Of a DNA stretch of 64,000 nucleotides, positions 1 to 64,000 are shown in pieces. The DNA comes from Mycolicibacterium gadium. GTDB lineage: Bacteria; Actinomycetota; Actinomycetes; Mycobacteriales; Mycobacteriaceae. Location: positions 868,001-932,000 of the forward strand of contig NZ_AP022608.1 in the NCBI RefSeq assembly GCF_010728925.1, written 5' to 3'. The notes under the pieces were generated by a model, which saw only the letters and a program-made list of their open reading frames with translations, was not told the origin of the DNA and did no database searches. Each line of letters starts with the position of its first letter. Positions within the stretch are counted from its first letter, which is position 1. The position numbers and the translations under genes were made by a program.

Positions 1-251
1 ATCTGCCGGTCGCGACCACGGGCAACCTGATGCGACTCATGGAGTCCGGGTATGACGCGTTCGTCGAGAAACACGCGGAGTCACGGCGCGCCTTCGGGGT
101 CTATGGTGCGCTGATCACCGTCTTCGGGCTCGGGGCCCTCGCGGGTTCGTTCGCCAGCGTCGCGTGGGGAGTGCATGCGATCTGGCTGCCTGCCGGATTC
201 CTGGCCATCACACTCTGTTTGTTCATCGTCGATGAGCACTACCTGCGTTGA
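1..251 (+). CDS. DUF1275 (YoaK-like) membrane protein, C-terminal part
   Basis: This is the 3' end of a gene that begins upstream of the window. The frame is open from base 3 and reads through a TTGNL-type segment typical of the DUF1275 family of multi-pass membrane proteins, followed by two hydrophobic stretches, and ends at the TGA at 249-251. About 82 residues are visible. DUF1275 proteins are integral membrane proteins without an established substrate, and nothing here narrows the role. A downstream secreted-protein gene follows at once, so the two may be co-transcribed. Confidence 0.7.
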   Translation, partial: LPVATTGNLMRLMESGYDAFVEKHAESRRAFGVYGALITVFGLGALAGSFASVAWGVHAIWLPAGFLAITLCLFIVDEHYLR

Positions 252-265
252 TCTACGATCCAGGG

Positions 266-658
266 ATGATCCGGTCGCTGACGTTCCTTCTCGCCGCAGC
301 GACGCTGCCGCTTGCCTCCACTGCCGTCGCCGTCGCCGAACCCCCGCCCACCTGCACCTACAATTTGTCACCGCCGCAGGTCGTGGACGTGTCGGGCACG
401 AGCATGGTCACCGCGACGATCTCGCCGGGCGCGTGCGAGCGATCGAACGTTTACCTCTCGGTGGCCTGTCTGCAGATGCAGGGCAGCCCCAACCCGCCCA
501 TATGCCAGTCGAGCAACGGAGTGCTGCCCGCGCAGGTCTACTACGCGCCGCACGAGCCTGGCGCCACCTACGTCTCGACAGGCCGGGGATGCGCGAACAC
601 CGGGAATCCGCCGCAGCCGGTGTGCACGCCGGTCGGGCCTCTCACCGCGACGGTTTAA
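266..658 (+). CDS. small secreted Cys/Pro-rich protein
   Basis: The protein has 130 residues. The ATG at 266 is preferred over a TTG at 248, because from 266 the protein opens with a textbook signal peptide: a basic residue near the start, a hydrophobic core rich in Leu and Ala, and a small-residue cleavage region near residue 24. The mature part has an even spread of Cys (at least six) and many Pro, Gly, Ser and Thr residues, suggesting a disulfide-bonded extracytoplasmic protein of about 11 kDa. I recognise no domain. It ends 11 bases before the lipoprotein gene on the same strand, so an operon is likely. Confidence 0.7.
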   Translation: MIRSLTFLLAAATLPLASTAVAVAEPPPTCTYNLSPPQVVDVSGTSMVTATISPGACERSNVYLSVACLQMQGSPNPPICQSSNGVLPAQVYYAPHEPGATYVSTGRGCANTGNPPQPVCTPVGPLTATV

Positions 659-669
659 ACGGAGACACG

Positions 670-1071
670 ATGAAGAAAGTATTGCTGGCATGCGTAGCCA
701 TCTGCCTGGCAGCCGCGATCGCCGCGTGCGGCAGCGAATCCAGCTACACCACCTCAGAGGGCGATAGCGGCACCGCGACGGCGACCGCGAGCCCAGAATC
801 CACCGGCAGCACCACCGAGGCGTCGGGCCCGACGATCACGATGGCGAACATGAGCTTCGGTGATCCGATCACCGTCGCACCGGGCGCGACGATCACGCTC
901 ACGAACGACGACTCGGCCGAGCACTCCGTGACGTCTGAGTCCGAAGGCAAGTTCGACGTGCACGTCGACGCCGGAGAGCAGGGCACACTCACCGCGCCGA
1001 CCGAGCCGGGAGAGTACGCGTTCTACTGCGTGTATCACCCTTCCATGAAGGGCACCTTGATCGTCCAGTAA
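670..1071 (+). CDS. cupredoxin-domain lipoprotein (plastocyanin/azurin-like)
   Basis: The protein has 133 residues and starts at ATG 670. A basic N-terminus and hydrophobic stretch lead to a lipobox ending in Ala-Ala-Cys (Cys20), followed by a Ser/Thr/Glu-rich linker and then a cupredoxin fold from about residue 55. The type-1 copper ligands are visible: a His in Glu-His-Ser-Val and the C-terminal cluster Cys-x2-His-x2-Met. It should be a lipid-anchored electron carrier or copper-binding protein on the outer face of the membrane. The longer frame from 175 is a read-through from another gene's region and lacks a signal peptide. No partner oxidase lies nearby. Confidence 0.85.
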   Translation: MKKVLLACVAICLAAAIAACGSESSYTTSEGDSGTATATASPESTGSTTEASGPTITMANMSFGDPITVAPGATITLTNDDSAEHSVTSESEGKFDVHVDAGEQGTLTAPTEPGEYAFYCVYHPSMKGTLIVQ

Positions 1072-1190
1072 GCCGGGCCGGCATCCGGTTCCTTCGTCCG
1101 GCTGCGGTTTAGACGTATCGACGGACGGGCATCCGCAGAATTAGCGGGTTCGTTAATCGTCGTGACCCGGGGCAATTCGAAGGAGCCGAC

Positions 1191-1628
1191 ATGGATAGCA
1201 ACGCCATAATCTGGATCGTTGTCGCTGTCGCGGCGATAGTTGTCATCGCGTTTGTCGCGTGGACCGTTCGCAACTCACGCCGGCGTGCCGAAGCCGAACG
1301 GCTGCGGGGCGAAATCGGTCAGCGCACAGAGCATCTCGAGAAGCGCGAAGCCGTGGCCGCCGAGACCGAGGCGAAAGCGAAAGCCGCGCAGGCAGAGGCG
1401 GAGGCGAAGGCCGCCGAGGCCGCGCGCCTGCAGAACAACGCGCGTAGCCACCGTGAGGCGGTCGATACCACCCGCGAGGAACTCGATGCGCACCGTGAGC
1501 GGGCTGACCAGCTGGATCCGAAGGGCAGCACTGCCGACACCGCCCCCGGCAAGGCAGACGAAGTGCGTGCCGACATGCCCACGACGTCGCAGCAGCGTCC
1601 CGCGACGGAGGAGCATCTGCGTTCGTGA
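1191..1628 (+). CDS. membrane-anchored coiled-coil protein of unknown function
   Basis: The protein has 145 residues. Residues 6-26 form one hydrophobic membrane segment; a basic stop-transfer stretch of several Arg follows; and residues 35-100 are a highly charged Ala/Glu/Lys/Arg-rich helix with heptad character, probably a coiled coil. The tail is polar. Similar small proteins with one membrane segment and a charged helix are common in mycobacteria, without a known function. The stop codon overlaps the GTG start of the HAD hydrolase gene by four bases (GTGA), so translation of the two is probably coupled. Confidence 0.75.
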   Translation: MDSNAIIWIVVAVAAIVVIAFVAWTVRNSRRRAEAERLRGEIGQRTEHLEKREAVAAETEAKAKAAQAEAEAKAAEAARLQNNARSHREAVDTTREELDAHRERADQLDPKGSTADTAPGKADEVRADMPTTSQQRPATEEHLRS

Positions 1629-2323
1629 CACCGAGCAAGAAACCCGCGGCAGCGGTGCTGTTCGACATCGACGGCACCCTGGTCGACTCGAACTACCACC
1701 ACGTCGAGGCGTGGTCCCGCGCCTTCGCCGACGTCGGAATTCCGGTGGACGCGTGGCGGATTCACCGCTTGATCGGCATGGACGGCACCACCCTCGTCTC
1801 CACGCTCACCGGCGACGCCGACAACGATGTCCAGGAGCGCGCAAAGGACCTGCATTCCCGGTATTACAAGGAGAGCGCCTCGCTGTTGCGGCCGCTGCCG
1901 GGTGCGCGGGGGCTTCTCGAAGCCGTTCATCAGCTAGGGGTGCAGGTTGTGCTGGCCACGTCGGCGCCCGATGACGAGCTCGCCATCCTGCGCGACGTGT
2001 TGGAGTGCGATCACCTGGTGTCGGCGATGACATCGTCGGCCGATGTGGACACCGCCAAGCCGAAGCCCGACATCATCAACGTCGCACTCGAGCGTGCCGG
2101 GGTAAAGGCCGCGCACGCCGTGTTCGTCGGTGATGCGGTGTGGGACGTCGAGGCCTGCAAACGCGCCGGTGTGCTCGCCATTGCGCTGCTCAGCGGCGGA
2201 GTGTCGAAGTGCGAACTCGAGGAGGCCGGGGCCCATCAGGTGTTCGAGGACGCCATCGATCTGTGCCAGCACCTCGACGACACGCCAATCGCGGCACTCG
2301 CCAACCTGGTGGGAGCCCGCTAG
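1625..2323 (+). CDS. HAD-superfamily hydrolase (phosphoglycolate/beta-phosphoglucomutase-like)
   Basis: The protein has 232 residues, with a GTG start overlapping the preceding stop. Motif I is FDIDGTL (nucleophile Asp near residue 14, acid/base Asp two later); a helical cap follows; motif II is a Thr/Ser around Ala-Thr-Ser-Ala; motif III is the Lys in Ala-Lys-Pro-Lys-Pro; motif IV is Gly-Asp-Ala-x2-Asp. The set is complete, so it should be an active phosphatase or phosphomutase on a small phosphorylated metabolite. The substrate cannot be assigned. It ends by sharing a CTAG tetranucleotide with the convergent TetR gene, each using it as a TAG stop. Confidence 0.85.
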   Translation: MTPSKKPAAAVLFDIDGTLVDSNYHHVEAWSRAFADVGIPVDAWRIHRLIGMDGTTLVSTLTGDADNDVQERAKDLHSRYYKESASLLRPLPGARGLLEAVHQLGVQVVLATSAPDDELAILRDVLECDHLVSAMTSSADVDTAKPKPDIINVALERAGVKAAHAVFVGDAVWDVEACKRAGVLAIALLSGGVSKCELEEAGAHQVFEDAIDLCQHLDDTPIAALANLVGAR

Positions 2324-2973
2324 TCGACTGACTTGCCGATCAACTGCTCCAACAGAAATTCGGCGAGCCATTGCTCGAATCGGCCCCGCGACCACCCTCG
2401 CGTGCGGACCAGCCGGTCATGCAGCAGCGGGTCCGAGGCCAGCCAGGCGATGTCGGCACCCTGGTTCTGGTTGAGTCCGGGTTTGAGCGCGCCGAGGGCG
2501 GCCAGCCGTCGCACGATCGTGCGTGCACCTGCTAGCCGCCGCCGCTGCGACTCGTCGAGCAAGTCCTGCGCTTCGGTGTCCCCGTTCGCGGCGATCTCGA
2601 GCGCGCGCATCAGGGGGCCGACGCGGATGTCGATATCGACCAAAACGTCGACCCAGCCGGTGATCAGCTTCCCCGGATCTGCCTGCTCGAGGAGTTCGCG
2701 GAGGTCGCGGCGATCCGCCAGCGCCAGCTGTCGGTCGTCGCCGGTCACCGCCCAGTCCAGCGCGGTCTTGAGAAGGTCGAGCTTGCCGCCGACTGCAGTG
2801 AACACCGTCTTGCGGCTGACTCCCGCGGCTTCCGCGACGGCGTCGACGGTCGTCGCCCCGTAGCCCCGCGCCGCGAAGAGCCCAGAAGCCGTGGCGACGA
2901 TGACCCGGCGCGTTTCGAGCGCCTGCGCCGCGCGCAAGTCCGATCGATAGCCACGCTTGACACCCGGGGACAT
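2320..2973 (-). CDS. TetR-family transcriptional regulator
   Basis: The protein has 217 residues. The N-terminal helix-turn-helix is typical of TetR: an Ala-rich helix, Phe-Ala-x-Arg-Gly-Tyr, a Thr-Val-Asp-Ala-Val-Ala run, and Gly-Val-Ser-Arg-Lys-Thr-Val-Phe as recognition helix near residues 45-55. The rest is an all-helical ligand and dimer domain. The gene is divergent from the flavoprotein gene at 3030 with a 56-base gap containing palindromes, so it most likely controls itself and that flavoprotein. The ligand is unknown. Confidence 0.88.
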   Translation of the reverse strand: MSPGVKRGYRSDLRAAQALETRRVIVATASGLFAARGYGATTVDAVAEAAGVSRKTVFTAVGGKLDLLKTALDWAVTGDDRQLALADRRDLRELLEQADPGKLITGWVDVLVDIDIRVGPLMRALEIAANGDTEAQDLLDESQRRRLAGARTIVRRLAALGALKPGLNQNQGADIAWLASDPLLHDRLVRTRGWSRGRFEQWLAEFLLEQLIGKSVD

Positions 2974-2976
2974 TCT

Positions 2977-3015
2977 AGGTAAGCCTTTGTCTATTCATTA
3001 CATTGAATGTTACCT
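2977..3015. promoter_or_regulatory. candidate TetR operator between the divergent regulator and flavoprotein genes
   Basis: An outer inverted repeat, AGGTAA at 2977-2982 and TTACCT at 3010-3015, encloses a tight inner palindrome ACATT-G-AATGT at 3000-3010. The stretch is AT-rich compared with its surroundings and lies between the two divergent starts. This is the usual position for a TetR operator that represses both genes. Binding is inferred from position and symmetry only. Confidence 0.45.
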
Positions 3016-3029
3016 CAATTGGAGCACGT

Positions 3030-4355
3030 ATGGAGGCCATCATCGTCGGCGCAGGCCCCACCGGGCTGTTCACCGCGATCGCGCTGGCTCGCCGTGGACG
3101 CGAGGTCGTCGTGGTCGACCGCGACCCGGGGCCACCGGACCACGCGGAGTGGCGGCGTAGGGGAGTGATGCAGTTTCAGCATGCCCACAGCTTTCGCGGG
3201 CAGGTGGTCGACGCATTGAATGCCGAAATGCCTGACGTGCTGGCCGGTTTGCTCTCGGCAGGCGCCTCGGTGGTGAGGACGTCGGGTCAGAACAGCCGAG
3301 CCGCCGCGCTGCACTGCCGCCGAAGTGTGTTCGAGCGCGAGCTATGGCGCCGTGCCACCAGCGACCCCCGGATACGCCTTGTTGAGGGACATGTGACCGA
3401 GGTGGTTGTTCAGCGAGGACGCGCCGTCGGAATCAGGGTCGGGGCCGATGCGCTGGACGCCGATCTGATCATCGACGCCTCGGGTCGTGCGGGCCGCATC
3501 GCCGGCGCGGCGCGCAGCCGCGGTGAGGGCGCAGATTGCGGGGCCGCCTACGTCAGTCGGCAATATCGGTTGCGACCGGGTGCGCGTCCTGGCCCGATGA
3601 ATTCAGTGATCGGTTTGTCTCTCAACTTTCCCGGTTACGCAGCGGTGACGTTCCTGCACGACAACGACACGTTCACGGTCACGATCATCCACGATGGCGC
3701 GGATCGTCGTCTGCACCGCCTCCGGCATGACGGGGTGTTCGAGGCTGCGGTGGGCGCGATCCCGGGACTGGCCGACTGGGTCGATTCCGACCGCTCGCTG
3801 CCGATCATGCCGGTCCTGGCCGGCGGTCGGTTGTACAACCACTACCGCGGTCAGCTCGACGATTCCGGTCGCCCAGCCCTTCCCGGGCTGATCTCTGTCG
3901 GAGATTCCGTGTGCACCACGACGCCGTTGGCCGGCCGCGGCATCGCGTTGGCCTTCATGCAGGCCAGTCACCTGTTAAGGCTGCTGACTGGCAACAACGA
4001 CGACATCGTAAGCGTGACAACGGAATTTGATGCCTGGTGCACCGCCAACATCAAGCCGTGGTTCGCCGACCACCAGGTCGTCGACAGTGACCGGATTCGT
4101 CGGTGGTCGGGTGGTGACATCGATCTCGGACGCCGGTTGCCGTCAGATCTGATCGTTGCCGCAGCTGAGGCCGACCCGCGTCTCACCGAGGCCGTCGCGC
4201 CATACATCACCATGGACGGCTTGCCCGACACCCTACTGCCGGTCGAGCGACGTGCTCGCGAGATCTACTCACGCGGATGGCGGCCGACTCCACCCGAAGG
4301 GCCCAGTCGTCAGGAGCTCATCTCGGTGGCGTCCAGGACACCGGCAGCCGCTTGA
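3030..4355 (+). CDS. FAD-dependent monooxygenase/oxidoreductase
   Basis: The protein has 441 residues. The ATG at 3030 is chosen over a TTG at 3003: it has GGAG seven bases upstream and the FAD-binding motif Gly-x-Gly-Pro-Thr-Gly begins only seven residues in. A glutamate/aspartate-ended beta strand (VVVVDRD) follows, and a Gly-Asp-Ser motif near residue 290 contacts the FAD ribityl chain. This layout fits the group A flavin monooxygenases and related halogenase-like enzymes, which hydroxylate with NAD(P)H and oxygen. The substrate is unknown. The TetR gene lies divergently upstream, and the 3' end runs 38 bases into the convergent P450 gene. Confidence 0.82.
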   Translation: MEAIIVGAGPTGLFTAIALARRGREVVVVDRDPGPPDHAEWRRRGVMQFQHAHSFRGQVVDALNAEMPDVLAGLLSAGASVVRTSGQNSRAAALHCRRSVFERELWRRATSDPRIRLVEGHVTEVVVQRGRAVGIRVGADALDADLIIDASGRAGRIAGAARSRGEGADCGAAYVSRQYRLRPGARPGPMNSVIGLSLNFPGYAAVTFLHDNDTFTVTIIHDGADRRLHRLRHDGVFEAAVGAIPGLADWVDSDRSLPIMPVLAGGRLYNHYRGQLDDSGRPALPGLISVGDSVCTTTPLAGRGIALAFMQASHLLRLLTGNNDDIVSVTTEFDAWCTANIKPWFADHQVVDSDRIRRWSGGDIDLGRRLPSDLIVAAAEADPRLTEAVAPYITMDGLPDTLLPVERRAREIYSRGWRPTPPEGPSRQELISVASRTPAAA

Positions 4356-5601
4356 TTCCGTGGATGAACGGCGACAACAGTCGCCGAGGTTCTTCTGTCG
4401 CGGCGATGTCGGGAATCTGGCGGTGCAGTTCCTCGAAGACGACGCTGATCTCGCGGCGCGCGAGGTTGGCGCCCAGGCAGAAGTGCGCACCGCCGCCACC
4501 GAACCCGGCATGCGGGTTGGGGTTGCGGCCCACGTCGAACGTCCACGGATCGGCGAACTTGTTCTCGTCGCGATTGGCCGAGCAGTACCAGAGGGACACC
4601 TTGTCGCCCGCCGCCATCTTGGTGCCGCTCAGCTCGCAGTCCTCGGTCAACGTGCGCCGCATGTAGATGACGGGCGACGCCCACCGCACGATCTCCTCGA
4701 CGGCCGTCGGCGCCAGCGCCTCGTAGTCCGCCCACCACCGTGCGCGTTCCTCGGGATACCGGGTCAACGCGAGGACGCCGTGGCTGATCGCGTTGCGGGT
4801 GGTCTCATTGCCCGCGACCACCAGCAGAATGAAGAACGACGCGATTTCGGCCGAAGTCAACCGCTCACCTTCGACCTCGGCCTGCACCAGTGCGGTCGTC
4901 AGGTCCTCGTGCGGGTTGGCCCTGCGATCCTCGGCGTGCGCGGTCGCATACGCGCCGATGTCCATGGCGACCTTGACGAACTCCTCGTAGTCCGTGGCGA
5001 TGTCCTTGTCGCCGAATCCGAGAATTACGTTCGTCCAGTGGAAGATCTGATCGTGGTCGTCCTCGGGGAGGCCCATCATGTCGCAGATGACCTGCAGCGG
5101 CAGCGGGCCTGCCAATTCGGTCACCACCTCGCCCGTCCCGTCGGGATGCTCGGCGATCATCTTCTCGACCAGGCGGCGTGCCCGCTCCCGGACCGACGTC
5201 TCGGTGCGAGCGACGACCCGAGGGGTGAACGCCCTGCTGACGATGTTGCGCAATCGCAGGTGCTTCGGGTCGTCCATGGCGATCATCGAGCCGAAGAACT
5301 CCGACACCTCGGGGTTGGCGTCGTTGATGGTGATACCGGGACTGGAACTGAAGATCTGCGGGTGACGACTGGCGAAGTGGACATCGTCGAACCGGGTCAC
5401 CGCCCAATGCCCCGGCCCGGCTTCCACGCCGGGGGTTTCCAGCGGCATATGAAAGGAGACCGGCGCCTCGCGTCGCAGCGTGGCGAACGCCCCGTCGCGC
5501 ATATCGTCGTCGAGGACCCAGAACTTCCAATCGCCGAGGTCGATGTCCGACATCGGCACGTCCGGGGGAGCTGATCCGTTCGTTTTCGTCGCGATACCCA
5601 C
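4318..5601 (-). CDS. cytochrome P450, CYP124-like
   Basis: The protein has 427 residues. The I-helix oxygen-activation motif Ala-Gly-Asn-Glu-Thr-Thr-Arg, the K-helix Glu-Ile-Val-Arg (ExxR), and the heme-Cys loop FGGGGAHFCLG are intact. Several segments, including MDDPKHLRLR, the WTNVILG stretch and the C-terminal SPFIHGIK segment, match my memory of mycobacterial CYP124. That enzyme omega-hydroxylates methyl-branched lipids and the sterol side chain. The assignment to CYP124 is by recall; P450 is certain. The gene is divergent from the Baeyer-Villiger monooxygenase gene and convergent with the flavoprotein, suggesting a lipid or terpenoid oxidation cluster. Confidence 0.85.
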   Translation of the reverse strand: MGIATKTNGSAPPDVPMSDIDLGDWKFWVLDDDMRDGAFATLRREAPVSFHMPLETPGVEAGPGHWAVTRFDDVHFASRHPQIFSSSPGITINDANPEVSEFFGSMIAMDDPKHLRLRNIVSRAFTPRVVARTETSVRERARRLVEKMIAEHPDGTGEVVTELAGPLPLQVICDMMGLPEDDHDQIFHWTNVILGFGDKDIATDYEEFVKVAMDIGAYATAHAEDRRANPHEDLTTALVQAEVEGERLTSAEIASFFILLVVAGNETTRNAISHGVLALTRYPEERARWWADYEALAPTAVEEIVRWASPVIYMRRTLTEDCELSGTKMAAGDKVSLWYCSANRDENKFADPWTFDVGRNPNPHAGFGGGGAHFCLGANLARREISVVFEELHRQIPDIAATEEPRRLLSPFIHGIKRLPVSWTPPR

Positions 5602-5655
5602 AGTTCGGAGCGTAAGCCGCTTCGAGCGCGAGCAGACGCGAATCCCCCCAATTTG

Positions 5656-5674
5656 CCCCCGAAATGGGGGTTTT
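5656..5674. promoter_or_regulatory. G/C hairpin followed by T-run in the P450/BVMO divergent region
   Basis: CCCCC at 5656-5660 and GGGGG at 5666-5670 are separated by GAAAT and followed by TTTT. It resembles a small intrinsic terminator, but it lies about 30 bases upstream of the monooxygenase start and within a divergent promoter region. An operator or a leader attenuator is therefore as likely as a terminator. The five-base stem is weak evidence. Confidence 0.3.
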
Positions 5675-5701
5675 CACGACTCCTCGCGGTACAAAGGTTC
5701 C

Positions 5702-7627
5702 GTGCGTAACCCACATGCCGGACAACCCTTTACGGCGACGGACGACGAAATAGCCGAAGCGTTGCTGGACGTCAGCATCCCGACCCTGATGTTGTCGCTG
5801 GTGCACATGTCCGGCGACCCGTCGCTGATCCGCGGTGATTTGAAGCCGGCGGGCCTGTTCCTCAACGAAGTTCAGGGCTACATGTCCGAAGAGGACAAGG
5901 CCGCGGTCCGCAAGATCGCCCTCGAGGTCATCGCGGACTACCGCGACCGGGGCTGCCCGGAGCCCGAACCCGTCGGCGCCGAGTTGCTCCACGAGATGAT
6001 GCAGTGGCTGGTGTGCGAGCCGGTGCCCGCCGAGTACGTACCGATGGTGCTCGAGGAAATGGAGCTCGACGGCCGCGACGCCAGGGCCACGGGCGAGGTG
6101 GCCGAATCCGCCCGCGAAGAGTTTCCCGTCGTGGTGATCGGCTGCGGTGAATCCGGACTGCTGGCGGGGATCCGGCTCAAGGAAGCCGGGATACCGTTCA
6201 CGATCGTCGAGAAGAACGCCGGTGTCGGGGGGACGTGGTACGCGAACACCTACCCCGGCGCGCGGGTCGACGTCGGTAATCATTTCTATTGCTATAGCTT
6301 CGAGCCGACCGATCACTGGACACACTTCTTCGCCGAGCAGCCGGAGCTGCAGTCGTACTTCCAGGGTGTGATGGAGAAGTACGACATCGAGCCGCACGTC
6401 CTCTGGGAAACCGAGGTGACGGAGGCTTCGTGGAACGACGCCGACGCGACGTGGACGGTCCGCGCTCGCGACCGGGACGGTGGGACGAAGGAGCTCACCG
6501 CCCGCGCGGTGATCAGCGCGGTCGGACAGCTCGATCGGCCGCACACACCGTCGATTGACGGCCAACAGGATTTCGCCGGACCGGCGTTTCATTCCAGCGA
6601 ATGGGACCACTCGGTCGATCTGCGCGGCAAGAACGTCGCGATGATCGGCGCGGGCGCCAGTGGATTCCAGATTGCCCCGACCATCGCTCCGGACGTCCAC
6701 CGTCTCACCGTGTTTCAGCGCACCGCGCAATGGATGTTCCCGAATCCGAACTACCACGAGAAGGTGGGGCCCGGTGTCCAGTGGGCGCTTCGCCACCTTC
6801 CGTTCTACGGCCGGTGGTACCGCTTCCTGATCTTCTGGCCGGGGTGCGACAAGGGATTGGACGCGGCGCGCGTCGACCCGGACTACCCCGACCAGGAGAA
6901 AGCCGTCAGCGAGATCAACGAGATCACGCGGCTCATGTTCACCGAGTGGATCACCAGTCAGGTCGGCGACGACGCCGATCTGGTGGCCAAGGTCGTGCCC
7001 GATTATCCGGCGACCGGTAAGCGCACCCTGCAGGACAACGGCAGCTGGCTGAAAACGCTGACCCGAGACAACGTCGAGTTGGTGCGCACGGGTATCGACC
7101 ATATCGAAGCCGACGCGGTCGTCACCGACGACGGCACCCGATATCCGGCCGACGTCATCGTTTACGCCACCGGCTTCGAGCACACCAAGATGTTGTGGCC
7201 CATGACGATTCGCGGTCGGGACGGTGAGATCCTCAGCGAGCGTTGGGGGGAGCGGCCGGTGGCGTATCTGGGTATCACGATCCCGGACTTTCCGAACTTC
7301 TTCTGCATGAACGGTCCCGGCACCTGGCTGGCAAGCGGTGGCAGCCTGATCTTCCACTCCGAGTGCCAAATGCGTTACATCAGCGAGTGTCTGGAGTTGC
7401 TCATCAAAGGCGGACACGCCACGATCGAGCCGACGGTTGAGAAGACGACGGACTGGCATGAGCGCAGCCAGGCCGAGATGGCCAAGATGGTGTGGTCACA
7501 GCCGACCATCAAGCATTCGTTCTTCAAGAACAGCTTCGGCGAAATCCACACACTGAGCCCGTGGCGCCTCGTCGACTACTGGACCTGGACGCGAGAGCCG
7601 AATCCGAAGGACTTCGTGATCCGTTAG
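5702..7627 (+). CDS. Baeyer-Villiger-type flavin monooxygenase
   Basis: The protein has 641 residues from GTG 5702; the frame is open further upstream, but those codons overlap the P450 start antisense. An N-terminal helical extension of about 135 residues precedes the first Rossmann motif (VVVIGCGESG). The second (NADPH) motif is Gly-Ala-Gly-Ala-Ser-Gly. The Baeyer-Villiger fingerprint F-x-G-x3-H-x3-W is present as FAGPAFHSSEW. Length and extension resemble the 4-hydroxyacetophenone-monooxygenase group. The enzyme should insert oxygen next to a ketone, giving an ester or lactone. It ends in a four-base convergent overlap with the first SnoaL-like gene. Confidence 0.9.
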   Translation: MRNPHAGQPFTATDDEIAEALLDVSIPTLMLSLVHMSGDPSLIRGDLKPAGLFLNEVQGYMSEEDKAAVRKIALEVIADYRDRGCPEPEPVGAELLHEMMQWLVCEPVPAEYVPMVLEEMELDGRDARATGEVAESAREEFPVVVIGCGESGLLAGIRLKEAGIPFTIVEKNAGVGGTWYANTYPGARVDVGNHFYCYSFEPTDHWTHFFAEQPELQSYFQGVMEKYDIEPHVLWETEVTEASWNDADATWTVRARDRDGGTKELTARAVISAVGQLDRPHTPSIDGQQDFAGPAFHSSEWDHSVDLRGKNVAMIGAGASGFQIAPTIAPDVHRLTVFQRTAQWMFPNPNYHEKVGPGVQWALRHLPFYGRWYRFLIFWPGCDKGLDAARVDPDYPDQEKAVSEINEITRLMFTEWITSQVGDDADLVAKVVPDYPATGKRTLQDNGSWLKTLTRDNVELVRTGIDHIEADAVVTDDGTRYPADVIVYATGFEHTKMLWPMTIRGRDGEILSERWGERPVAYLGITIPDFPNFFCMNGPGTWLASGGSLIFHSECQMRYISECLELLIKGGHATIEPTVEKTTDWHERSQAEMAKMVWSQPTIKHSFFKNSFGEIHTLSPWRLVDYWTWTREPNPKDFVIR

Positions 7628-8127
7628 GCCAGTTGCCAATTCATGTTCTTGGCGAATGCCTTGGCGTCGTCGGAGATGGTGCCGAGTTCGTGGCTGCGCT
7701 GGATGTAGCCCTGGACCATCGGGAGGAAGTTCGTCGGGTTGTAGGCGTCCTCTTCGTTGTGCCACATTCCGTTGCCGCCGTACCGCAAGATCGTGATGCA
7801 CGGAGCCTCATAGACGGTACCGTCCCCGGGATCCTTCATCCGGTTCATGATTTCGCTGAAGACCCAACCCTTTTCCACGTCGATCGAGTACCACGTGACC
7901 GGGTAGAACGGCATCTCGCTACCGGGGAAGGTGTCCATCGTCGACGCGATCCACTCGCTGATCTTGTCACGTCCCGCCATCTTGCCGTAGAGATGTTCGA
8001 CGTAGGTCGCATCCTCGGTGAACAGTTCGCCGTAGCGCGCCCACTCCCACGACTCGCCGATCTCGACCACCAGATCCTGGTGACGCTGGAAGGTTTCCTC
8101 GATCTCCTCGCGTGACCACCGACTCAT
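7624..8127 (-). CDS. SnoaL-like (NTF2-fold) protein, copy 2 of a tandem pair
   Basis: The protein has 167 residues, with start at 8127 preceded by AGGAGAG. The sequence has the SnoaL/NTF2 layout: N-terminal helices, an FTEDATYVEH strand, then an antiparallel sheet with several Trp. It is a close paralog of the gene at 8144-8647, with near-identical C-termini (GTISDDAKAFAKNMNW). The fold binds small hydrophobic ligands and includes ketosteroid isomerases and epoxide hydrolases; the reaction here cannot be assigned. It follows copy 1 after 16 bases, so it is probably in the same transcript behind the KstR-type site at 8680. Confidence 0.82.
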   Translation of the reverse strand: MSRWSREEIEETFQRHQDLVVEIGESWEWARYGELFTEDATYVEHLYGKMAGRDKISEWIASTMDTFPGSEMPFYPVTWYSIDVEKGWVFSEIMNRMKDPGDGTVYEAPCITILRYGGNGMWHNEEDAYNPTNFLPMVQGYIQRSHELGTISDDAKAFAKNMNWQLA

Positions 8128-8143
8128 ATGTCTCTCCTAAACG

Positions 8144-8647
8144 TCAGGTCAGTTCCCAGTTCATGTTCTTGGCGAATGCCTTGGCGTCGTCGGAAATGGT
8201 CCCGAGTTCGTGGCTGCGCTGGATGTATTGATGGATCATCAGCATGAAGTTCATCGGGTTGTACGCGTCTTCTTCGTAGCTCCACTTGTCATCACCGGCG
8301 TACTCCAGCACGGTGATGACTCCTGCGCCGTGGACGCTGCCGTCGCCGGGATCCCGCATCGTGTTGATGTTCTTGAAGATGACCCAGCCCTTGTCGACGT
8401 CGATCGAATACCACTCGACCGGATATGTCGGCATCTCGCTGCCGGGGAAGGTGTTCATCGTCGAGACGATCCACTCGCGGATGTTCTCGCGGCCTTCCAT
8501 GTTCCCCAGTGCATGCTCGACGTAGCGCGCATCCTCGGTGAAATGGTCGGCGTAACTGGACCAGTCCCAAGTCTTTCCGACGTCGACGACGGATTCCTGG
8601 TAGCGGCGCCAGGCCTCTTCGAGTTCTTCACGTGACCATTTGCTCAT
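8144..8647 (-). CDS. SnoaL-like (NTF2-fold) protein, copy 1 of a tandem pair
   Basis: The protein has 167 residues. The start at 8647 is chosen over the open frame to 8785: it has a GAGGGAG ribosome site, gives exactly the length of its paralog, and begins with the same Met-Ser-x-Trp-Ser-Arg-Glu-Glu. It is an NTF2-fold protein with conserved FTEDARYVEH, EMPTYPV and EEDAYNP segments. It leads a two-gene unit with the 7624-8127 paralog. A perfect KstR-type operator ends 33 bases upstream of the start, suggesting induction on sterols. A hydratase, isomerase or lactone-handling role beside the monooxygenase is inference only. Confidence 0.82.
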   Translation of the reverse strand: MSKWSREELEEAWRRYQESVVDVGKTWDWSSYADHFTEDARYVEHALGNMEGRENIREWIVSTMNTFPGSEMPTYPVEWYSIDVDKGWVIFKNINTMRDPGDGSVHGAGVITVLEYAGDDKWSYEEDAYNPMNFMLMIHQYIQRSHELGTISDDAKAFAKNMNWELT

Positions 8648-8679
8648 CGCGGTGACTCCCTCGGCTCGCGAAATGAAAC

Positions 8680-8693
8680 TAGAACCTGTTCTA
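8680..8693. promoter_or_regulatory. KstR-type operator upstream of the SnoaL-like pair
   Basis: The 14-mer TAGAACCTGTTCTA matches the KstR consensus TNNAACNNGTTNNA at every fixed position and is itself a near-perfect palindrome. It lies 33 bases from the start codon of the first SnoaL-like gene. KstR is the TetR-family repressor of the mycobacterial cholesterol regulon. Binding is inferred from the motif. Confidence 0.8.
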
Positions 8694-8872
8694 CCAAAGG
8701 AAGCTGGACCCGGGAGGCTTTTCAGCCCTTCAGTAGTCGTTCGGTAGGCCAGGCAACGTCGACCGTACGAAAGCGGCTGCTGCACAGTGCAACAGCATTT
8801 GCATCGGCGATCGGATCCAGAGTTGCCTCGGTTCCCGTCGTCGTCACCTTCATCCGCGTTACTGTCGCTGCC

Positions 8873-9835
8873 ATGACACTCGGTATCGACGCGCAGGTAC
8901 TCGCGGAGATGGCGCCGTTGTTCGCAGAAGTCGGCGAGTCAGAGCCCGCCGCCGTCGGCGACGTCGATGCGCGGCGCATCAGCGGCCACCGGATGTTCGA
9001 TCTGGTCGGCTCCAGACGGGCACCGACCGCAGGCATCGACACCGAAAGTCACACGATGACCGCTGCGGACGGCGCAACCGTGGATCTCACCTGGTATCAC
9101 CAGTCAGGTGGTCCCGGCCCCGGCAGCGCCGCGCTCTATCTGCACGGTGGGGGCATGATCTTCGGACTCGAGCAAGTCGGCGTCCTCTACGACCTGGCGG
9201 TGCGGGAGTATGTCGCGGCCTCGGGCGTGCCGATGCTCGTGGTCGACTATCGCGTGGCACCCGAGCATCCAGACCCGACGCCGGTCGAGGACTGCTACCA
9301 CGCGCTGGTGTGGCTGGCCGAACATTCGGCAGAGCTCGGCGTCGACCCCGCACGCCTGGCTGTGATGGGCGACAGCGCCGGTGGCGGGCTTGCGGCTGGG
9401 GTGTGCCTGCTGGCGCGGGACCGTGGCGGACCCGCTGTCGCACAACAAATCCTGATCTATCCGATGCTCGATGATCGGCCCATGACGCCTAATCCGGATC
9501 TGCTGCCATTCCTGACGTGGACCTACGACGACAACCTCACCGGATGGGGCGCGCTGCTCGGCGAGCACGCCGGCGGAGACCGCGTCTCGCCGTACGCGGC
9601 ACCGGCGCGCGCCGAGGACCTCGCCGGTTTGCCCGACACGTACATCGACGTCGGTGATCTCGACGTGTTTCGCAACGAGGACATCGAATATGCCCGGCGG
9701 CTGGGTGACGCGGGCGTTCCGACGGAGTTGCACGTGTACCCGGGCTGCCCCCATGCGTTCGAGGCCCTGGCGCACGAGGCGGCTGTGTCGCGGCGGGCGA
9801 TCAGTGATCGCGTGCGCCGTCTGCGCGGTCTATAG
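8873..9835 (+). CDS. alpha/beta hydrolase of the hormone-sensitive-lipase family
   Basis: The protein has 320 residues. The oxyanion-hole motif His-Gly-Gly-Gly sits near residue 90, the nucleophile elbow is Gly-Asp-Ser-Ala-Gly-Gly near residue 168, and the acid and His are in Asp-x-Leu-Asp-Val-Phe and Pro-His-Ala-Phe near the C-terminus. All triad residues are therefore present. It should be an esterase or lipase for medium acyl or steroid esters; mycobacterial Lip proteins of this group act on such substrates. No signal peptide is seen. It is divergent from the SnoaL-like operon with about 180 bases that contain the KstR-type site, so it might share that control. Confidence 0.88.
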   Translation: MTLGIDAQVLAEMAPLFAEVGESEPAAVGDVDARRISGHRMFDLVGSRRAPTAGIDTESHTMTAADGATVDLTWYHQSGGPGPGSAALYLHGGGMIFGLEQVGVLYDLAVREYVAASGVPMLVVDYRVAPEHPDPTPVEDCYHALVWLAEHSAELGVDPARLAVMGDSAGGGLAAGVCLLARDRGGPAVAQQILIYPMLDDRPMTPNPDLLPFLTWTYDDNLTGWGALLGEHAGGDRVSPYAAPARAEDLAGLPDTYIDVGDLDVFRNEDIEYARRLGDAGVPTELHVYPGCPHAFEALAHEAAVSRRAISDRVRRLRGL

Positions 9836-9845
9836 CAGGCCGCGG

Positions 9846-10310
9846 TCAGGGGGCGTCCGGTGCCTCGACGACAGCCTTGATCCGCTCCAACGTCTTGCGC
9901 ATGTCACGGATGTTGCGGCGGCGTCGCAGCTGCCCGCCGAAGATCGAGAAGAGCTTCATGGTGAGCGAGTCGTCGAGTCGGAAGGATTCGGTGACGTCGG
10001 TACCGCCGTCGGTTGGAGTGAGACGGTAGTGCCAGTTGTTCACCGCCTTGCCGTTGAGCAGGACAGCGAAGCCGAACTCGCGTCCCGGCTCGCAGGCGGT
10101 GACCTCGCACGTCGTCCAGTAGACGGGTCCGATCTCGTTGCGCTTGACGTGCCCGCGGAAACGGGCACCCAGCGCAGGACCCGTCGCTGAGCCGACCCAC
10201 TCCGCTTCCATCACCTCCGGTGAGAAGCGACCGGTGTTGCGTACGTCGGCGATCAGATTCCAGATCTTGTCCGCGGGAGCCGCCATCGACACCGTCACCG
10301 ATCCGTCCAT
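9846..10310 (-). CDS. SRPBCC-family (polyketide cyclase/START-like) protein
   Basis: The protein has 154 residues. The start at 10310 is preferred because AGGAG lies seven bases upstream and the protein then begins directly with the first beta strand of the SRPBCC fold (a Met, Asp, Gly, Ser, Val, Thr, Val run). Landmarks are the AADKIWNLIADVRN-type helix and the Trp/His-rich central sheet, with a long C-terminal helix. These helix-grip proteins bind hydrophobic ligands; the ligand is unknown. Its start faces the F420-type oxidoreductase gene divergently with 107 bases between them. Confidence 0.82.
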   Translation of the reverse strand: MDGSVTVSMAAPADKIWNLIADVRNTGRFSPEVMEAEWVGSATGPALGARFRGHVKRNEIGPVYWTTCEVTACEPGREFGFAVLLNGKAVNNWHYRLTPTDGGTDVTESFRLDDSLTMKLFSIFGGQLRRRRNIRDMRKTLERIKAVVEAPDAP

Positions 10311-10417
10311 CGCTACTCCTGCCGTCGGAAAACTGCCTTTGCCTTCACGCACGTTGCACGGTAGCAAGGGGCCAGACCGAGCGTTCCGTAGCATTTGCGC
10401 AGAGTCGGGAGGTGCGT

Positions 10418-11299
10418 TTGAAGATTCGTTTCGGTGTCGGATTGGGCGCTGAAACCGGCCCGGACGAACTGCCCGCCGTCGTCGACCACCTCGAGTCGGC
10501 GGGGGTGGATTCGCTGTGGTTCTCCGAACTCGTCTACAGCAAGGCCGTGGACCCGTTCATCGGCATGGCGCACGCAGTGTCACGGACCGTCAACCTGAAG
10601 GTCGGCACCTCGGTTGCGGTGCTGCCGGGCCGGCATCCGGTGCTGGTGGCAAAACAGCTGGCGTCGTTGGCGGCACTGGCGCCCGGGCGGGTGCTCCCGG
10701 TATTCGGCCTGCGGCCCGCCATCCCGGGGGAACGTGAGATCTTCGTCGTCCCCGACGGCGCACGGGCCGCGGTCTTCGACGAGTCGTTGCGACTGCTGAG
10801 ATCCGTTCTGGAACAAGACGATGTCTCGTTCACCGGCGACTACTACTCCGTGAGCTCGGTCGCTGTCGCCCCTCGACCGGTCAAGGCGCTGGACATCTGG
10901 CTCGGCGGCTCGGCGCCCGCGGGCTTTCGGCGCATCGGACAGCTGGCCGACGGATGGCTCGGCAGCTTTCTGACTCCGGCCGAGGCCCGTGCCGGACGCG
11001 AACAGATCCGAAGGGCGGCCGAGCAGGCGGGCCGCGAAATCGACGCCGACCACTACGGCATCAACCTCGCGGTGTCCGAGGGCGCCCTGCCGGACGAGGT
11101 CGCCGCCGCAATTCGCCGTCGCAGACCGGACGTGGACCCGTCGGAATTCGTCGCCGACAGCTGGTCGGGCCTGCACCGTCAACTCGACGCATACCTCGAA
11201 GCGGGGCTGAGCAAGTTCGTCATCCGGCCCGCGGGCCGGGCCAGACCACCGGAATTCATCGACCGGTTCGTGACCGAATTATTACCCCGGCAGAACTGA
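10418..11299 (+). CDS. LLM-class (luciferase-like) F420-dependent oxidoreductase
   Basis: The protein has 293 residues. I place the start at TTG 10418, with GGGAGG five bases upstream, giving the usual N-terminus Met-Lys-Ile-Arg-Phe-Gly-Val; a GTG at 10412 overlaps the ribosome site and is less likely. The sequence shows the luciferase-like TIM barrel with VLPGRHPVLVAKQLASL near residue 75, characteristic of F420-using mycobacterial enzymes. Its substrate is unknown. It is divergent from the SRPBCC gene and followed by the MPT53 gene after about 100 bases. Confidence 0.82.
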   Translation: MKIRFGVGLGAETGPDELPAVVDHLESAGVDSLWFSELVYSKAVDPFIGMAHAVSRTVNLKVGTSVAVLPGRHPVLVAKQLASLAALAPGRVLPVFGLRPAIPGEREIFVVPDGARAAVFDESLRLLRSVLEQDDVSFTGDYYSVSSVAVAPRPVKALDIWLGGSAPAGFRRIGQLADGWLGSFLTPAEARAGREQIRRAAEQAGREIDADHYGINLAVSEGALPDEVAAAIRRRRPDVDPSEFVADSWSGLHRQLDAYLEAGLSKFVIRPAGRARPPEFIDRFVTELLPRQN

Positions 11300-11397
11300 T
11301 GACGCGATTCGGCGGTGAACCATCTCGGCGGCCGTAGCGTGGGTAGGAGTGTGTGCTCAGGCCGCATCTGCGCCACCTTGCCCGGGAGGAGATCGAA

Positions 11398-11901
11398 ATG
11401 AGGCTTCGGTTCTTGCGGACCGGTCGGTCGGTGCTGATCGCCGGGCTGGCCGCCTTGCTGACGTTCGGCCTCGTCAGCCCACCCACTGCCCTGGCCGACG
11501 ACCGCCTTCAGTTCACCGGTACGACCCTGTCCGGCGCACCGTTCTCGGGCACGAGCCTGATCGGCAAGCCCGCGGTGTTGTGGTTCTGGACACCGTGGTG
11601 CCCGTTCTGCAACGCCGAGGCGCCGAGCATCAGCCAGGTCGCGGCAGCCAACCCCGACGTGACCTTCGTCGGGATCGCAGCCCGCTCGGACGTGTCGGAC
11701 ATGGAGGGGTTCGTGTCGAAATACAACCTCGGTTTCACGAACCTCAACGACGCCGACGGTTCCATCTGGGCGCGCTACAACGTGCCCTGGCAGCCCGCCT
11801 ACGTCTTCTACCGCGCGGACGGCTCGTCGTCGTTCGTGAACAATCCGACCTCGGCGATGTCTCTGCAGGAACTGTCCGATCGGGTAGCGGCGCTCGTCTA
11901 G
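11398..11901 (+). CDS. mpt53: MPT53/DsbE-like secreted thiol-disulfide oxidoreductase
   Basis: The protein has 167 residues, starting at ATG 11398 after a GGGAGGAG ribosome site. An N-terminal signal peptide ends near an Ala-Leu-Ala-Asp sequence. The mature thioredoxin fold has the catalytic CPFC in TPWCPFCNAE and a cis-Pro region in NVPWQPAYVF. It closely matches M. tuberculosis Rv2878c (MPT53) as I remember it, including the FVSKYNLGFTNLNDADG region. That protein oxidises or isomerises disulfides outside the membrane. The adjoining CcdA-like gene starts 12 bases later and would supply electrons, the same order as Rv2878c-Rv2877c. Confidence 0.92.
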   Translation: MRLRFLRTGRSVLIAGLAALLTFGLVSPPTALADDRLQFTGTTLSGAPFSGTSLIGKPAVLWFWTPWCPFCNAEAPSISQVAAANPDVTFVGIAARSDVSDMEGFVSKYNLGFTNLNDADGSIWARYNVPWQPAYVFYRADGSSSFVNNPTSAMSLQELSDRVAALV

Positions 11902-11913
11902 CCGGTCATCGGC

Positions 11914-12813
11914 GTGGACCACGATCTGATCGGTCTGGCGTTCGCCGCCGGGTTGGTCGCCGCGCTCAATCCGTGCGGCTTTGCGATGCTGCCCGCCTAT
12001 CTGGCACTGGTGGTGCGGGGCGACGCCAACGGCGAACGGGGCGGCGCGCTCGCTGCGCTAGGCCGTGCCGTCGCGGCGACCGGCGCCATGGCGCTCGGCT
12101 TCGTAGCGGTGTTCGGCACGTTCGGACTGCTGACGATCGCCGCGGCATCCAGGGTGCAGCGTTACCTGCCGTACGTCACGGTGGTCATCGGCGTGGTCCT
12201 CGTCGCCCTTGGTGTCTGGTTGTTGCTCGGCCGCGACTTCGCGGCGCTGATTCCGACGGTGCACACGCGTTCGGCGCCGACTGCGCGCCTTGGCTCGATG
12301 TTCGGCTACGGCCTCGGCTACGCCGTCGCGTCGTTGTCCTGCACGATCGGCCCTTTCCTCGCGGTCACCGGGATGGCGTTCAAGGGTGACTCCCGAGTCG
12401 GCGGGGCGCTCGTCTACGTCGCCTACGCCGCCGGATTCACGTTGGTGGTCGGCGCGTTGGCCATTGCCGCCGCGGTGGCGAGTTCAGCCGTCGCCGACCG
12501 AATGCGCCGAATAATTCCTCACCTCAACCGGATCAGTGGCGCGCTGCTTGTCGTGGTCGGTCTTTACGTGAGCTATTACGGCGTTTACGAGGTGCGTCTG
12601 TTCGCCGCCGACGGTGACCCGACTGATCCAGTGATCGCCGCCGCCGGCCGGATACAAGGTGCGATAGCCGGCTGGACGCATCAGCACGGAGCCTGGCCGT
12701 GGGTGGCGCTGGTGGCCGCGCTCGCAGTTGTGCTCGTGGCCGTGCGCGCGAGGACTACAACCGCGACGAGATATCGCCGTGCAAGTCGGGCCATGGCGGG
12801 CGACGAACCATAG
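11914..12813 (+). CDS. CcdA-like transmembrane thiol-reductant transporter (Rv2877c-like)
   Basis: The protein has 299 residues from a GTG start. It has multiple membrane helices with the family hallmark Asn-Pro-Cys-Gly near residue 24 and the second redox Cys in Ser-Leu-Ser-Cys-Thr-Ile-Gly-Pro. The two Cys relay electrons from cytoplasmic thioredoxin to extracytoplasmic thiol proteins; here the natural partner is the MPT53-like protein encoded just upstream. A C-terminal extension with an additional hydrophobic segment follows the core. It overlaps the convergent Rv2876-like gene by 59 bases. Confidence 0.9.
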   Translation: MDHDLIGLAFAAGLVAALNPCGFAMLPAYLALVVRGDANGERGGALAALGRAVAATGAMALGFVAVFGTFGLLTIAAASRVQRYLPYVTVVIGVVLVALGVWLLLGRDFAALIPTVHTRSAPTARLGSMFGYGLGYAVASLSCTIGPFLAVTGMAFKGDSRVGGALVYVAYAAGFTLVVGALAIAAAVASSAVADRMRRIIPHLNRISGALLVVVGLYVSYYGVYEVRLFAADGDPTDPVIAAAGRIQGAIAGWTHQHGAWPWVALVAALAVVLVAVRARTTTATRYRRASRAMAGDEP

Positions 12814-13060
12814 CTATGCCTGCGCATGCGGCCGAGACCAGTCCGACACAGATGCCCAGCAACGCGATGCGGGTGGTGTCGGCGGCGGGAACCCATGCGG
12901 CCTGGCCGTCTTTGACGACAAACACCCCAAGGGCGCCGCCGCGCGCCCTGCTCACCGATATGACCGTCGTACCGTCCGCGGTCTCGTGCGGCTGTCCGTA
13001 CACGCGTGAGGCATCGGCGTGGGCGGCATCGCGCAGTTCTGAAACGTCTCGCAGGTTCAT
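12755..13060 (-). CDS. Rv2876-like small membrane protein
   Basis: The protein has 101 residues. One hydrophobic segment near residues 62-82 is flanked by basic residues, with a soluble N-terminal domain before it. Gene order and orientation, convergent with mpt53-ccdA, match Rv2876 in M. tuberculosis, whose role is unknown. The 3' end overlaps the CcdA-like gene by 59 bases, unusual enough to note but similar to what is seen in related genomes as I recall. Confidence 0.75.
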   Translation of the reverse strand: MNLRDVSELRDAAHADASRVYGQPHETADGTTVISVSRARGGALGVFVVKDGQAAWVPAADTTRIALLGICVGLVSAACAGIAMVRRPPWPDLHGDISSRL

Positions 13061-13162
13061 GCCTTCATGCTTACTACCGCACGCCGGTTCCGGGAAGTCG
13101 ATGAGTTCTGTCGGTCGTCGCAGTCTCCATCGCAGTCACCGCGGTGCACACAGGAGGTCATT

Positions 13163-13462
13163 GTGGTCTTGCAGGAGGTCATCGTCGCCGGTCATCTCGT
13201 CGTCGACCCCCCACGGCGCGACGACTACCTGGCGGGGTGCGTGGACGTCGTCCGTCAGGCCCGCGCCACCGCGGGCTGTCTGGACTTCGCGTTATCGGCC
13301 GACCTTGTCGACGCTGGGCGGATCAACATCCTCGAGCGCTGGGAGTCGCAGGCGGCGGTCGAGGCGTTCCGTGGCAGCGGTGTCGGCGGCGAACAGGGGG
13401 CGGCCATCCTCGCCGCGTCGGTGGTCGAGTACGACGTCGGCGCGGCCCGCAATCTCAGTTGA
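13163..13462 (+). CDS. antibiotic-biosynthesis-monooxygenase (ABM) domain protein
   Basis: The protein has 99 residues. GTG 13163 is chosen because AGGAGG lies five bases upstream and the protein then begins with the first ABM strand (a Leu-Gln-Glu-Val-Ile-Val-Ala-Gly run). The middle has Ala-Gly-Cys-Leu-Asp-Phe and the Glu-Arg-Trp-Glu-Ser motif of the ferredoxin-like ABM fold. Small ABM proteins are cofactor-free oxygenases or heme/quinone-handling dimers; the substrate here is unknown. Nothing downstream is obviously linked. Confidence 0.78.
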   Translation: MVLQEVIVAGHLVVDPPRRDDYLAGCVDVVRQARATAGCLDFALSADLVDAGRINILERWESQAAVEAFRGSGVGGEQGAAILAASVVEYDVGAARNLS

Positions 13463-13850
13463 CGCGGCTCGTGGTTGTGACAAATCGCTGACGTTGCGCT
13501 GGGCGCAGGTCTGAGTGCTGCGTTGCTGAGGGCCGGTTCGGACAGCGCGGCAGGGGCGACGCCACCCGACCGTCGGACCGGCACCGCCGACGCTTGAAAG
13601 GCCGTGGACGTGGGTATAGGCACGGTTGCACACGAGTGGGCGTCCCGCCCCGTCAATGACTTAGGACCACGATGCGAGAATATTCGCTGACGTCAGATAC
13701 GTGGCGACCCGCGGCAGGCCGATTCACCGATGAGGCTGTTAGGGGTTGTCTCATGTACTGTGCGTAAACTGCGCACATGACGGGGGAGGTCACCGCACCG
13801 ATGCGGGGGCTTCGCAAATTTCCAGAATCAAACGTCAGAGGCTATATACC
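13463..13850. other. 388-base non-coding stretch upstream of the mycolate methyltransferase
   Basis: I see no credible gene here. It holds several perfect palindromes: GAATATTC at 13678-13685, CTGACGTCAG at 13687-13696, and the inverted repeat TGTGCG-N7-CGCACA at 13759-13777. An ATG-led frame at 13777 is out of frame with the methyltransferase and overlaps its leader. The stretch most likely carries the methyltransferase promoter and operators. Confidence 0.5.
13759..13777. promoter_or_regulatory. inverted repeat TGTGCG-N7-CGCACA
   Basis: A perfect six-base inverted repeat with a seven-base AT-rich centre lies about 75 bases upstream of the methyltransferase start. Size and spacing fit a dimeric helix-turn-helix regulator. 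No regulator gene adjoins, so the binder is unknown. Confidence 0.4.
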
Positions 13851-14735
13851 TTGCCAGAAACGACCAGCGACGCGAGCGGTCTCAAACCGCATTTCGAGGA
13901 CGTGCAGGCGCACTACGACCTGTCCGACGAATTCTTCCGGCTCTTCCTCGACCCGACGCAGACCTACAGCTGCGCGTACTTCGAGCGCGATGACATGACG
14001 CTGGAGGAGGCGCAGATCGCCAAGATCGATCTGTCGCTCGGCAAACTGGACCTGAAGCCCGGAATGACGCTTCTCGACATCGGCTGCGGCTGGGGCGCCA
14101 CGCTGAACCGCGCTCTGGAGAAGTACGACGTGAACGTCATCGGCCTCACCTTGAGTCAAAACCAGAAGGCCCACGTCGAGAAGGTGTTCGCCGACTCGCC
14201 CAGCACGCGTACCAAGCGGGTGCTGCTCCAGGGCTGGGAGCAGTTCGACGAACCAGTCGACCGCATCGTCTCGATCGGCGCCTTCGAGCATTTCGGCCGC
14301 GATCGCTACGACGATTTCTTCAAGAAGGCCTACGCGGTGCTCCCGGACGACGGGGTGATGCTGCTGCACACGATCATCAAGCCCGAAGACCAGGAGTTCT
14401 TGGACAAGGGCCTGAAGCTGACCATGAGAATCGTCCGATTCTCGAAGTTCATCATGGACGAGATCTTCCCCGGTGGTGATCTGCCGAAGCCGTCTCAGGT
14501 CGAGCAGCACGCCGCGGAGGCAGGCTTCCAACTCAAGCGCGCCCAGCGGCTGCGGATGCACTATGCCCGCACGCTGGACATCTGGGCGGACAAGCTGTCG
14601 GCGCGCAAGGACGAAGCGCTCGCGATTCAGTCTCAAGAGGTCTACGACCGGTACATGAAGTACCTGACCGGTTGCGCCGACCTCTTCCGCGAGGGCTATA
14701 CCGACATCTGCCAGTTCACCCTCGCCAAGAGCTAG
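13851..14735 (+). CDS. cyclopropane mycolic acid synthase family methyltransferase (CmaA/PcaA-like)
   Basis: The protein has 294 residues, starting at TTG 13851 with AGAGG nine bases upstream; this start gives the family length and places the [16 protein letters not shown] segment near the N-terminus. The AdoMet motif Asp-Ile-Gly-Cys-Gly-Trp-Gly is intact, as are [18 protein letters not shown], the GAFEHF and the FPGG regions shared by CmaA, PcaA and MmaA enzymes. It should methylate or cyclopropanate double bonds on acyl-carrier-bound meromycolate. Which position or product cannot be told; resemblance to PcaA and CmaA seems greater than to MmaA4. It shares a CTAG stop overlap with the convergent hydrolase gene. 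Confidence 0.9.
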
Positions 14736-15577
14736 GCGAGCCTGCCCGCACCGATCTTCGCGACGGCGTCGACAACCGCTGCCGGCCTGTCCAGCGAAAC
14801 GAACGTTCTCGCGTCGGGCACCTCGATCAGCGTCGAGTCGGTGAACAGGGCTGCCAGCCTGCGGCCCAGCGCCGGGGTGAATGCGCGGTCGCGCTGACCC
14901 CAGACGATGGTGACCGGCTTGGTGAAGCGGGGCAGGCGAGTCGACACATCGGTCAGGTCGGTCTTGGCGACTGCGCGCAACAGGCGTGCCAGGTCCCGCC
15001 GGATCCGGACGTCGGTGCGGCCGGGCTCCAGCCACGACGCCGTCAGTCGGGCGTCCGGATTGACAAGCAGGCCGAAGCCGAGCGGCGAGTGCCGCAGCGC
15101 CTTGATCCGCATCTGCTCGAACAGCACCTTGATCGACCGCGGTCCGCGCAGCAGCGCGAACACGAGCGTGAACGGGAACGGTGGGAACTTGTCGAACGCG
15201 TCGCAGTTGGTCAGGACCAGTCGGCCGACAAGGTCGGGGTACGCATCGATGACCAGCTGGCACAATCCGCCACCGGTGTCGTTGCCGACCAGGGTGACGT
15301 CGGAAAGACCCAGCTCGACGATGAAGTCGCCGATCATGGTCGCGACCGAATGCGGGGACAATTCGGCGCCCTCGTTGACCGGAATCGTGTGCGAGCCCAG
15401 CGGCCAGTTCGGCAGGTAGCACCGGAAGCCACGCTTTGCCAGCCCGTCGGCCACGCGGTCCCACAACCGGCTGTCTACGAGGATTCCGTGCACGAACACG
15501 ACGGGCGGGTGCGGCGAGTCCTCCGGACCCAACACGCGGTACTCGATGGTCGCTTGATCCAGTACGGCCTGCGGCAT
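14732..15577 (-). CDS. alpha/beta hydrolase with an Asp at the nucleophile elbow
   Basis: The protein has 281 residues. The start at 15577 has GGAAGG nine bases upstream; the ATG at 15595 overlaps that site. The oxyanion motif is [12 protein letters not shown] and the elbow reads Gly-Asn-Asp-Thr-Gly-Gly, so the nucleophile would be Asp, as in haloalkane dehalogenases and epoxide hydrolases, not Ser. A conserved His sits in the final third as expected. The substrate is unknown. It is divergent from a TetR gene 58 bases away that probably controls it. Confidence 0.82.
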
Positions 15578-15596
15578 GTTCGCTATCCTTCCCATA

Positions 15597-15621
15597 ACTT
15601 ACAAACACTTGGTATGAAAGT
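15597..15621. promoter_or_regulatory. candidate TetR operator between hydrolase and TetR genes
   Basis: ACTTACA at 15597-15603 and TGAAAGT at 15615-15621 form an imperfect inverted repeat (six of seven positions) with an 11-base centre. It sits between the divergent hydrolase (start 15577) and TetR (start 15636) genes. The low local GC also fits a promoter. This is inferred from symmetry and location. Confidence 0.4.
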
Positions 15622-15635
15622 TACGTGCAGGCTGT

Positions 15636-16283
15636 ATGAAAGTCAACGATCGGGCCGCAGGGGCATCGACCACCCGGCGCACCCAGGCCGAGCGCACCGC
15701 CGCCACGCGCGCGCTGCTGATCGATGCCGGCCGAAAGCTGTTCGCCGACAAGGGCTTCAACGATGTCTCGACTCAGGCCATCGTCGCAGCGGCCGGGGTG
15801 ACGCGAGGTGCGCTGTACCACCAGTTCGACGACAAGATCGGCCTGTTCGCCGCGGTCTATGAGCAGGTCGAGCAGCAACTGGTCGAGGACATCGCGCGGC
15901 AGATCGCCGAGTTGCAGCCTCTCGATCCGCTGCAGGCGATGCAGGTCGGGGCGCGGTTGTTCCTCGATGGCTGCGCGGCGCCCGATGTTCAGCAGATCGT
16001 GCTGATCGATGCCCCCGCGGTGCTGGGGTGGGACCGCTGGCGCGCTGTTGGCGTCAAATACGGGCTCGGGATCATCGAGGGCATGCTTGCCCACGCGATC
16101 GCCGAGGGCGCGGTCCCCGAACAGCCGTTGCGGCCGACGGCGCATGTGCTACTCGGCGCGCTCGACGAAGCAGCGCTGTTCGTGTCCCGCGCCGGAAATC
16201 GCGAACAGGCGCGCAGTGAGATGGATGCCGTATGCGCGCGCTTGATCAGCGGGATCGCCGGGCGCGGTGCGCTGCCGTCATGA
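15636..16283 (+). CDS. TetR-family transcriptional regulator
   Basis: The protein has 215 residues. The helix-turn-helix is clear: an Ala-Gly-Arg-Lys-Leu-Phe-Ala-Asp-Lys-Gly-Phe segment, then Val-Ser-Thr-Gln-Ala-Ile-Val, and Gly-Val-Thr-Arg-Gly-Ala-Leu-Tyr-His-Gln-Phe as recognition helix near residues 55-65. The C-terminal helical domain carries the ligand pocket. Divergence from the hydrolase gene suggests that it is the main target. The stop overlaps the ATG of the next gene by four bases (ATGA), so the two are translationally coupled. Confidence 0.9.
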   Translation: MKVNDRAAGASTTRRTQAERTAATRALLIDAGRKLFADKGFNDVSTQAIVAAAGVTRGALYHQFDDKIGLFAAVYEQVEQQLVEDIARQIAELQPLDPLQAMQVGARLFLDGCAAPDVQQIVLIDAPAVLGWDRWRAVGVKYGLGIIEGMLAHAIAEGAVPEQPLRPTAHVLLGALDEAALFVSRAGNREQARSEMDAVCARLISGIAGRGALPS

Positions 16284-16822
16284 ACGGGGCAGGCTGGATC
16301 TCCACACCGCGGTCCAGGGGGCTGCTCTTGGCGGCGCTCGTGCTGTCGTTGGTCCTGGGGGCTGCGTTCATCGTCGTCGATCGACTCGAAGCTGACGCGC
16401 TTCAGCGCGACATCGTGCCCTTGACCGATGAGCAGGCCGTGCACCAGGTCGTCGGACCGGCCCGGCAGATCGTCGCGACCGCGCACCTGAAGGACGCCGC
16501 CGCCGGCTACGCCTTCATCTCCTGCGTCAGCGAAGACGAGCCGCCCTATCAGGCGGTCCTTCACATGAGTTTCAGACTCCCGCAGGTTGATTGGAGACGC
16601 CGCCTGGATGAGGTCGCCTCAGCGATGATCGCCGACGGCTGGGCGAACGCACCCGCCGCCGCCGAGCACTTCGGCCGGAAGCTCACCAGCGACGGCGTCA
16701 CGGCTGTGCTGCAGCGCAACGTCGACGACGTGGGCTTTGCCACCGTGCGGTTGTACGGCGAATGCCGCAACACGGCGGACCATCGACACGACAATCCGGC
16801 ATGGACGGAAGTCAGTCTGTGA
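16280..16822 (+). CDS. membrane-anchored protein of unknown function
   Basis: The protein has 180 residues from ATG 16280, which overlaps the TetR stop. Residues 13-33 form one hydrophobic N-terminal segment, either a membrane anchor or an uncleaved signal. The remaining 145 residues look like a compact alpha/beta domain with two Cys, facing outward if the anchor is type II. I do not recognise a family. The 3' end overlaps the convergent acetyltransferase gene by 11 bases. Confidence 0.7.
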   Translation: MNGAGWISTPRSRGLLLAALVLSLVLGAAFIVVDRLEADALQRDIVPLTDEQAVHQVVGPARQIVATAHLKDAAAGYAFISCVSEDEPPYQAVLHMSFRLPQVDWRRRLDEVASAMIADGWANAPAAAEHFGRKLTSDGVTAVLQRNVDDVGFATVRLYGECRNTADHRHDNPAWTEVSL

Positions 16823-17336
16823 CTTCGGCCATGCTGCGTTGCAGCAACATCGTGTCGAGCCACAGGCCGTGCTTGTACCCGACCGACGTGAGCCGTCCGG
16901 CGTCGATGAATCCCCGATTGCGGTGCAGCGCAAGGGAGGCTGCGGCGCCGGCCGTGTCCACGATGACGGCGATGATCTGCCGTACTCGGAGGCGGTCACA
17001 TTCGGTGAGCAGGCTATCGAGCAGCATGCCGCCGATGCCCAGCCCCACCGCGCTCGGCGCGAGGTACACGGAGTCCTCCACGGTGTGGCGATAGGCCGGC
17101 CGCGTCTTCCACGGTGAGCAGTAACCGTACCCCGCCACCTTGCCGTCCAAGCTCGCTGTGACAAAAGGCAATTCGCGCTCGGCGATGTCGTCGAAGCGCC
17201 CGCGCCACTCGTCTGCGTTCGGGGGAGTCAGCTCGAAGGTCGCCACGGAAGTCAGGACGTGATGGGCGTAGATCTCTGCGATCGCGTCGAGGTCGTCGGT
17301 GACTGCGGGCCGGATCGCTACATCGGTGCGGCTCAT
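16812..17336 (-). CDS. GNAT N-acetyltransferase, phosphinothricin-acetyltransferase-like
   Basis: The protein has 174 residues. N-terminal IRPAVTDDLDAIAEIY and the acetyl-CoA loop in GLGIGGMLLDSLL are typical of the PAT/bar branch of the GNAT superfamily, as are YCSPWKTRPAYRHTVEDSVY and the NRGF segment near the C-terminus. PAT-type enzymes acetylate phosphinothricin, methionine sulfone or related amino acids; natural substrates in mycobacteria are uncertain. It is followed after seven bases by the DCC-family gene, probably in one transcript. Confidence 0.85.
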   Translation of the reverse strand: MSRTDVAIRPAVTDDLDAIAEIYAHHVLTSVATFELTPPNADEWRGRFDDIAERELPFVTASLDGKVAGYGYCSPWKTRPAYRHTVEDSVYLAPSAVGLGIGGMLLDSLLTECDRLRVRQIIAVIVDTAGAAASLALHRNRGFIDAGRLTSVGYKHGLWLDTMLLQRSMAEVTD

Positions 17337-17343
17337 CGGCCGT

Positions 17344-17721
17344 TCAGCAGGCGACCGGGTTCGATTCGCAGTATGGGGTGGTGCCGGGGAAGCGGTACCG
17401 ATGGTCGGCGACCCAGCGGTAGACCGCTTCCTCGAGTGACCGAATGCCGGGGATGCGGTAGATCATCAGCGGGATCCGGGTGCCGAGGGCGACCGATACC
17501 GCGGCGTTGGCCGCCTCCGCCCCCGAGTACACGTTTCCCTCGGCGTCCAGCCAGCGCACCGAATCCATCAGGTTCGAGTCGGCGATGCCGAGCCGCTCCG
17601 CGGTGCCGGGTGTCTGCAGTGGTTCGGTGTGCAGGTCGCCGGTGCGGTTCAGTTTCAGCAGGAAGTTCCGCGATCGGGTGCACATGCCACAGTTGCCATC
17701 GAAGAACAGTGTTCCGGACAT
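17344..17721 (-). CDS. DCC-family (DUF393) thiol-disulfide-like protein
   Basis: The protein has 125 residues. The family signature Phe-Asp-Gly-Asn-Cys-Gly-Met-Cys at residues 7-14 gives the DxxCxxC that names the family. The fold is predicted to be thioredoxin-like. Physiological substrates are unknown. A C-terminal Tyr-Cys-Glu-Ser and terminal Cys are additional thiols. It lies upstream of the acetyltransferase gene in the same direction. Confidence 0.82.
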   Translation of the reverse strand: MSGTLFFDGNCGMCTRSRNFLLKLNRTGDLHTEPLQTPGTAERLGIADSNLMDSVRWLDAEGNVYSGAEAANAAVSVALGTRIPLMIYRIPGIRSLEEAVYRWVADHRYRFPGTTPYCESNPVAC

Positions 17722-17756
17722 GCCCTCATTATCCTCGTCGGCGTCCTCGCCGGAGG

Positions 17757-18794
17757 CTACCGGGCCGGTGGTCCCGGGGGCGCGGCGTCAGGTGCGGCAT
17801 CCCGGCGGCGGGCGGCCATGCCGCCCAGCGCCTCGAATACCACGCGGTGCGCGGCGTTCACGGTCAGCTCCGCGTGGTCGTAGGCCGGAGCCACCTCCAC
17901 GACGTCGACGCCGACGACGTCGTGTTCGCGACAGAGTTGCCGAACCAACCTCAGCAGGTCCGCCGTGGTGATGCCACCCGGCTCCGGGGTCCCGGTGCCG
18001 GGTGCATGCGCGGGGTCGAGCACGTCGATGTCGACGGAGACATAGAGCTTCTCGGCCTTGGCCAGCGCCTCGTTCACGGCGTCGCGCATGACCTCCTTGA
18101 AGCCGCGATCCCAGATCTCCTGCATGGTGTGCCACGTCATGCGCTGTTCTTGCATCCACTCGAAGGTGTCCTGTGGCGGCCAGTAGCCGCGCAGGCCGAC
18201 CTGAACGAAATGGCTGCCGGGAACGGCACCGGATTCGATGAGCCGTCGCATGGGCGTGCCGTGGCTGGCGAGGTTGCCTTCGATCTCGTCGGCGGTGTCG
18301 GCGTGCGCATCGAAGTGCACGATGCCCACGTTGCCGTAGCCGTGGACGTCGGCGACCGCGGTCGCGGCGGGCCAGGTGATCGAGTGGTCGCCGCCCAGGA
18401 TGACGGGCACGATGCCGCGCGACGCGATGGCGTGCACGCGCTCCCGGATGTTGTTGTGCGAGACCTCGGTCTGCCCGTGTGGGCAGTACGCGTCGCCGAA
18501 GTCGACGACCTCGAGCCAGTCGAAGATCTCGAGGCCGAGATCGAGGTGGTAGGTGCCGGGTTCGTAGGCAGTGGCCCGAATCGCGCGCGGACCGAACCGG
18601 GCGCCGGGCCGGTTCGTGGTCCCGACATCGAACGGCGCCCCGACGATCGCGACGTCAGGTCGCCACGACTCCAGCTGTTCGACCTCGGTGAGGAAGGGTC
18701 GGTGCCCGAACGATGCCACGCCCGCATAGGCGAGCTCGAGCTGTTCGATCATCCCCGGCGGAAGGTCGCGCTGATGTCCGTGATCGTGGCTCAT
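17757..18794 (-). CDS. speB: agmatinase/ureohydrolase
   Basis: The protein has 345 residues. The start at 18794 (an ATG, then Ser-His-Asp-His-Gly-His) is chosen; the open frame upstream to 19058 lies antisense to the thioesterase gene. All binuclear manganese ligands are seen: Gly-Gly-Asp-His-Ser, Asp-Ala-His-Ala-Asp, and Asp-Ile-Asp-Val-Leu-Asp-Pro. The Gly-Thr-Gly-Thr-Pro-Glu-Pro-Gly-Gly segment is typical of the family. It hydrolyses a guanidino compound to urea and an amine. Agmatine is the default assignment, but guanidinobutyrate or similar is possible. A Pro/Ala-rich tail of about 12 residues is an oddity of little weight. Confidence 0.88.
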   Translation of the reverse strand: MSHDHGHQRDLPPGMIEQLELAYAGVASFGHRPFLTEVEQLESWRPDVAIVGAPFDVGTTNRPGARFGPRAIRATAYEPGTYHLDLGLEIFDWLEVVDFGDAYCPHGQTEVSHNNIRERVHAIASRGIVPVILGGDHSITWPAATAVADVHGYGNVGIVHFDAHADTADEIEGNLASHGTPMRRLIESGAVPGSHFVQVGLRGYWPPQDTFEWMQEQRMTWHTMQEIWDRGFKEVMRDAVNEALAKAEKLYVSVDIDVLDPAHAPGTGTPEPGGITTADLLRLVRQLCREHDVVGVDVVEVAPAYDHAELTVNAAHRVVFEALGGMAARRRDAAPDAAPPGPPAR

Positions 18795-18819
18795 TCGTCG
18801 ACCGTACAGATGTGCCGGC

Positions 18820-19269
18820 TCAGTCGGACACGTTATGGGGTTGCCGCTCAACCGAAGTGAGCGCTTCGCGCAGTAGCGCCGGGATGGGGCGTTTGGCCCA
18901 GTCTTCGGTCGAGACGACGACGTAGACGTTGTGACCGCGTACCGCGGACCGGTGTTCGGCGGCGGGTTCGCCGTCCTTGCCGCGCAACACGTTGAAAGCG
19001 AGGGTGAAGCTGGTGGATCCGATTCTCTCGCAGTTGACCTCGACGCGGACGGTGTCACGCCACCTGACCGGGCCCTTGAAGTCGATCTCGCTGTGCACCA
19101 CCTGGATGTCGTACCCGCTCGCGATCAGCCCCGGATAGGTGACGCCGAGATGGTCGAGGAACCCGGTGCACGCCTCATCGAACCAGGTGAGGTAGTGACC
19201 GTTGAAAACGACACCCTGCTGATCGACCTCGGCGTAACGCGGCGTGATCGGCAACGAAAACGAGGTCAC
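18820..19269 (-). CDS. acyl-CoA thioesterase, 4HBT hotdog family
   Basis: The protein has 149 residues. The N-terminal Arg-Tyr-Ala-Glu-Val-Asp-x2-Gly-Val-Val-Phe-Asn-Gly-His-Tyr is the 4-hydroxybenzoyl-CoA-thioesterase active-site motif (catalytic Asp in AEVD). The later HSEIDFKGPVRW strand is also typical. It should hydrolyse an acyl-CoA; the acyl group is unknown. It lies 25 bases upstream of speB in the same direction and divergent from the Thr/Ser dehydratase gene, with a long perfect hairpin between them. Confidence 0.85.
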   Translation of the reverse strand: MTSFSLPITPRYAEVDQQGVVFNGHYLTWFDEACTGFLDHLGVTYPGLIASGYDIQVVHSEIDFKGPVRWRDTVRVEVNCERIGSTSFTLAFNVLRGKDGEPAAEHRSAVRGHNVYVVVSTEDWAKRPIPALLREALTSVERQPHNVSD

Positions 19270-19299
19270 CGCTTCACCCTAGCGAGCAGGCTCGGCCCG

Positions 19300-19340
19300 G
19301 GGTTCAGTCTTCCCGCACGACGTTCGGGAAGACTGAACCC
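19300..19340. promoter_or_regulatory. 16-bp perfect inverted repeat abutting the dehydratase start codon
   Basis: GGGTTCAGTCTTCCCG at 19300-19315 and its exact reverse complement at 19325-19340 flank a nine-base loop. The right arm ends at the base before the GTG start at 19341 and contains GGGAAG, the only plausible ribosome site. As RNA this would be a very stable stem that hides that site. As DNA it could be an operator for the two divergent genes. Confidence 0.6.
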
Positions 19341-20288
19341 GTGGACATGGTGACCATCGACGACATCAAGGCGGCGGCGACACGGATTCACGCGTTCGTG
19401 GTACGCACGCCGTTGCTCCCGACGCTGTGGGCCGACGCCGACCGTCCGCTGTGGATCAAACCAGAGAACCTGCAGCCCATCGGCGCCTTCAAGGTGCGCG
19501 GCGCGTTCAGTGCGATCGGCAACCTCGACGAGTCGGTGCGTACCCGCGGCGTCGTCGCGTATTCCAGCGGAAACCACGCCCAGGCGGTGGCATATGCCGC
19601 CGCCGTCTACGGAATTCCGGCAACCATCGTCATGCCGAAGGAGACGCCTGCGGTGAAGGTCGACGCCACTCGCGGTCACGGAGCCGAAGTGGTGCTCTGC
19701 GAAGCGGGTCAGCGCGAGCGCGTGGCCGCCGAGGTGCTCGAGCAGACGGGCGGGGTGTTGGTTCCGCCGTTCGACCACCCCGACATCATCGCGGGACAGG
19801 GCACGATCGGCCTGGAGATCGCCGAGGATCTGCCCGCCGTCGAGAACGTCCTCGTCCCGGTGAGCGGCGGCGGCCTGGCCTCCGGGATCGGCACGGCCAT
19901 CAAGGCGCTGTGCCCACAGGCCCGTGTCTTCGGCGTGGAACCCGAGCTTGCCGCCGACACCGCCGAGGCGCTCGCCAAGGGGCAGCGTGTGGACTGGCCG
20001 ATCGAAGACCGCAACCGCACGATCGCCGACGGCCTTCGGTCGCAACCCTCGGAGTTGACGTTCGCGCATCTGCAGCGGGTGCTTGACGGCATCATCACCG
20101 TTTCCGAGGGCGAGATCGAAAGTGCCGTAAGTGAACTCGCGACCAGGACGCATCTGGTCAGTGAACCAAGTGGCGCGGTCGCATTGGCGGCCTACCGCCG
20201 GCGTCAGACGCCACCCGGTCGCACCGTGATGGTGCTGTCCGGTGGGAATGTCGACCCACGTGCGCTGAGCGACATCCTCGCACGATGA
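19341..20288 (+). CDS. threonine/serine dehydratase, catabolic type
   Basis: The protein has 315 residues. The start is GTG 19341 with GGGAAG nine bases upstream; ATG 19347 and GTG 19350 are alternatives. The PLP lysine lies in Gly-Ala-Phe-Lys-Val-Arg-Gly-Ala near residue 50, a Ser-Gly-Asn-His motif follows, and the phosphate-binding glycine run is Ser-Gly-Gly-Gly-Leu-Ala-Ser-Gly. There is no C-terminal ACT regulatory domain, so this is the short catabolic type, not IlvA. It deaminates threonine or serine to the 2-keto acid and ammonia. Expression may depend on the hairpin that overlaps its leader. Confidence 0.86.
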   Translation: MDMVTIDDIKAAATRIHAFVVRTPLLPTLWADADRPLWIKPENLQPIGAFKVRGAFSAIGNLDESVRTRGVVAYSSGNHAQAVAYAAAVYGIPATIVMPKETPAVKVDATRGHGAEVVLCEAGQRERVAAEVLEQTGGVLVPPFDHPDIIAGQGTIGLEIAEDLPAVENVLVPVSGGGLASGIGTAIKALCPQARVFGVEPELAADTAEALAKGQRVDWPIEDRNRTIADGLRSQPSELTFAHLQRVLDGIITVSEGEIESAVSELATRTHLVSEPSGAVALAAYRRRQTPPGRTVMVLSGGNVDPRALSDILAR

Positions 20289-20298
20289 CTTTCGGGCG

Positions 20299-21765
20299 TC
20301 AGTGCACGCCTTCCATCAGTCGGCTTATCCAGGGGGACAACGCGAATACGCCGATACCGACGCATACGGCGACGGCGCCGAGAATGCCGAAGTATGCGAA
20401 CTCCCGTGCTGGATCGTAGAAGCCCGACAGCACACCCGACATCGATGTGCCGACACCGACCGAGAAAAAGTACAGCGCCATCATCTGGGCCCGAAATGCT
20501 TCTGGGGCAAGCTTTGTCGTGACCGAAAGGCCGATCGGCGACAATAGCAGTTCGGAGATCGCGAACACCGCCATGATGCCGAGCACCCACAGTGCGGGAA
20601 CGGCCTTACCCGTCGTACCCGACATGGGCAGGAACAACAGGAACGCCACGCCCATGCCGATGACGCCATAGGCGAACTTCCGTGGGGTGGTCGGGGCGCG
20701 CTCGCCGAGCCGGGTCCACATGATCGCGAACAGTGGTGAGAGCAGGATGATCCACACCGGCTCGATCGATCCGATCCAGCTCGACGGCGCGGTCCAGCCG
20801 AAGATCGACCAGTTCATCCGTTCGTCGGAGTAGATCGCGAGCACGGTGAAGATCTGCTGAAACAACGACCAGAACACCGCATTGGCGATGAACAGCGGAA
20901 TGAACGCCCGCAGCCTGGTCCGCTCGATGGGTGCCACCTTCGAACTCGTCAGCATCACGACGAAGTAGGTGACCGCAGCGGCAACGAGCACCCCGGTTGT
21001 GACCTGGGACAGATTGGAGAGCTTGACCAAACCTGTCACGAACGCCGCGGCGGTCACCGCGACCGTGATGACCGCGACGCCCGCGTACCAGCCAATCGCG
21101 GTGCGGGGTAACGGGTTCGGAACGATGCGGCCGTGGTCGCCGAGGTTGCGTCGGAACACGACGTATTGCGTGAGTCCCAGCGCCATCCCCACGGCAGCGG
21201 CGCCGAATCCCCAATGGAACCCAATCCGTGTCTGCAGCAGGCCCGTCACGAGCGGTCCGATGAAGCCACCCAGGTTGATGCCCAGATAGAACAGCGTGAA
21301 GCCGCCGTCGCAGCGCGGATCGTCTTTCTCGTACAGCGTGCCGAGCAGCGACGACGCATTGGCCTTCAAGGCGCCCGAACCGAGCGCCACCAAGACGAGC
21401 CCCACAGCGACACCGGAGAGCCCCGGTAAGAAAGCGAGCGCGATGTGACCGCACATCACCACCAGACCGCCATAAAAGACGGTTCGCTCCATGCCGAGTA
21501 CCCGGTCGGCGATCCAGCCGCCCAGGACAGTCGCCAGGTATACCAGCCCGCCGTAGGCGCCCACGATCCCGGTAGCGGTGGCTTTGGGCATGCCAAGGCC
21601 ACCGTCGGTGAGCGAGTAGTAGAGGTAATACCCGAGGATCGTCAGCATCCCGTAGTACGAGAACCGCTCCCAGAGCTCGACCCCGAACAGGTTCGTCAAA
21701 CCGATCGGATGGCCGAACACCGTGCGCCCGGCAGGCGTGCCCGCCAGATGTCCTGTCGCTGCCAT
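20299..21765 (-). CDS. POT/PTR2-family proton-dependent oligopeptide transporter
   Basis: The protein has 488 residues, from ATG 21765. The frame stays open to 22326, but that part overlaps another gene antisense and is very Arg/Pro-rich. The family signature Glu-Leu-Trp-Glu-Arg-Phe-Ser-Tyr-Tyr-Gly lies near residue 31, and the second signature around FYLGINLGGFIGP near residue 155. Length and at least 12 hydrophobic segments fit. It should import di- and tripeptides with protons. It is convergent with the dehydratase gene. Confidence 0.9.
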   Translation of the reverse strand: MAATGHLAGTPAGRTVFGHPIGLTNLFGVELWERFSYYGMLTILGYYLYYSLTDGGLGMPKATATGIVGAYGGLVYLATVLGGWIADRVLGMERTVFYGGLVVMCGHIALAFLPGLSGVAVGLVLVALGSGALKANASSLLGTLYEKDDPRCDGGFTLFYLGINLGGFIGPLVTGLLQTRIGFHWGFGAAAVGMALGLTQYVVFRRNLGDHGRIVPNPLPRTAIGWYAGVAVITVAVTAAAFVTGLVKLSNLSQVTTGVLVAAAVTYFVVMLTSSKVAPIERTRLRAFIPLFIANAVFWSLFQQIFTVLAIYSDERMNWSIFGWTAPSSWIGSIEPVWIILLSPLFAIMWTRLGERAPTTPRKFAYGVIGMGVAFLLFLPMSGTTGKAVPALWVLGIMAVFAISELLLSPIGLSVTTKLAPEAFRAQMMALYFFSVGVGTSMSGVLSGFYDPAREFAYFGILGAVAVCVGIGVFALSPWISRLMEGVH

Positions 21766-21989
21766 GGCCGTCACCCTGCCACTCGTGACCCAATCGGGCC
21801 CACCGATCCAAACAGCCCGGCGCGCGGGCAAAGGCACAGTCGTGAACGTGCAGTGCCTTTCGTCGGCACAGCACACCGCAGAGAACGTACGAAGACCTTC
21901 GCGCGGCCGCCGGGACCCCCGCCCGGTGAGCCAGCTCACGCGGCCGCGGGTAAGGTCACCCCGAACAGATGGACGTCCGGAAGGGTGGT

Positions 21990-23381
21990 ATGGACGCCGT
22001 ACTCGGCTTATCGGTGACACCGTCCGCCGTCGGTCTCGTGCTCGTCGAAGGGCAGGACGCCGACGGTTCGACGGTCGACCGCGAAGCCTTCGAAATCGTT
22101 TCCGGCCGGCATGCGACGCCGTTCGACACCTCGGAGAAGGCCGCCGCCGCCGTGCTGCGGACCGAGGCGATCGCGGCAACCCGTGGTCAGCGATTGCACT
22201 CCATTGGAGTGACGTGGAGTGAGGGCGCCGACGCTGAGGCCTCATTGCTGTTGAAGTCGTTGAACGACCGCGGTTTTGACAACGTCGTGCCCATCCGGCT
22301 GCCCGAGGCGACGGAAGCCCTGGCATGGGGAATAGCCGAGGTCATCGGATACGAAGTGACCGCGGTGTGTGTGATCGAGCCCGAAACGGTGATCACGCTG
22401 ATCGTTCATTCGGGCGAGGGCGCCGTGCAGACTGCCGTCAACCATGCGATCGACACCGAAGAGGCGTTGCTCCGGTGGTTGAGTGCCGTCTTCGCGCGGG
22501 CGGACTGGCGTCCCGAGGCGTTGGTCGTCGTCGGTTCCGGGAGTGAACTCCACGGCGTCGTGCCGCGGCTCGAGGACATCCTGGGGGTGCCGGTGTACGT
22601 TCCGGCCGAATCCGAGCTCGCATTGGCCAGGGGCGCCGCGCTCGCGTCAGCGCACAACTCGGAGGTCCTGGAGATCGCCCGTATCGGTGAGCGGGCGCCC
22701 AGCGAGCGCCGCAGGCAGCACGGGACGACCGGCCCGCTGGCCATGCTCGTGGCGGGTGCAGTGACCTTCGTCGTCTCGGTGTCCGTGGCCGTCAGCCTCG
22801 AGGTGACGCCGGAGCGGGACATCGCCGCGCCAGAGCCTCGGCCCGCGGCCAACACGTCCCCGGACGTCGCGTCGGCCGCCGCCCGCGCCGCCCTCCCCGC
22901 CGCGCCGACTGCGGCCGTCCCGATTCCGATCGCACCGGCGCCCGTTCCTCCGCCGGAAGCGCCACCCGTCGAGGTTGCACCGCCCGGGGCCGCCCCCGCC
23001 GATATTCCGGAGACGCTGCCGGCCGACGGCATGCCGTCGGCCGCCCCAATCGACGCCACCGTTCCGGAGGCTCCCGCGTTGCCCCCGCCCGTCACCCCGA
23101 TCGAAGCGCTGCCGCCCGCAGCCGTGCCGCCCGCACCGGGTCTGATCCCCGCGCAGCCCACGCCGGTGCAGCAGCGCCCAGGCCTGCTGACCCGGCTCAG
23201 GGACCGGCTGTCGAACATCGGCGGCAACGACGAGGCCCCCGCACCACAGGCACCCGTGCCCGCCGCCGCGGGGGCACCTCCGGCGCCGGGCGCTCCGCCC
23301 GCGCCGCCGCCCGAAGCCGCTGCGGTGCCGCCCGACGCCCCTGCGCCGCCACCGGAGGCGCCGCTGCTGCCGCCTCAGTGA
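21990..23381 (+). CDS. actin-like-fold N-domain membrane protein with Pro/Ala-rich tail (DUF7159-like)
   Basis: The protein has 463 residues from ATG 21990, with GGAAGG just upstream; an ATG at 21969 is possible. Residues 1-235 look like a compact domain beginning Met-Asp-Ala-Val-Leu-Gly-Leu-Ser-Val and including a Gly-Ser-Gly-Ser-Glu-Leu turn, reminiscent of an ASKHA or pilus-assembly-type nucleotide fold and matching what I remember as DUF7159. One hydrophobic segment follows near residues 242-262, then about 200 residues dominated by Pro, Ala and Val, ending in Pro-Gln. The tail probably spans the cell wall. The function is unknown. It is translationally coupled to the Pr6Pr gene. Confidence 0.72.
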   Translation: MDAVLGLSVTPSAVGLVLVEGQDADGSTVDREAFEIVSGRHATPFDTSEKAAAAVLRTEAIAATRGQRLHSIGVTWSEGADAEASLLLKSLNDRGFDNVVPIRLPEATEALAWGIAEVIGYEVTAVCVIEPETVITLIVHSGEGAVQTAVNHAIDTEEALLRWLSAVFARADWRPEALVVVGSGSELHGVVPRLEDILGVPVYVPAESELALARGAALASAHNSEVLEIARIGERAPSERRRQHGTTGPLAMLVAGAVTFVVSVSVAVSLEVTPERDIAAPEPRPAANTSPDVASAAARAALPAAPTAAVPIPIAPAPVPPPEAPPVEVAPPGAAPADIPETLPADGMPSAAPIDATVPEAPALPPPVTPIEALPPAAVPPAPGLIPAQPTPVQQRPGLLTRLRDRLSNIGGNDEAPAPQAPVPAAAGAPPAPGAPPAPPPEAAAVPPDAPAPPPEAPLLPPQ

Positions 23382-23995
23382 CGGCTGCTGTCACCGGTCC
23401 CGCGGTTCTGCGTCTGGTGCTGCGAGTCTCGATCGTGGCCGCGGTGCTCATCGCGCTGGTGGCCGTCGAGCTTTCCTCGCGTTCCGGCGTGACGTGGCGG
23501 CTGATCACCTTCACCTATCAGGTCAACATCCTTGCCGCGGCGTACTACCTGTGGACTCTGGCCTCGCCACGCGCCGACGCCCGGGTGGGGCTCCGCGGAG
23601 CAGTGGTGCTCTATGTCTTGATCGCCGGGGTCGTGTGGAATCTGCTGTTGACGGAACGCAGCATGGGCTACACGGTCGCGAACTTCCTGCTGCACGTCGT
23701 CGTGCCGGTCCTGGCGGTCAGCGACTGGTTGCTCGTCGGGCGTGGGCAGGGACGGGTGCATTGGTGGCATCCGATGGCCTGGCTGGCATATCCCGCGCTC
23801 TATGTCGTGGTGGCTGTCGTGATTCTCAACGAGGCCGGCCGCCGCGCGCCCTACTATTTCCTGGATCCCGCCAGCGTCGGCGTGGCTACGGTGCTGCTCA
23901 ACGTCAGTGTGTTGGGTGGCGGTGTGCTCGCCGTCGGCTATGCGTTGCTAGCAGTGAACCGGCTCGCTACACCCGCGCGAATCGATGCCGTTTGA
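23378..23995 (+). CDS. Pr6Pr-family integral membrane protein
   Basis: The protein has 205 residues. The GTG start overlaps the preceding stop (GTGA). Six hydrophobic segments are separated by short loops, with Thr-Phe-Thr-Tyr-Gln-Val-Asn near segment 2 and His-Trp-Trp-His-Pro near the middle, as in the Pr6Pr membrane family. No enzymatic activity is established for the bacterial members. Coupling to the Pro-rich membrane protein suggests a shared envelope role. Confidence 0.75.
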   Translation: MTAAVTGPAVLRLVLRVSIVAAVLIALVAVELSSRSGVTWRLITFTYQVNILAAAYYLWTLASPRADARVGLRGAVVLYVLIAGVVWNLLLTERSMGYTVANFLLHVVVPVLAVSDWLLVGRGQGRVHWWHPMAWLAYPALYVVVAVVILNEAGRRAPYYFLDPASVGVATVLLNVSVLGGGVLAVGYALLAVNRLATPARIDAV

Positions 23996-24118
23996 AACGT
24001 TCTGAGCGGCGGATTCGATGATCTGTCGACATGGAAAACAATATTGGTGACGACATGCGGCGGCCCGTGGGACTTGCGGCTACCTCGCTGACTCTCCCGG
24101 ACGAACTAGGATGACAGT

Positions 24119-24856
24119 GTGCTGAAGCTTCGATTCGTGGCCGTGATCGCGGCCATGGTTGCCGCCCTGTCGGGCTCCGTTGCGACCGTGTCCGCCGGTG
24201 TCACCACTCCGGCTGACGTGGTCAGCATCTCGCCGTCCGGCATGACAGTCGGTGTCGCGCATCCGGTCACCGTGACCTTCGCGGGGCGCATCGCGGATCG
24301 CGCGGCGGCGGAGCGGAGCCTCGAGATCACGTCGACGGACACGCCTGCGGGTGAGTTCAGCTGGCTCAATGACCATGTCATGCAATGGAATCCGACGGAG
24401 TTCTGGCCGGCGCACAGCACGATTGCGCTGTCCTTCGATGGCACGAAGGCGAATTTTCAGACCGGGTCGGCCACGGTCGGAGTCGCCAGCATCAGCAATC
24501 ACACCTTTACCGTCAGCGTGGATGGTGAGGTGATGCGCGAAATGCCGGCGTCGATGGGCAAGTACGGGTTTGCGACACCGACCGGAAACTTCACCGCACT
24601 CGAGAAGCAATCGGTCGTGATCATGGATTCGCGGACGATCGGCATCCCGCTGGACGATCCGGAGGGCTACAAGCTCACCGTCTACGACGCGGTGCGTGTC
24701 ACGTGGGGCGGTGTCTACGTGCATGGCGCGCCGTGGTCGACTGGTTCCCAGGGCTATGCGAATGTCAGCCACGGCTGCATCAACCTCAGCCCGGACAACG
24801 CGGACTGGTACTACAACACGGTTCGGATCGGCGATCCGATCATCGTCGAGGCGTAA
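24119..24856 (+). CDS. L,D-transpeptidase with N-terminal Ig-like domain
   Basis: The protein has 245 residues, with a GTG start. Residues 1-26 are a signal peptide without a lipobox Cys. An Ig-like domain occupies about residues 30-115, and the YkuD catalytic domain the rest. The catalytic signature His-Gly, then Ser-His-Gly-Cys-Ile-Asn, is intact, with Cys as nucleophile. It forms 3-3 cross-links in peptidoglycan and attaches stem peptides, and is the target of carbapenems. The lack of a lipobox and the short length resemble Ldt type 1 (LdtMt1) more than LdtMt2. Confidence 0.9.
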   Translation: MLKLRFVAVIAAMVAALSGSVATVSAGVTTPADVVSISPSGMTVGVAHPVTVTFAGRIADRAAAERSLEITSTDTPAGEFSWLNDHVMQWNPTEFWPAHSTIALSFDGTKANFQTGSATVGVASISNHTFTVSVDGEVMREMPASMGKYGFATPTGNFTALEKQSVVIMDSRTIGIPLDDPEGYKLTVYDAVRVTWGGVYVHGAPWSTGSQGYANVSHGCINLSPDNADWYYNTVRIGDPIIVEA

Positions 24857-24864
24857 GCGTTCCG

Positions 24865-25539
24865 CTAGGCCGGTACCTCGGCGTGCAGTTTCTTCGCCGT
24901 CGGTGAGTTCTCCACCGCGGCCGGGTCGGGGTACGTCTGCAGCACGCGGTCTGCGGTGCCCGAACTGGTGACCGTGAACCAATAGTGCTCGTTCTTGTAG
25001 TGGTGGTTGCGATGATTGCGCCAAATCGACCGATAGACAGCGGTTTTGGGCTTGTAGTCGGTATGGATCAGGTAATGGGTCCACTCGTAGACCAGCCCGG
25101 CGACTGCGATGCACATCAGGAAGGTAAGGCCCAGCCCGAGCCGGGGGAACGCCAGCAGTGCGGTTCCGATTGCGAGCGGAAGTACCCATGTCGCAAGCGA
25201 TTTCCAGGGGATGAAGATCAGGGGCAGGCTGCGCGGATCCACGTGGTGGGCGCGGTGCTCCCTGGACAGCAGCGGGTCGATCGTGAGCCGGCCCACCCTT
25301 TTCGGGCGCCAGTGCAGGATGAACACGTGGATCATCCACTCGAAGAACGGGAACACCGCCATGATCGCCAGGGGTACGACGGCGTCGGTGAGCTGCCAGT
25401 CGCCGACGATGACCCGCGCGACCACCGCGACGACGAGGACAGCGCCGATCATCCAGGGGGAGGGGTACTTCAGGAATTGTCGGGCGGCGTCGCGCAGGGT
25501 CATCTTCTTGCGTGCGGTACGTGCGGCGGCGGTGGTCAT
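24865..25539 (-). CDS. sterol desaturase/fatty acid hydroxylase family protein
   Basis: The protein has 224 residues. Three or four membrane segments carry the diiron histidine clusters: His-x4-His in HVFILHW, His-x2-His-His in HRAHH, His-x3-His in HYLIH, and HRNHH followed by NEHYWF. This fits membrane-bound hydroxylases and desaturases acting on fatty acyl chains or sterols with oxygen. The specific substrate is not evident. Its start overlaps the FadR-type regulator stop by four bases; the two make an operon under the regulator's own operators. Confidence 0.87.
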
Positions 25540-26258
25540 GATTGGTCCTTGAGGTCATCGAGGGCGGACAGAAGCGCGGTCGTCGCGGGTTCGAGCAGAT
25601 CGTGTGCGGCTTGTCTGGCCCGCGCAGAGTCGCCGGCGGCGATCGCATCGGCCAACTCGCGGTAGGCCTGCGGGCGCCCCACCTCGTCGGCCATGACCGC
25701 GGCAAGGGCAGGTAGCGCGGGCTCGTAGGTGGCGCGAAGCGTGTTGTACATCAACCGGAGTGCGATCGAGTCCGCACCGTCGACTATATGGTCCCAGAAC
25801 GTCAGTGCGCACCGCTGCCGCTCGACGGGGTCGGTCTCGGCGGCCAGGGCAAGCAGGGCCTCGTCGAGGATTCCGGCGAGTTCGGGGGTACGCCGCTGGG
25901 CGGCGAGTTCGGCGACTTTGGGCCCGTTGTGTAAGCGGGTCTCGAGGATGCTGCGCACGACGGACACATCGAGTTCGCCGGCGCGGATGAGCAGACGGGG
26001 CAGCAGGTCGAGGCCGGCGTGGCGACGGAAATCGCGGACCGTGGTGGCGTCGCCCTGACGCACCTCGACCAGACCAGCCGCGGTGAGGCGCTTGAGCGCC
26101 TCGCGCACGGCGGGCCGCGATACCCCGAGCACCTCGGCGAGCCTGCGCTCACTGGGCAGCGACTCGCCGGGCTGCATTTCGCCGCTCAGCACCTCGGCGA
26201 CGATCTGTTCGAACACATCCTCGGGCACCGAGCGGCGGTTCACCGGTTGCAGGGCCAT
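25536..26258 (-). CDS. GntR/FadR-family transcriptional regulator
   Basis: The protein has 240 residues. The winged helix-turn-helix at the N-terminus shows [13 protein letters not shown] and [10 protein letters not shown], hallmarks of the GntR family. The all-helical FCD-like C-terminal domain places it in the FadR branch. It probably represses its own operon with the membrane hydroxylase; two matching operators lie 36-60 bases upstream. The effector is likely a fatty acyl or other acid, by family analogy. Confidence 0.9.
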
Positions 26259-26294
26259 GCCGCCACAGTGCCAGGCAAGTGGCCAGAGGTCAAG

Positions 26295-26318
26295 TGGTCA
26301 GACCAGTTGGTCAGACCA
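26295..26318. promoter_or_regulatory. twin FadR/GntR-type operators
   Basis: The same 11-base palindromic site TGGTCAGACCA occurs at 26295-26305 and at 26308-26318, two bases apart. It fits the FadR-subfamily pattern TNGTNNNACNA exactly. The sites lie just upstream of the FadR-type regulator gene start at 26258, so autoregulation is likely. A related but weaker half-site, TGGCCA, lies a little closer to the gene. Confidence 0.75.
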
Positions 26319-26323
26319 GTTAC

Positions 26324-26698
26324 TTATCCTGCGGCGAGTCGCGCTTTCATCGCCTCGGCCAGCGCGAGCATCGCCTGCAGGGGCCGCACCATGACCGTGA
26401 ACTCGTCGATCAGGCCGTTGGCGTCGACGTGGATGAAGTCGCAGCCCTGCACCTGTTTGTCGCCCACCCTGGCCTCGAACACCAAGGCATGGTCGGCCGC
26501 ACCGGCGGCACCGATCTCGCGGATGTAACGGAAGTCCTCGAAAACGTCGATGACCGCGGCGAGGATCTGCCTCAGGGCCTCTCGCCCCTCGTACGGGGTG
26601 AACACGACAGGGCTACGAAAGACCACGTCCTCGCGAAGCAACGCGACGGCAGCGTCGAGATCTCTGGCTTCGATGGCCGCGCGGAACGGGTGCCCCAC
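26324..26698 (-). CDS. NTF2-like/SnoaL-type protein
   Basis: The protein has 124 residues from a GTG two bases after the stop of the upstream lipoprotein gene. The layout is that of a short NTF2-fold protein: FRAAIEARDLDAAVALLREDVVFRSP, then a Gly-Arg-Glu-Ala turn, and sheet strands ending DEFTVMVRP. Such proteins bind small hydrophobic ligands and may be isomerases, dehydratases or hydrolases; nothing is decisive here. It is most likely co-transcribed with the lipoprotein gene. Confidence 0.78.
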   Translation of the reverse strand: MGHPFRAAIEARDLDAAVALLREDVVFRSPVVFTPYEGREALRQILAAVIDVFEDFRYIREIGAAGAADHALVFEARVGDKQVQGCDFIHVDANGLIDEFTVMVRPLQAMLALAEAMKARLAAG

Positions 26699-26700
26699 GT

Positions 26701-27123
26701 TCAGCAGTTGGCTTCGATACGGAACGTCGCCGTCACCGCATTGCTCGGATTGTCCTTGAACGAACCATCGGCCTCGCCGGTGATCGTGAATTTTCCGCCC
26801 TGGCCGGTCACCTCGGCCTTGCCGACACGGCCGTCCCAGAACGTTCCGGTGAACCCGCCGAGATCGCGGAAATCGACGGATTGGACCGTGACGTCGCCGC
26901 CCTCGCTGTTCAGGAACGCCGTCAGTTTGGTCGGCTCACCGGGGGTCTTTATGTTCCACATCCACCCGGTTTGCGTGCAGACCACGGCTTGCGCCTCGGC
27001 TGCGTTCTTGCCGTCGATGGTCACCTTCGCGGTGGTGCCGCCGAGTGCGGCCGGCGGCGGTGAACACCCTGCTGCTGCGGCGGCGAGCGCAACGGCGACC
27101 GTCGCGACAAGTCGATTGTCCAT
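26701..27123 (-). CDS. LpqH-family (19-kDa antigen type) lipoprotein
   Basis: The protein has 140 residues. A short signal sequence ends in a lipobox with Ala-Gly-Cys, the Cys near residue 20. The mature part starts after a Pro-rich linker and contains VTIDGK, a VVCTQTGW segment, and a second Cys at the very C-terminus. The two-Cys beta-sandwich resembles the LpqH/LppE family. These are abundant, surface-exposed, immunodominant lipoproteins whose biochemical role is unclear. It is followed by the NTF2-like gene. Confidence 0.85.
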   Translation of the reverse strand: MDNRLVATVAVALAAAAAGCSPPPAALGGTTAKVTIDGKNAAEAQAVVCTQTGWMWNIKTPGEPTKLTAFLNSEGGDVTVQSVDFRDLGGFTGTFWDGRVGKAEVTGQGGKFTITGEADGSFKDNPSNAVTATFRIEANC

Positions 27124-27154
27124 GTCGGATGACTCTATTGCGGTTGACGGTCCG

Positions 27155-27943
27155 TCATGGGCATTTCACCGCGAGCGCGGCGGCGGTCGCCTCGTCGGCG
27201 GGCAGAAACGCCTCGATGGACAGTTCGGCTGCGGTCAGGTCGAGCGCCGTGCCGAATGTCGTCACCGTGGACAGGAACGTGAGCAGCTGCCCCTGCTGGC
27301 TGTAAAGCTCCAGCGGTACCGCGACACCGCCGAGATCGCGGGTGGCGTCGAATCCGCCTGGAAAGGCGTCTATTTCGGCCAGCAGCGCTGACAGGTCGCT
27401 CGACCCGCTCACCGCGGCCTCACGGCGAAGCCGCTCGATGACGTGGTGGCGCCACTGTGCGAGGTTGCGGATTCGCGGCGCGAGCCCGTCGGGGTGCAGC
27501 GAGATGCGAAGCGCGTTCGGCTGCTCGAGCAGACTCGGCGCGACGCCCTCGAGCAGGAGACCGGCACCCGCGTTCGCATGCACGATCTGCCAACCCCGGT
27601 CAACGACGACGCAGGGGAAGGGGTCGTATGCGCTGAGCATCCGTTCGACGCCGTCGCGAACGGCTGCCATGTCCGGATCGTGCAGGGACCGCTCGCTGTA
27701 GACCGGGGCGAGTCCGGCAGCCATCAACAACTGGTTCTGTTCGCGAAGCGGAATGTCGAGCACCTCGGCGAGGCGCAGCACCATCGCCCGACTCGGACTC
27801 GAGCGGCCAGTCTCGATGAAACTGACGTGGCGCGCGGACACGTCGGCCTCGATCGCCAGGTCCAGCTGGCTCAGCCGCCGCCGCTGCCGCCAATCGCGCA
27901 TCATCGTGCCGAACGGCGGCGTCTGCACAGCGGCGGTCATCAT
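27155..27943 (-). CDS. XRE-family regulator with MmyB-like C-terminal domain
   Basis: The protein has 262 residues from ATG 27943; a GTG at 27961 is also possible. The Cro/C1 helix-turn-helix covers about residues 12-68 with Arg-Leu-Ser-Gln-Leu-Asp-Leu-Ala and His-Val-Ser-Phe-Ile-Glu-Thr-Gly-Arg. The C-terminal domain has the PAS-like MmyB layout, with DPFPCVVVDRGWQIVHAN, and would bind a fatty acid or similar ligand. Targets are unknown. The gene is divergent from a small membrane-protein gene and is followed by the lipoprotein gene. Confidence 0.88.
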   Translation of the reverse strand: MMTAAVQTPPFGTMMRDWRQRRRLSQLDLAIEADVSARHVSFIETGRSSPSRAMVLRLAEVLDIPLREQNQLLMAAGLAPVYSERSLHDPDMAAVRDGVERMLSAYDPFPCVVVDRGWQIVHANAGAGLLLEGVAPSLLEQPNALRISLHPDGLAPRIRNLAQWRHHVIERLRREAAVSGSSDLSALLAEIDAFPGGFDATRDLGGVAVPLELYSQQGQLLTFLSTVTTFGTALDLTAAELSIEAFLPADEATAAALAVKCP

Positions 27944-28054
27944 CGGCCCAGTGTCGCGCACCGACGCGCCCGTAGCGATTACCCGTCAGGTAATTGCGCC
28001 ACTTACCCGGGACGGGAAGGGTCGATGGTGACAGTCGAGCAGAGGAGAACGATC

Positions 28055-28354
28055 ATGCGGACCGCACCGTCCGTCGACCGCCCGATCCCGCGGTGGCTGC
28101 ACGTCGTGCTGATCGCCGATCGAGCCGGTTCGTCGTGGTACATCGGCACCGGGTTCTTCTTCGCCCCACTGCTGGTGCTGCTGTCCCCATGGCCGACGGT
28201 CACTGCGATCGCGTGGGTCGTCATCGCGCTGGCAGGCCTGTGGCTGGGCCTGCTCGGTATCGCGATGGCGACCGGACTCGCCATCGCGATGCGGTCGAAC
28301 GTCGAGATCCCCGAGGACTACTGGCGTTCGCTGGTCGACTATCCGGTCAGGTAG
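28055..28354 (+). CDS. small two-helix membrane protein
   Basis: The protein has 99 residues. ATG 28055 is chosen because AGAGGAGA lies seven bases upstream; an in-frame ATG at 28025 has none. After about 35 soluble residues, two hydrophobic helices (near 36-56 and 60-80) are joined by a short turn. No family is recognised. Being divergent from the XRE regulator gene, it may be its target. The last eight bases overlap the convergent cyp125 gene. Confidence 0.65.
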   Translation: MRTAPSVDRPIPRWLHVVLIADRAGSSWYIGTGFFFAPLLVLLSPWPTVTAIAWVVIALAGLWLGLLGIAMATGLAIAMRSNVEIPEDYWRSLVDYPVR

Positions 28355-29591
28355 CACCGGCGCCGGTGTAGTCCACCTGCCAGTGCTTGATGCCGTTGAG
28401 CCAGCCGGACCGTAGGCGTTCAGGCGCCGAAATCGGCCTCAGGTTCGGCATTTCGTCGGCGATGGCGTTGAAGATCAGGTCGATGGTCATCCTGGCCAGG
28501 TTCGCGCCGATGCAGTAGTGGGCTCCGGTGCCGCCGAAGCCGACATGTGGGTTGGGATCCCGCAGGATGTTGAAGGTGTAGGGGTCGGAGAACACTTCCT
28601 CGTCGAAGTTGGCCGACCGGTAGAACATCACGACGCGGTCGTCCTTCTTGATCTGGACGCCACCCAGCTCGGTGTCCTCCAGCGCGGTGCGCTGGAAGGA
28701 GGTGACCGGTGTGGCCCAGCGGACGATTTCATCCGCAGCCGTCGCGGGCCGCTCCCGCTTGAAAAGCTCCCATTGGTCGGGGAATTCGGTGAACGCCATC
28801 ATGCCCTGGGTGATCGAGTTGCGGGTGGTCTCGTTCCCGGCCACCGCCAGCAGGATGACGAAGAAGCCGAACTCGTCGTCGGTGAGCTTGTGGCCCTCGA
28901 CATCGGCCTGTACCAGCTTGGTGACGAGATCGTCGCCGGGATTCTTACCGCGATCAGCCGCCATCTGCATGCCGTACATGATCAGTTCGACGGACGCGGC
29001 CGTCGGGTCGTTCCTGGTGTATTCGGGGTCCTGGTCGCCGACCATCTGGTTCGACCAGTGGAAGAGCTTCATCCGGTCGTCCTGGGGGACGCCCATCAGC
29101 CCGGCGATCGCCTGCAGCGGCAACTCGGCCGACACCTGCTCGACGAAATCGCCGGAACCCTCGGCCGCCGCCCGTTTGACGATATCGGCGGCGCGCAGGC
29201 GCAGCTCGTCGCGCAGCGACTCGATCGCGCGAGGCGTGAACGCCCGCGAGATGATCTTGCGAAGGTGGGTGTGATGCGGCGCGTCCTGGTTGAGCAGGAC
29301 TACCTTGCCGCCCTCCAACGACTCTGGGTCGGCCTCGTCGCGGTACCGGGGCAGGGCGGTCTTCTTGTTGGAGGAGAAGACGTCGCTGCGCCGCGACACC
29401 TCCTTGACGTCCTTGTGCTTGGTCACCACCCAGAACCCGTCGTCGCCGAACGCGAGATTGCCCCGCTCCTGCTTCTGCCACCAGATCGGGGCCACCTTCC
29501 GCATGTGGGCGAGCTCGTCGACGGGCAGCCGCTCCGCGTAGATGTCGGGGTCGGTGAAGTCGAATCCAGGCGGAAGGTTCGGAGTTGGCAT
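28347..29591 (-). CDS. cyp125: steroid C26/27-monooxygenase CYP125
   Basis: The protein has 414 residues. The start at 29591 is taken because GAGGA lies seven bases upstream and the protein then opens with PTPNLPPGFDFTDPDIYAERL, very like M. tuberculosis CYP125A1 as I remember it. The I-helix AGNETTRN, ExxR in EIVRW, and heme loop FGGTGAHYCIGANLARM (Cys near residue 360) are intact. CYP125 oxidises the terminal methyl group of cholesterol or cholestenone to start side-chain degradation. A KstR-like but imperfect site lies about 100 bases upstream. It is a second P450 in the window, clearly different from the CYP124-like one. Confidence 0.93.
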   Translation of the reverse strand: MPTPNLPPGFDFTDPDIYAERLPVDELAHMRKVAPIWWQKQERGNLAFGDDGFWVVTKHKDVKEVSRRSDVFSSNKKTALPRYRDEADPESLEGGKVVLLNQDAPHHTHLRKIISRAFTPRAIESLRDELRLRAADIVKRAAAEGSGDFVEQVSAELPLQAIAGLMGVPQDDRMKLFHWSNQMVGDQDPEYTRNDPTAASVELIMYGMQMAADRGKNPGDDLVTKLVQADVEGHKLTDDEFGFFVILLAVAGNETTRNSITQGMMAFTEFPDQWELFKRERPATAADEIVRWATPVTSFQRTALEDTELGGVQIKKDDRVVMFYRSANFDEEVFSDPYTFNILRDPNPHVGFGGTGAHYCIGANLARMTIDLIFNAIADEMPNLRPISAPERLRSGWLNGIKHWQVDYTGAGAT

Positions 29592-29692
29592 CAGGAAATC
29601 CTCAGCATCGCTCATATGACGTTGTCTAGGCCGGCAATCCATTGCTACACCACAGTTGGGAACTGCTGCGGGCGGTTACAGATACTCCGAAG

Positions 29693-29706
29693 TAGAACGT
29701 GTTCCC
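29693..29706. promoter_or_regulatory. degenerate KstR-type site between cyp125 and the exported Pro-rich protein
   Basis: TAGAACGTGTTCCC matches TNNAACNNGTTNNA except for the last A. It lies about 100 bases upstream of cyp125 and about 115 bases upstream of the divergent gene. CYP125 belongs to the KstR regulon in M. tuberculosis, which supports function. The distance is larger than the 31-33 bases seen for the three perfect sites in this window, which weakens it. Confidence 0.5.
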
Positions 29707-29822
29707 ACAGCCGCTACTAATTTGTCCGGTTGTTCACTCGGGACCCAGGTGTAACAATTTTGACGATCAAACTGAAGCATTCGTTAGACGGGATTCGGTC
29801 CAACTTGCGGAAGGGGGCTCCG

Positions 29823-30446
29823 GTGGGAATCGACATTGAGGTGAAGGCCGCGACAGTGGCCCTCGCGGGTGTGGGAACACTCGCTGCGCTGCTGGCGGGA
29901 GCGACGACGGCGCAGGCCGATCCCGGCGTTCCCGTACCGCCTCCCGCGCCCCCCGCGGTCGTCGCACCCGTTCTCCCGGGTCCTGTTCCTGCGGCGCCGC
30001 CGGCAGCGCCCCTCGCTGCGCCCGCACCCCTCGTACCCGCGGCTGCCCCCGCGCCTGCTGCACCGGAAACGCCGGCTGCCGCGCCCATCCCGGGCGATGT
30101 GGCACCACCCGCGGAGGTGCCGCACCTGGCCAGCCCCGAGAACCTACCGCCGGGCACCAGCATGTCGCCGCCCCCGAACACCGGGGGTTCGTACCTCCGC
30201 GACCTCTGGCATGCCGTACAGACGCAGGAGGTCAGCGGTAAGGACGCTCTGCTCCTGCTGACGCAGCGGCCGATGAATGCCAACGCCACACCGCCGCCGG
30301 GGCTCTCGGCGAATCCGGCGCAGCAGCTGCCCGCGGCACCCCCACCCGCTCCAGATGCACCGCCGCCTGCTGCGGTTCCGCCGCCGGCGGTTCCCGCGCC
30401 CGCTCCCGTGGCCCCCGCGCCGGTGGTTCCCGTCCCGACGCCCTAG
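29823..30446 (+). CDS. exported Pro/Ala-rich protein
   Basis: The protein has 207 residues from GTG 29823, with GGAAGGGGG five bases upstream. The first 32 residues form a signal peptide (Val/Ala/Leu core ending Ala-Gln-Ala-Asp). The mature part is mostly Pro, Ala and Val, interrupted by a short ordered-looking segment near residues 120-155 with a Tyr-Leu-Arg-Asp-Leu-Trp core. The function is unknown. Pro/Ala-rich exported proteins often span the mycobacterial cell wall or are surface antigens. Confidence 0.72.
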   Translation: MGIDIEVKAATVALAGVGTLAALLAGATTAQADPGVPVPPPAPPAVVAPVLPGPVPAAPPAAPLAAPAPLVPAAAPAPAAPETPAAAPIPGDVAPPAEVPHLASPENLPPGTSMSPPPNTGGSYLRDLWHAVQTQEVSGKDALLLLTQRPMNANATPPPGLSANPAQQLPAAPPPAPDAPPPAAVPPPAVPAPAPVAPAPVVPVPTP

Positions 30447-30454
30447 TCGACTCC

Positions 30455-32728
30455 TCAGCCGCCTAGAACGGCGACCGGTTCGATCCGGGCGGGCACATGC
30501 TTGTGCCACGGTGTGCCGGCGTACGCATCACGCCAGTCGGACGACGTCAACGCATTCGGCGCCACGCCAGGAACGTGTTCCCGGCCCTCCCCGTCCACGA
30601 AGTCGAGACCGAACCCGTTGGGCAGTGACGCGTGGCCCGGCAGCATCGCCTCGCTGATCTCGACGCTCGCTTCCGCGCTGCCCGCCGCGGTGATGATGCG
30701 GGCCCGCGCACCGTGGACCAGGCCGAGTGCCTCGGCGTCCTCGAGGCTGACCCGCAGCGCGCCGTCGGCGTCACGCTTTCGCCACGTCGGGTCGCGGAAA
30801 ATGTCATTCGCCGTGTAGGCGCGACGTTCGCCGGCGGACAGCACGATGGGGAAGTCGGGTGTCGTGAAGTGCGGTTGCGCGTCGGACAGACCGCGGATCT
30901 CGTCGAGCATCTCCGGCATCGCCAGCGCGATCTTCTTATCGGCGTGCGTGATCAACGCGAAGTCGTCGTCGTACTCGTGCACCGTGAACGTGACGCCGGA
31001 GCGGTTCGACAAGATCGCGTCGAACAGCGCGTTGCCGTCGGCGTGCCCGGCCCGTTGCACCGCTTCTGGATAGGTCATGGCCGCCTTCTGCGCGAGCCCC
31101 CACAGTGCCGCGGCTCCCGAAAGTCCTTCGGGCAGCGTGGGTCCCAGCGTTTCGTACAGCACGTAGGGGAGTACCTTGCCGAGCATCGGACTAGCGCCGA
31201 CAGCCTGCAGGAAGGCGACGGTGAATGCCTCGCGACCTTCGGCCGCGGCGCGCCGCAGCGGTTCGAGCTCCTCGTCGCAGACCACGCCGAGCGCCCGCAC
31301 CAGGCGGGCCCAGATTTCCGGCTCGGGGAGGGTTCCCTCGAGTGGCTCCATCAATCGGTGGCGCAAATGGAAGGTGTTGTGCGGAAATTCGAGGTTGAAG
31401 AAGGTCGACTCGGCCTTCTCGTACTGCGACGCGGCTGGCAGCACGTAGTGGGCCAGCCGCGCGGTTTCCGTCATCGCGACGTCGATCACCACCATCAGTT
31501 CCAGCGCGCTGAACGCCTCGCGGCACGCGTGGGAATCCGCCAGCGAATGGGCGGGATTGCTGCTCTCGACGATCATGGCTCGGAACCGGTCCGGGTGATC
31601 GCCCAGCATCTCCTGCGGTATGACGTTGCTGGGGATCAGCCCGCCGACGATGGGGGCACCGGTGACCGGTGTGCGGCCGACGTCGGGAGTGTGACGGAAC
31701 AACGGGCCGAAAGACGAATGTAGATGCTGGGCACCGCGTTTCGCGAAATTTCCGGTCAGGATCCAGAGCAGCTTGTTGAGATACGAGCACAGTGTGCTGT
31801 TGGGTGCCTGCTGGATGCCGAGATCCTCGAACACGGACACGCTCTTGGCGGCGCCGATCCGACGTGCCGCCGCGCGAATCGATTCCTCGTCGACGCCGCA
31901 CCGCAGCGCATAGTCGGCGACGTCGACAGTGCGCAGGATTTCCAGCACGGGGTCGACCCCCGTGACGTGCTCGGCGAGAAACTCCTTATCGCACAGGTCT
32001 TCCTGCACGACCACCGCGGCCAGGGCCGCCAACGCCCACGCGTCGGTGCCTGGTCGCACCCGCAGGTGGATGTCGGCCATCTTCGCGGTGTCGGTGATCA
32101 CCGGGTCGATGACGATCATGGCGCGCTCGGGGTCTTTGGCGATGTCGTTGAGCACCGTTCTCGCCCGCGGGAAACTCTGCGACATCCACGGGTTCTTACC
32201 GATGAACACCGATACTTCGGCGTGCTCGAACTCTCCTCGCGTGTGGCCGCCGTAGAGGTGGGCGTCCACCCACGCTTCGCCTGTCTTCTCCTGGGCGAGC
32301 GCATTGGAACGGTAGTGCGAGCCGAGCGCCTTGAGGAATGCGCCGCTGTACGCGCCGCCGAGATGGTTGCCCTGCCCGCCGCCGCCGTAGTAGAAGATCT
32401 TGTCGCCACCGTAGGTGTCGGCGATGCGTTTGAAGCCCGCCGCGATCTCGGTGACCGCTGTGTCCCAGTCGATCTCCTCGTAGCTACCGTCGGGACGTCG
32501 GCGCATGGGAGAGGTCAGTCGGCTGCGATTGTTCTGGTAGTGGTCCAGCCGTAGCGCCTTGTTGCAGGTGTATCCCTGCGAGGCGGGATGGTCTTTGTCG
32601 CCGCGGATCTTCGCCAGCTTGCGGCCATCGAGTTGGACGACGATCCCGCAGTTGCACTCGCAGAGGATGCACGCGGTCGGATGCCAACCTTCTGGAGCCG
32701 CTACGGCGGCGACATTCTCGCTAGTCAT
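30455..32728 (-). CDS. molybdopterin oxidoreductase (Rv0197-like)
   Basis: The protein has 757 residues from ATG 32728. The N-terminal iron-sulfur motif is exact: Cys20-x2-Cys23-x3-Cys27-x27-Cys55. Molybdopterin-binding segments follow (for example a Gly-Gly-Gly-Gly-Gln-Gly-Asn-His run and IGKNPWMSQS), and the C-terminal molydopterin-dinucleotide-binding domain ends the protein. It belongs to the formate-dehydrogenase/nitrate-reductase superfamily, but the substrate is unknown. No twin-Arg signal is present, so it should be cytoplasmic. An eight-base overlap with an upstream TetR gene matches Rv0196-Rv0197 of M. tuberculosis. No partner subunit or maturation gene is adjacent. Confidence 0.88.
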   Translation of the reverse strand: MTSENVAAVAAPEGWHPTACILCECNCGIVVQLDGRKLAKIRGDKDHPASQGYTCNKALRLDHYQNNRSRLTSPMRRRPDGSYEEIDWDTAVTEIAAGFKRIADTYGGDKIFYYGGGGQGNHLGGAYSGAFLKALGSHYRSNALAQEKTGEAWVDAHLYGGHTRGEFEHAEVSVFIGKNPWMSQSFPRARTVLNDIAKDPERAMIVIDPVITDTAKMADIHLRVRPGTDAWALAALAAVVVQEDLCDKEFLAEHVTGVDPVLEILRTVDVADYALRCGVDEESIRAAARRIGAAKSVSVFEDLGIQQAPNSTLCSYLNKLLWILTGNFAKRGAQHLHSSFGPLFRHTPDVGRTPVTGAPIVGGLIPSNVIPQEMLGDHPDRFRAMIVESSNPAHSLADSHACREAFSALELMVVIDVAMTETARLAHYVLPAASQYEKAESTFFNLEFPHNTFHLRHRLMEPLEGTLPEPEIWARLVRALGVVCDEELEPLRRAAAEGREAFTVAFLQAVGASPMLGKVLPYVLYETLGPTLPEGLSGAAALWGLAQKAAMTYPEAVQRAGHADGNALFDAILSNRSGVTFTVHEYDDDFALITHADKKIALAMPEMLDEIRGLSDAQPHFTTPDFPIVLSAGERRAYTANDIFRDPTWRKRDADGALRVSLEDAEALGLVHGARARIITAAGSAEASVEISEAMLPGHASLPNGFGLDFVDGEGREHVPGVAPNALTSSDWRDAYAGTPWHKHVPARIEPVAVLGG

Positions 32729-33314
32729 CTCCGGATTTCCTTTCCGAGGTCTCGGCCAGCACGAGGGCGCGTAACTGGCCATGAACGAGGTCGAGAGCCG
32801 TGACGTCTCGAGAAGCGCGCGCGACGACGATCGCGCCTTCGACGGATGTGGTTGTCAGCATGGCGAGTTCGGCGGCGCGCCTCGTGGGGACGCCATCCGA
32901 TATCAGCCGGGCGGTGATGAGGTCCGTCCATCGGCTGAAGGCCGCGGCCGCCCGCTCGATCACCGCCGCGGCGGCGTCGGGCTTCTCGGGGTCACCCGAC
33001 TCCACACTGACGGCGACGACGGGACACCCCGCGCGAAAGTCACTTTTCAGCAACTGCTTTCGATAGTCGGCGAACAGCCTGTCGAGTGCGTCGATGCCGG
33101 ATTCGGCTTTGGCGATCTTCGCCGCGATGTACTCGCCCGTGTAGTCGATCGCTTCGCACAGCAGCTGGGTGCGGCCGCCGGGGAAGTAATGGTAGGCCGA
33201 TCCGCGCGGGGCTCCGCTGTGCTCCAGCACGTCGGCGATGGCGGTCGGGTGGGCGCCGCGCTCGCGAATGAGGAGAGCGGCCGATATGACCATCCGCTCG
33301 CGGGGACTAACCAT
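32721..33314 (-). CDS. TetR-family regulator (Rv0196-like, LmrA/YxaF type)
   Basis: The protein has 197 residues. The helix-turn-helix ends Gly-Ala-Pro-Arg-Gly-Ser-Ala-Tyr-His-Tyr-Phe-Pro-Gly-Gly, which is the LmrA/YxaF subgroup signature, and the C-terminal half contains a conserved AGCPVVAVSVE segment. The gene is upstream of the molybdopterin oxidoreductase with an eight-base overlap. A perfect palindrome lies 26-45 bases before its start. It therefore most likely controls both. Family members sense drugs or flavonoids; the ligand here is unknown. Confidence 0.9.
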   Translation of the reverse strand: MVSPRERMVISAALLIRERGAHPTAIADVLEHSGAPRGSAYHYFPGGRTQLLCEAIDYTGEYIAAKIAKAESGIDALDRLFADYRKQLLKSDFRAGCPVVAVSVESGDPEKPDAAAAVIERAAAAFSRWTDLITARLISDGVPTRRAAELAMLTTTSVEGAIVVARASRDVTALDLVHGQLRALVLAETSERKSGDD

Positions 33315-33339
33315 GCGGGTGGGCCTCCGTCCGGCTGGC

Positions 33340-33359
33340 TATGTATGACACCTTACATA
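33340..33359. promoter_or_regulatory. TetR operator TATGTA-N8-TACATA
   Basis: A perfect six-base inverted repeat with an eight-base centre spans 20 bases, 26 bases upstream of the TetR gene start. It stands out as AT-rich. The layout fits autoregulation of the TetR-oxidoreductase operon. Confidence 0.65.
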
Positions 33360-33396
33360 ATCGCCGGGCCAAAACAACGCCTAGATGCCGGCGGAT

Positions 33397-33846
33397 TCAG
33401 CCCGCGAACGCCAGCCAGAGCGCAAGAAAGCCCGACATGCAGGCCAGGCACACCAGATGGTCACCGCATACCGCTCGCGCCAACCGCGACTGTTCGGCGC
33501 GATCATCGGCGCGCGCCCCGAGACGAACGGCGTTGCGAACGGTGCGCGCCATCGCCAACGCGATCGGACCGCCGGCCAGCACGACACTGGTCGCGATCAG
33601 CCACCAAGGATCGTCGCCGGTGAGGAACCGAACGGCGAGCGCGCCCAGCAGGATCGCCATCACCAACGCGATGAGATAACTCATCGGCCGCGATGTCGTC
33701 GTGGCCCGGCGGTAGTACCCGCAGATCGACGCGAGCACCGGCTCCGGCAGGACGTCAGCGCCGCGATGTGGAAGGACCTGACTGTCGAAGATCAGGTCCA
33801 TCCACAGGACGGCGATCAGAAAGCCGGCGCACGCGGCGGCGATCAA
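33397..33846 (-). CDS. four-helix membrane protein of unknown function
   Basis: The protein has 149 residues, with a TTG start overlapping the stop of the upstream gene by four bases (TTGA). There are four hydrophobic segments (near residues 3-20, 55-72, 82-99 and 128-147), with charged loops between the first two. No catalytic motif is seen. It seems translationally coupled to the nitronate-monooxygenase-like gene and so would fall under the same KstR-type site at 35008. Confidence 0.7.
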   Translation of the reverse strand: MIAAACAGFLIAVLWMDLIFDSQVLPHRGADVLPEPVLASICGYYRRATTTSRPMSYLIALVMAILLGALAVRFLTGDDPWWLIATSVVLAGGPIALAMARTVRNAVRLGARADDRAEQSRLARAVCGDHLVCLACMSGFLALWLAFAG

Positions 33847-34976
33847 ACAGACGCAGCCTCATTGAGCTCGTTGAGCGTGGCGGTCGCCTCGAGATACTCC
33901 TGCACCCACCGCTCGATCACGGCCGAGGACTTCTCCACCTTGGTGAACTGGCCGACGACCTGGCCGATCGGGTTGAACGCGACGTCGACACTCTCGTTGG
34001 GGTACTTGTGCGTGGCTGCGACCGCCATCCCGGACACCATGTACTGCAACGGCATTCCCAGCGGCTTCGGGTTGTCCGGGTTCTCCCACGCCTCGGTCCA
34101 GTCGTTGCGCAGCATCCGCGCGGGCTTACCGGTGAACGACCGGCTGCGCACGGTGTCGCGGCTCTCGGCCTTGACGTACGCGGCGTGCTGCACCGGGGTG
34201 TGCTCGGATTCCTCGACCACCACCCACTGCGAACCGGTCCACGCTCCCTGCGCACCGAGCGCCAGCGCCGCGGCGATCTGCTGACCGCTGCCGATGCCTC
34301 CCGCGGCGAGCACCGGAACGGGTGCGACCTCCTTGACGACCTGCGGCCACAGCACGATCGAGCCGATCTCACCGCAGTGTCCGCCCGCCTCGCCGCCCTG
34401 GGCGATGATGATGTCGACGCCGGCATCGGCGTGCTTGCGCGCATGCGACGGCGAGCCGCACAGCGCGGCGACCTTACGTCCCTCGTCGTGGATGTGCTTG
34501 ATCATGTCGGCGGGCGGGGTGCCGAGCGCGTTCGCGATCAGGGTGCACTTCGGGTGCTGCAGCGCGACCTCGACCTGCGGGGTCGCGGTGGCCTCGGTCC
34601 AGCCGAGCAGCTGCAGTGCGTCGTCGTCGCTGTGCTCGACGGGAACGCCGTGGTCGGCCAGCACCTTCTTCGCGAAGTCGATGTGCTCCTGCGGCACCAG
34701 GTCGTTGAGCGTCTTCTTGAGCACCTCGGGGTCGAGGTCGGCCGAGTCCATGCCCTCGTATTTGTTGGGAATGACGATGTCGACGCCGTAGGGGTGGTCG
34801 CCGATGTTCTCGTCGATCCAGTTCAGCTCGATCTCGAGCTGCTCAGGGGAGAAGCCGACCGCGCCGAGCACGCCGAATCCGCCGGCCTTGCTGACGGCGA
34901 CCACCACGTCCCGGCAATGGGTGAAGGCGAAAATCGGATACTCGATGTTGAGTTCGTCGCAGATGGGGGTGCGCAT
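33843..34976 (-). CDS. nitronate-monooxygenase-family FMN enzyme
   Basis: The protein has 377 residues. ATG 34976 is selected over a start at 35003, which would overlap the operator region. The TIM-barrel landmarks of the 2-nitropropane-dioxygenase family are present: a Gly-Gly-Glu-Ala-Gly-Gly-His-Cys-Gly motif near residue 180 and Ala-Ala-Gly-Gly-Ile-Gly-Ser-Gly for FMN phosphate binding. In mycobacterial steroid catabolism a member of this family (IpdC) is a flavin enzyme of ring C/D degradation; this protein may be related or may act on another KstR-linked substrate. A perfect KstR-type site ends 32 bases upstream of the start. Confidence 0.82.
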   Translation of the reverse strand: MRTPICDELNIEYPIFAFTHCRDVVVAVSKAGGFGVLGAVGFSPEQLEIELNWIDENIGDHPYGVDIVIPNKYEGMDSADLDPEVLKKTLNDLVPQEHIDFAKKVLADHGVPVEHSDDDALQLLGWTEATATPQVEVALQHPKCTLIANALGTPPADMIKHIHDEGRKVAALCGSPSHARKHADAGVDIIIAQGGEAGGHCGEIGSIVLWPQVVKEVAPVPVLAAGGIGSGQQIAAALALGAQGAWTGSQWVVVEESEHTPVQHAAYVKAESRDTVRSRSFTGKPARMLRNDWTEAWENPDNPKPLGMPLQYMVSGMAVAATHKYPNESVDVAFNPIGQVVGQFTKVEKSSAVIERWVQEYLEATATLNELNEAASV

Positions 34977-35007
34977 GACTGCTCCTCGATGGGCCCGGAT
35001 CACGAAT

Positions 35008-35021
35008 TGGAACGTGTTCTA
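35008..35021. promoter_or_regulatory. KstR-type operator upstream of the nitronate-monooxygenase-like gene
   Basis: TGGAACGTGTTCTA fits TNNAACNNGTTNNA at all fixed positions. It lies 32 bases from the start at 34976, the same spacing as the other perfect sites in this window. Binding is inferred from the motif. Confidence 0.8.
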
Positions 35022-35079
35022 GTTTAGTACGTCGTCGGGCGGTTGTGACCGTTCGGGGGGTATTGCCGGCAGATGAGGG

Positions 35080-35436
35080 CTATTCGCCGGTCAGGTCCTC
35101 GACGAAGGAAACCTCGTTGCCGTCCGGATCGGCGACGTCGACGACCTTGACCAGATCGGCGATCACCACGAGTTCACCGGTCGCGATGCCCTCGTCCTCC
35201 AGTGCCGAGATCTGCGCCCCCAGGTCGTCGACCCCGAGACGCACCGCCGTCTTGCCCGCCCGGTCGTGATCCTCGACGATCTGCAGCCACGCGGTCGCGG
35301 CGATCTGCCACTCGCCGACGCCTTCGATCGGTTCCAGGTCGGGTTCGCGGCCGACGACCCGGATGTACCAGGCGCGGGCGGCGGCGTAGTCCCTGGTCGC
35401 GATGACCGCGGCGATGTCATTGAATTTGTCGGGCAC
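35080..35436 (-). CDS. VOC-family (glyoxalase/bleomycin-resistance fold) protein
   Basis: The protein has 118 residues with a GTG start. It has the paired beta-alpha-beta-beta-beta layout with ARAWYIRVVGREPD near residue 20 and a C-terminal Val-Ala-Asp-Pro-Asp-Gly-Asn-Glu-Val-Ser-Phe strand, typical of VOC proteins. Metal ligands are not all obvious, so an enzymatic role is uncertain. It is the third gene of a run with the amine-dehydrogenase-like and HAD genes, with gaps of 11 bases. Confidence 0.78.
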   Translation of the reverse strand: MPDKFNDIAAVIATRDYAAARAWYIRVVGREPDLEPIEGVGEWQIAATAWLQIVEDHDRAGKTAVRLGVDDLGAQISALEDEGIATGELVVIADLVKVVDVADPDGNEVSFVEDLTGE

Positions 35437-35447
35437 CGATGCTCCTG

Positions 35448-36215
35448 TCAGTCGTAGCCGACGAACCTGCGCAGCGACGGGCGCCGTCGCCCGCGGTTGC
35501 CGACGACGCGAAGGACCGGCCAGTCGTGTTCGGCGGCCAGCGTGGCGAGTTTCGGGCGCGGGTTCACCGGCCGCGGGTTGCCGACCATCGCCATCAACAC
35601 CGCATCCTCGTCGCCGTCGGCGTAGAAGTAACTGCGTTGCAGGTCAACCTGATTGACGTCGCAGAACCGCGTTGCCGCGCTGGCCTTGTTCCGCCCCCAA
35701 ACGACGGGTTTCTCGATTTGACCGGTCAGGCGGCCGTCACCGTCGAGCGCGAAGTGGTTGCACAGCACGTGGTCGATCTCGAGGTAGCGGGCGACCGGGT
35801 TGGCATGGATGGTCACTGCCGAGGTGGTGAGCACGACGGTATGGCCGCGTTCCTGATGCGCCGCGACGATCTCGCGCATGACCGGAAAGACTCGGGCGGC
35901 CAGGCTGTCGACGAAGATTCGCTCGCAGATGTCGTCGAGGTCGGCCAGCTTCTCGCCGCGGAGATAGCCCGCCGCCCTGGTCAGCAGATGTTCGAACCGC
36001 ATCCGGCGAAGTCGGTAACGCATGGCCGCTTCGAAGACCCCAAGGATCTCGCCGATGCCTGCCTGCCTGCGTTTGAAACGGTCACTGGCATGCGCCGCTG
36101 CGGTGAAGCCGTCCACCAGGGTGCCGTCGAGGTCGAAAAAGGCACCGACGTGCGCCCCCGGCTCACTTGCGGCGATCTCGGCAGTGGGGTCCTCGGCCAC
36201 GGGCTGCGCGGTCAT
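35448..36215 (-). CDS. HAD-IB family phosphatase (SerB-like)
   Basis: The protein has 255 residues. Motif I is Phe-Phe-Asp-Leu-Asp-Gly-Thr-Leu near residue 26; motif II is the Thr-Thr-Ser pair near residue 130; the Lys of motif III lies near Gly-Arg-Asn-Lys; motif IV is the Ala-Asp-Gly-x2-Asp-Glu-Asp segment. HAD-IB members dephosphorylate phosphoserine, phosphoglycerol or lipids, and in mycobacteria are sometimes fused to an acyltransferase; this one is free-standing. It is the middle gene of a probable three-gene operon behind the KstR-type site at 37335. Confidence 0.82.
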   Translation of the reverse strand: MTAQPVAEDPTAEIAASEPGAHVGAFFDLDGTLVDGFTAAAHASDRFKRRQAGIGEILGVFEAAMRYRLRRMRFEHLLTRAAGYLRGEKLADLDDICERIFVDSLAARVFPVMREIVAAHQERGHTVVLTTSAVTIHANPVARYLEIDHVLCNHFALDGDGRLTGQIEKPVVWGRNKASAATRFCDVNQVDLQRSYFYADGDEDAVLMAMVGNPRPVNPRPKLATLAAEHDWPVLRVVGNRGRRRPSLRRFVGYD

Positions 36216-36226
36216 CGCGCCCCAGC

Positions 36227-37303
36227 CTACGTCGCTGCGACGACACCCTTGCCGGTCACGAGCGGCATATCCAACGTCGTCCGGATGCCCGCGGGCGCGG
36301 CGACGACGTCGGGGATCGCGTTCACGATGCGGCCCGCGGCGGCCAGGATGGCCGCGTACGGGGCGCCGCCGTTGCGGCTCATCGGCACGATGTCGCAGAA
36401 GTACGAAGGCTCACCGGTGATCTCGACTCGATACGAGCCACCCGGATGTGCGGGCTGGGCCCAGTCCGGACGCAGATCGGGGTCCAGTCGTGTCACATGC
36501 TCGACGACGATCACCGGCTTCCCGCCGACCATGCCTTCGATCAGGAAGCGGACCGCCGCGACGGTGCCCTTCTTGATCGTGCCGACGGCGACGTGCAAGT
36601 CCTCGGGAGCCGGCTCCTGTTCGACGGAATCGCGGATCTCGTCGACCTCGATGCCGAGGCCGGTGGCGAGCTGACGGATGGCGGTGCCCCACGCGATGGA
36701 CAGCACGCCGGGCTGATACAGGATCGGCAGATCGCCGATCGCGTTCCCGAAGCCCATCACGTCGAACATCACCGTCTCACCGTCGTAGGTGGCGTAGTCG
36801 GCGATCTCCATCGTGCGGATCTGTTCGATGCTCTGGCACGTGCCGGCCAGCGCGAAAGGCAGCAGGTCGGTGCAGAAGCCCGGATCGACTCCGGTGAAGA
36901 AGACAGTCGAATCTCCTTCGCGCGCAGCATCTTCCACCTTCTGGATGGCCTTGTCGGGAAGCAGTCCCCACGGGTACTGCAGCGCGCCGACGCTCGATCC
37001 GACGACGTTGATGCCCGCGGACAGGAAGGTGCGAACATCGGCCAACGCCTCGCGGGGACGGGTGTCGCCCATCGCGGTGTAAACGACGCAGTCGGGCCTG
37101 GCGGCGACGATGGCCTCGAGGTCGTTGGTCGCGGTGACGCCCGTGGTGACATCCAGGCCGGCGAGCTCGCCGGCGTCCTTGCCCACCTTGGCGTCCGTCG
37201 ACACCCACACGCCGGTCAGGTCGAAGCGCGCGTCGGTGATCAGTTGCCGCAGCGCCAGGCTGCCGCAGTTGCCGGTGCCGAGGAGCGCGACGCGAATTGC
37301 CAT
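36227..37303 (-). CDS. NAD(P)-dependent amine-dehydrogenase/DapB-like protein
   Basis: The protein has 358 residues. The N-terminal Rossmann motif Gly-Thr-Gly-Asn-Cys-Gly-Ser begins near residue 9 and the sequence resembles the dihydrodipicolinate-reductase-like proteins of mycobacteria such as Rv0926c. These bind NAD(P)H; 2,4-diaminopentanoate and related dehydrogenases share the fold, but the substrate here is unknown. A perfect KstR-type site lies 31 bases upstream, shared with the divergent hydroxysteroid-dehydrogenase-like gene. Membership of the sterol regulon is therefore inferred, which would be an unusual role for the family. Confidence 0.8.
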   Translation of the reverse strand: MAIRVALLGTGNCGSLALRQLITDARFDLTGVWVSTDAKVGKDAGELAGLDVTTGVTATNDLEAIVAARPDCVVYTAMGDTRPREALADVRTFLSAGINVVGSSVGALQYPWGLLPDKAIQKVEDAAREGDSTVFFTGVDPGFCTDLLPFALAGTCQSIEQIRTMEIADYATYDGETVMFDVMGFGNAIGDLPILYQPGVLSIAWGTAIRQLATGLGIEVDEIRDSVEQEPAPEDLHVAVGTIKKGTVAAVRFLIEGMVGGKPVIVVEHVTRLDPDLRPDWAQPAHPGGSYRVEITGEPSYFCDIVPMSRNGGAPYAAILAAAGRIVNAIPDVVAAPAGIRTTLDMPLVTGKGVVAAT

Positions 37304-37334
37304 GGCGAGCAGTATGCAAGCTGCCCTCCGAAAT

Positions 37335-37348
37335 TGGAACAGGTTCTA
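37335..37348. promoter_or_regulatory. KstR-type operator shared by two divergent genes
   Basis: TGGAACAGGTTCTA matches the KstR consensus TNNAACNNGTTNNA fully. It is centred between the divergent starts at 37303 and 37382, 31 and 33 bases from each. One site could therefore repress both transcripts. Confidence 0.8.
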
Positions 37349-37381
37349 GTTCCTCGAGGTGGTGCGGTAACCTGACGCCCC

Positions 37382-38131
37382 ATGGGACGCGTGGACGGAA
37401 AAGTGGCACTGATCAGTGGCGGAGCTCGCGGTATGGGCGCCGCTCACGCCAGGGCGCTGGTCGCCGAGGGCGGCAAAGTGGTCATCGGGGACATCCTCGA
37501 TGACGAGGGCAAGGCACTGGCCGATGAGCTGGGTGACGCCGCGCGCTATGTCCACCTCGACGTCACCGATGCCGAGCAATGGGAAGCGGCGGTCAATGTC
37601 GCCGTCGAGGCTTTCGGCAAGGTCACCGCGCTCGTCAACAACGCCGCGATCGTCGCGCTGGGCCAGATCGGCAAGTTCGACATGGCCAAATGGCAGCAGG
37701 TCATCGACGTCAACCTGACCGGGACGTTCCTGGGCATGCAGGCCGTCGTCGACGAGATGAAGAAGGCGGGCGGCGGCTCGATCATCAACGTGTCGTCCAT
37801 CGAGGGACTGCGCGGCGCACCGATGGTGCACCCCTACGTCGCATCGAAGTGGGCGGTCCGCGGACTGGCCAAGTCGGCGGCGATCGAACTGGGCCCCAAG
37901 AACATCCGGGTCAACTCGATTCATCCGGGCTTCATTCGCACCCCGATGACCAAGCATTTCCCGGACGACATGGTCACCGCGCCGCTGCGGCGGCCCGGCC
38001 AATCTGAAGAGGTCGCGCCGTTCGTCGTGTTCCTGGTCAGCGACGAGTCGTCGTTCGCGACGGGCGCCGAGTTCGTCATGGACGGCGGACTGGTGACCGA
38101 CGTTCCGCACAAGCCGCTGCCGCTGGGTTAA
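37382..38131 (+). CDS. short-chain dehydrogenase, hydroxysteroid-dehydrogenase-like (Rv2002/FabG3-like)
   Basis: The protein has 249 residues. The cofactor motif Gly-Gly-Ala-Arg-Gly-Met-Gly lies at 13-19, Asn-Asn-Ala-Ala near 88, and the catalytic Ser, Tyr and Lys in VSSIEG, then Tyr-x3-Lys (YVASK). It is similar along its length to M. tuberculosis Rv2002, a 3-alpha/20-beta-hydroxysteroid dehydrogenase, as I remember that sequence. The KstR-type site 33 bases upstream supports a steroid substrate. The exact position oxidised is not evident. Confidence 0.88.
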   Translation: MGRVDGKVALISGGARGMGAAHARALVAEGGKVVIGDILDDEGKALADELGDAARYVHLDVTDAEQWEAAVNVAVEAFGKVTALVNNAAIVALGQIGKFDMAKWQQVIDVNLTGTFLGMQAVVDEMKKAGGGSIINVSSIEGLRGAPMVHPYVASKWAVRGLAKSAAIELGPKNIRVNSIHPGFIRTPMTKHFPDDMVTAPLRRPGQSEEVAPFVVFLVSDESSFATGAEFVMDGGLVTDVPHKPLPLG

Positions 38132-38170
38132 TCCCGCTCCGCCGGGGCGCACCGGTGCCAGACTTCAGCC

Positions 38171-39514
38171 ATGCATGAAGTCGACCAGAAAACCGAGAAC
38201 ATGCTCCGCAGTGTGCTGGCCTACGCCGAGAACCGGCTGCGTATGAGCCCGGTCCCACTCGACAAGGGCACGCTGACGATCGACGAGCTGTACGACCGAC
38301 TCGACGGAGTGATCCGCGAGACGCCGCGACCGCCGGATGAGGTACTTGGCGTCTACACCTCGGTGATCGCCCCGAGCGTCATCTCCGCCGACAGTCCGCG
38401 CTTCCTCGGCTTCATTCCGGCGGCGCCGACGAAAGCCAGTCTGGCGTTCGACATGTTGGTGTCATGCGCGTCGATTCAAGGCATCTCGTGGCTGGAGGCC
38501 TCGGGCGCGATCGCCGCCGAGAACTCGGTGCTGCGCGTGATCGCGCACGAAGCCGGCATGCCGACGACATCGGGCGGATGCTTCGTCTCAGGTGGCTCGG
38601 CGGGCAACCTGTCGGCACTCGCGGTGGCGCGCGAGACCGCGAAGAAACGTGGTGCGACCGGCCGGCTGCGGGTGGTGGTCGGATCCGATGCGCACTCGTC
38701 GATCGTCAACACCCTGCGGCTGCTCGAGATGGACGCATTCGTGGTCGAGACGCCGGATCACCGGCTCACCGCCGACACTGTCCGTGCGGCGGTGCCCGCC
38801 GACGCACAGAACATCGCCGCTGTGGTGTGCACGTCCGGGACGACCAACGCGGGCATCATCGACGACCTTGCCGGCGTCGGAGCGCTTGCACGAGAACGTG
38901 GTTGGTGGTTCCACGTCGACGGTGCATACGGCGGTTCCGGCATTTTCGCCCGGTCACTGCGACCGAAGTACATCGGGCTGGAGCAGGCCGACTCGTTCAT
39001 CCTGGATCCCCACAAATGGCTGTTCACGCCGTTCGACTGCTGTGCGCTGTTGTACCGCGATCCCGAGCTGGCAAGGGCGACCCACACTCAAGACGCGTCG
39101 TATCTCGACGTCATCCACACCTCGACCGGTGAGTGGAATCCGTCGGACTACGCGTATCACCTCACGCGGCGGGCGCGGGGATTGCCGCTGTGGTTCTCCC
39201 TCGCGGTGTACGGCCTGGAGGCCTATCGGCAGGCCATCGAGGTCGCCGCGGCGCTCGCACGTCAGACCGCGGAGCTGATCCACGCCGCACCCCAACTGGA
39301 ATTGATCCGCGAGCCGGATCTCGGCGTGGTGCTGTTCCGCCGGCTCGGCTGGAACGCCGCCGACTACGACGCGTGGGCGCAGCGACTGCACGAGGACGAG
39401 GTGGCGTTCATTCCGCCCACCAAATGGGAGGGGGAGACAGTCGGCCGCTTCGCTTTCCTCCACCCGGCGACGACGCTCGACATCGTCCGCCAGGTGCTGG
39501 CCCGCACCGAATAA
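38171..39514 (+). CDS. PLP-dependent group II decarboxylase
   Basis: The protein has 447 residues, from ATG 38171; ATG 38210 is a later alternative. The PLP-binding landmarks are a His-Val-Asp-Gly-Ala-Tyr-Gly-Gly segment (Asp holding the pyridine nitrogen) and the Schiff-base Lys in Ser-Phe-Ile-Leu-Asp-Pro-His-Lys-Trp. This is the aromatic-amino-acid/glutamate/diaminobutyrate decarboxylase group. Substrate specificity cannot be read from the sequence by eye. Neighbours give no hint; the thioesterase gene is convergent after seven bases. Confidence 0.85.
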   Translation: MHEVDQKTENMLRSVLAYAENRLRMSPVPLDKGTLTIDELYDRLDGVIRETPRPPDEVLGVYTSVIAPSVISADSPRFLGFIPAAPTKASLAFDMLVSCASIQGISWLEASGAIAAENSVLRVIAHEAGMPTTSGGCFVSGGSAGNLSALAVARETAKKRGATGRLRVVVGSDAHSSIVNTLRLLEMDAFVVETPDHRLTADTVRAAVPADAQNIAAVVCTSGTTNAGIIDDLAGVGALARERGWWFHVDGAYGGSGIFARSLRPKYIGLEQADSFILDPHKWLFTPFDCCALLYRDPELARATHTQDASYLDVIHTSTGEWNPSDYAYHLTRRARGLPLWFSLAVYGLEAYRQAIEVAAALARQTAELIHAAPQLELIREPDLGVVLFRRLGWNAADYDAWAQRLHEDEVAFIPPTKWEGETVGRFAFLHPATTLDIVRQVLARTE

Positions 39515-39521
39515 GCGCCGA

Positions 39522-39920
39522 TCAGTCGACCGCGGCGAAGTTGACCGTCGCCGTGGCACCGATCTGGTCGTCGTTGGCGCGGTAGATGTCCACCTGCACG
39601 ACGACGGACCGCTTGCCGGTGCGCAGGATGCGCGCGATCGCGCGGGCCGGCCCGACCTTGATCGGCCGCAGATAGCGAATGAAGAGATCCGTCGTGGCGA
39701 TCGCGTGCCCGAACGGCGTGGCCCGGGCGGCGAGTTGGCCCGCGGTCACGTCGGCCATCGTGGCGATCAACCCGCCCTGCAGTCCGCCCGCGGTGTTGAC
39801 GGTGCGCTCGTCGACGGGCATCTCCATGATCACGCTGTCGTCGGTCGACGGGACCTCGGCGAGGCCGAGCTGATCGAAGAGCTCCCGCAGCGACCTCGGC
39901 GCAGTCATGCGGAACGACAT
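39522..39920 (-). CDS. PaaI-family thioesterase
   Basis: The protein has 132 residues. The start at 39920 has AAGGG five bases upstream; a later ATG at 39908 is possible. The hotdog-fold motif around [16 protein letters not shown] carries the catalytic acidic residue. It should hydrolyse an acyl-CoA thioester. It is divergent from cinA with about 34 bases between starts, and a perfect inverted repeat covers both start codons. Confidence 0.85.
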
Positions 39921-39961
39921 TACCGCCCTTCGTGTCCCACGTCCGCGATGCGTAATGTCGT
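39914..39961. repeat. 10-bp inverted repeat covering the divergent starts of the thioesterase and cinA genes
   Basis: ACGACATTAC at 39914-39923 and its exact complement GTAATGTCGT at 39952-39961 are separated by 28 bases. The left arm contains the thioesterase ATG (in reverse) and the right arm the cinA ATG, so both genes start with the same bases. It could be an operator, or both genes may have a common origin for their translation starts. Confidence 0.5.
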
Positions 39962-41226
39962 ACGGCGTGAGTGCACGCGCGGGCATCGTGGTGACCGGAA
40001 CCGAAGTCCTCACCGGGAGGGTGACCGATCGCAACGGGCCGTGGATCGCCGACCGACTCCTCGAGCTCGGTGTCGAACTCGCGCACATCACCATCTGCGG
40101 GGACCGGCCGGCCGACATCGAGGCGCAACTGCGGTTCCTCGCCGACGAGGGTGTGGACCTCATCGTCACGAGCGGGGGTCTGGGCCCGACCGCCGACGAT
40201 ATGACGGTAGCGACGGTGGCCCGGTTCTGCGGCCGAGAGTTGGTGTTGGACAACGAGCTCGAGGTCGAGATCGCCGGCATCGTGCAGCGCCTGATGGCGC
40301 GCTTCCCCAACGTCGATCTGGAGGCGGTCCGCGCAGCCAACCGCAAGCAGGCTCTGGTACCCGAGGGTGCCCACGTCATCCATCCGGTCGGCACCGCCCC
40401 GGGCGTCGTCGTACCGGGGAAACCGACGGTCGTCGTGCTGCCCGGCCCGCCGCGCGAGTTGCAGCCGATGTGGCCGTCGGCTCTGCAAACGCCTGCGGTG
40501 CAGGAGGCGATCGCCGGCCGGACGACGTACCACCAGGAGATGGTGCGGATGTTCGGTCTGCCGGAATCGGGACTCGCCGACACGCTGCGCGAGGCCGAAG
40601 CGCACATCGGCGGGTTCGAACGGCTCGAGATCACCACCTGCCTGCGGCGCGGCGAAATCGAGATGGTGACCCGCTACGAACCGGACGCGGCCACCGTGTA
40701 CGCCGACCTGATGAGGCTGCTGCACGAGCGCCATGGCGGCGAGATCTTCTCCGAGGACGGCGCCACCGTCGACGACCAGGTTGCGGCGCTGCTGGCCGGA
40801 CGGACGATCGCTACCGCCGAATCCTGCACGGCGGGCCTGGTGGCGGCCCGGCTGACGGATCTGCCTGGCTCGTCGGCGTACGTCGCGGGGGGAGTGGTGT
40901 CGTACTCGAACGAGGCCAAGACCGAACTTCTCGGCGTGGACCCGGCACTCATCGAAGCGCACGGCGCGGTGTCGGAAAATGTCGCCGAGGCGATGGCCGA
41001 GGGGGCGTTGCGCCGGTTTGCCGCCGACACCGCGATCGCGATCACGGGGATCGCCGGGCCGGGTGGCGGCTCCGAGGACAAGCCGGTGGGCACGGTGTGT
41101 TTCTGCGTGAAGCTCGCCGACGGCACCACCGACGTGCGCAGGATGCGGCTACCCGGCAACCGGTCCGATGTCCGTGAGAGGTCGACGACCGTCGCGATGC
41201 ATCTGTTGCGCCGTGCGCTGGCGTGA
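39955..41226 (+). CDS. cinA: CinA-family protein (NMN deamidase / pyrophosphatase domains)
   Basis: The protein has 423 residues from ATG 39955; GTG 39967 is another option. The N-terminal MoCF-like domain starts [12 protein letters not shown] and contains a [12 protein letters not shown] motif. The C-terminal domain has [19 protein letters not shown] and an [10 protein letters not shown] segment, marking the NMN amidohydrolase part. Sequence and length agree closely with M. tuberculosis Rv1901 as I remember it. It recycles NMN or clears pyridine-nucleotide damage products; a role in tolerance of NAD-adduct drugs has been reported for mycobacterial CinA. Confidence 0.94.
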
Positions 41227-41276
41227 GATGCCGGGTCGGCGCGATGACGTACGCTGCTCGGCAGGAGGACTTACCA

Positions 41277-41501
41277 ATGACTGCAGCTGAACTGCGCAAA
41301 GAGATTTCCGAGCGGGCTGTCCAGGCCGGGTGGCATTGCCGCGACGCCGACCGCACCGACTACTACACCCGCAGTCCGGTACGCGTTCACGTGATCTGGC
41401 AGGGCACTGACGCCATCAGCGGCGGCGCGCTGTACCACGACGACTTTCTCATGACCTACTCCAGAGACCTGGACACCGTCGCAGGCTGGCTCAAGCGCTG
41501 A
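41277..41501 (+). CDS. small conserved-type hypothetical protein
   Basis: The protein has 74 residues. ATG 41277 is supported by GGAGGA eight bases upstream. The sequence is charged and contains many aromatic residues (Trp, Tyr, His) with a VHVIWQG strand; it looks like a compact alpha/beta protein without a signal or membrane segment. No family is recognised. It follows cinA by 50 bases on the same strand. Confidence 0.7.
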   Translation: MTAAELRKEISERAVQAGWHCRDADRTDYYTRSPVRVHVIWQGTDAISGGALYHDDFLMTYSRDLDTVAGWLKR

Positions 41502-41542
41502 TCGGCTGAACGCGACCCCGGCAGCGCGCGCGGGGCGCCACG

Positions 41543-42457
41543 CTAGGAGTCGTATTCGTCCCACACCTTGAGCATCGTGTGCAGTATCTCCTCGGCTCGG
41601 CCGAGTCCGGCGAGGTGGCTTTCGCCGGGCATCGGATAAAGCTCGGCGTCGGTCAGCCGCGACACCACGTGCTGCCCGTGTGCGTACGGCACGATGTGGT
41701 CGGCGTCGCCGTGCCACCAGCGGACGGGCACCTTGATGTCGCTCAGCCGGAAGCCCCAGTCCCTGGCGAAGACGACGACATCTGAGAACGGCGCCGCCAT
41801 CTGCTTGCGGCTGCCGTTCAGGATGTCATCGAGGAACATCGCTTTGATCTCCGGGCGGGCCAGCAGCCTGCGGTCGGCTTCCGGCGAGACCCGCCCGTAC
41901 AGGTCGGCGGCGGGGGACGCGACGGGGCGAATCAGCCGGATGATGGCGCTGGCGAGCAGTCCGATAGGGGTGCCGGCCACCTGCAGCAGCGGAGCGACCC
42001 GGGTACCGAGATTGCCCATCAGACCCCCGGTGATGGCGTCTGAACCCATGGTCGGGGCGACCCCGCCGATGACGCCGGCGGCGACGATGCGATCGGGCAA
42101 CGCCGCCGCGCAGCCGAGCGTGTACGGCCCGCCACCCGACAGCCCGACGACGACGAACTTGTCGATGCCCAGCGTGTCGGCGATGGTGCGCAGATCGTCG
42201 GCGAAGGCGACGACGGTGTCGTAGCTATGCTGCGTGGAGGAGCCGATGCCCGGCCGGTCCACCCCGATCAACCGAATGTGCTGCTGTTCGGCGTAGACGC
42301 GGGCTTCCATCGGAATCTGGCGCCGGGCGCCGGGTGTTCCGTGCAGCCAGAAAATGGCGCGGCCCTGGGGGTCTCCGAATTCGGCGAATCCGATCTGGCG
42401 GTCATCGCCGACAGCGATGTTGCCTTCGAGCTTGGGACGGGCGATTGCGACAACCAT
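41543..42457 (-). CDS. alpha/beta hydrolase
   Basis: The protein has 304 residues from ATG 42457. The oxyanion motif is Leu-His-Gly-Thr-Pro-Gly near residue 40; the nucleophile elbow is Gly-Leu-Ser-Gly-Gly-Gly near residue 107; the acid is in HGDADHIVP and the catalytic His in GESHLAG. The triad is complete. It is probably an esterase or an epoxide- or lactone-type hydrolase; the substrate is unknown. It follows the hotdog-like gene in the same direction. Confidence 0.85.
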   Translation of the reverse strand: MVVAIARPKLEGNIAVGDDRQIGFAEFGDPQGRAIFWLHGTPGARRQIPMEARVYAEQQHIRLIGVDRPGIGSSTQHSYDTVVAFADDLRTIADTLGIDKFVVVGLSGGGPYTLGCAAALPDRIVAAGVIGGVAPTMGSDAITGGLMGNLGTRVAPLLQVAGTPIGLLASAIIRLIRPVASPAADLYGRVSPEADRRLLARPEIKAMFLDDILNGSRKQMAAPFSDVVVFARDWGFRLSDIKVPVRWWHGDADHIVPYAHGQHVVSRLTDAELYPMPGESHLAGLGRAEEILHTMLKVWDEYDS

Positions 42458-42494
42458 GGCCAAAGTGTCGCATGCCGCCTCCGCACCCTTGGCG

Positions 42495-43343
42495 CTACAC
42501 CCTGCGGAACTGGTAGGACGCTGACGTGATCAACCGGTGGCCGTTCCCTTCGTCGCGCATGAGCACGCGCACCGCGATCATGCCGTCGGCACCGTTCATC
42601 GGCTCGGTCTCGACACGGAAGGGGCCGACCTTGCCGCGCGCGAGGAACATCACATGCGTCGAGACGCCCTGGATGCGGTCGGTCCCCGCCAGGATGGCCG
42701 CGGCGTCGGCGGCCGCCGTCTCGAGAATGACGAACTGGGGTCCGATGTGCAGCGCCGCGTCGGGCGACGCGACTTCCGCTGCGAGCTCGGGCAGGCCCCA
42801 GTTCCCGTCGGGCCGTCGGTAGCCGCCAAACACCTTCCATAGCGGAGGCAGATCGGGGGAGTCCACGACCTCCAGGGGATTGGCCTCCATCCGCTCGAGT
42901 CCCTCGGGTGGCGTCCCGATCGTCACGCCCTGACCTTCGATCAGCGCGAGCACACGATCGGGACGATCCGCGTCGACGATCTTCGCGCGGCTGTACCCCA
43001 TTTGGCGGCCGACCTTGAGTTCCTCGGAGATGATTTCGATCCGGCGAACGTCGCGGCCGGCGTCGACGATCTGGCAGGAGTGGATGACGGGGTTGGGCAC
43101 CGCCTCCAGGTCCGACATATGACCGCTCTCTGGCGCCGAGATGCCGTACACCGCGAGCAGCACTCCGCCGGCCGGGTTACGCATGTCGTGGCGCAGTGTG
43201 ACGGTGTTGTCCTCGGTGACGAGATCCATCGACGCGTGACTGCGCCCGATGTAGCGGTAGCTCAACAATCCGCCCCAGCGCCTCCGCAGTTCGGCCGCGT
43301 ACTCCTCTGGCGATTCGGTCAGTTCGCGGATGTCGCGCAGCAT
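42495..43343 (-). CDS. hypothetical protein, possible double-hotdog thioesterase-like
   Basis: The protein has 282 residues. ATG 43343 has GGAG six bases upstream and is preferred to a TTG at 43382. There are two halves: residues 15-125 with a DMRNPAGGVLLAVYG segment resembling PaaI-type hotdog proteins, and a second half of similar strand-helix rhythm. I infer a double-hotdog fold from this pattern, with low confidence. There is no signal or membrane segment. The downstream hydrolase gene starts 37 bases after. Confidence 0.65.
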   Translation of the reverse strand: MLRDIRELTESPEEYAAELRRRWGGLLSYRYIGRSHASMDLVTEDNTVTLRHDMRNPAGGVLLAVYGISAPESGHMSDLEAVPNPVIHSCQIVDAGRDVRRIEIISEELKVGRQMGYSRAKIVDADRPDRVLALIEGQGVTIGTPPEGLERMEANPLEVVDSPDLPPLWKVFGGYRRPDGNWGLPELAAEVASPDAALHIGPQFVILETAAADAAAILAGTDRIQGVSTHVMFLARGKVGPFRVETEPMNGADGMIAVRVLMRDEGNGHRLITSASYQFRRV

Positions 43344-43405
43344 TCGGTGCTCCGTTTCGTCGGGGTTCCCCTGAGTCTCCAACGAAGCAGGCGGCTAGCG
43401 CCAGA

Positions 43406-43657
43406 TCACAGAATCGGTTGGCGCGGCGTCAGGCTCATCACGTAGTCGGCAGGGAACGACGCCTCGATCACCCTGAGCTGGTCGTTAGCCTTGGATTCCA
43501 GCTCGAGAACGACGCAGCTTTCGCCGAGTTTCTTGGACTCCAGAACTATGTAGTGCTGACCGCCACCGTTGACGTCGGTGATTGGGTCCCCTGAGCGCAG
43601 TGCCCCGACCGGTACCAGGCCGGGGGCTTGAGTTTCTGGTGCAGGGTCTATCTCCAC
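43406..43657 (-). CDS. small hypothetical protein
   Basis: The protein has 83 residues from a GTG start with AAGG just before it. The composition is ordinary (balanced hydrophobic and charged residues, beta-rich middle with a Gly-Gly-Gly-Gln-His turn). No family is recognised. Support is the clean open frame without competing frames and the placement between two genes on the same strand. It may still be spurious. Confidence 0.5.
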   Translation of the reverse strand: MEIDPAPETQAPGLVPVGALRSGDPITDVNGGGQHYIVLESKKLGESCVVLELESKANDQLRVIEASFPADYVMSLTPRQPIL

Positions 43658-43723
43658 CCTTGAAACGGTAGGTGACTCCGCCGAGTCAGAGGCGCGATTC
43701 GACCAATGGCCGGCCGCCTCGGT

Positions 43724-44089
43724 TCATCCGACGGCGAGCACGTAGCCGACACCTCCGAGGAACACCGTGATCGTGCAGAGCGTCAGCGTCGCAACCGCGA
43801 ACGGCCAGCTGCGCTTCCGACGGAACAGTTGCACCACCGTCACAACGACGCCCACCACGCCGATGACCGCGGCGACCCCGAGCGCCAGCAGGACCGCGGT
43901 GACGGCTCCCTCCACGCTGCAGCTCGCTGGTGGACATGAGTCGATGAACGCGAGCGAGAAGAGTCCGAAAAACGACGCAACCGCGCCAAGTGCCACCGTC
44001 AGGATGAGCGCGGCGACGGAGACAGCGATATCACCGCCGGAGACCGGCGGCTCCGGTGGCCCGATCGGCGGATACCCGTACTGCGCCAT
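43724..44089 (-). CDS. small integral membrane protein
   Basis: The protein has 121 residues. A Pro/Gly/Tyr-rich N-terminus precedes three hydrophobic segments (near residues 20-48, 60-86 and 97-119). A pair of Cys between the first two would sit on the outside. This composition is common among mycobacterial envelope proteins of unknown function. It is divergent from the acyl-CoA synthetase gene. Confidence 0.7.
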   Translation of the reverse strand: MAQYGYPPIGPPEPPVSGGDIAVSVAALILTVALGAVASFFGLFSLAFIDSCPPASCSVEGAVTAVLLALGVAAVIGVVGVVVTVVQLFRRKRSWPFAVATLTLCTITVFLGGVGYVLAVG

Positions 44090-44187
44090 GTCGGGTGATG
44101 CTAACGGTCACGTTGTGCGTTTCCTCCCGAACTGCTGCGGTGATCGGCAATCATGAATGCCTGCCACCGATGCGCCTTGGGGGTGAC

Positions 44188-45819
44188 ATGGACAGCACGA
44201 TGCAAGACTTTCCGCTGACCGTGACCGGGATCCTGCGGCATGGGACCACCTGGTATTCCGGTCGCAAAGTGATCTCCCGGACGGCCGACGGCTACCGCGA
44301 GATCAGTTTCGGCGAACTCGGTACGCGCGCCGCTCAACTCGCGCACGGCCTGCGACAGCTCGGTGTCTCGACCGGACAGCGCGTCGCCACGTTCATGCCG
44401 AACAATCAGGAGCATCTCGAGGCGTACTTCGCCATCCCGTGCATGGGTTCGGTGCTGCACACCCTCAACATTCGGCTGGCCGGTGAGCAGATCGCGTTCA
44501 TCGCCAACCAGGCCGAGGATTCCGTTGTGCTGGTGGATATGTCGATACTGCCGTTGTTCACCGCGGTGCTACCGAACCTGACGACGGTGCATACCGTGGT
44601 CGCGGTTGGCGAGGGAGACCCCGGACCCCTGGCGGCGTCGGGCAGGAACGTCATCCGCTACGACGACCTGCTCGAAGGCCAGCCCATTACCTACGACTGG
44701 CCCGAACTTGACGAGAAGTCGGCAGCCGCAATGTGTTACACCAGCGGCACCACGGGAAACCCCAAAGGCGTTGTCTACAGCCACAGATCGACATATCTGC
44801 ATTCGATGAGCGTCAATACGGCCAACGCGATCGGCCTGGTCGACGGCGATCGGGTGCTGGCGGTTGTGCCGATGTTTCACGCCAACGCGTGGGGGCAGCC
44901 ATATGCAGCAGTGATGGCCGGGGCCGACCTTCTATTGCCCGACAAGTACCTGCAGGCCGAGCCGCTCGTCGACATGATCGAGCTGCATCGGCCCACCTTC
45001 GCCGCGGCGGTCCCGACGATCTGGAACGACGTGCTGCAGTTTCTGCATGCACATCCCGAGCGGGACATCTCCTCGTTGAAGACGGTGTGCTGCGGCGGGT
45101 CGGCAGTGCCACTGGGAATGATGAAAGAGTACGAACAGCACTTCGGCGTGGTCATTCGACAGGGCTGGGGTATGACCGAGACGTCCCCGCTCGCTGCGCT
45201 CGCGACACCGCCGCCCGAGGTCACCGGGGAAGACGCCTGGACCCTGCGGGCCTCGGCAGGCCGGGTGGCTTGCGGCGTCGAAATCCGGATCGTCGACGAC
45301 GCGGGCGCGGTGCTGCCGAACGACGGTAAAGCAGTGGGAGAGATAGAAGTTCGCGGACCCTGGATCACGGGATCGTATTACCAGAATGCGGACAATGCGA
45401 AGTTTCACGACGGCTGGCTGCGTACCGGCGACGTCGGTCGAGTCGACCCGCAGGGATTCATCACGCTCACCGACCGCGCCAAGGACGTGATCAAGTCGGG
45501 CGGTGAGTGGATCTCGTCGGTGGAACTCGAGCTGTGCATCATGGAACATCCCGCGGTGCTGGAGGCCGCTGTGGTGGCGGTGCCCGACGAGCGTTGGCAG
45601 GAGCGACCGCTGGCGGCCGTTGTGATCAAGAACGACGCGTCATCCAGTGCGCAGGAGCTGCGAGACCACTTGTGCGACAAGGTGGCCCGCTTCTGGCTGC
45701 CGGAGCGGTGGACCTTCATCGACGAGGTGCCGAAGACCAGCGTCGGCAAGTTCGACAAGAAGCACATCCGCTCGCTCTACGCCGACGGCGTGTACGACGT
45801 CGTCGAGTGCCGGGACTGA
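44188..45819 (+). CDS. fatty-acyl-CoA synthetase (FadD family)
   Basis: The protein has 543 residues, with ATG 44188. The AMP-binding motif is Tyr-Thr-Ser-Gly-Thr-Thr-Gly-Asn-Pro-Lys-Gly near residue 185, then Gly-Trp-Gly-Met-Thr-Glu near 330, and the hinge motif with the C-terminal Lys in a Lys-Thr-Ser-Val-Gly-Lys-Phe-Asp-Lys-Lys segment. It activates a fatty or other carboxylic acid to the acyl-CoA through an adenylate. Medium-chain specificity would be consistent with the subgroup, but this is a guess; a FadD number is not assigned. It is convergent with the MpaB-like gene. Confidence 0.9.
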   Translation: MDSTMQDFPLTVTGILRHGTTWYSGRKVISRTADGYREISFGELGTRAAQLAHGLRQLGVSTGQRVATFMPNNQEHLEAYFAIPCMGSVLHTLNIRLAGEQIAFIANQAEDSVVLVDMSILPLFTAVLPNLTTVHTVVAVGEGDPGPLAASGRNVIRYDDLLEGQPITYDWPELDEKSAAAMCYTSGTTGNPKGVVYSHRSTYLHSMSVNTANAIGLVDGDRVLAVVPMFHANAWGQPYAAVMAGADLLLPDKYLQAEPLVDMIELHRPTFAAAVPTIWNDVLQFLHAHPERDISSLKTVCCGGSAVPLGMMKEYEQHFGVVIRQGWGMTETSPLAALATPPPEVTGEDAWTLRASAGRVACGVEIRIVDDAGAVLPNDGKAVGEIEVRGPWITGSYYQNADNAKFHDGWLRTGDVGRVDPQGFITLTDRAKDVIKSGGEWISSVELELCIMEHPAVLEAAVVAVPDERWQERPLAAVVIKNDASSSAQELRDHLCDKVARFWLPERWTFIDEVPKTSVGKFDKKHIRSLYADGVYDVVECRD

Positions 45820-45820
45820 C

Positions 45821-46681
45821 TCAACTGGTCGCGGTCAATGCCCACCGGATTCCGCCGACGACGACACGGCCAGACAGCCGGATGAGCGTGGCCTCGACCG
45901 GCGGAAAGTAGGGCAGCCGCAGCGGCAGCCGTGCCCATGGCGGCAACATCGCCACCGACGTCGCCGCGAGCAGACCGTACGGGGCTCGCGCGACGACGGG
46001 CAGCGGGGGAGTCAACAACAAATAGCGGGCGGCCTCTCGGGCCGACTGTGTGCTCGTCAACTCCGGGCGGAAGGCTTCGATGCGTTCGGCCAGTTCCCGC
46101 TCGGTCCGCGGCGGGTCGATGACACCGAGTGCCGTGGCGACGCGTGCGGTGTCGGCCACATATCCGTCACGGCCACTCTGATCGAGCGGGTGTGCCCCGT
46201 AAAGCTGGTGCGCGAGCAGGAAGCTGTCGATCTCCGCGATGTGAACCCACTCGAGCAGGTGCGGGTCTCCGGCGGCGTAGGGCGTGCCATCGGGAGCCAC
46301 ACCGCTCACCCGCCGGTGGATGCCGCGCACCTTGTCCACTGCCCGCTGTGCGTCGGCGGCAGGACCGAAGGTGGTCACGGCCAGAAAGGTGCTGGTGCGC
46401 TGAAGCCGACCCCACGGGTCACCCCGGTAGTCGGAGTGCTGGGCGACGCCCGCCATCGCAAGCGGATGCAGGGACTGCAACAGGAGCGCGCGCAGCCCGC
46501 CGACGAACATCGACGCGTCGGCGTGCACACGGCGAATCGGGCGATCCTCGTCGAACCACCGCGGGCCGGGTGTGTCGTGAATGCGGGAACGCTTCGCCGG
46601 CCCGTCCGGGCCCGCAACCAAACCGAACAGGCTGCGTCCCAGCTGCTTCCGCACGGCTCCAACGTCCGGCAACACCGTCAT
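45821..46681 (-). CDS. MpaB-type oxygenase (DUF2236)
   Basis: The protein has 286 residues. The family core is present: a LRALLLQSLHPLAMAGVAQHSDY segment with the proximal His, and a later VHIAEIDSFLLAHQLYG segment. DUF2236 includes latex-clearing and mycophenolic-acid-pathway (MpaB) oxygenases that bind heme b. In mycobacteria the substrates are unknown. No signal peptide is seen. It is convergent with the acyl-CoA synthetase gene. Confidence 0.82.
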   Translation of the reverse strand: MTVLPDVGAVRKQLGRSLFGLVAGPDGPAKRSRIHDTPGPRWFDEDRPIRRVHADASMFVGGLRALLLQSLHPLAMAGVAQHSDYRGDPWGRLQRTSTFLAVTTFGPAADAQRAVDKVRGIHRRVSGVAPDGTPYAAGDPHLLEWVHIAEIDSFLLAHQLYGAHPLDQSGRDGYVADTARVATALGVIDPPRTERELAERIEAFRPELTSTQSAREAARYLLLTPPLPVVARAPYGLLAATSVAMLPPWARLPLRLPYFPPVEATLIRLSGRVVVGGIRWALTATS

Positions 46682-46778
46682 GACTCAACCGTACGGGAGG
46701 GTGACGGTGCTGCCCTGCCGACCGATCGACCGGCCGGAATTGCCCATTGCGCCGCTGATCGGTGCTTTACTCGGGACT

Positions 46779-47288
46779 ATGCGACACACGACGCGGATTT
46801 TGACGCTGACGGCAGCGATGGCTTTGGCGACACCTCCTGCGGCCGCGCTCGCCGACGGGAGCGGCGACGCGGGGGTCACTGCTGGCTCTGGCGGCACCGT
46901 GCTGCCGTTCTCCCAGATTTTGCGCCGTTGCGATTTCAGCGAGACCGATTACAACGGCCCCACCGGCTACGGGAGGCCGCTGGGCACCTTGCGATCGGAC
47001 GGATCCACGCTGACCGCCGATGTGCAGATCGCGACGGCAATACCGAACATGCATTACGACGTCAGGCTGATCCAGGTGCCCCGGCCCTCCGCGACGCCCT
47101 GTTGGGGTGCGGACCCTGGCGTCGCGCAGGGTTCCTTGAACACCGACGCAGGAGGGGCGGCATCGACGACCCTCCAGGACGCGATCGAGCCGGGAGCGAC
47201 AGGCGCCTGGGTGTTCATCAGTCGCCCGGACAGGTTCTCGCAGAATCCGGCAGAGTTCTACACGACGGACTTGATCGCTCCGATCTGA
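46779..47288 (+). CDS. secreted protein of unknown function
   Basis: The protein has 169 residues from ATG 46779. The open frame extends upstream to 46581 over the antisense start of the MpaB-like gene, but from 46779 a signal peptide (basic start, Leu/Ala core, cleavage near Ala-Leu-Ala-Asp) is evident. The mature domain begins with a Gly-rich stretch, has two Cys (near Arg-Arg-Cys-Asp-Phe and Pro-Cys-Trp-Gly), and resembles other small secreted mycobacterial proteins. No family is recognised. Confidence 0.72.
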   Translation: MRHTTRILTLTAAMALATPPAAALADGSGDAGVTAGSGGTVLPFSQILRRCDFSETDYNGPTGYGRPLGTLRSDGSTLTADVQIATAIPNMHYDVRLIQVPRPSATPCWGADPGVAQGSLNTDAGGAASTTLQDAIEPGATGAWVFISRPDRFSQNPAEFYTTDLIAPI

Positions 47289-47327
47289 TACGCGAAAGCC
47301 TTGGAGGCGAAGATCTTTCGCAAGAAC

Positions 47328-48074
47328 TCAAGCCGGCACCACTACCGTCAAGTGATTGCCTTCGCGTTCGATGCGCATGCCGGCGCGCCGCCCGATCGTC
47401 GCTACTGCGGCCGCGGTGTCAGGCTCGGATCGGGTGGAGGCCAGCACGCGGGCCAGCCGTCCCTTGTGCGCCTTGTTGAAGTGGCTGACCACCGTGCGCT
47501 TGCCGTCGGAATTCTCCGAGACGACATCGACCCGCACGGCATCGGGCAACCTGCCGAGCGACGCGTACGAGCCTGACCGCAGGTCGACGACCAGCTCGTG
47601 CGCTGCGACCCTGTCGAGCGCCGGCTCGAGCAGAGGTCGCCAGCGCGTCGACAGAGCGGGCTGTCCGGGCAGCTTCGATGTCGCGGAGAGCCGGTATGCG
47701 GGTATGTGATCGTCGGCGTGCAGTAGCCCGAACAGTGCCGATCCGACCGCGAGCCTGGCCCGGGCACGGCTCGCCGCGACGCCCGTCAGCGATGCGATGT
47801 CGAGCGCGTCGTACAACACGCCGGTGTAGCGGTCGATCGCAGGCAGCGTCGCCGCATCGCATAGTGCGGCGTTGCGTTCGATCTCGGCGTGCTGAGAAGC
47901 CGAGAGCCCGAGCGCGCGACTGCACGCCGACTCGTCGGCGGCCAGCTCGACCAGCTCGTCGACGAGTTCGGCCCGCAGCCTCGTCAGCTCGGGGTATGAC
48001 AGCAAGTCCAGGCGCAGCGGTGGCCCGTCGCCGCCGGGATGCTTGGTCTCCGACGGCGGCAGCAGCACGATCAC
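47328..48074 (-). CDS. yaaA: YaaA-family peroxide-stress protein
   Basis: The protein has 248 residues with a GTG start. The N-terminal Leu-Leu-Pro-Pro-Ser-Glu-Thr-Lys is the YaaA signature, and the C-terminal half has an SHFNKAHKGRLAR segment and Val-Val-Asp-Leu-Arg-Ser-Gly-Ser-Tyr. In E. coli YaaA lowers free iron under peroxide stress and binds DNA. The gene is followed by a short gap to the secreted-protein gene on the other strand. Confidence 0.88.
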   Translation of the reverse strand: MIVLLPPSETKHPGGDGPPLRLDLLSYPELTRLRAELVDELVELAADESACSRALGLSASQHAEIERNAALCDAATLPAIDRYTGVLYDALDIASLTGVAASRARARLAVGSALFGLLHADDHIPAYRLSATSKLPGQPALSTRWRPLLEPALDRVAAHELVVDLRSGSYASLGRLPDAVRVDVVSENSDGKRTVVSHFNKAHKGRLARVLASTRSEPDTAAAVATIGRRAGMRIEREGNHLTVVVPA

Positions 48075-48100
48075 GCCGCAGACGTTATCGCGCCCTTCGG

Positions 48101-48300
48101 TCAGGCCGGTGGCGCCGGGGCACCGGGGGGTGGGGGCAGGGGCGCACCCGGCGGCGGGGGCAGCGGTGCGCCGGGCGGAGGCGGTGCCATCGGTGGTGCG
48201 GGTGGGGGAGGCGGCGCCAACATCGGATCAACCGGGCCGGCCAACGGTGGTGCGGGCGGCGGCGGCGGTGGCGGTGCCATCGGCGGTGCCGGGGGCATCG
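48101..48300. repeat. low-complexity Pro/Ala coding repeats
   Basis: This stretch encodes the Pro-rich tail of the NlpC/P60-like protein. It contains short direct repeats of a GGCGGTGC-type unit corresponding to Pro-Pro-Pro-Pro-Gly-Ala-Pro. Such tracts are prone to slippage, so length may vary among strains. Confidence 0.6.
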
Positions 48301-48727
48301 GCGCCTGCTGATTCATCAGCACGACCGGGGCGCCGGGAGGCGGTGGCACCTGATCGGGCGGCATCGGCAGGAACATGTGGTTGGTGAACTGCGACTGATA
48401 GGCGCCGCCGCCACCGACCTTGACTCCGCCACCTTCTCCGGAGGACACCGGCGTGCCGTCAGGCAGCGTCGCGGCGGTGTGGCCGCCGTTCCAGCCCACG
48501 TTGAGCGCGCCGGGTTGCGTGCCGTACTGGAAGCCACGCGCAAGCAGTGCCTGCTCGATGTTCCCGGTGTGGAACCGGTCCCCGTAGACGGGGCGTCCGG
48601 TCGCCGCGTTGGTGACCCAGGAGACCAGTCCTGAGCAGTCGGTACCGGCCGGGGAATCCCCACCGGTGACGTAGGGCGTGCCGGACACGGAATTGACTAG
48701 CGTCAAAAGCGTTGCAACAGCAAACAT
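48101..48727 (-). CDS. NlpC/P60-like exported protein with Pro-rich tail
   Basis: The protein has 208 residues as given. The start is uncertain: ATG 48727 gives a short hydrophobic leader, and GTGs at 48778 and 48808 would give a longer one, but none has a clear ribosome site. The catalytic Cys is in Thr-Asp-Cys-Ser-Gly-Leu and the His in Gly-Gly-His-Thr-Ala, as in NlpC/P60 cysteine peptidases, although the spacing is unusual. The last 80 residues are almost all Pro, Ala and Gly with repeated PPPPGAP units. It is a possible peptidoglycan hydrolase anchored or exposed in the wall. Confidence 0.72.
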   Translation of the reverse strand: MFAVATLLTLVNSVSGTPYVTGGDSPAGTDCSGLVSWVTNAATGRPVYGDRFHTGNIEQALLARGFQYGTQPGALNVGWNGGHTAATLPDGTPVSSGEGGGVKVGGGGAYQSQFTNHMFLPMPPDQVPPPPGAPVVLMNQQAPMPPAPPMAPPPPPPPAPPLAGPVDPMLAPPPPPAPPMAPPPPGAPLPPPPGAPLPPPPGAPAPPA

Positions 48728-48968
48728 GACGCCGGACGTTAACAGAGCGATTTGTAGGCTGCCAAAATCTGTGATCACGTTCACCGAATATGGTGTGATC
48801 GCGGACACAGTACCGGAATTCGGTGTGCCACTTCACTCAACTTCGGCCGGGAAATGGAGTATTCGCCAATTTGTTTGCTGTTCGTGACCGTTGCGTTAGC
48901 GATTTATGTTGGAGAGAGCAACTATTGGTGACAGTGATACTATTTGAACGGGAAAGAAGTTACGAAAA

Positions 48969-48980
48969 GCATTGCAATGC
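48969..48980. promoter_or_regulatory. 12-bp perfect palindrome in an AT-rich intergenic stretch
   Basis: GCATTGCAATGC reads the same on both strands. It lies in the least GC-rich intergenic stretch of the window, between the NlpC/P60-like and phosphodiesterase-like genes. It is about 40 bases downstream of the latter's stop, so it could be a binding site or part of a terminator. No poly-T run follows. Confidence 0.35.
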
Positions 48981-49020
48981 AATCAATTACACCGGCTAAT
49001 CCAACGTTGAACAGCGGCGC

Positions 49021-50193
49021 TCACCCGTAGGCAAGCAGCAGTGGGACGTTCTGCTCGGCGCTCGTCAGCGAGCCATGATGGCCGATCAACGAAGACTCCA
49101 GTGGCTCGACCGTTCGTCTCAGCAAACCTACAGAACCGCGGGCTGCGGCTACGACTTCGCCGATGCGGCTTCGCGTCGTGTCGCTGACACGCTCGCCGAA
49201 CCAGCCGGCGGCAATAGCCTCGTCGCGCGAGACCACCCATGCCCGACTCGCGAGCGTCGCCCGCCATGTCGCCAACACGTCGTCGGCCGCGCCGGGGGCT
49301 ACATATATATGTCGCGCCCGAGCCTCGCCCCCGATCTCGGTCACACCAACGGTGAGCGAGTCGTCGCTGTCGATGTCGACGTCGTCGGTGCCGACCGTGA
49401 CCATCCCATGGTCGGCCACGACTGCGAGAAGTCCTCCGGGCGGCAGGGCCTCGACAATAGATTCCACCAGCCGGTCGATCTGGCGCAGCTGCATGGTCCA
49501 TGCGGTCGATCCGGGCCCGTAGAGGTGGCCCATCATGTCGAGTTCGCTGTGATAGGCGTAGCAGAACCCGCCGGCGCCAACGGATTCGCACACCCGCGCC
49601 GACAGATCGCCCATCGCGTGCACGCCGATGTACCGGCCGCCGCGCAGCGCCGCGCGCGTCATCCCGGACCCGGTGAATTCGGCCCCCGAGATGACGCTGA
49701 CCGACGCCCCCGCCGAGACGGCCCGTTCGAACGTCGTCGGCATCGGTTGCACCTGCTCGGGCGGCGCAGCGTCTCGCACGTCGGCGCCCCACGGGTGTAT
49801 GCGCCAGCGCAAAGCGTTCACCACACCGATGTCGGGCAGCCGGAAGGAGTAACCGACCATGCCGTGCTCGCCGGAGCGACAGCCGGTGCCCAGCGCGGCG
49901 AGTCCGGCGACGGTGGTGGCCGGGAAGCCGACCTGCAGCGTGCGGCCGCGTAGACCGGCCATGACGGGCGCGTCGGCGGCGTATTCGTCGAGTAACTCCG
50001 CGCCGAGCCCGTCGACCAACAGCACGCAGGCGCCGGTGATCTCGGCGTCGAACGTTATCCGGCTGTCGAATCCCGCGACACCCATCGCGGAGAGAACGGA
50101 CGGTATGACGTCGGCGAGGTGTGGCGTGTCCGGACTGGGCTGTGGCAGGTCCACACGCCGAGCCTGCCACACCGCCGGACGGCCTTTACCCAT
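49021..50193 (-). CDS. alkaline-phosphatase-superfamily phosphodiesterase/nucleotide pyrophosphatase
   Basis: The protein has 390 residues from ATG 50193; GTG 50154 may be the true start, since the first 13 residues are not typical. Metal-binding landmarks are Val-Asp-Gly-Leu-Gly near residue 60, the nucleophile Thr in Phe-Pro-Ala-Thr-Thr near 91, an Asp-Met-Met-Gly-His segment, and Ala-Asp-His-Gly-Met. This fits nucleotide pyrophosphatases and phosphodiesterases. It may act on nucleotides or a lipid head group. It is divergent from the giant regulator gene with 32 bases between them; a shared promoter region is therefore possible. Confidence 0.83.
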   Translation of the reverse strand: MGKGRPAVWQARRVDLPQPSPDTPHLADVIPSVLSAMGVAGFDSRITFDAEITGACVLLVDGLGAELLDEYAADAPVMAGLRGRTLQVGFPATTVAGLAALGTGCRSGEHGMVGYSFRLPDIGVVNALRWRIHPWGADVRDAAPPEQVQPMPTTFERAVSAGASVSVISGAEFTGSGMTRAALRGGRYIGVHAMGDLSARVCESVGAGGFCYAYHSELDMMGHLYGPGSTAWTMQLRQIDRLVESIVEALPPGGLLAVVADHGMVTVGTDDVDIDSDDSLTVGVTEIGGEARARHIYVAPGAADDVLATWRATLASRAWVVSRDEAIAAGWFGERVSDTTRSRIGEVVAAARGSVGLLRRTVEPLESSLIGHHGSLTSAEQNVPLLLAYG

Positions 50194-50225
50194 CCTTGAC
50201 CGTGTATTGAATCCGCGCCCTGACG

Positions 50226-53200
50226 ATGGGCGACGTGACTACGCTTTCACTCGTGGAGCTGGGGGTTTTAGGGCCTCTGCAGGTCCGGCAGTATGGCCTG
50301 CCGGTCGCTGTCCCAGGCGCAAAACCACGCGCTGTCCTCACCATGCTCGGTCTGCACGGCGGTTCCGTCGTCACGGCCGACGCCCTCGCCGAGCTGCTCT
50401 GGGGTGCTCGTCCGCCGCGTACCGCCGTCAAGGCGCTGCAGACCCACATCTCTTCTCTGCGCCGCGCCCTCGGCGATGGTTATGTGCTGACGGAGGGGAT
50501 CGGGTGGACCCTGAGCACGACCGAGATCGACGCCACCCGGTACACGCTGGCCGCCAGGCAGGGGCGCGACGCGTTCGCGGGCGGAGACGCAGGCCAGGCC
50601 GTGGCCCGGTTCGACGAGGCGTTGGCACTGTGGCGCGGCGTGCCGGAGCTGCCCGATGGGCCACGCGGCGGGTCGGAGAAGACGCGCTGGATCGAGGGGC
50701 ACGCCGCATTGGTCGAGGACCGGGCCGATGCGCTGCTCGCGACGGGGCGGGCCGCCGAAATCGTCGGCGAGTTGGAGGCCGCGATCGCCGATGCCCCGTT
50801 GCGCGAGCGGCGTTGGAGTCAGCTGATGCTCGCCCTTTATCGCGCGGGCAGGCAGGGTGAAGCGCTCGGGGCGTATCAGCGGGCACGCTCGATGCTCGCC
50901 GACGAGCTCGGCGTCGACCCGGGACCTGATCTTCGCCGACTGGAAGCCGCGATCGTCGCGCAGGACATTGCCCTGGAAATCGCTGTGCCGGAACAACTGT
51001 CGGTGGTAACCCGTGCGGTGACGTTTCTGCTCACCGATATCGAGGGCTCGACCGCGGCCTGGGAGGCCGACGCAGACGCGATGGCGACGGCGCTCGCGCG
51101 GCACGACGAGATCGTCGAACAGGTCGTCACGTCGCGGGGAGGCCGCCTGGTCAAGACGCGAGGCGAGGGCGATGCGACGTTCTCGGTCTTCGATCGGCCA
51201 TCAGGCGCGGCCGCCGCCGCCATCGAACTGCAGGAGGCGATCCGCCACGAACCCTGGGTGCTGGCCGAGCCCATGCGCATTCGCGTGGCGCTTCATACCG
51301 GCGAGGTCGAGTTGCGCGACGGCGACTACTTCGGCCGGGCGGTCAACCGTGCCGCCCGTCTTCGGTCGCTGGCGCAGGGCGGGCAGATCCTATGCTCGGG
51401 GGCGACGGCGGAACTCGTGATCGACACGTTGTCCGACGATGTCGTGCTTGCCGATCTCGGTGTGCGGCACTTGCGCAACCTCGCGCGCCCCGAGCATGTC
51501 TTTGAAGTCCGGCTGGAGACGGCCGCGGAGTCTGAGTTCGACGGCGCAGCGGAGGCGCTACCCATCCAACGGCCTCCTTTGCCGGCGGTGCTGGGTGGAC
51601 CGGGGCCGTTCGTCGGGCGCGGCCCAGAGCTCGCGGGACTCCTGGCCGCTTGGGAGTCAACGCTTACCGCGGGTGCGCACGCCGTCCTGATCGCGGGGGA
51701 GCCGGGCGTCGGCAAGACCCGGCTGGCCGGTGAGTGGTCCCGGCTGGCTTATGAACAGGGGGCCGTCGTCCTCTATGGACGCTGCGACGAAGATCTCGGC
51801 GCGGCGTATCAGCCGTTCGCGGAAGCCTTGCGGTCGCTGGTGCCGAGTCTCGGTGCCAACAGGCTGCGCGGGCTTCGCGGTGCCGAAGCACTTCTTCCGC
51901 TCGTGCCGGGGTTGACCGACGTCGTGCCCGATCTGCCGACGCCTTCCCGTTCGGACCCCGACACCGAACGCTACGCGCTGTTCGACGCCGTCGTCGCACT
52001 GCTGGCGATGGCATCGGCAAGTGCGCCGATCGTCTTGATCCTCGACGACCTGCACTGGGCGGCCAAACCCACGCTGCTGCTCTTGCGACATCTGCTGCGA
52101 TTCGGGGAGCACGCGCAGGTACAGATCGTCGGCACCTACCGCAGCACGGACCTCGACCGCTCGCATCCGCTGGCCGCGATGCTCGCCGACCTGCACCGTG
52201 ACGGCTCCGCCACTCGCCTCGCGCTGGGCGGCCTCGACGAGAAGGACGTCACCACTTATGTCACCGAAGCGGGGTACGACGACGTCGAATTGGCGAGGGC
52301 ATTGGCATCCGTCACGGGAGGCAACCCGTTCTTCTTGATCGAGGCGTTGCGGCATGTTGATGAGAGCGGCGGTCGTTGGGATCCGAGCACATTGCCGCAG
52401 GGTGTTCGAGAAGCTGTGAGCCGCAGGCTTTCCCGGCTTCCGGCAGATACTAATAAGGCGTTGGCTGCGGCTGCGGTCGTGGGGGCTCGGTTCCCGCTCG
52501 CGCTGGTCGAGCAGGTGGTCGGCGAAGACCTCATCGACGCCTTCGACGAGGCCTGCAAGGCGGGCATTGTCATCGAGGAGCCGGGCGGTCGGTATCGGTT
52601 CAACCACGCGCTCGTTCGGCAGTCGCTGTTGGCCGAGCTGGCGTCGGTGCGGCGGATGCGGCTGCATCAGCGGATCGCCACCACCCTGGAGGCGGAAGCG
52701 GGTGCGGATGACGAACTGCTGGCCGAGCTGGCATACCACTACTTCGAATGTGCGTGGGCGGGCAACGCGGCCAAAGCAGTCGAGTACTGCCGGCGGGCGG
52801 CGGACCAGGCGATCGAACGTCTGGCGTATGAGGGCGCGGCCGAGCTCTACGACCGGGCACTGCATGCGCTGGAGGAGCTCGACGACGACCTGCCCGACCG
52901 CGACTCCCTGCAAGCCGAACTGCTGGTTGCCCGGTGCGAGGCGCTGCTGGCAGCGGGTGACGTGAGTTCGGCGGTTGGTGCGGTATCCCAATTGCGCAGG
53001 GCGGCTGGGGACTCGGTGCGTCTGACGGCATGGGGCACGTGCTTCGGTGGTCAGCTATCGATGCTCACGGATCCCGAACGTTTGGACGAGATCGAATCCG
53101 AGGTGCGCGACGCCGCACAACGGTTGGCCGAGCTGGATGATGCTGCGGGGGAGGCGAATGCACATACGGTTCGGGCGGCGTGCCTGGCCCGCTTGGGTCG

Positions 53201-56200
53201 CATCGCCGAAAGCGAAACAGCGTTGGATCAGGCGCTGACCGCGGCACGCCGCGCGCGTGACCATCGTCGGGTGAATGCGGTGTTGGCGGGTGCGCCGTTG
53301 GCGGCGCTGTGGGGACCTAATCCGGTTCCGCGTGCCGGCGGCCGGTGTCTCGACGTTGTTCGACTGCTGCGTATTACCACGGGGTCGCCGGTGGTGGAGG
53401 CCACGTCGACACGGTGCCAGGGAGTGCTGGATGCGATGCGTGGACGGGCCGCCGCGGGGCGGCAGCTGATCGAGTCGGCCAGGCGCACCCTCACCGAGCT
53501 CGGTATGCGGCACGCGTTGCTCGAAGTGGATCAATTCGCCGGCATTGTCGAGTTGGTCGCTGACGACCCAGCTGCTGCCGAACCGCATCTGCGGAGGGCG
53601 TATGTCGGATTTCGCAGGATGGGTCTGGACGCCGATACCGCAGAGACCGCAGCGTTCTTGGCGCGCACTTGCCTGGCGCTTGACCGGGACGCCGAGGCCG
53701 ACGAACTGTGCAGGGAGAGTGAGCGTCTGGCCGGTCATGCGTTGAGGCCGTCGATCACCTGGCGGACGGTTCGTGCCCAGTTGCACGCGCGTGTCCGTGC
53801 TCATGACGAGGCCCGGCAGGTGGCGAAAGAGGCCGTCAGCATCGCCGAGTGCACCGATGCTCTGGTGGATCACGGCGATGCCTGCCTGACGCTGGCGATG
53901 GTGCTTACCATGGCCGGCGACACCGCGGGGTCACGAGCGGCAGCTGAGCAGGCGGTAGCACTGTTCGAGCGCAAAGGTGCTGCGGCACTGGTTGAACGGG
54001 CTCGGAGTCTACTCGGTACCGACGCCTCGGCTGTCTCCTCGGCGCCCGAGGTGGCGACGGTTGAACCGGAGAACGAGTGTGTGCGAACGCTTCGCCGCGT
54101 CGAGGCCGCCGTCGTGCGCAAGGCGTGGAGCGAGGTCGAGCAGGCACACGCGGAAGTCGGCTCCGTCGAAAGCCGTCGGAAGATAGTCGGCTTTGAACGG
54201 ATGATCCTCCCCGCACGCCGAATGGCGAGTGGAGCAGAGAAATTCATTCGCGATATGCGCGCCGTGCGCACACGTCGCCCGATCGTCGCCATCCGGGGCG
54301 AGCGTCTGGCGCTGACACGGACGGTCGTGGGCACAGCCGACGATACTCCCGGCGCGCCGGTCGATGAGATGCTCCAGCTGGTCGGCATTGACGAAGACGG
54401 CCGAATTGCATTGCAGGTCTGGTTCGACATCGATGATCTCGAGGCGGCGAAGGCCGAGATGGACGCTGCCTACGCACGATTCGAACTCGATAACGCGTGC
54501 GTGCGAGCGTTCGACGCCCTGGTGGCGGCGTACGGTCGCGAAGCCTGGGGCGAAGTCGAGCAGGCACACGCGGAAGTCGGCTCCGTCGAAAGCCGTCGGA
54601 AGTTAGTCGGCTTCAACCAGACAGATCTTCCATCGCTCGATTGGCCCAGCGAGTCGAGACGTTTGGCGGAGACCAGTCTTCAGCTAGTGCGTTACATCGT
54701 TGTCGCGATCAGGGGAGAGCGCCTTGCGCTGACACGTCTCGAGTTCGGCGCTGGAGACGACAGCGTGGGCGCACCCCAGGACCCGGTCCTTTCCTTGAAC
54801 GGTATCAACGAACAGGGCCGTTTCGTTTTGCAGATGTTTTTCGACATTGAAGACATTGATGCCGCGTTCGACGAACTTGACAAGCGATATGTCGAAGGCG
54901 AGGCCGCATCCCGCGCACAAACTTGGTCGGCCGTCGTTCGTTCCTGTATCGCCGTCAGTCGGCAGGAGATTCCTCCGGCGACGCCCGACTGGGTGAACGT
55001 CGACCACCGCAAGGGAACTCCGTTCAACTCAAGCGACGTGATCGCCGTGCTCAGCGCCTCAAGGAACGTGACGCCGGAGTTCCGCTGCCAAATCGAAGCG
55101 GTCCATGCATTAAGCGACATCGGCGCCGTCGTTACCTGTCGGTCCTTTGGAGCTACGCACGACGGCTTTGAAGCCGAGTGGAGAGTGGTTCTTCTACAAA
55201 CGTTCGACGGCGACCTGATAGCCCGAAACGAAATTTTTGACGAGGCAGACCTCGACGCCGCGGTCGCGAGGCTCGACCAGCTGAGTAGATCGGCCCCGCG
55301 GCTAAATAACACTGCGAACCAGGTTCTGGAGAGTTACCTGTCTCACTATGCGGCGCGGGACTGGGATCTCATGTCACCGTCGCTGGCCGACGATTTCTCG
55401 GCTGCCGATCGTCGCCGCGTAGTGAATAGCGGCATCCGACACGGTCGCGACAACGAGATCACGAATTTGAAAGCCATGGTTGAGCTCGGCGTCGCGGATA
55501 TCACGACGGAACCAGTGGCGATCCGCGGAGAGCGGCTCGTCCTCGCTCGTCACAGCTTCATCGCGCCCGACTGGGCCAACTTCGAGACCGAAACGGTTGA
55601 CGTCGTCGAAATCGATGCCGATAACAATATAGTGGCCGAAATTCTCTTCGAGGCAGATGATCTCGATTCTGCGATCGCCGAACTCGAGGCCCGCTACTGC
55701 GCTGGCGAAGCAGTGGAGCATGCCGGCAATTGGTCGGTTATCACACGGGCGTTTGATGCGGTGAATCGGCGCGAAATTCCGGCAATGACACCCGACGCTG
55801 TCGACGTCGACCATCGACAGGTTGCGCGGATTGGGTCTGGTGATCTCAAGGCGTATCTGAATGTCGCTTTCGACGATTTGGTGGATAGCCATCTGTACGT
55901 TGAGTCCGTTCATCGACTGACCGGCGTAGGAGCGGTCGTCACCCACGTGGCGAAGGGAACCTCACAAGACGGACTCAACGTCGAGTGGCGCCTGATCGAC
56001 GTCGTAACGATCGATCGCGACCTGATAAACCGTATTGAGATGTTCGATGAGGCCGAGCTTGACGCCGCGCTCGCCAGGTTCGACGAATTGAATCGGCCCA
56101 CGCCGCGTCTAGAGAACGAGGCAGTACGAGTGTCCGACCGCCTCCGGACGTTGTTCGAAGCTCGCGATTGGGCTGCGCTTGCAGAGCTTTATGCGGAGGA

Positions 56201-59200
56201 CGTGTCCGGCGATGACCACCGCCGTGTCATTGGTGGCGGTCCCCGGAGCGGTCGGGATGTCGAGATCGCAAACCTGCGTGCGATGGCGGAGCTCAACGCG
56301 CCGCGAATTGACGCGTCTGTGCTTGCGGTTCGTGGGCAACGGCTCGCCCTTTTTCAAGATCGTGTCGGGGACGGCAAGAATCTGATCGAAGCGTCGTTCC
56401 TCGGGCTTCTCGAGATCGATGCCGACGGCTTGATCGTCGCCCTGGCGGGGTTCGACGACGACGATCTCGACGCCGCGTTTGCCGAACTGGATGCCCGCTA
56501 TCTCGCCGGCGAAGGGGCCGAGAACGCACACACGTGGTCCGTCATCATGGAGGCGTACGGGGCAGTAAATCGGCATGAGCTACCCGCTTGGACCGCGGAT
56601 ACGGTCACCGTCGATCACCGGAGCACCACCGCCTTCGCGCCCGGCGACCTCGCCCCGTACCTTCGCGCAACATGGGCGCAGACTCCCGATGTCAGGGTCG
56701 ACATCGTGGCCGTTCATCGGCTGACGAGTTTCGGCGCAGTTGTCACCCATGTAGCGAAAGGAACCACGGAACAGGGATTCGAAGGTGAATGGCGGGAAAT
56801 CACGCTGTCGACGGTCGAAGGTGACCGCATAAGCCGTAGCGAGATGTTTGACGAGGCCGACGTTAGCGCCGCCCTCGCGAGGTTCGATGAGATCACCCTA
56901 CCGACAAGGCAGTTGGAGAACGCCGCGAGTCGAGTGGAAGCGCGCGCCCAGGCCCTCATCGCAGCAGGAAACTGGGATGCGATGTCAGAGGTCCTGGCGG
57001 ACAACGTTTCGATCGACGATCGTCGTCGCGTCGTGAATGCCGGCCTGCGACGGGGTCGAGATGCTGTGGTCGAGGATCTACGGGTCGGTGCTGAGATCGG
57101 CCTTAACCACATCGCGACTAGGGCCATCGCGATCCGGGGCGAGCGGTTGACGCTGCGGCACATCCGCTATTCAGGTGGCGAAGAACGACCCGAGGCCGGC
57201 GTGATCGATCTGGTTCAAATCGTCGAAATCGATGCGGACGAACGAATCACGGCCCTCGTTCTCTTCGACGCCGACGACTTCGATGCCGCCCTGGCTGAAT
57301 TCGACGCCCGGTACATCAGAGGTGAGGCGACTGACTATGCACGCACATGGTCGGTGATCGCTGAAGGCTGCGCCACACTCAACCTGAAGCAGTTTGCCGC
57401 GACCACGCAGGACTACGTGTATGCCGACCGGCGCCGAGTCGCAAACATCGGTGCGGGCGACATGAAAGAATTTTTCCGCGCTGCATGGGATCTCACGCCG
57501 AATCTGACTACTTTTGTCGAGTCCGTATATAAGCTGAGCGACGGCGGAGCCGTTGTCAGTCAGGTTGCGCATGGTAATTCGCCGGACGGCTTCTATGCCG
57601 AGTGGCGGGTAACCAACGTCTACACGGTTGACGGTGGACTCCTGAGTCGGTGCGAGGTTTTCGACGAGGCTGACCTCGACGCCGCGCTGGCCAGATACGA
57701 CGAGCTCGAAACTCCGTCAGCTTCGCTTGCCAACCCGGCAAGCCAAGTAGCCGAACGGTTCTGGTCGTGTTACGAGGCGCGCGACTGGGACGGTATGAGG
57801 GAAACACTCTGGGACGGCGTCGCCACCGACGATCGACGTTCGGTCGTCAGTTTCGACGCCAATCAGCAGGGCGCCGGTTCCGTAGTTGAAATCATGCGTG
57901 CGGCGCCCGACATCGGCGTGCCTCACGTAACGCAGACGGTTCTCGCCACACGCGGCGAGCGCCTCGCCCTCGTTCACGTCCGCTTCACGGGCCGGGAGCA
58001 GGAGCCCGATCCGTTCTACTCGGAACTGCTCTACATGTTCGAGGTCAATTCCGACCATCGGATCACAGCATTCGTCCCGTTTGATGCGCATGCCGATGCG
58101 GCGGCACACGAGGAACTCGACAACCGGTACCTCGCCGGCGAAGCAGCCACGCATGCGCACGCCTATTCGGTGATTGCGGAGGCCTTCGCTGCGGTGAACC
58201 GCCGCGAACTACCCTCGACAGCGTCGGATTTCGTGAGCATCGATCATCGGCGACCCATCGCGTTCGCACCCGGGGACATGATGGCGTACCTCCAGGTGAC
58301 CTTGAACGATGCCCCTGAAATCCGAATCGATCTCGAGACGGTACATCGACTGAACGAATTTGGCGCGGTCATGTCCCACCGATGGCATAACACCTCTCAA
58401 CAGGGGTTTGACGCCGAGTGGCGCGTCGTCGGCGTCACGACCGTCGAAGGGAATCTGATCAACCGGTGCGAGCTTTACGACGAGGCGGACCTCGACGCGG
58501 CACTGGCGAGATTTGACGAACTCACTACGCCGACGCCGCAATTGGAGAATGCGGCTAGTCGATTGACGAGACGGTTCCAGGAATCATTTGGCGCACAAGA
58601 CTGGGATGGTCTGGCGGAGATCTTCGCCGAGGACATCTGCCTTCACGATCGCCGTCGGGTGGTGGGTGCCTCTTTCGTCGGACGAGATGCCACCGTGGCG
58701 AACATGCGCGCGTCCGCTGAAACGGGCGTCAAGAATGTGACGTCGACGGTCATGGCTACCCGTGGAGACCGCCTCGCTCTCCAACGTGTGCAGATCGCTG
58801 GCAGGGATCAGCGACCTGAGGCGTTCCGCACGGACGGCATTGTCATCACGGAGGTCGATGCCCATAACCGGATCGTTGCTTTTATCATGTTCGACGTCGA
58901 CGAATTCGACGCCGCCATCGCCGAACTCGACGCGCGTTACCTCGCTGGCGAAGCCGCGGTTCACTCACGAACGTGGTCGGTCATCAAGGATGCATACGCG
59001 GCGCTAAACCGTCACGAAATTCCACCGACGACGCCAGATTGGGTGACCGTCGACCATCGGCGAGGAGGCAACGCGTTTGCTCCGGGCGAACTGGCGACTT
59101 ACATTCGGTCCTCCTGGCAGGACTCACCGCGCAACAGAATTCACGTCGAAGCGGTGCACAGGCTGAACGATGTTGGGGCCGTTGTCACTAGCACGACGCA

Positions 59201-61796
59201 AGGGGAGTCGGTCACAGGCTTTTTCGCCGAGTGGCGAGAGGTCGCCCTGGTAACTGTCGACGGCGATCTGCTCAGTCGCACAGAGCTATTCGACGAGGCC
59301 GATCTCGATACCGCGCTGACGAGGTTCAACGAACTCTCCGGTCCACGAGTCTTGGAGAACGCAGCCAGCCGAGTAATCAAGCGAAATCGCGCGTGCTTTG
59401 CGGCCCGCGACTGGGACGGCATGCGAGCCGCCCTCGCAGCGGATTTCACGCTTGACGATCGCCGACGCACGGTAAACGGTGGGATGAGTCATGGTCGGGA
59501 TTCCATGATTCGCGATGTGCGCATAGCAGCCGATGTCGGCTTCACAGATGTCGCCGAAGATGTAGTGGCTATGCGCGGAGAACGACTCATTCTGACGCAA
59601 GCGCGCTATTCAAGGAGTGATGAACCGGCAGATGCCTTCTTCGGCGAGGTGCTGCACGTTTTCGAAACCGACGATGCAGACAAGATCACCAGAACAATCG
59701 TGTTCGACCCAGACGACTTCAACGCGGCCTTTGCCGAACTCGACGCGAGGTATCTTGTCGGCGAAGGGGCAGCGCACCCTCACATTTGGTCTCTCGTCAT
59801 GCAAGCGTATACCGCCTTCAACCGTCACGAGTTTCCCTCGGCAACAAAGGACTTCACGAGCGCTGATCACAGGCGAGTGATCGCCTCGGCACCCGAGAAA
59901 ATGGCGAAGTACGTCCGTAATGTGTGGGACATCGCGCCGGACGCGCACGCGTACGTCGAGTCCGCGCACCGGCTGAATCGTCTGGGCGCTGTCGTCGTCG
60001 TTCCCGCACGCGGAAAATCGCGGGATGGATTTGACGCCGAATGGCGTGAGGTCCACCTCCTGATTTTCAAAGGTGATCTGATGATCCGCCTAGAGTTATT
60101 CGACGAAGCCGACCTGGACGCAGCGATCGCGCGGTTCGACGAACTCAGCGCACCGGCGCCCCGACTCGAGAACGCCTCGACGCGGGTGTGGCAGCGATTC
60201 GCCACTGTGTACAACGATCGTGACCTGGATGGCCTTCTTGAACTACATGAACCAAACGCATACTACGAGGACCGACGAAAGGGCCTTCAGGACGAAGGTC
60301 TCGTGGAACCGGAGGTTGCGCGCGCCGTGTTGTTCGACGCGCCGCCCGGTTGGCGCCTGGCGATCGAGCCCGTCGCGACCAGGGGACAGAGTCTTTCGCT
60401 GATCCGGGGCACTTTCCGCGATACGGACGAACCCGGCGAGCCAAGTGCGATCGAAGTCCTGACCGTCGCGGAGGTATCGAATGGCGAATTGATCTCCTAC
60501 GAGGCGTTTTTCGACACCGACGACCTCGACGCCGCTTTCGCCGAGCTCGACGCACGCTACCTTGCGGGTGAAGGCGCGGCGCACGCACAGATGTGGGCAC
60601 TCGTTGTCGACAGTTACGCCAGGTTCAACCGGCATGAGCCGCCTTTGACGGCCACGGATTGGGCGAACATCGACCACCGACGTGTGACAGCGTTTGAGCC
60701 AGGCGACCTGACGAACTATGTCCAAGCGGCGTTCACCGTCACACCGGACACTCAAGCCCACATTGCGGCGGTACACAGGCTGAGCAATCTCGGCGCGGTG
60801 ATCACGGCCTCGACGTATGGAACATCGCCGGAGGGATTCCGAGCCGAGTGGCGGGACATTCACCTACTCACGTTCGAGGGTGACCTGGGCAACCGCTTCG
60901 AGCTGTTCGATGACGACGACCTCGACGCCGCGATCGCGAGGTTCGATGAACTCAGCACCGCACCCAGACTCGAGAACGCCGCGACGCGCGTTCTCGCCCG
61001 CGCTGTCGACGCCTTCAACCGTCGCGACATCGAAGGCTATCTCGCCACCTACTGCGATCAAGGTCGATATGACGATCGACGAAAAGGGTTGCGCGACAAC
61101 GGGCCGATCAAGCCGAAGTTCGCGAGCGCGCTAGTGCTCGACGCGGGCGCGGCCTGGCAAGAGGACATCGAGTGCATCGCCGTCAGGGGATCTCATCTGA
61201 TGTTGGGCCACGTGGCATTTCGCGACCACGGCGAGGTTGACCAACCAGTTGCAGTGGAGGCCCTTCTTGTCGCGGAGATCACAGACGATGAATTGATCTC
61301 TGCGTTCGTCGTCTTCGACTGCGATGACATTGACGCCGCCTTCGCCGAACTCGACTCGCGGTACATCGCGGGCGACGCGGCCGAGCACGCGCGCACATGG
61401 TCGGCGATCGCCAACGCCAACGTGGTGTTCAATCGGCGTGAGATGCCGCCGACGACGCCCGAATGGATCAATGTCGACCATCGTCGGGGTGGGATGGCTT
61501 TCGCGCCCGGTGACCAGACGGAGTACATTCGCGCGACCTGGGACGTCGCATCCCACATCAGCAACCGTATCGTCGCCGTGCATCGGTTGAGTGAAAATGG
61601 AGCGGCTTTCACGCAGTTCGTTCAGGCGACCACTCCTGACGGGTTCAAGGGGGAATGGCGCGATGTCGTTATCCTCACTGTCGACGGCGACATGATCAAC
61701 CGTTGCGAGGTTTTCGACGAGGACGACCTCGACACCGCGGTATCAAGATTCGACGAGCTCGACGGCGAGGGCCGCGTAACCGTCACCAATCCCTAG
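50226..61796 (+). CDS. giant SARP/BTAD - cyclase - ATPase - TPR protein with 19 NTF2-like modules
   Basis: The frame is uninterrupted for 3856 residues, about 420 kDa. In order: an OmpR-type winged helix (about 1-95) and BTAD helical domain (about 95-245); class III cyclase domain (about 262-430) with metal Asp in TDIEGS (Asp271), GEG at 313-315 where GDG is usual, and Asn374-x3-Arg378; a P-loop ATPase with Gly-Glu-Pro-Gly-Val-Gly-Lys-Thr (491-498) and Walker B Asp607-Asp608; TPR-like helices (about 700-1280); then 19 modules (1283 to about 3850) that I interpret as NTF2/SnoaL-like. No membrane or signal segment is seen. Start could be ATG 50226, GTG 50235 or GTG 50253. It may sense hydrophobic ligands and regulate transcription, but this is inference. 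It shares a CTAG stop overlap with the HNH gene. Confidence 0.88.
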   Translation: MGDVTTLSLVELGVLGPLQVRQYGLPVAVPGAKPRAVLTMLGLHGGSVVTADALAELLWGARPPRTAVKALQTHISSLRRALGDGYVLTEGIGWTLSTTEIDATRYTLAARQGRDAFAGGDAGQAVARFDEALALWRGVPELPDGPRGGSEKTRWIEGHAALVEDRADALLATGRAAEIVGELEAAIADAPLRERRWSQLMLALYRAGRQGEALGAYQRARSMLADELGVDPGPDLRRLEAAIVAQDIALEIAVPEQLSVVTRAVTFLLTDIEGSTAAWEADADAMATALARHDEIVEQVVTSRGGRLVKTRGEGDATFSVFDRPSGAAAAAIELQEAIRHEPWVLAEPMRIRVALHTGEVELRDGDYFGRAVNRAARLRSLAQGGQILCSGATAELVIDTLSDDVVLADLGVRHLRNLARPEHVFEVRLETAAESEFDGAAEALPIQRPPLPAVLGGPGPFVGRGPELAGLLAAWESTLTAGAHAVLIAGEPGVGKTRLAGEWSRLAYEQGAVVLYGRCDEDLGAAYQPFAEALRSLVPSLGANRLRGLRGAEALLPLVPGLTDVVPDLPTPSRSDPDTERYALFDAVVALLAMASASAPIVLILDDLHWAAKPTLLLLRHLLRFGEHAQVQIVGTYRSTDLDRSHPLAAMLADLHRDGSATRLALGGLDEKDVTTYVTEAGYDDVELARALASVTGGNPFFLIEALRHVDESGGRWDPSTLPQGVREAVSRRLSRLPADTNKALAAAAVVGARFPLALVEQVVGEDLIDAFDEACKAGIVIEEPGGRYRFNHALVRQSLLAELASVRRMRLHQRIATTLEAEAGADDELLAELAYHYFECAWAGNAAKAVEYCRRAADQAIERLAYEGAAELYDRALHALEELDDDLPDRDSLQAELLVARCEALLAAGDVSSAVGAVSQLRRAAGDSVRLTAWGTCFGGQLSMLTDPERLDEIESEVRDAAQRLAELDDAAGEANAHTVRAACLARLGRIAESETALDQALTAARRARDHRRVNAVLAGAPLAALWGPNPVPRAGGRCLDVVRLLRITTGSPVVEATSTRCQGVLDAMRGRAAAGRQLIESARRTLTELGMRHALLEVDQFAGIVELVADDPAAAEPHLRRAYVGFRRMGLDADTAETAAFLARTCLALDRDAEADELCRESERLAGHALRPSITWRTVRAQLHARVRAHDEARQVAKEAVSIAECTDALVDHGDACLTLAMVLTMAGDTAGSRAAAEQAVALFERKGAAALVERARSLLGTDASAVSSAPEVATVEPENECVRTLRRVEAAVVRKAWSEVEQAHAEVGSVESRRKIVGFERMILPARRMASGAEKFIRDMRAVRTRRPIVAIRGERLALTRTVVGTADDTPGAPVDEMLQLVGIDEDGRIALQVWFDIDDLEAAKAEMDAAYARFELDNACVRAFDALVAAYGREAWGEVEQAHAEVGSVESRRKLVGFNQTDLPSLDWPSESRRLAETSLQLVRYIVVAIRGERLALTRLEFGAGDDSVGAPQDPVLSLNGINEQGRFVLQMFFDIEDIDAAFDELDKRYVEGEAASRAQTWSAVVRSCIAVSRQEIPPATPDWVNVDHRKGTPFNSSDVIAVLSASRNVTPEFRCQIEAVHALSDIGAVVTCRSFGATHDGFEAEWRVVLLQTFDGDLIARNEIFDEADLDAAVARLDQLSRSAPRLNNTANQVLESYLSHYAARDWDLMSPSLADDFSAADRRRVVNSGIRHGRDNEITNLKAMVELGVADITTEPVAIRGERLVLARHSFIAPDWANFETETVDVVEIDADNNIVAEILFEADDLDSAIAELEARYCAGEAVEHAGNWSVITRAFDAVNRREIPAMTPDAVDVDHRQVARIGSGDLKAYLNVAFDDLVDSHLYVESVHRLTGVGAVVTHVAKGTSQDGLNVEWRLIDVVTIDRDLINRIEMFDEAELDAALARFDELNRPTPRLENEAVRVSDRLRTLFEARDWAALAELYAEDVSGDDHRRVIGGGPRSGRDVEIANLRAMAELNAPRIDASVLAVRGQRLALFQDRVGDGKNLIEASFLGLLEIDADGLIVALAGFDDDDLDAAFAELDARYLAGEGAENAHTWSVIMEAYGAVNRHELPAWTADTVTVDHRSTTAFAPGDLAPYLRATWAQTPDVRVDIVAVHRLTSFGAVVTHVAKGTTEQGFEGEWREITLSTVEGDRISRSEMFDEADVSAALARFDEITLPTRQLENAASRVEARAQALIAAGNWDAMSEVLADNVSIDDRRRVVNAGLRRGRDAVVEDLRVGAEIGLNHIATRAIAIRGERLTLRHIRYSGGEERPEAGVIDLVQIVEIDADERITALVLFDADDFDAALAEFDARYIRGEATDYARTWSVIAEGCATLNLKQFAATTQDYVYADRRRVANIGAGDMKEFFRAAWDLTPNLTTFVESVYKLSDGGAVVSQVAHGNSPDGFYAEWRVTNVYTVDGGLLSRCEVFDEADLDAALARYDELETPSASLANPASQVAERFWSCYEARDWDGMRETLWDGVATDDRRSVVSFDANQQGAGSVVEIMRAAPDIGVPHVTQTVLATRGERLALVHVRFTGREQEPDPFYSELLYMFEVNSDHRITAFVPFDAHADAAAHEELDNRYLAGEAATHAHAYSVIAEAFAAVNRRELPSTASDFVSIDHRRPIAFAPGDMMAYLQVTLNDAPEIRIDLETVHRLNEFGAVMSHRWHNTSQQGFDAEWRVVGVTTVEGNLINRCELYDEADLDAALARFDELTTPTPQLENAASRLTRRFQESFGAQDWDGLAEIFAEDICLHDRRRVVGASFVGRDATVANMRASAETGVKNVTSTVMATRGDRLALQRVQIAGRDQRPEAFRTDGIVITEVDAHNRIVAFIMFDVDEFDAAIAELDARYLAGEAAVHSRTWSVIKDAYAALNRHEIPPTTPDWVTVDHRRGGNAFAPGELATYIRSSWQDSPRNRIHVEAVHRLNDVGAVVTSTTQGESVTGFFAEWREVALVTVDGDLLSRTELFDEADLDTALTRFNELSGPRVLENAASRVIKRNRACFAARDWDGMRAALAADFTLDDRRRTVNGGMSHGRDSMIRDVRIAADVGFTDVAEDVVAMRGERLILTQARYSRSDEPADAFFGEVLHVFETDDADKITRTIVFDPDDFNAAFAELDARYLVGEGAAHPHIWSLVMQAYTAFNRHEFPSATKDFTSADHRRVIASAPEKMAKYVRNVWDIAPDAHAYVESAHRLNRLGAVVVVPARGKSRDGFDAEWREVHLLIFKGDLMIRLELFDEADLDAAIARFDELSAPAPRLENASTRVWQRFATVYNDRDLDGLLELHEPNAYYEDRRKGLQDEGLVEPEVARAVLFDAPPGWRLAIEPVATRGQSLSLIRGTFRDTDEPGEPSAIEVLTVAEVSNGELISYEAFFDTDDLDAAFAELDARYLAGEGAAHAQMWALVVDSYARFNRHEPPLTATDWANIDHRRVTAFEPGDLTNYVQAAFTVTPDTQAHIAAVHRLSNLGAVITASTYGTSPEGFRAEWRDIHLLTFEGDLGNRFELFDDDDLDAAIARFDELSTAPRLENAATRVLARAVDAFNRRDIEGYLATYCDQGRYDDRRKGLRDNGPIKPKFASALVLDAGAAWQEDIECIAVRGSHLMLGHVAFRDHGEVDQPVAVEALLVAEITDDELISAFVVFDCDDIDAAFAELDSRYIAGDAAEHARTWSAIANANVVFNRREMPPTTPEWINVDHRRGGMAFAPGDQTEYIRATWDVASHISNRIVAVHRLSENGAAFTQFVQATTPDGFKGEWRDVVILTVDGDMINRCEVFDEDDLDTAVSRFDELDGEGRVTVTNP
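54135..54193 (+). repeat. near-identical DNA repeat, copy 1 (module A1)
   Basis: This 59-base stretch is repeated at 54555-54613, exactly 420 bases on, with a single mismatch (A at 54183 versus T at 54603). The first 48 bases are identical. Other module pairs in the array are far more diverged at DNA level, so this part looks recently duplicated or converted. Confidence 0.9.
54555..54613 (+). repeat. near-identical DNA repeat, copy 2 (module A2)
   Basis: This is the partner of 54135-54193. The offset of 420 bases equals exactly the 140-residue length of module A1, so the copies lie at the same position within two neighbouring modules. Confidence 0.9.
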
Positions 61797-63073
61797 CTAT
61801 TGCTTTGTGGTTTGGGTTCGAATGGGGTGTACCACCACCAATCGGCGCGTTCGCCGATGGGTCCACGGTAGGGCGGCACATCGGGCGGGGGTCGATTCGG
61901 TGGTCGGGCAAGCGATCCGGAGCTGAGTGTTCGTCCGTCACTGTCGGTGACGGTGATGTTGGGTGCGGGTCCGGTGATAGTGATGACGCCGCGGTGGTGC
62001 AGGCGGTGGTGATACGGACAAAGCAGCACGAGATTGTGCAGTTCGGTGGGACCGCCGTCTTCCCAGTGCTGAATGTGGTGGGCGTGTAGTCCGCGGGTGG
62101 CGCCGCAGCCGGGCACCGCGCAGGTGGGGTGGCGGTGTTCCAGGGCGCGGCGTAGTCGGCGGTTGATAGTACGGGTGGCGCGCCCGGTGCCGATCGGTTG
62201 TCCGTCGCGTTCGAACCACACTTCACACGTCGCGTCGCAGGTCAGGTATTGGCGGTCAGCATCGCTGAGCAGCGGCCCCAGATGCAGGGCAGCGATGCGA
62301 TCTTTGACGTCCAGATGCGCGACGACGGTGGTGTGCTGGCCGTGGGGGCGGTGCGCCACGTCGGCGTCCCAGCCGGATTCGACCAAACGCATGAATGCGT
62401 CGCCGGTGGTCGGCAACGGGGGCCGCTGTTCGGACGTGGAGTTCTCGTGGTCGCGTTTCCACTCGGCGATCACCGCGTCCAGATGTGACTGCAGCGCCGC
62501 GTCGAACGTCGCCGCGTCGAGGTGGGACAGGGTGATCTTCCAGGTGCTGCTCTGGTCGTCGCTGCGGGTTTTGGTGATCGAGGGCCGCGGTGGCGGTTCG
62601 GGTTCACGTTCGGGTTGCACGTCGCGCCAGGGGTCGGGCTCGGGTGGCAGGGGTGGTTCGAGTTTCAGCGCGGTGTTGAGTTGGCTGACGGTGGCGACTT
62701 CGGCAAATGCCGCGTAATGCTCATCGGATCCGTCGCCGGCTTTCTTGGCGATGGCCCCGACCTGATCCAGCGACAATCGGCCGTCGCGCATCCCTGCCAA
62801 GCAGAGCGGGAATTGCGGCAGCCGATGCGCGATCGCGGCGATCGTGTTGGCGTTGCCAGTCGACGAACCGGTCTTCCACGCCACCAGTGCTGAGATCGAG
62901 CGGCACCCGGTGATGCCCCACAGCCTGTCGTGCTCCATCTCCGCGACGATGTCCACGATGCGCCCGTCGATGGCGTTGCGCTGACCCATCAGCTCACCCA
63001 GCTCTTCGAACAACACCTCAAGCCGGTCCTTCGGGCGCACGACCCCCGCATCGGGTGCGGTGGTCGTGGACAT
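61793..63073 (-). CDS. HNH endonuclease of the DUF222/13E12 repeat family
   Basis: The protein has 426 residues. A DUF222-type helical domain fills roughly 20-300, and the C-terminal HNH motif is intact: Cys-Ala-Val-Pro-Gly-Cys, then His-His-Ile-Gln-His-Trp, a Leu-His-Asn-Leu and Cys-Pro-Tyr-His-His segment. The four metal-binding Cys and His and the catalytic His are visible. 13E12-type proteins are multi-copy in mycobacterial genomes, often near repeats, with an unknown role; mobility has been suggested but not shown. The gene is convergent with the giant gene. Confidence 0.9.
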   Translation of the reverse strand: MSTTTAPDAGVVRPKDRLEVLFEELGELMGQRNAIDGRIVDIVAEMEHDRLWGITGCRSISALVAWKTGSSTGNANTIAAIAHRLPQFPLCLAGMRDGRLSLDQVGAIAKKAGDGSDEHYAAFAEVATVSQLNTALKLEPPLPPEPDPWRDVQPEREPEPPPRPSITKTRSDDQSSTWKITLSHLDAATFDAALQSHLDAVIAEWKRDHENSTSEQRPPLPTTGDAFMRLVESGWDADVAHRPHGQHTTVVAHLDVKDRIAALHLGPLLSDADRQYLTCDATCEVWFERDGQPIGTGRATRTINRRLRRALEHRHPTCAVPGCGATRGLHAHHIQHWEDGGPTELHNLVLLCPYHHRLHHRGVITITGPAPNITVTDSDGRTLSSGSLARPPNRPPPDVPPYRGPIGERADWWWYTPFEPKPQSNS

Positions 63074-63113
63074 GACCTCATCAAAACAGCAGGGTCTGAC
63101 AAGTCCGGACCCA

Positions 63114-63143
63114 TTGACATGCAGCCGTAAGGCTGCCTATGGT
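63114..63143 (+). promoter_or_regulatory. sigma-70-type promoter of the ArsR-SRPBCC gene
   Basis: TTGACA at 63114-63119 and TATGGT at 63138-63143 are separated by 18 bases. A transcript would begin near 63150, giving a leader of about 20 bases before the ATG at 63170. The -35 box is a perfect consensus, which is uncommon in this GC-rich genome. Confidence 0.65.
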
Positions 63144-63167
63144 GGAAATGCAGCCAAACAGCTGCAT
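63119..63167. promoter_or_regulatory. candidate ArsR-type operators overlapping the promoter
   Basis: There are two symmetrical sites. GCAGCC at 63121-63126 pairs with GGCTGC at 63131-63136 across GTAA, between the -35 and -10 boxes. ATGCAGC at 63148-63154 pairs with GCTGCAT at 63161-63167 across six bases, just downstream of the expected transcription start. ATGCAGCC occurs in both (63119 and 63148), as expected for one repressor binding twice. Confidence 0.65.
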
Positions 63168-63169
63168 GA

Positions 63170-63961
63170 ATGGATATGGCAGAGATGGACGAGGTATTCA
63201 AGGCGCTGGCCGACCCCAGTCGGCGCCTGCTGCTCGACAGCCTCAACGCCCGTAACGGGCAGAGTCTGCGCGACTTATGCGCGGAACTGTCCATGGCGCG
63301 ACAGTCGGTCAGCAAGCACCTCGCGTTGCTCGAGGCAGCCAACCTGATCACCACGATGTGGCGGGGCAGGGAAAAGCTGCACTACCTCAACGCCGAACCG
63401 ATCAACGCGATCGCCGACCGCTGGATCAACCAGTACGACCGTGCGCGAGTACAGACGCTCGCCGACCTGAAGATTGCATTGGAGACCGAACCGATGAGCA
63501 ACAGTCCCGCCTTCGTCTACACGACCTACATCCGGACAACCCCGGAGCGGTTGTGGCAGGCGATCACCGATCCCGCGTTCTCCAACCGCTACATGGGCCA
63601 CGCGCTGGTGTCGGATTTCAAGAAGGGCTCCTCTTATGTGTGGTCTGACTGCACCGGCCTGGAGATCGAGGACTCCGAGCAGGTGATCCTCGAGTCAGAG
63701 CCATATCGCAGGCTCGCGTTCACCTTTCACACTTTCGTGCCCGAGTTGACGACACTGGGCCTCGCTGAGGACGTCGTGAAAAAGGCGGCCTCGGAGAGGC
63801 GCTCCAAGGTTTCCTTCGATATCGAGCCGGCCGACGACGGTCAAGTGAAGCTCACCGTCATCCACGACGACTTTCCGCCTGAAAGCGCTGTGCGCGAACT
63901 CATTTCCGGCGGGTGGCCGTGGAAGCTCGCTAACCTCAAGAGCGCGCTGGAGCTGGCGTGA
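63170..63961 (+). CDS. ArsR-family regulator fused to an SRPBCC (AHSA1-like) domain
   Basis: The protein has 263 residues. ATG 63170 is given; ATGs at 63176 and 63185 are near alternatives. Residues 1-95 hold the ArsR winged helix, with ALADPSRRLLLDSL and the recognition helix MARQSVSKHLALLE. A second domain from about 110 starts FVYTTYIRTTPERLWQAITDP and ends in the helix typical of activator-of-Hsp90-like (AHSA1) SRPBCC proteins. No ArsR metal-binding Cys is visible, so the ligand probably binds in the SRPBCC cavity. It represses its own promoter by inference. The next gene overlaps its stop by four bases. Confidence 0.9.
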   Translation: MDMAEMDEVFKALADPSRRLLLDSLNARNGQSLRDLCAELSMARQSVSKHLALLEAANLITTMWRGREKLHYLNAEPINAIADRWINQYDRARVQTLADLKIALETEPMSNSPAFVYTTYIRTTPERLWQAITDPAFSNRYMGHALVSDFKKGSSYVWSDCTGLEIEDSEQVILESEPYRRLAFTFHTFVPELTTLGLAEDVVKKAASERRSKVSFDIEPADDGQVKLTVIHDDFPPESAVRELISGGWPWKLANLKSALELA

Positions 63962-64000
63962 CGGGAATGCCGGTGATCGCCGACCGGGCGACGTGGCAGG
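63958..64000 (+). CDS. start of a DUF899-like (thioredoxin-fold) gene, truncated by the window end
   Basis: A GTG at 63958 overlaps the previous stop (GTGA), and an ATG follows at 63967. The 14 or 11 visible residues include a Val-Ile-Ala-Asp-Arg-Ala-Thr-Trp-Gln segment, which I recognise from the N-terminus of DUF899 proteins. ArsR-SRPBCC genes are often followed by DUF899 genes in actinobacteria, which supports this. Only the very start is seen. Confidence 0.6.
   Translation, partial: MTGMPVIADRATWQ

Follow-up and report, generated by a model that had tools for sequence, protein, structure and literature searches.

A giant mycobacterial protein joins a SARP/BTAD, cyclase and STAND-type ATPase head to a mosaic array of paired NTF2-like modules

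Introduction

The large SARP regulators of the AfsR type carry an N-terminal SARP winged helix and BTAD domain followed by an ATPase and helical repeats, an order of parts which is also found in the protein described here. A second likeness is with a set of zinc-ribbon/cyclase/STAND/TPR proteins of Actinomycetota (L122, L124, L139 and L140), in which the cyclase, AAA_16 and TPR regions occur in the corresponding order and are accompanied by an NTF2-like array of 5–10 modules (by Pfam in L122, L139 and L140). The recruitment of an NTF2/SnoaL domain as the regulatory part of a transcription factor is described in PMC8999054 for ECF41-type sigma factors, of which SigJ is an example. The NTF2/KSI fold itself is shared with Lsd19, MonBI/MonBII, ketosteroid isomerase (KSI) and Rv0760c, and Lsd19 contains two such domains per chain.

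The gene considered below lies in a 64,000-nt window, the term used here for the whole stretch of Mycolicibacterium gadium DNA that was analysed, and codes for a protein in which a head of largely familiar composition is joined to an array of NTF2-like modules.

Results

Gene and order of domains

The gene consists of a single ATG-initiated frame (50226–61796, + strand) of 3,856 codons with no internal stop codons, in agreement with the uninterrupted 3856-residue frame of the original prediction. The parts occur in the order SARP/BTAD, class III cyclase, STAND-type ATPase, helical solenoid and 19 NTF2-like modules (Table 1). Pfam endorsed the helix-turn-helix/BTAD, class III cyclase and P-loop ATPase domains called beforehand, and the helical repeats also called at that stage were seen with good confidence (~870–1190) in a predicted model.

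The host genome is one contig of 5.96 Mb, in which a search located the array in this frame only, and long unbroken arrays were also present on chromosome-sized contigs of relatives, namely a 5,739 aa protein on a 5.3 Mb contig of M. cookii (P0013) and a 5,560 aa protein on a 6.4 Mb contig of M. rhodesiae NBB3 (P0011). An assembly accident, a concern raised when the frame was first noticed, is for these reasons an unlikely source of the giant frame.

Table 1. Positions in the window of the gene and of the parts of its product.
Feature	Coordinates	Strand	Evidence
Whole gene, 3,856 codons plus stop	50226..61796	+	ORF
Winged-helix DNA-binding domain (Trans_reg_C, residues 33-84)	50322..50477	+	Pfam 27.1 bits, cut-off 26.2
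BTAD domain (residues 101-243)	50526..50954	+	Pfam 127.7 bits, cut-off 22.1; EmbR/AfsR structure sequence match
Class III nucleotide cyclase domain (residues 263-397)	51012..51416	+	Pfam Guanylate_cyc 36.9 bits, cut-off 21.9
AAA_16 / STAND-type ATPase core (residues 461-633)	51606..52124	+	Pfam 95.5 bits
Helical (TPR-like) solenoid, ~residues 870-1190	52833..53795	+	predicted paired helices
Module 1, leading unpaired A	54072..54491	+	profile search
A-B pair 1 (modules 2-3)	54492..55307	+	profile search
A-B pair 2 (modules 4-5)	55308..56114	+	profile search
A-B pair 3 (modules 6-7)	56115..56918	+	profile search
A-B pair 4 (modules 8-9)	56919..57731	+	profile search
A-B pair 5 (modules 10-11)	57732..58547	+	profile search
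A-B pair 6 (modules 12-13), first half of modelled piece	58548..59357	+	profile search, model
A-B pair 7 (modules 14-15), second half of modelled piece	59358..60170	+	profile search, model
A-B pair 8 (modules 16-17)	60171..60974	+	profile search
A-B pair 9 (modules 18-19), last before stop	60975..61793	+	profile search

The conserved head

A sequence search of the PDB returned EmbR and AfsR as the closest solved structures for the SARP/BTAD region, and 3mr7 and Ma1120 as those for the cyclase. The heads of homologues are 77–93% identical to that of this protein. Alignment of the heads of 170 of 184 proteins (14 in which the head was cut were left out) demonstrated that the cyclase candidate residues D271, K310, E314, D316, D367, N374 and R378, which we take to have catalytic roles (E314/D316 as alternatives), are invariant in 170/170. 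Alignment of the cyclase with its solved relatives Ma1120 and 3mr7 placed two extra residues in its metal loop; the second metal ligand may accordingly be either E314 or D316, and the domain is regarded as a candidate cyclase. The Walker A (GEPGVGKT) and Walker B (LILDD) motifs of the ATPase were conserved across the same 170 heads, with G491/G494/G496/K497/T498 and D607/D608 invariant in all of them. By sequence, the motifs of both the ATPase and the cyclase appear intact.

The predicted model of the head was poor (pLDDT 62). In the solenoid model most blocks had pLDDT values of 80–95, with a dip near residues 1021–1060; Pfam gave no TPR match in this protein, and its TPR_12 profile matched the corresponding region of the related proteins L139, L140 and L122.

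The array and its repeat unit

An iterated profile search resolved residues 1283–3853 into exactly 19 modules, none of which had an E value above 2e-39 when the search was seeded with A, and Pfam recorded a SnoaL_2 match of 97.5 bits (cut-off 27). The array thus accounts for 2,571 of the 3,856 residues, and both the number of tandem modules and the two-thirds share of the protein foreseen in the original prediction were confirmed. The repeat of ~135 residues proposed there gave the correct module count, but not the repeat unit: two types of module, A and B, alternate, and the true repeat unit is an A-B pair of ~270 residues with one extra A in front, this protein being composed of one leading A and nine A-B pairs.

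In a set of 120 proteins (this protein plus 119 homologues among the matches listed), a run of A modules followed by strict BA alternation described 118 arrays, and 110 ended in B. The leading run comprised 1–5 A modules (two in this case, the extra A and that of the first pair), after which A and B alternated at 2726 of 2728 neighbouring steps. Array size in the set was 16–39 modules, a range bounded by the length filter of 0.55–1.75 of the query, and the longest protein, of metagenomic origin, contained 6,546 aa. Shorter homologues with 1–7 modules exist, many of them cut by contig ends. A search for stand-alone relatives of the modules returned, among the 120 matches listed, only proteins of 163–245 aa, which look like array fragments in that they lie mostly on short contigs or correspond to size fractions of an array.

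Fold of the modules and location of the variable positions

The predicted structure of an A-B-A-B piece (pairs 6–7) exhibited the NTF2 fold with a mean pLDDT of 90, the relative placing of the modules being uncertain (pTM 0.59). The best solved fold matches were Rv0760c with estradiol hemisuccinate, KSI, and designed vitamin D3/steroid binders, so that the structure prediction proposed at the outset upheld the NTF2 fold then suspected. By profile and predicted fold, the modules belong to the NTF2-like/SnoaL superfamily. The best two-domain Foldseek matches were the polyether epoxide hydrolases Lsd19 and MonBI/MonBII, with a TMt to Lsd19 of only 0.33–0.41.

Each module position was scored for its diversity among all modules versus substitution among close modules. 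In strands 1, 4, 5 and 6, inward-facing positions had higher entropies than outward-facing ones in both A modules (2.90 vs 1.64, p 8e-4) and B modules (2.36 vs 1.40, p 2e-3); the inward parity was set after the per-site values were known, and strand 3, whose first half varies on either face, did not enter the test. Within-lineage substitution inside vs outside was 0.93 vs 0.82 for A and 0.67 vs 0.77 for B modules and, as the rate in A modules was not lower inside, the cavity score rests mostly on between-lineage diversity.

The list of KSI active-site residues came later. Of the 14 named in PMC8028329, Thr93 was dropped because its equivalent is unclear. When the 136 positions were ranked by specificity, the 25 highest included 10 of the 13 mapped equivalents (p = 1.6e-6), the mapping beyond residue 91 (including Asp99) being by equal numbering rather than by a printed alignment. 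On these sequence comparisons, the positions by which lineages of modules are best told apart fall in the NTF2 cavity; a similar pattern could arise if buried cores differed, and many cavity positions take polar as well as hydrophobic residues.

The KSI catalytic set (Tyr14, Asp38, Asp99) was not reproduced in the modules. An Asp38 equivalent was present in A modules only, where D34 is nearly invariant and a D-R-R motif occupies the position; B modules have His at this position, and the equivalents of Tyr14 and Asp99 are variable, the commonest residues being F/L/V and G/Q/S respectively. An acidic/basic motif that hardly varies (D-R-R or D-H-R) was observed at A-module residues 34–36 and 72–73 and at B-module residues 169–171. 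At the cavity position equivalent to KSI Asp38, this motif is perhaps a common ligand anchor or a structural need.

Evolution of the array

The examination of homologues suggested with the original prediction established that the layout is shared, and revealed features which that prediction had missed, namely the alternation and variable length of the arrays and the mosaic exchange of modules. In 19 isolate-locus pairs with heads at least 90% identical, the median dN/dS was 0.08 in the head vs 0.29 in the modules. In the same pairs, dS was more than twice that of the head in 2% of 172 head windows vs 45% of 269 aligned modules, and below half that of the head in 3% of the modules; for L041/L057, module dS extended from 0.02 to 1.24 against a head dS of 0.26. 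To judge from such sequence divergence, the replaced modules are old lineages and not fast-evolving copies.

Comparison of 31 protein pairs with heads at least 97% identical, pairs which are not independent of each other, gave 182 of 737 aligned modules at less than 70% identity and 183 at 95% or above, and array length differed in 22 of the pairs. Array length changed mostly by whole pairs, in that 171 of 250 runs of inserted or deleted modules were two modules long and 199 were even-numbered; in the array comparison the 1715-pair and 239-pair bins include copies, and the last bin was sampled. Three metagenomic proteins with heads at 98.9–100% (P0010, P0031 and P0033) have 26, 24 and 18 modules respectively, and P0087 and P0109 (heads 99.0%) have 25 and 21.

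The isolates P0116 and P0119 (head identity 96.8% in one comparison and 98.5% in another) illustrate the pattern: modules 4–11 and 14–23 are 94–100% identical, and modules 1, 2, 3 and 12 only 42–60%, with the changes falling within ~20 residues of module edges. Around one such break, identity is 100% to ~residue 2760, 30–50% over most of module 12, 85–95% in module 13, and 95–100% thereafter. P0044 and P0045 (heads 99.8%) display the same replacement at module 12, together with one break that lies inside module 25, off the edge. At position 12, P0044 is 99% identical to P0049 and 98% to P0052, and P0045 is 93% identical to P0048, whereas P0044 vs P0045 is 50%.

The module set comprised 3,768 modules of 173 proteins, after the removal of 11 copies; P0002, the sequence of which is that of P0001, did not enter the module analysis. 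The nearest relative of a module had a median identity of 81% when sought in another protein vs 54–57% in its own, and lay inside its own protein for 53 of the 3,768; only three within-protein pairs reached at least 90%, on which ground concerted evolution of the repeats was rejected. Among 1,467 module pairs at 85% identity or above (heads below 98.5%), 576 shared the same position from the start and 324 from the end, 508 were shifted by up to four and 59 were placed otherwise, and related modules therefore sit at related positions. When collinearity with P0001 was assessed, only 27 of 183 proteins had at least 8 of 19 modules at 55% identity or more; the longest ordered run made up 0.66 of the matches vs 0.43 when shuffled, which indicates that module order is kept in near relatives only.

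Recombination is the simplest cause of the array mosaic. Shuffling between paralogous arrays of one genome was rejected as a source, in that eight comparisons within six genomes with 2–3 arrays detected no modules shared at 80% or above. Two arrays of M. tusciae, which may belong to one genome or to two, share three modules at this level.

Distribution and related architectures

Array matches (E 1e-10) were recorded in 111 of 248 genomes sampled within the genus (Mycobacterium, to judge from named relatives). The order sample gave matches in 24 of 397 genomes, all in the genus and hence in one of 85 genera; the class sample gave 12 of 296, with one outside the genus (G648), and the phylum sample, searched with a diverged profile, 7 of 396, again with one outside the genus (G916). 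The profile search scored the first 6 to 10 candidates per genome, and the counts of genomes lacking the array may be too high. Of 72 loci, 69 are labelled as Mycobacteriaceae genera or family, and three are MAG contigs labelled otherwise.

Both G648 and G916 combine a double zinc ribbon with a cyclase, an ATPase, a TPR region and 5–6 NTF2 modules, the composition noted for the rare out-of-genus relatives at L139:3741-9560 and L140:2551-8181. Within the genus, another architecture occurs in G011 and G093; its alternating array has diverged, with five A-like modules clear and the B-like ones weak. At L122:724-8217 and L124:2526-9881, a cyclase, STAND-type ATPase and diverged NTF2 array occur together without BTAD, L122 having an N-terminal double zinc ribbon. 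By sequence, then, the array has become attached to no fewer than two types of head, as it accompanies both BTAD-type heads and zinc-ribbon architectures.

Among the 120 shorter head homologues listed of 1568, 17 were module-less, but many are annotated as partial or cut by contig ends, so that these are not secure examples of a head without an array. The presence of two head or array genes within one 12–20 kb stretch in L025 and L067 suggests tandem array genes. Arrays split over two frames in eight of 72 loci (L011, L014, L042, L043, L045, L049, L075 and L079) may be decayed genes or assembly errors, and stop codons occur in some array matches.

Genomic context

The divergent neighbour (49021–50193, − strand), separated from the giant gene by a 32-base gap, is a type I phosphodiesterase/nucleotide pyrophosphatase gene. 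Homologues of it lie beside the head in eight of the 64 loci that contain a head, 47 of these 64 extending more than 1.5 kb upstream, and also in L102, a flank of G011, and a different divergent upstream frame is common to twelve other loci. As its neighbours vary between loci, the giant gene looks like a stand-alone unit. On the opposite strand, a DUF222/HNH gene (61793–63073, − strand) shares four bases with the giant gene at the stop end of the latter.

A scan of the window with what we take to be the KstR palindrome consensus gave perfect matches at 8680, 35008 and 37335 (3 vs 0.10 expected), which is consistent with a putative sterol regulon elsewhere in the window. Steroid sensing had been put forward in the original prediction because of that regulon, a link left unsupported by the 12.9 kb between the gene and the nearest KstR-like site and by the differing neighbours in other loci. 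Nor does a fold shared with steroid binders name a ligand.

Discussion

Taken as a whole, the protein is best explained as a cytosolic, very large sensor-switch, an explanation given about an even chance of being correct. The idea of a multivalent ligand sensor is retained as the best reading because the positions which distinguish modules map to the cavity. In its fuller form, it would involve a multi-specific array for small ligands mounted on a conserved cAMP/DNA-binding switch and diversified by recombination, a proposal about as likely to prove right as wrong. Its observed basis consists of the domain anatomy, the A-B unit, the conserved head residues, the gain, loss and replacement of modules, and the specificity positions that map to the cavity.

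On this proposal the 19 modules would act as ligand-binding cups, each module lineage with its own pocket, and the small ligands bound would probably be lipid- or polyketide-like. The helical solenoid would relay binding in the cups to the STAND-type ATPase, a change in the assembly state of which might both bring class III cyclase domains together, with the production of cAMP, and allow the SARP/BTAD head to act at promoters as a putative DNA-binding unit. Recombination would diversify the locus such that the head is kept as modules are gained, lost and swapped, giving strain-specific cup panels with the same output, and selection may favour a varied panel. The stronger proposition of a combinatorial receptor, in which individually specific cups serve one conserved switch and their diversity is kept by cassette exchange and balancing selection, is a tentative one, considered possible rather than probable; if true, it would represent a chemical counterpart of the polymorphic receptors of immunity or allorecognition, and would supply a natural library in which one fold comes with many variant pockets.

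A rather unlikely alternative is a role in conflict or in self/non-self recognition, for which the protein would be a polymorphic receptor whose array recognises foreign proteins (phage, competitor or kin markers) and whose cyclase/DNA-binding head raises the alarm. The conserved head with its STAND-type ATPase and variable C-terminal sensor would be in keeping with such a role, as would the diverged module alleles common to several proteins, exemplified by position 12 of P0044 and P0045. Antiviral STAND proteins, as described in PMC10907252, likewise have N-terminal effectors and highly variable C-terminal sensors. However, the distinguishing positions map to the cavity and not to an exposed face, PADLOC gave only weak matches to the head (mad8, 22 bits; PycC, 20.9 bits), and Pfam detected no toxic effector domain in the giant protein. 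Furthermore, the repeats of fungal NLRs are near-identical and undergo concerted evolution, both of which are absent from the array.

It is improbable that the modules constitute a tethered set of NTF2-fold catalysts (isomerase or epoxide-hydrolase-like), the work of which is coupled by the head to regulation. The two-domain matches to Lsd19 and MonBI/MonBII and the D-R-R motif with its nearly invariant D34 in A modules would suit such a function, but the variable Tyr14 and Asp99 equivalents, the His of B modules at the Asp38 position, and the low TMt to Lsd19, from which it follows that the pair geometry differs, argue against it.

There is similarly little likelihood that the array is a structural spacer or scaffold in which length counts for more than the pockets. 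Its regular A-B period, the wide range of lengths among the 120 proteins and the shortness of some complete-looking arrays are compatible with that role; however, a spacer has no need of individual modules, yet module lineages keep their identity across proteins and their diversity maps to the cavity, and arrays differ in length even where heads are 98–100% identical (several of these being metagenomic), which implies that no length is strictly required.

Equally unlikely is a near-neutral mosaic, in which a weakly constrained array is scrambled by recombination and the gain and loss of pairs without functional meaning: the higher dN/dS of the modules, the split arrays and the occasional stop codons point that way, but a value of 0.29 is still purifying, blocks of 95–100% identity beside others of ~50% are not expected from loss of constraint alone, and the frame is kept over 16–39 modules.

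If the sensor proposal is right, mycobacterial receptors contain as many as 39 cup modules and evolve by the swapping of sensor cassettes with the output fixed, and it becomes possible to test in general how broad panels for chemical detection are assembled and kept up by a cell on a single switch. Thousands of natural NTF2 pockets of known relationship would be useful in ligand discovery and protein design, and the array might serve to mark differences between strains of environmental mycobacteria.

With regard to known systems, the kinds of head, the NTF2 fold and variable STAND sensors have all been described already. Neither the long paired NTF2 array with cassette exchange nor the SARP/cyclase/STAND/NTF2-array layout was found described in the open-licence literature, a scope outside which most subscription journals lie; PMC7159879 mentions neither SnoaL nor BTAD, and NTF2 once, for a different system. 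Relative to AfsR-type regulators, the giant protein has an inserted cyclase and the 2,571-residue NTF2 array, and its score of 154 bits did not reach the NCBIfam AfsR equivalog cut-off of 1430. In the zinc-ribbon proteins a double zinc ribbon replaces BTAD (L122, L139 and L140), the arrays are shorter and more diverged, and such proteins are rare outside the genus. ECF41-type sigma factors have one SnoaL-like domain vs 19, with no ATPase or cyclase. By comparison with KSI and Lsd19, the modules lack conserved equivalents of Tyr14 and Asp99 and are paired in a different geometry. Finally, antiviral STAND proteins and fungal NLRs resemble the giant protein in joining a conserved ATPase switch to a variable C-terminal sensor (PMC10907252), but whereas their sensors consist of TPR, WD40 or lectin domains, that of the giant protein, which has no known link with defence, is composed of cup modules with no homogenised repeats.
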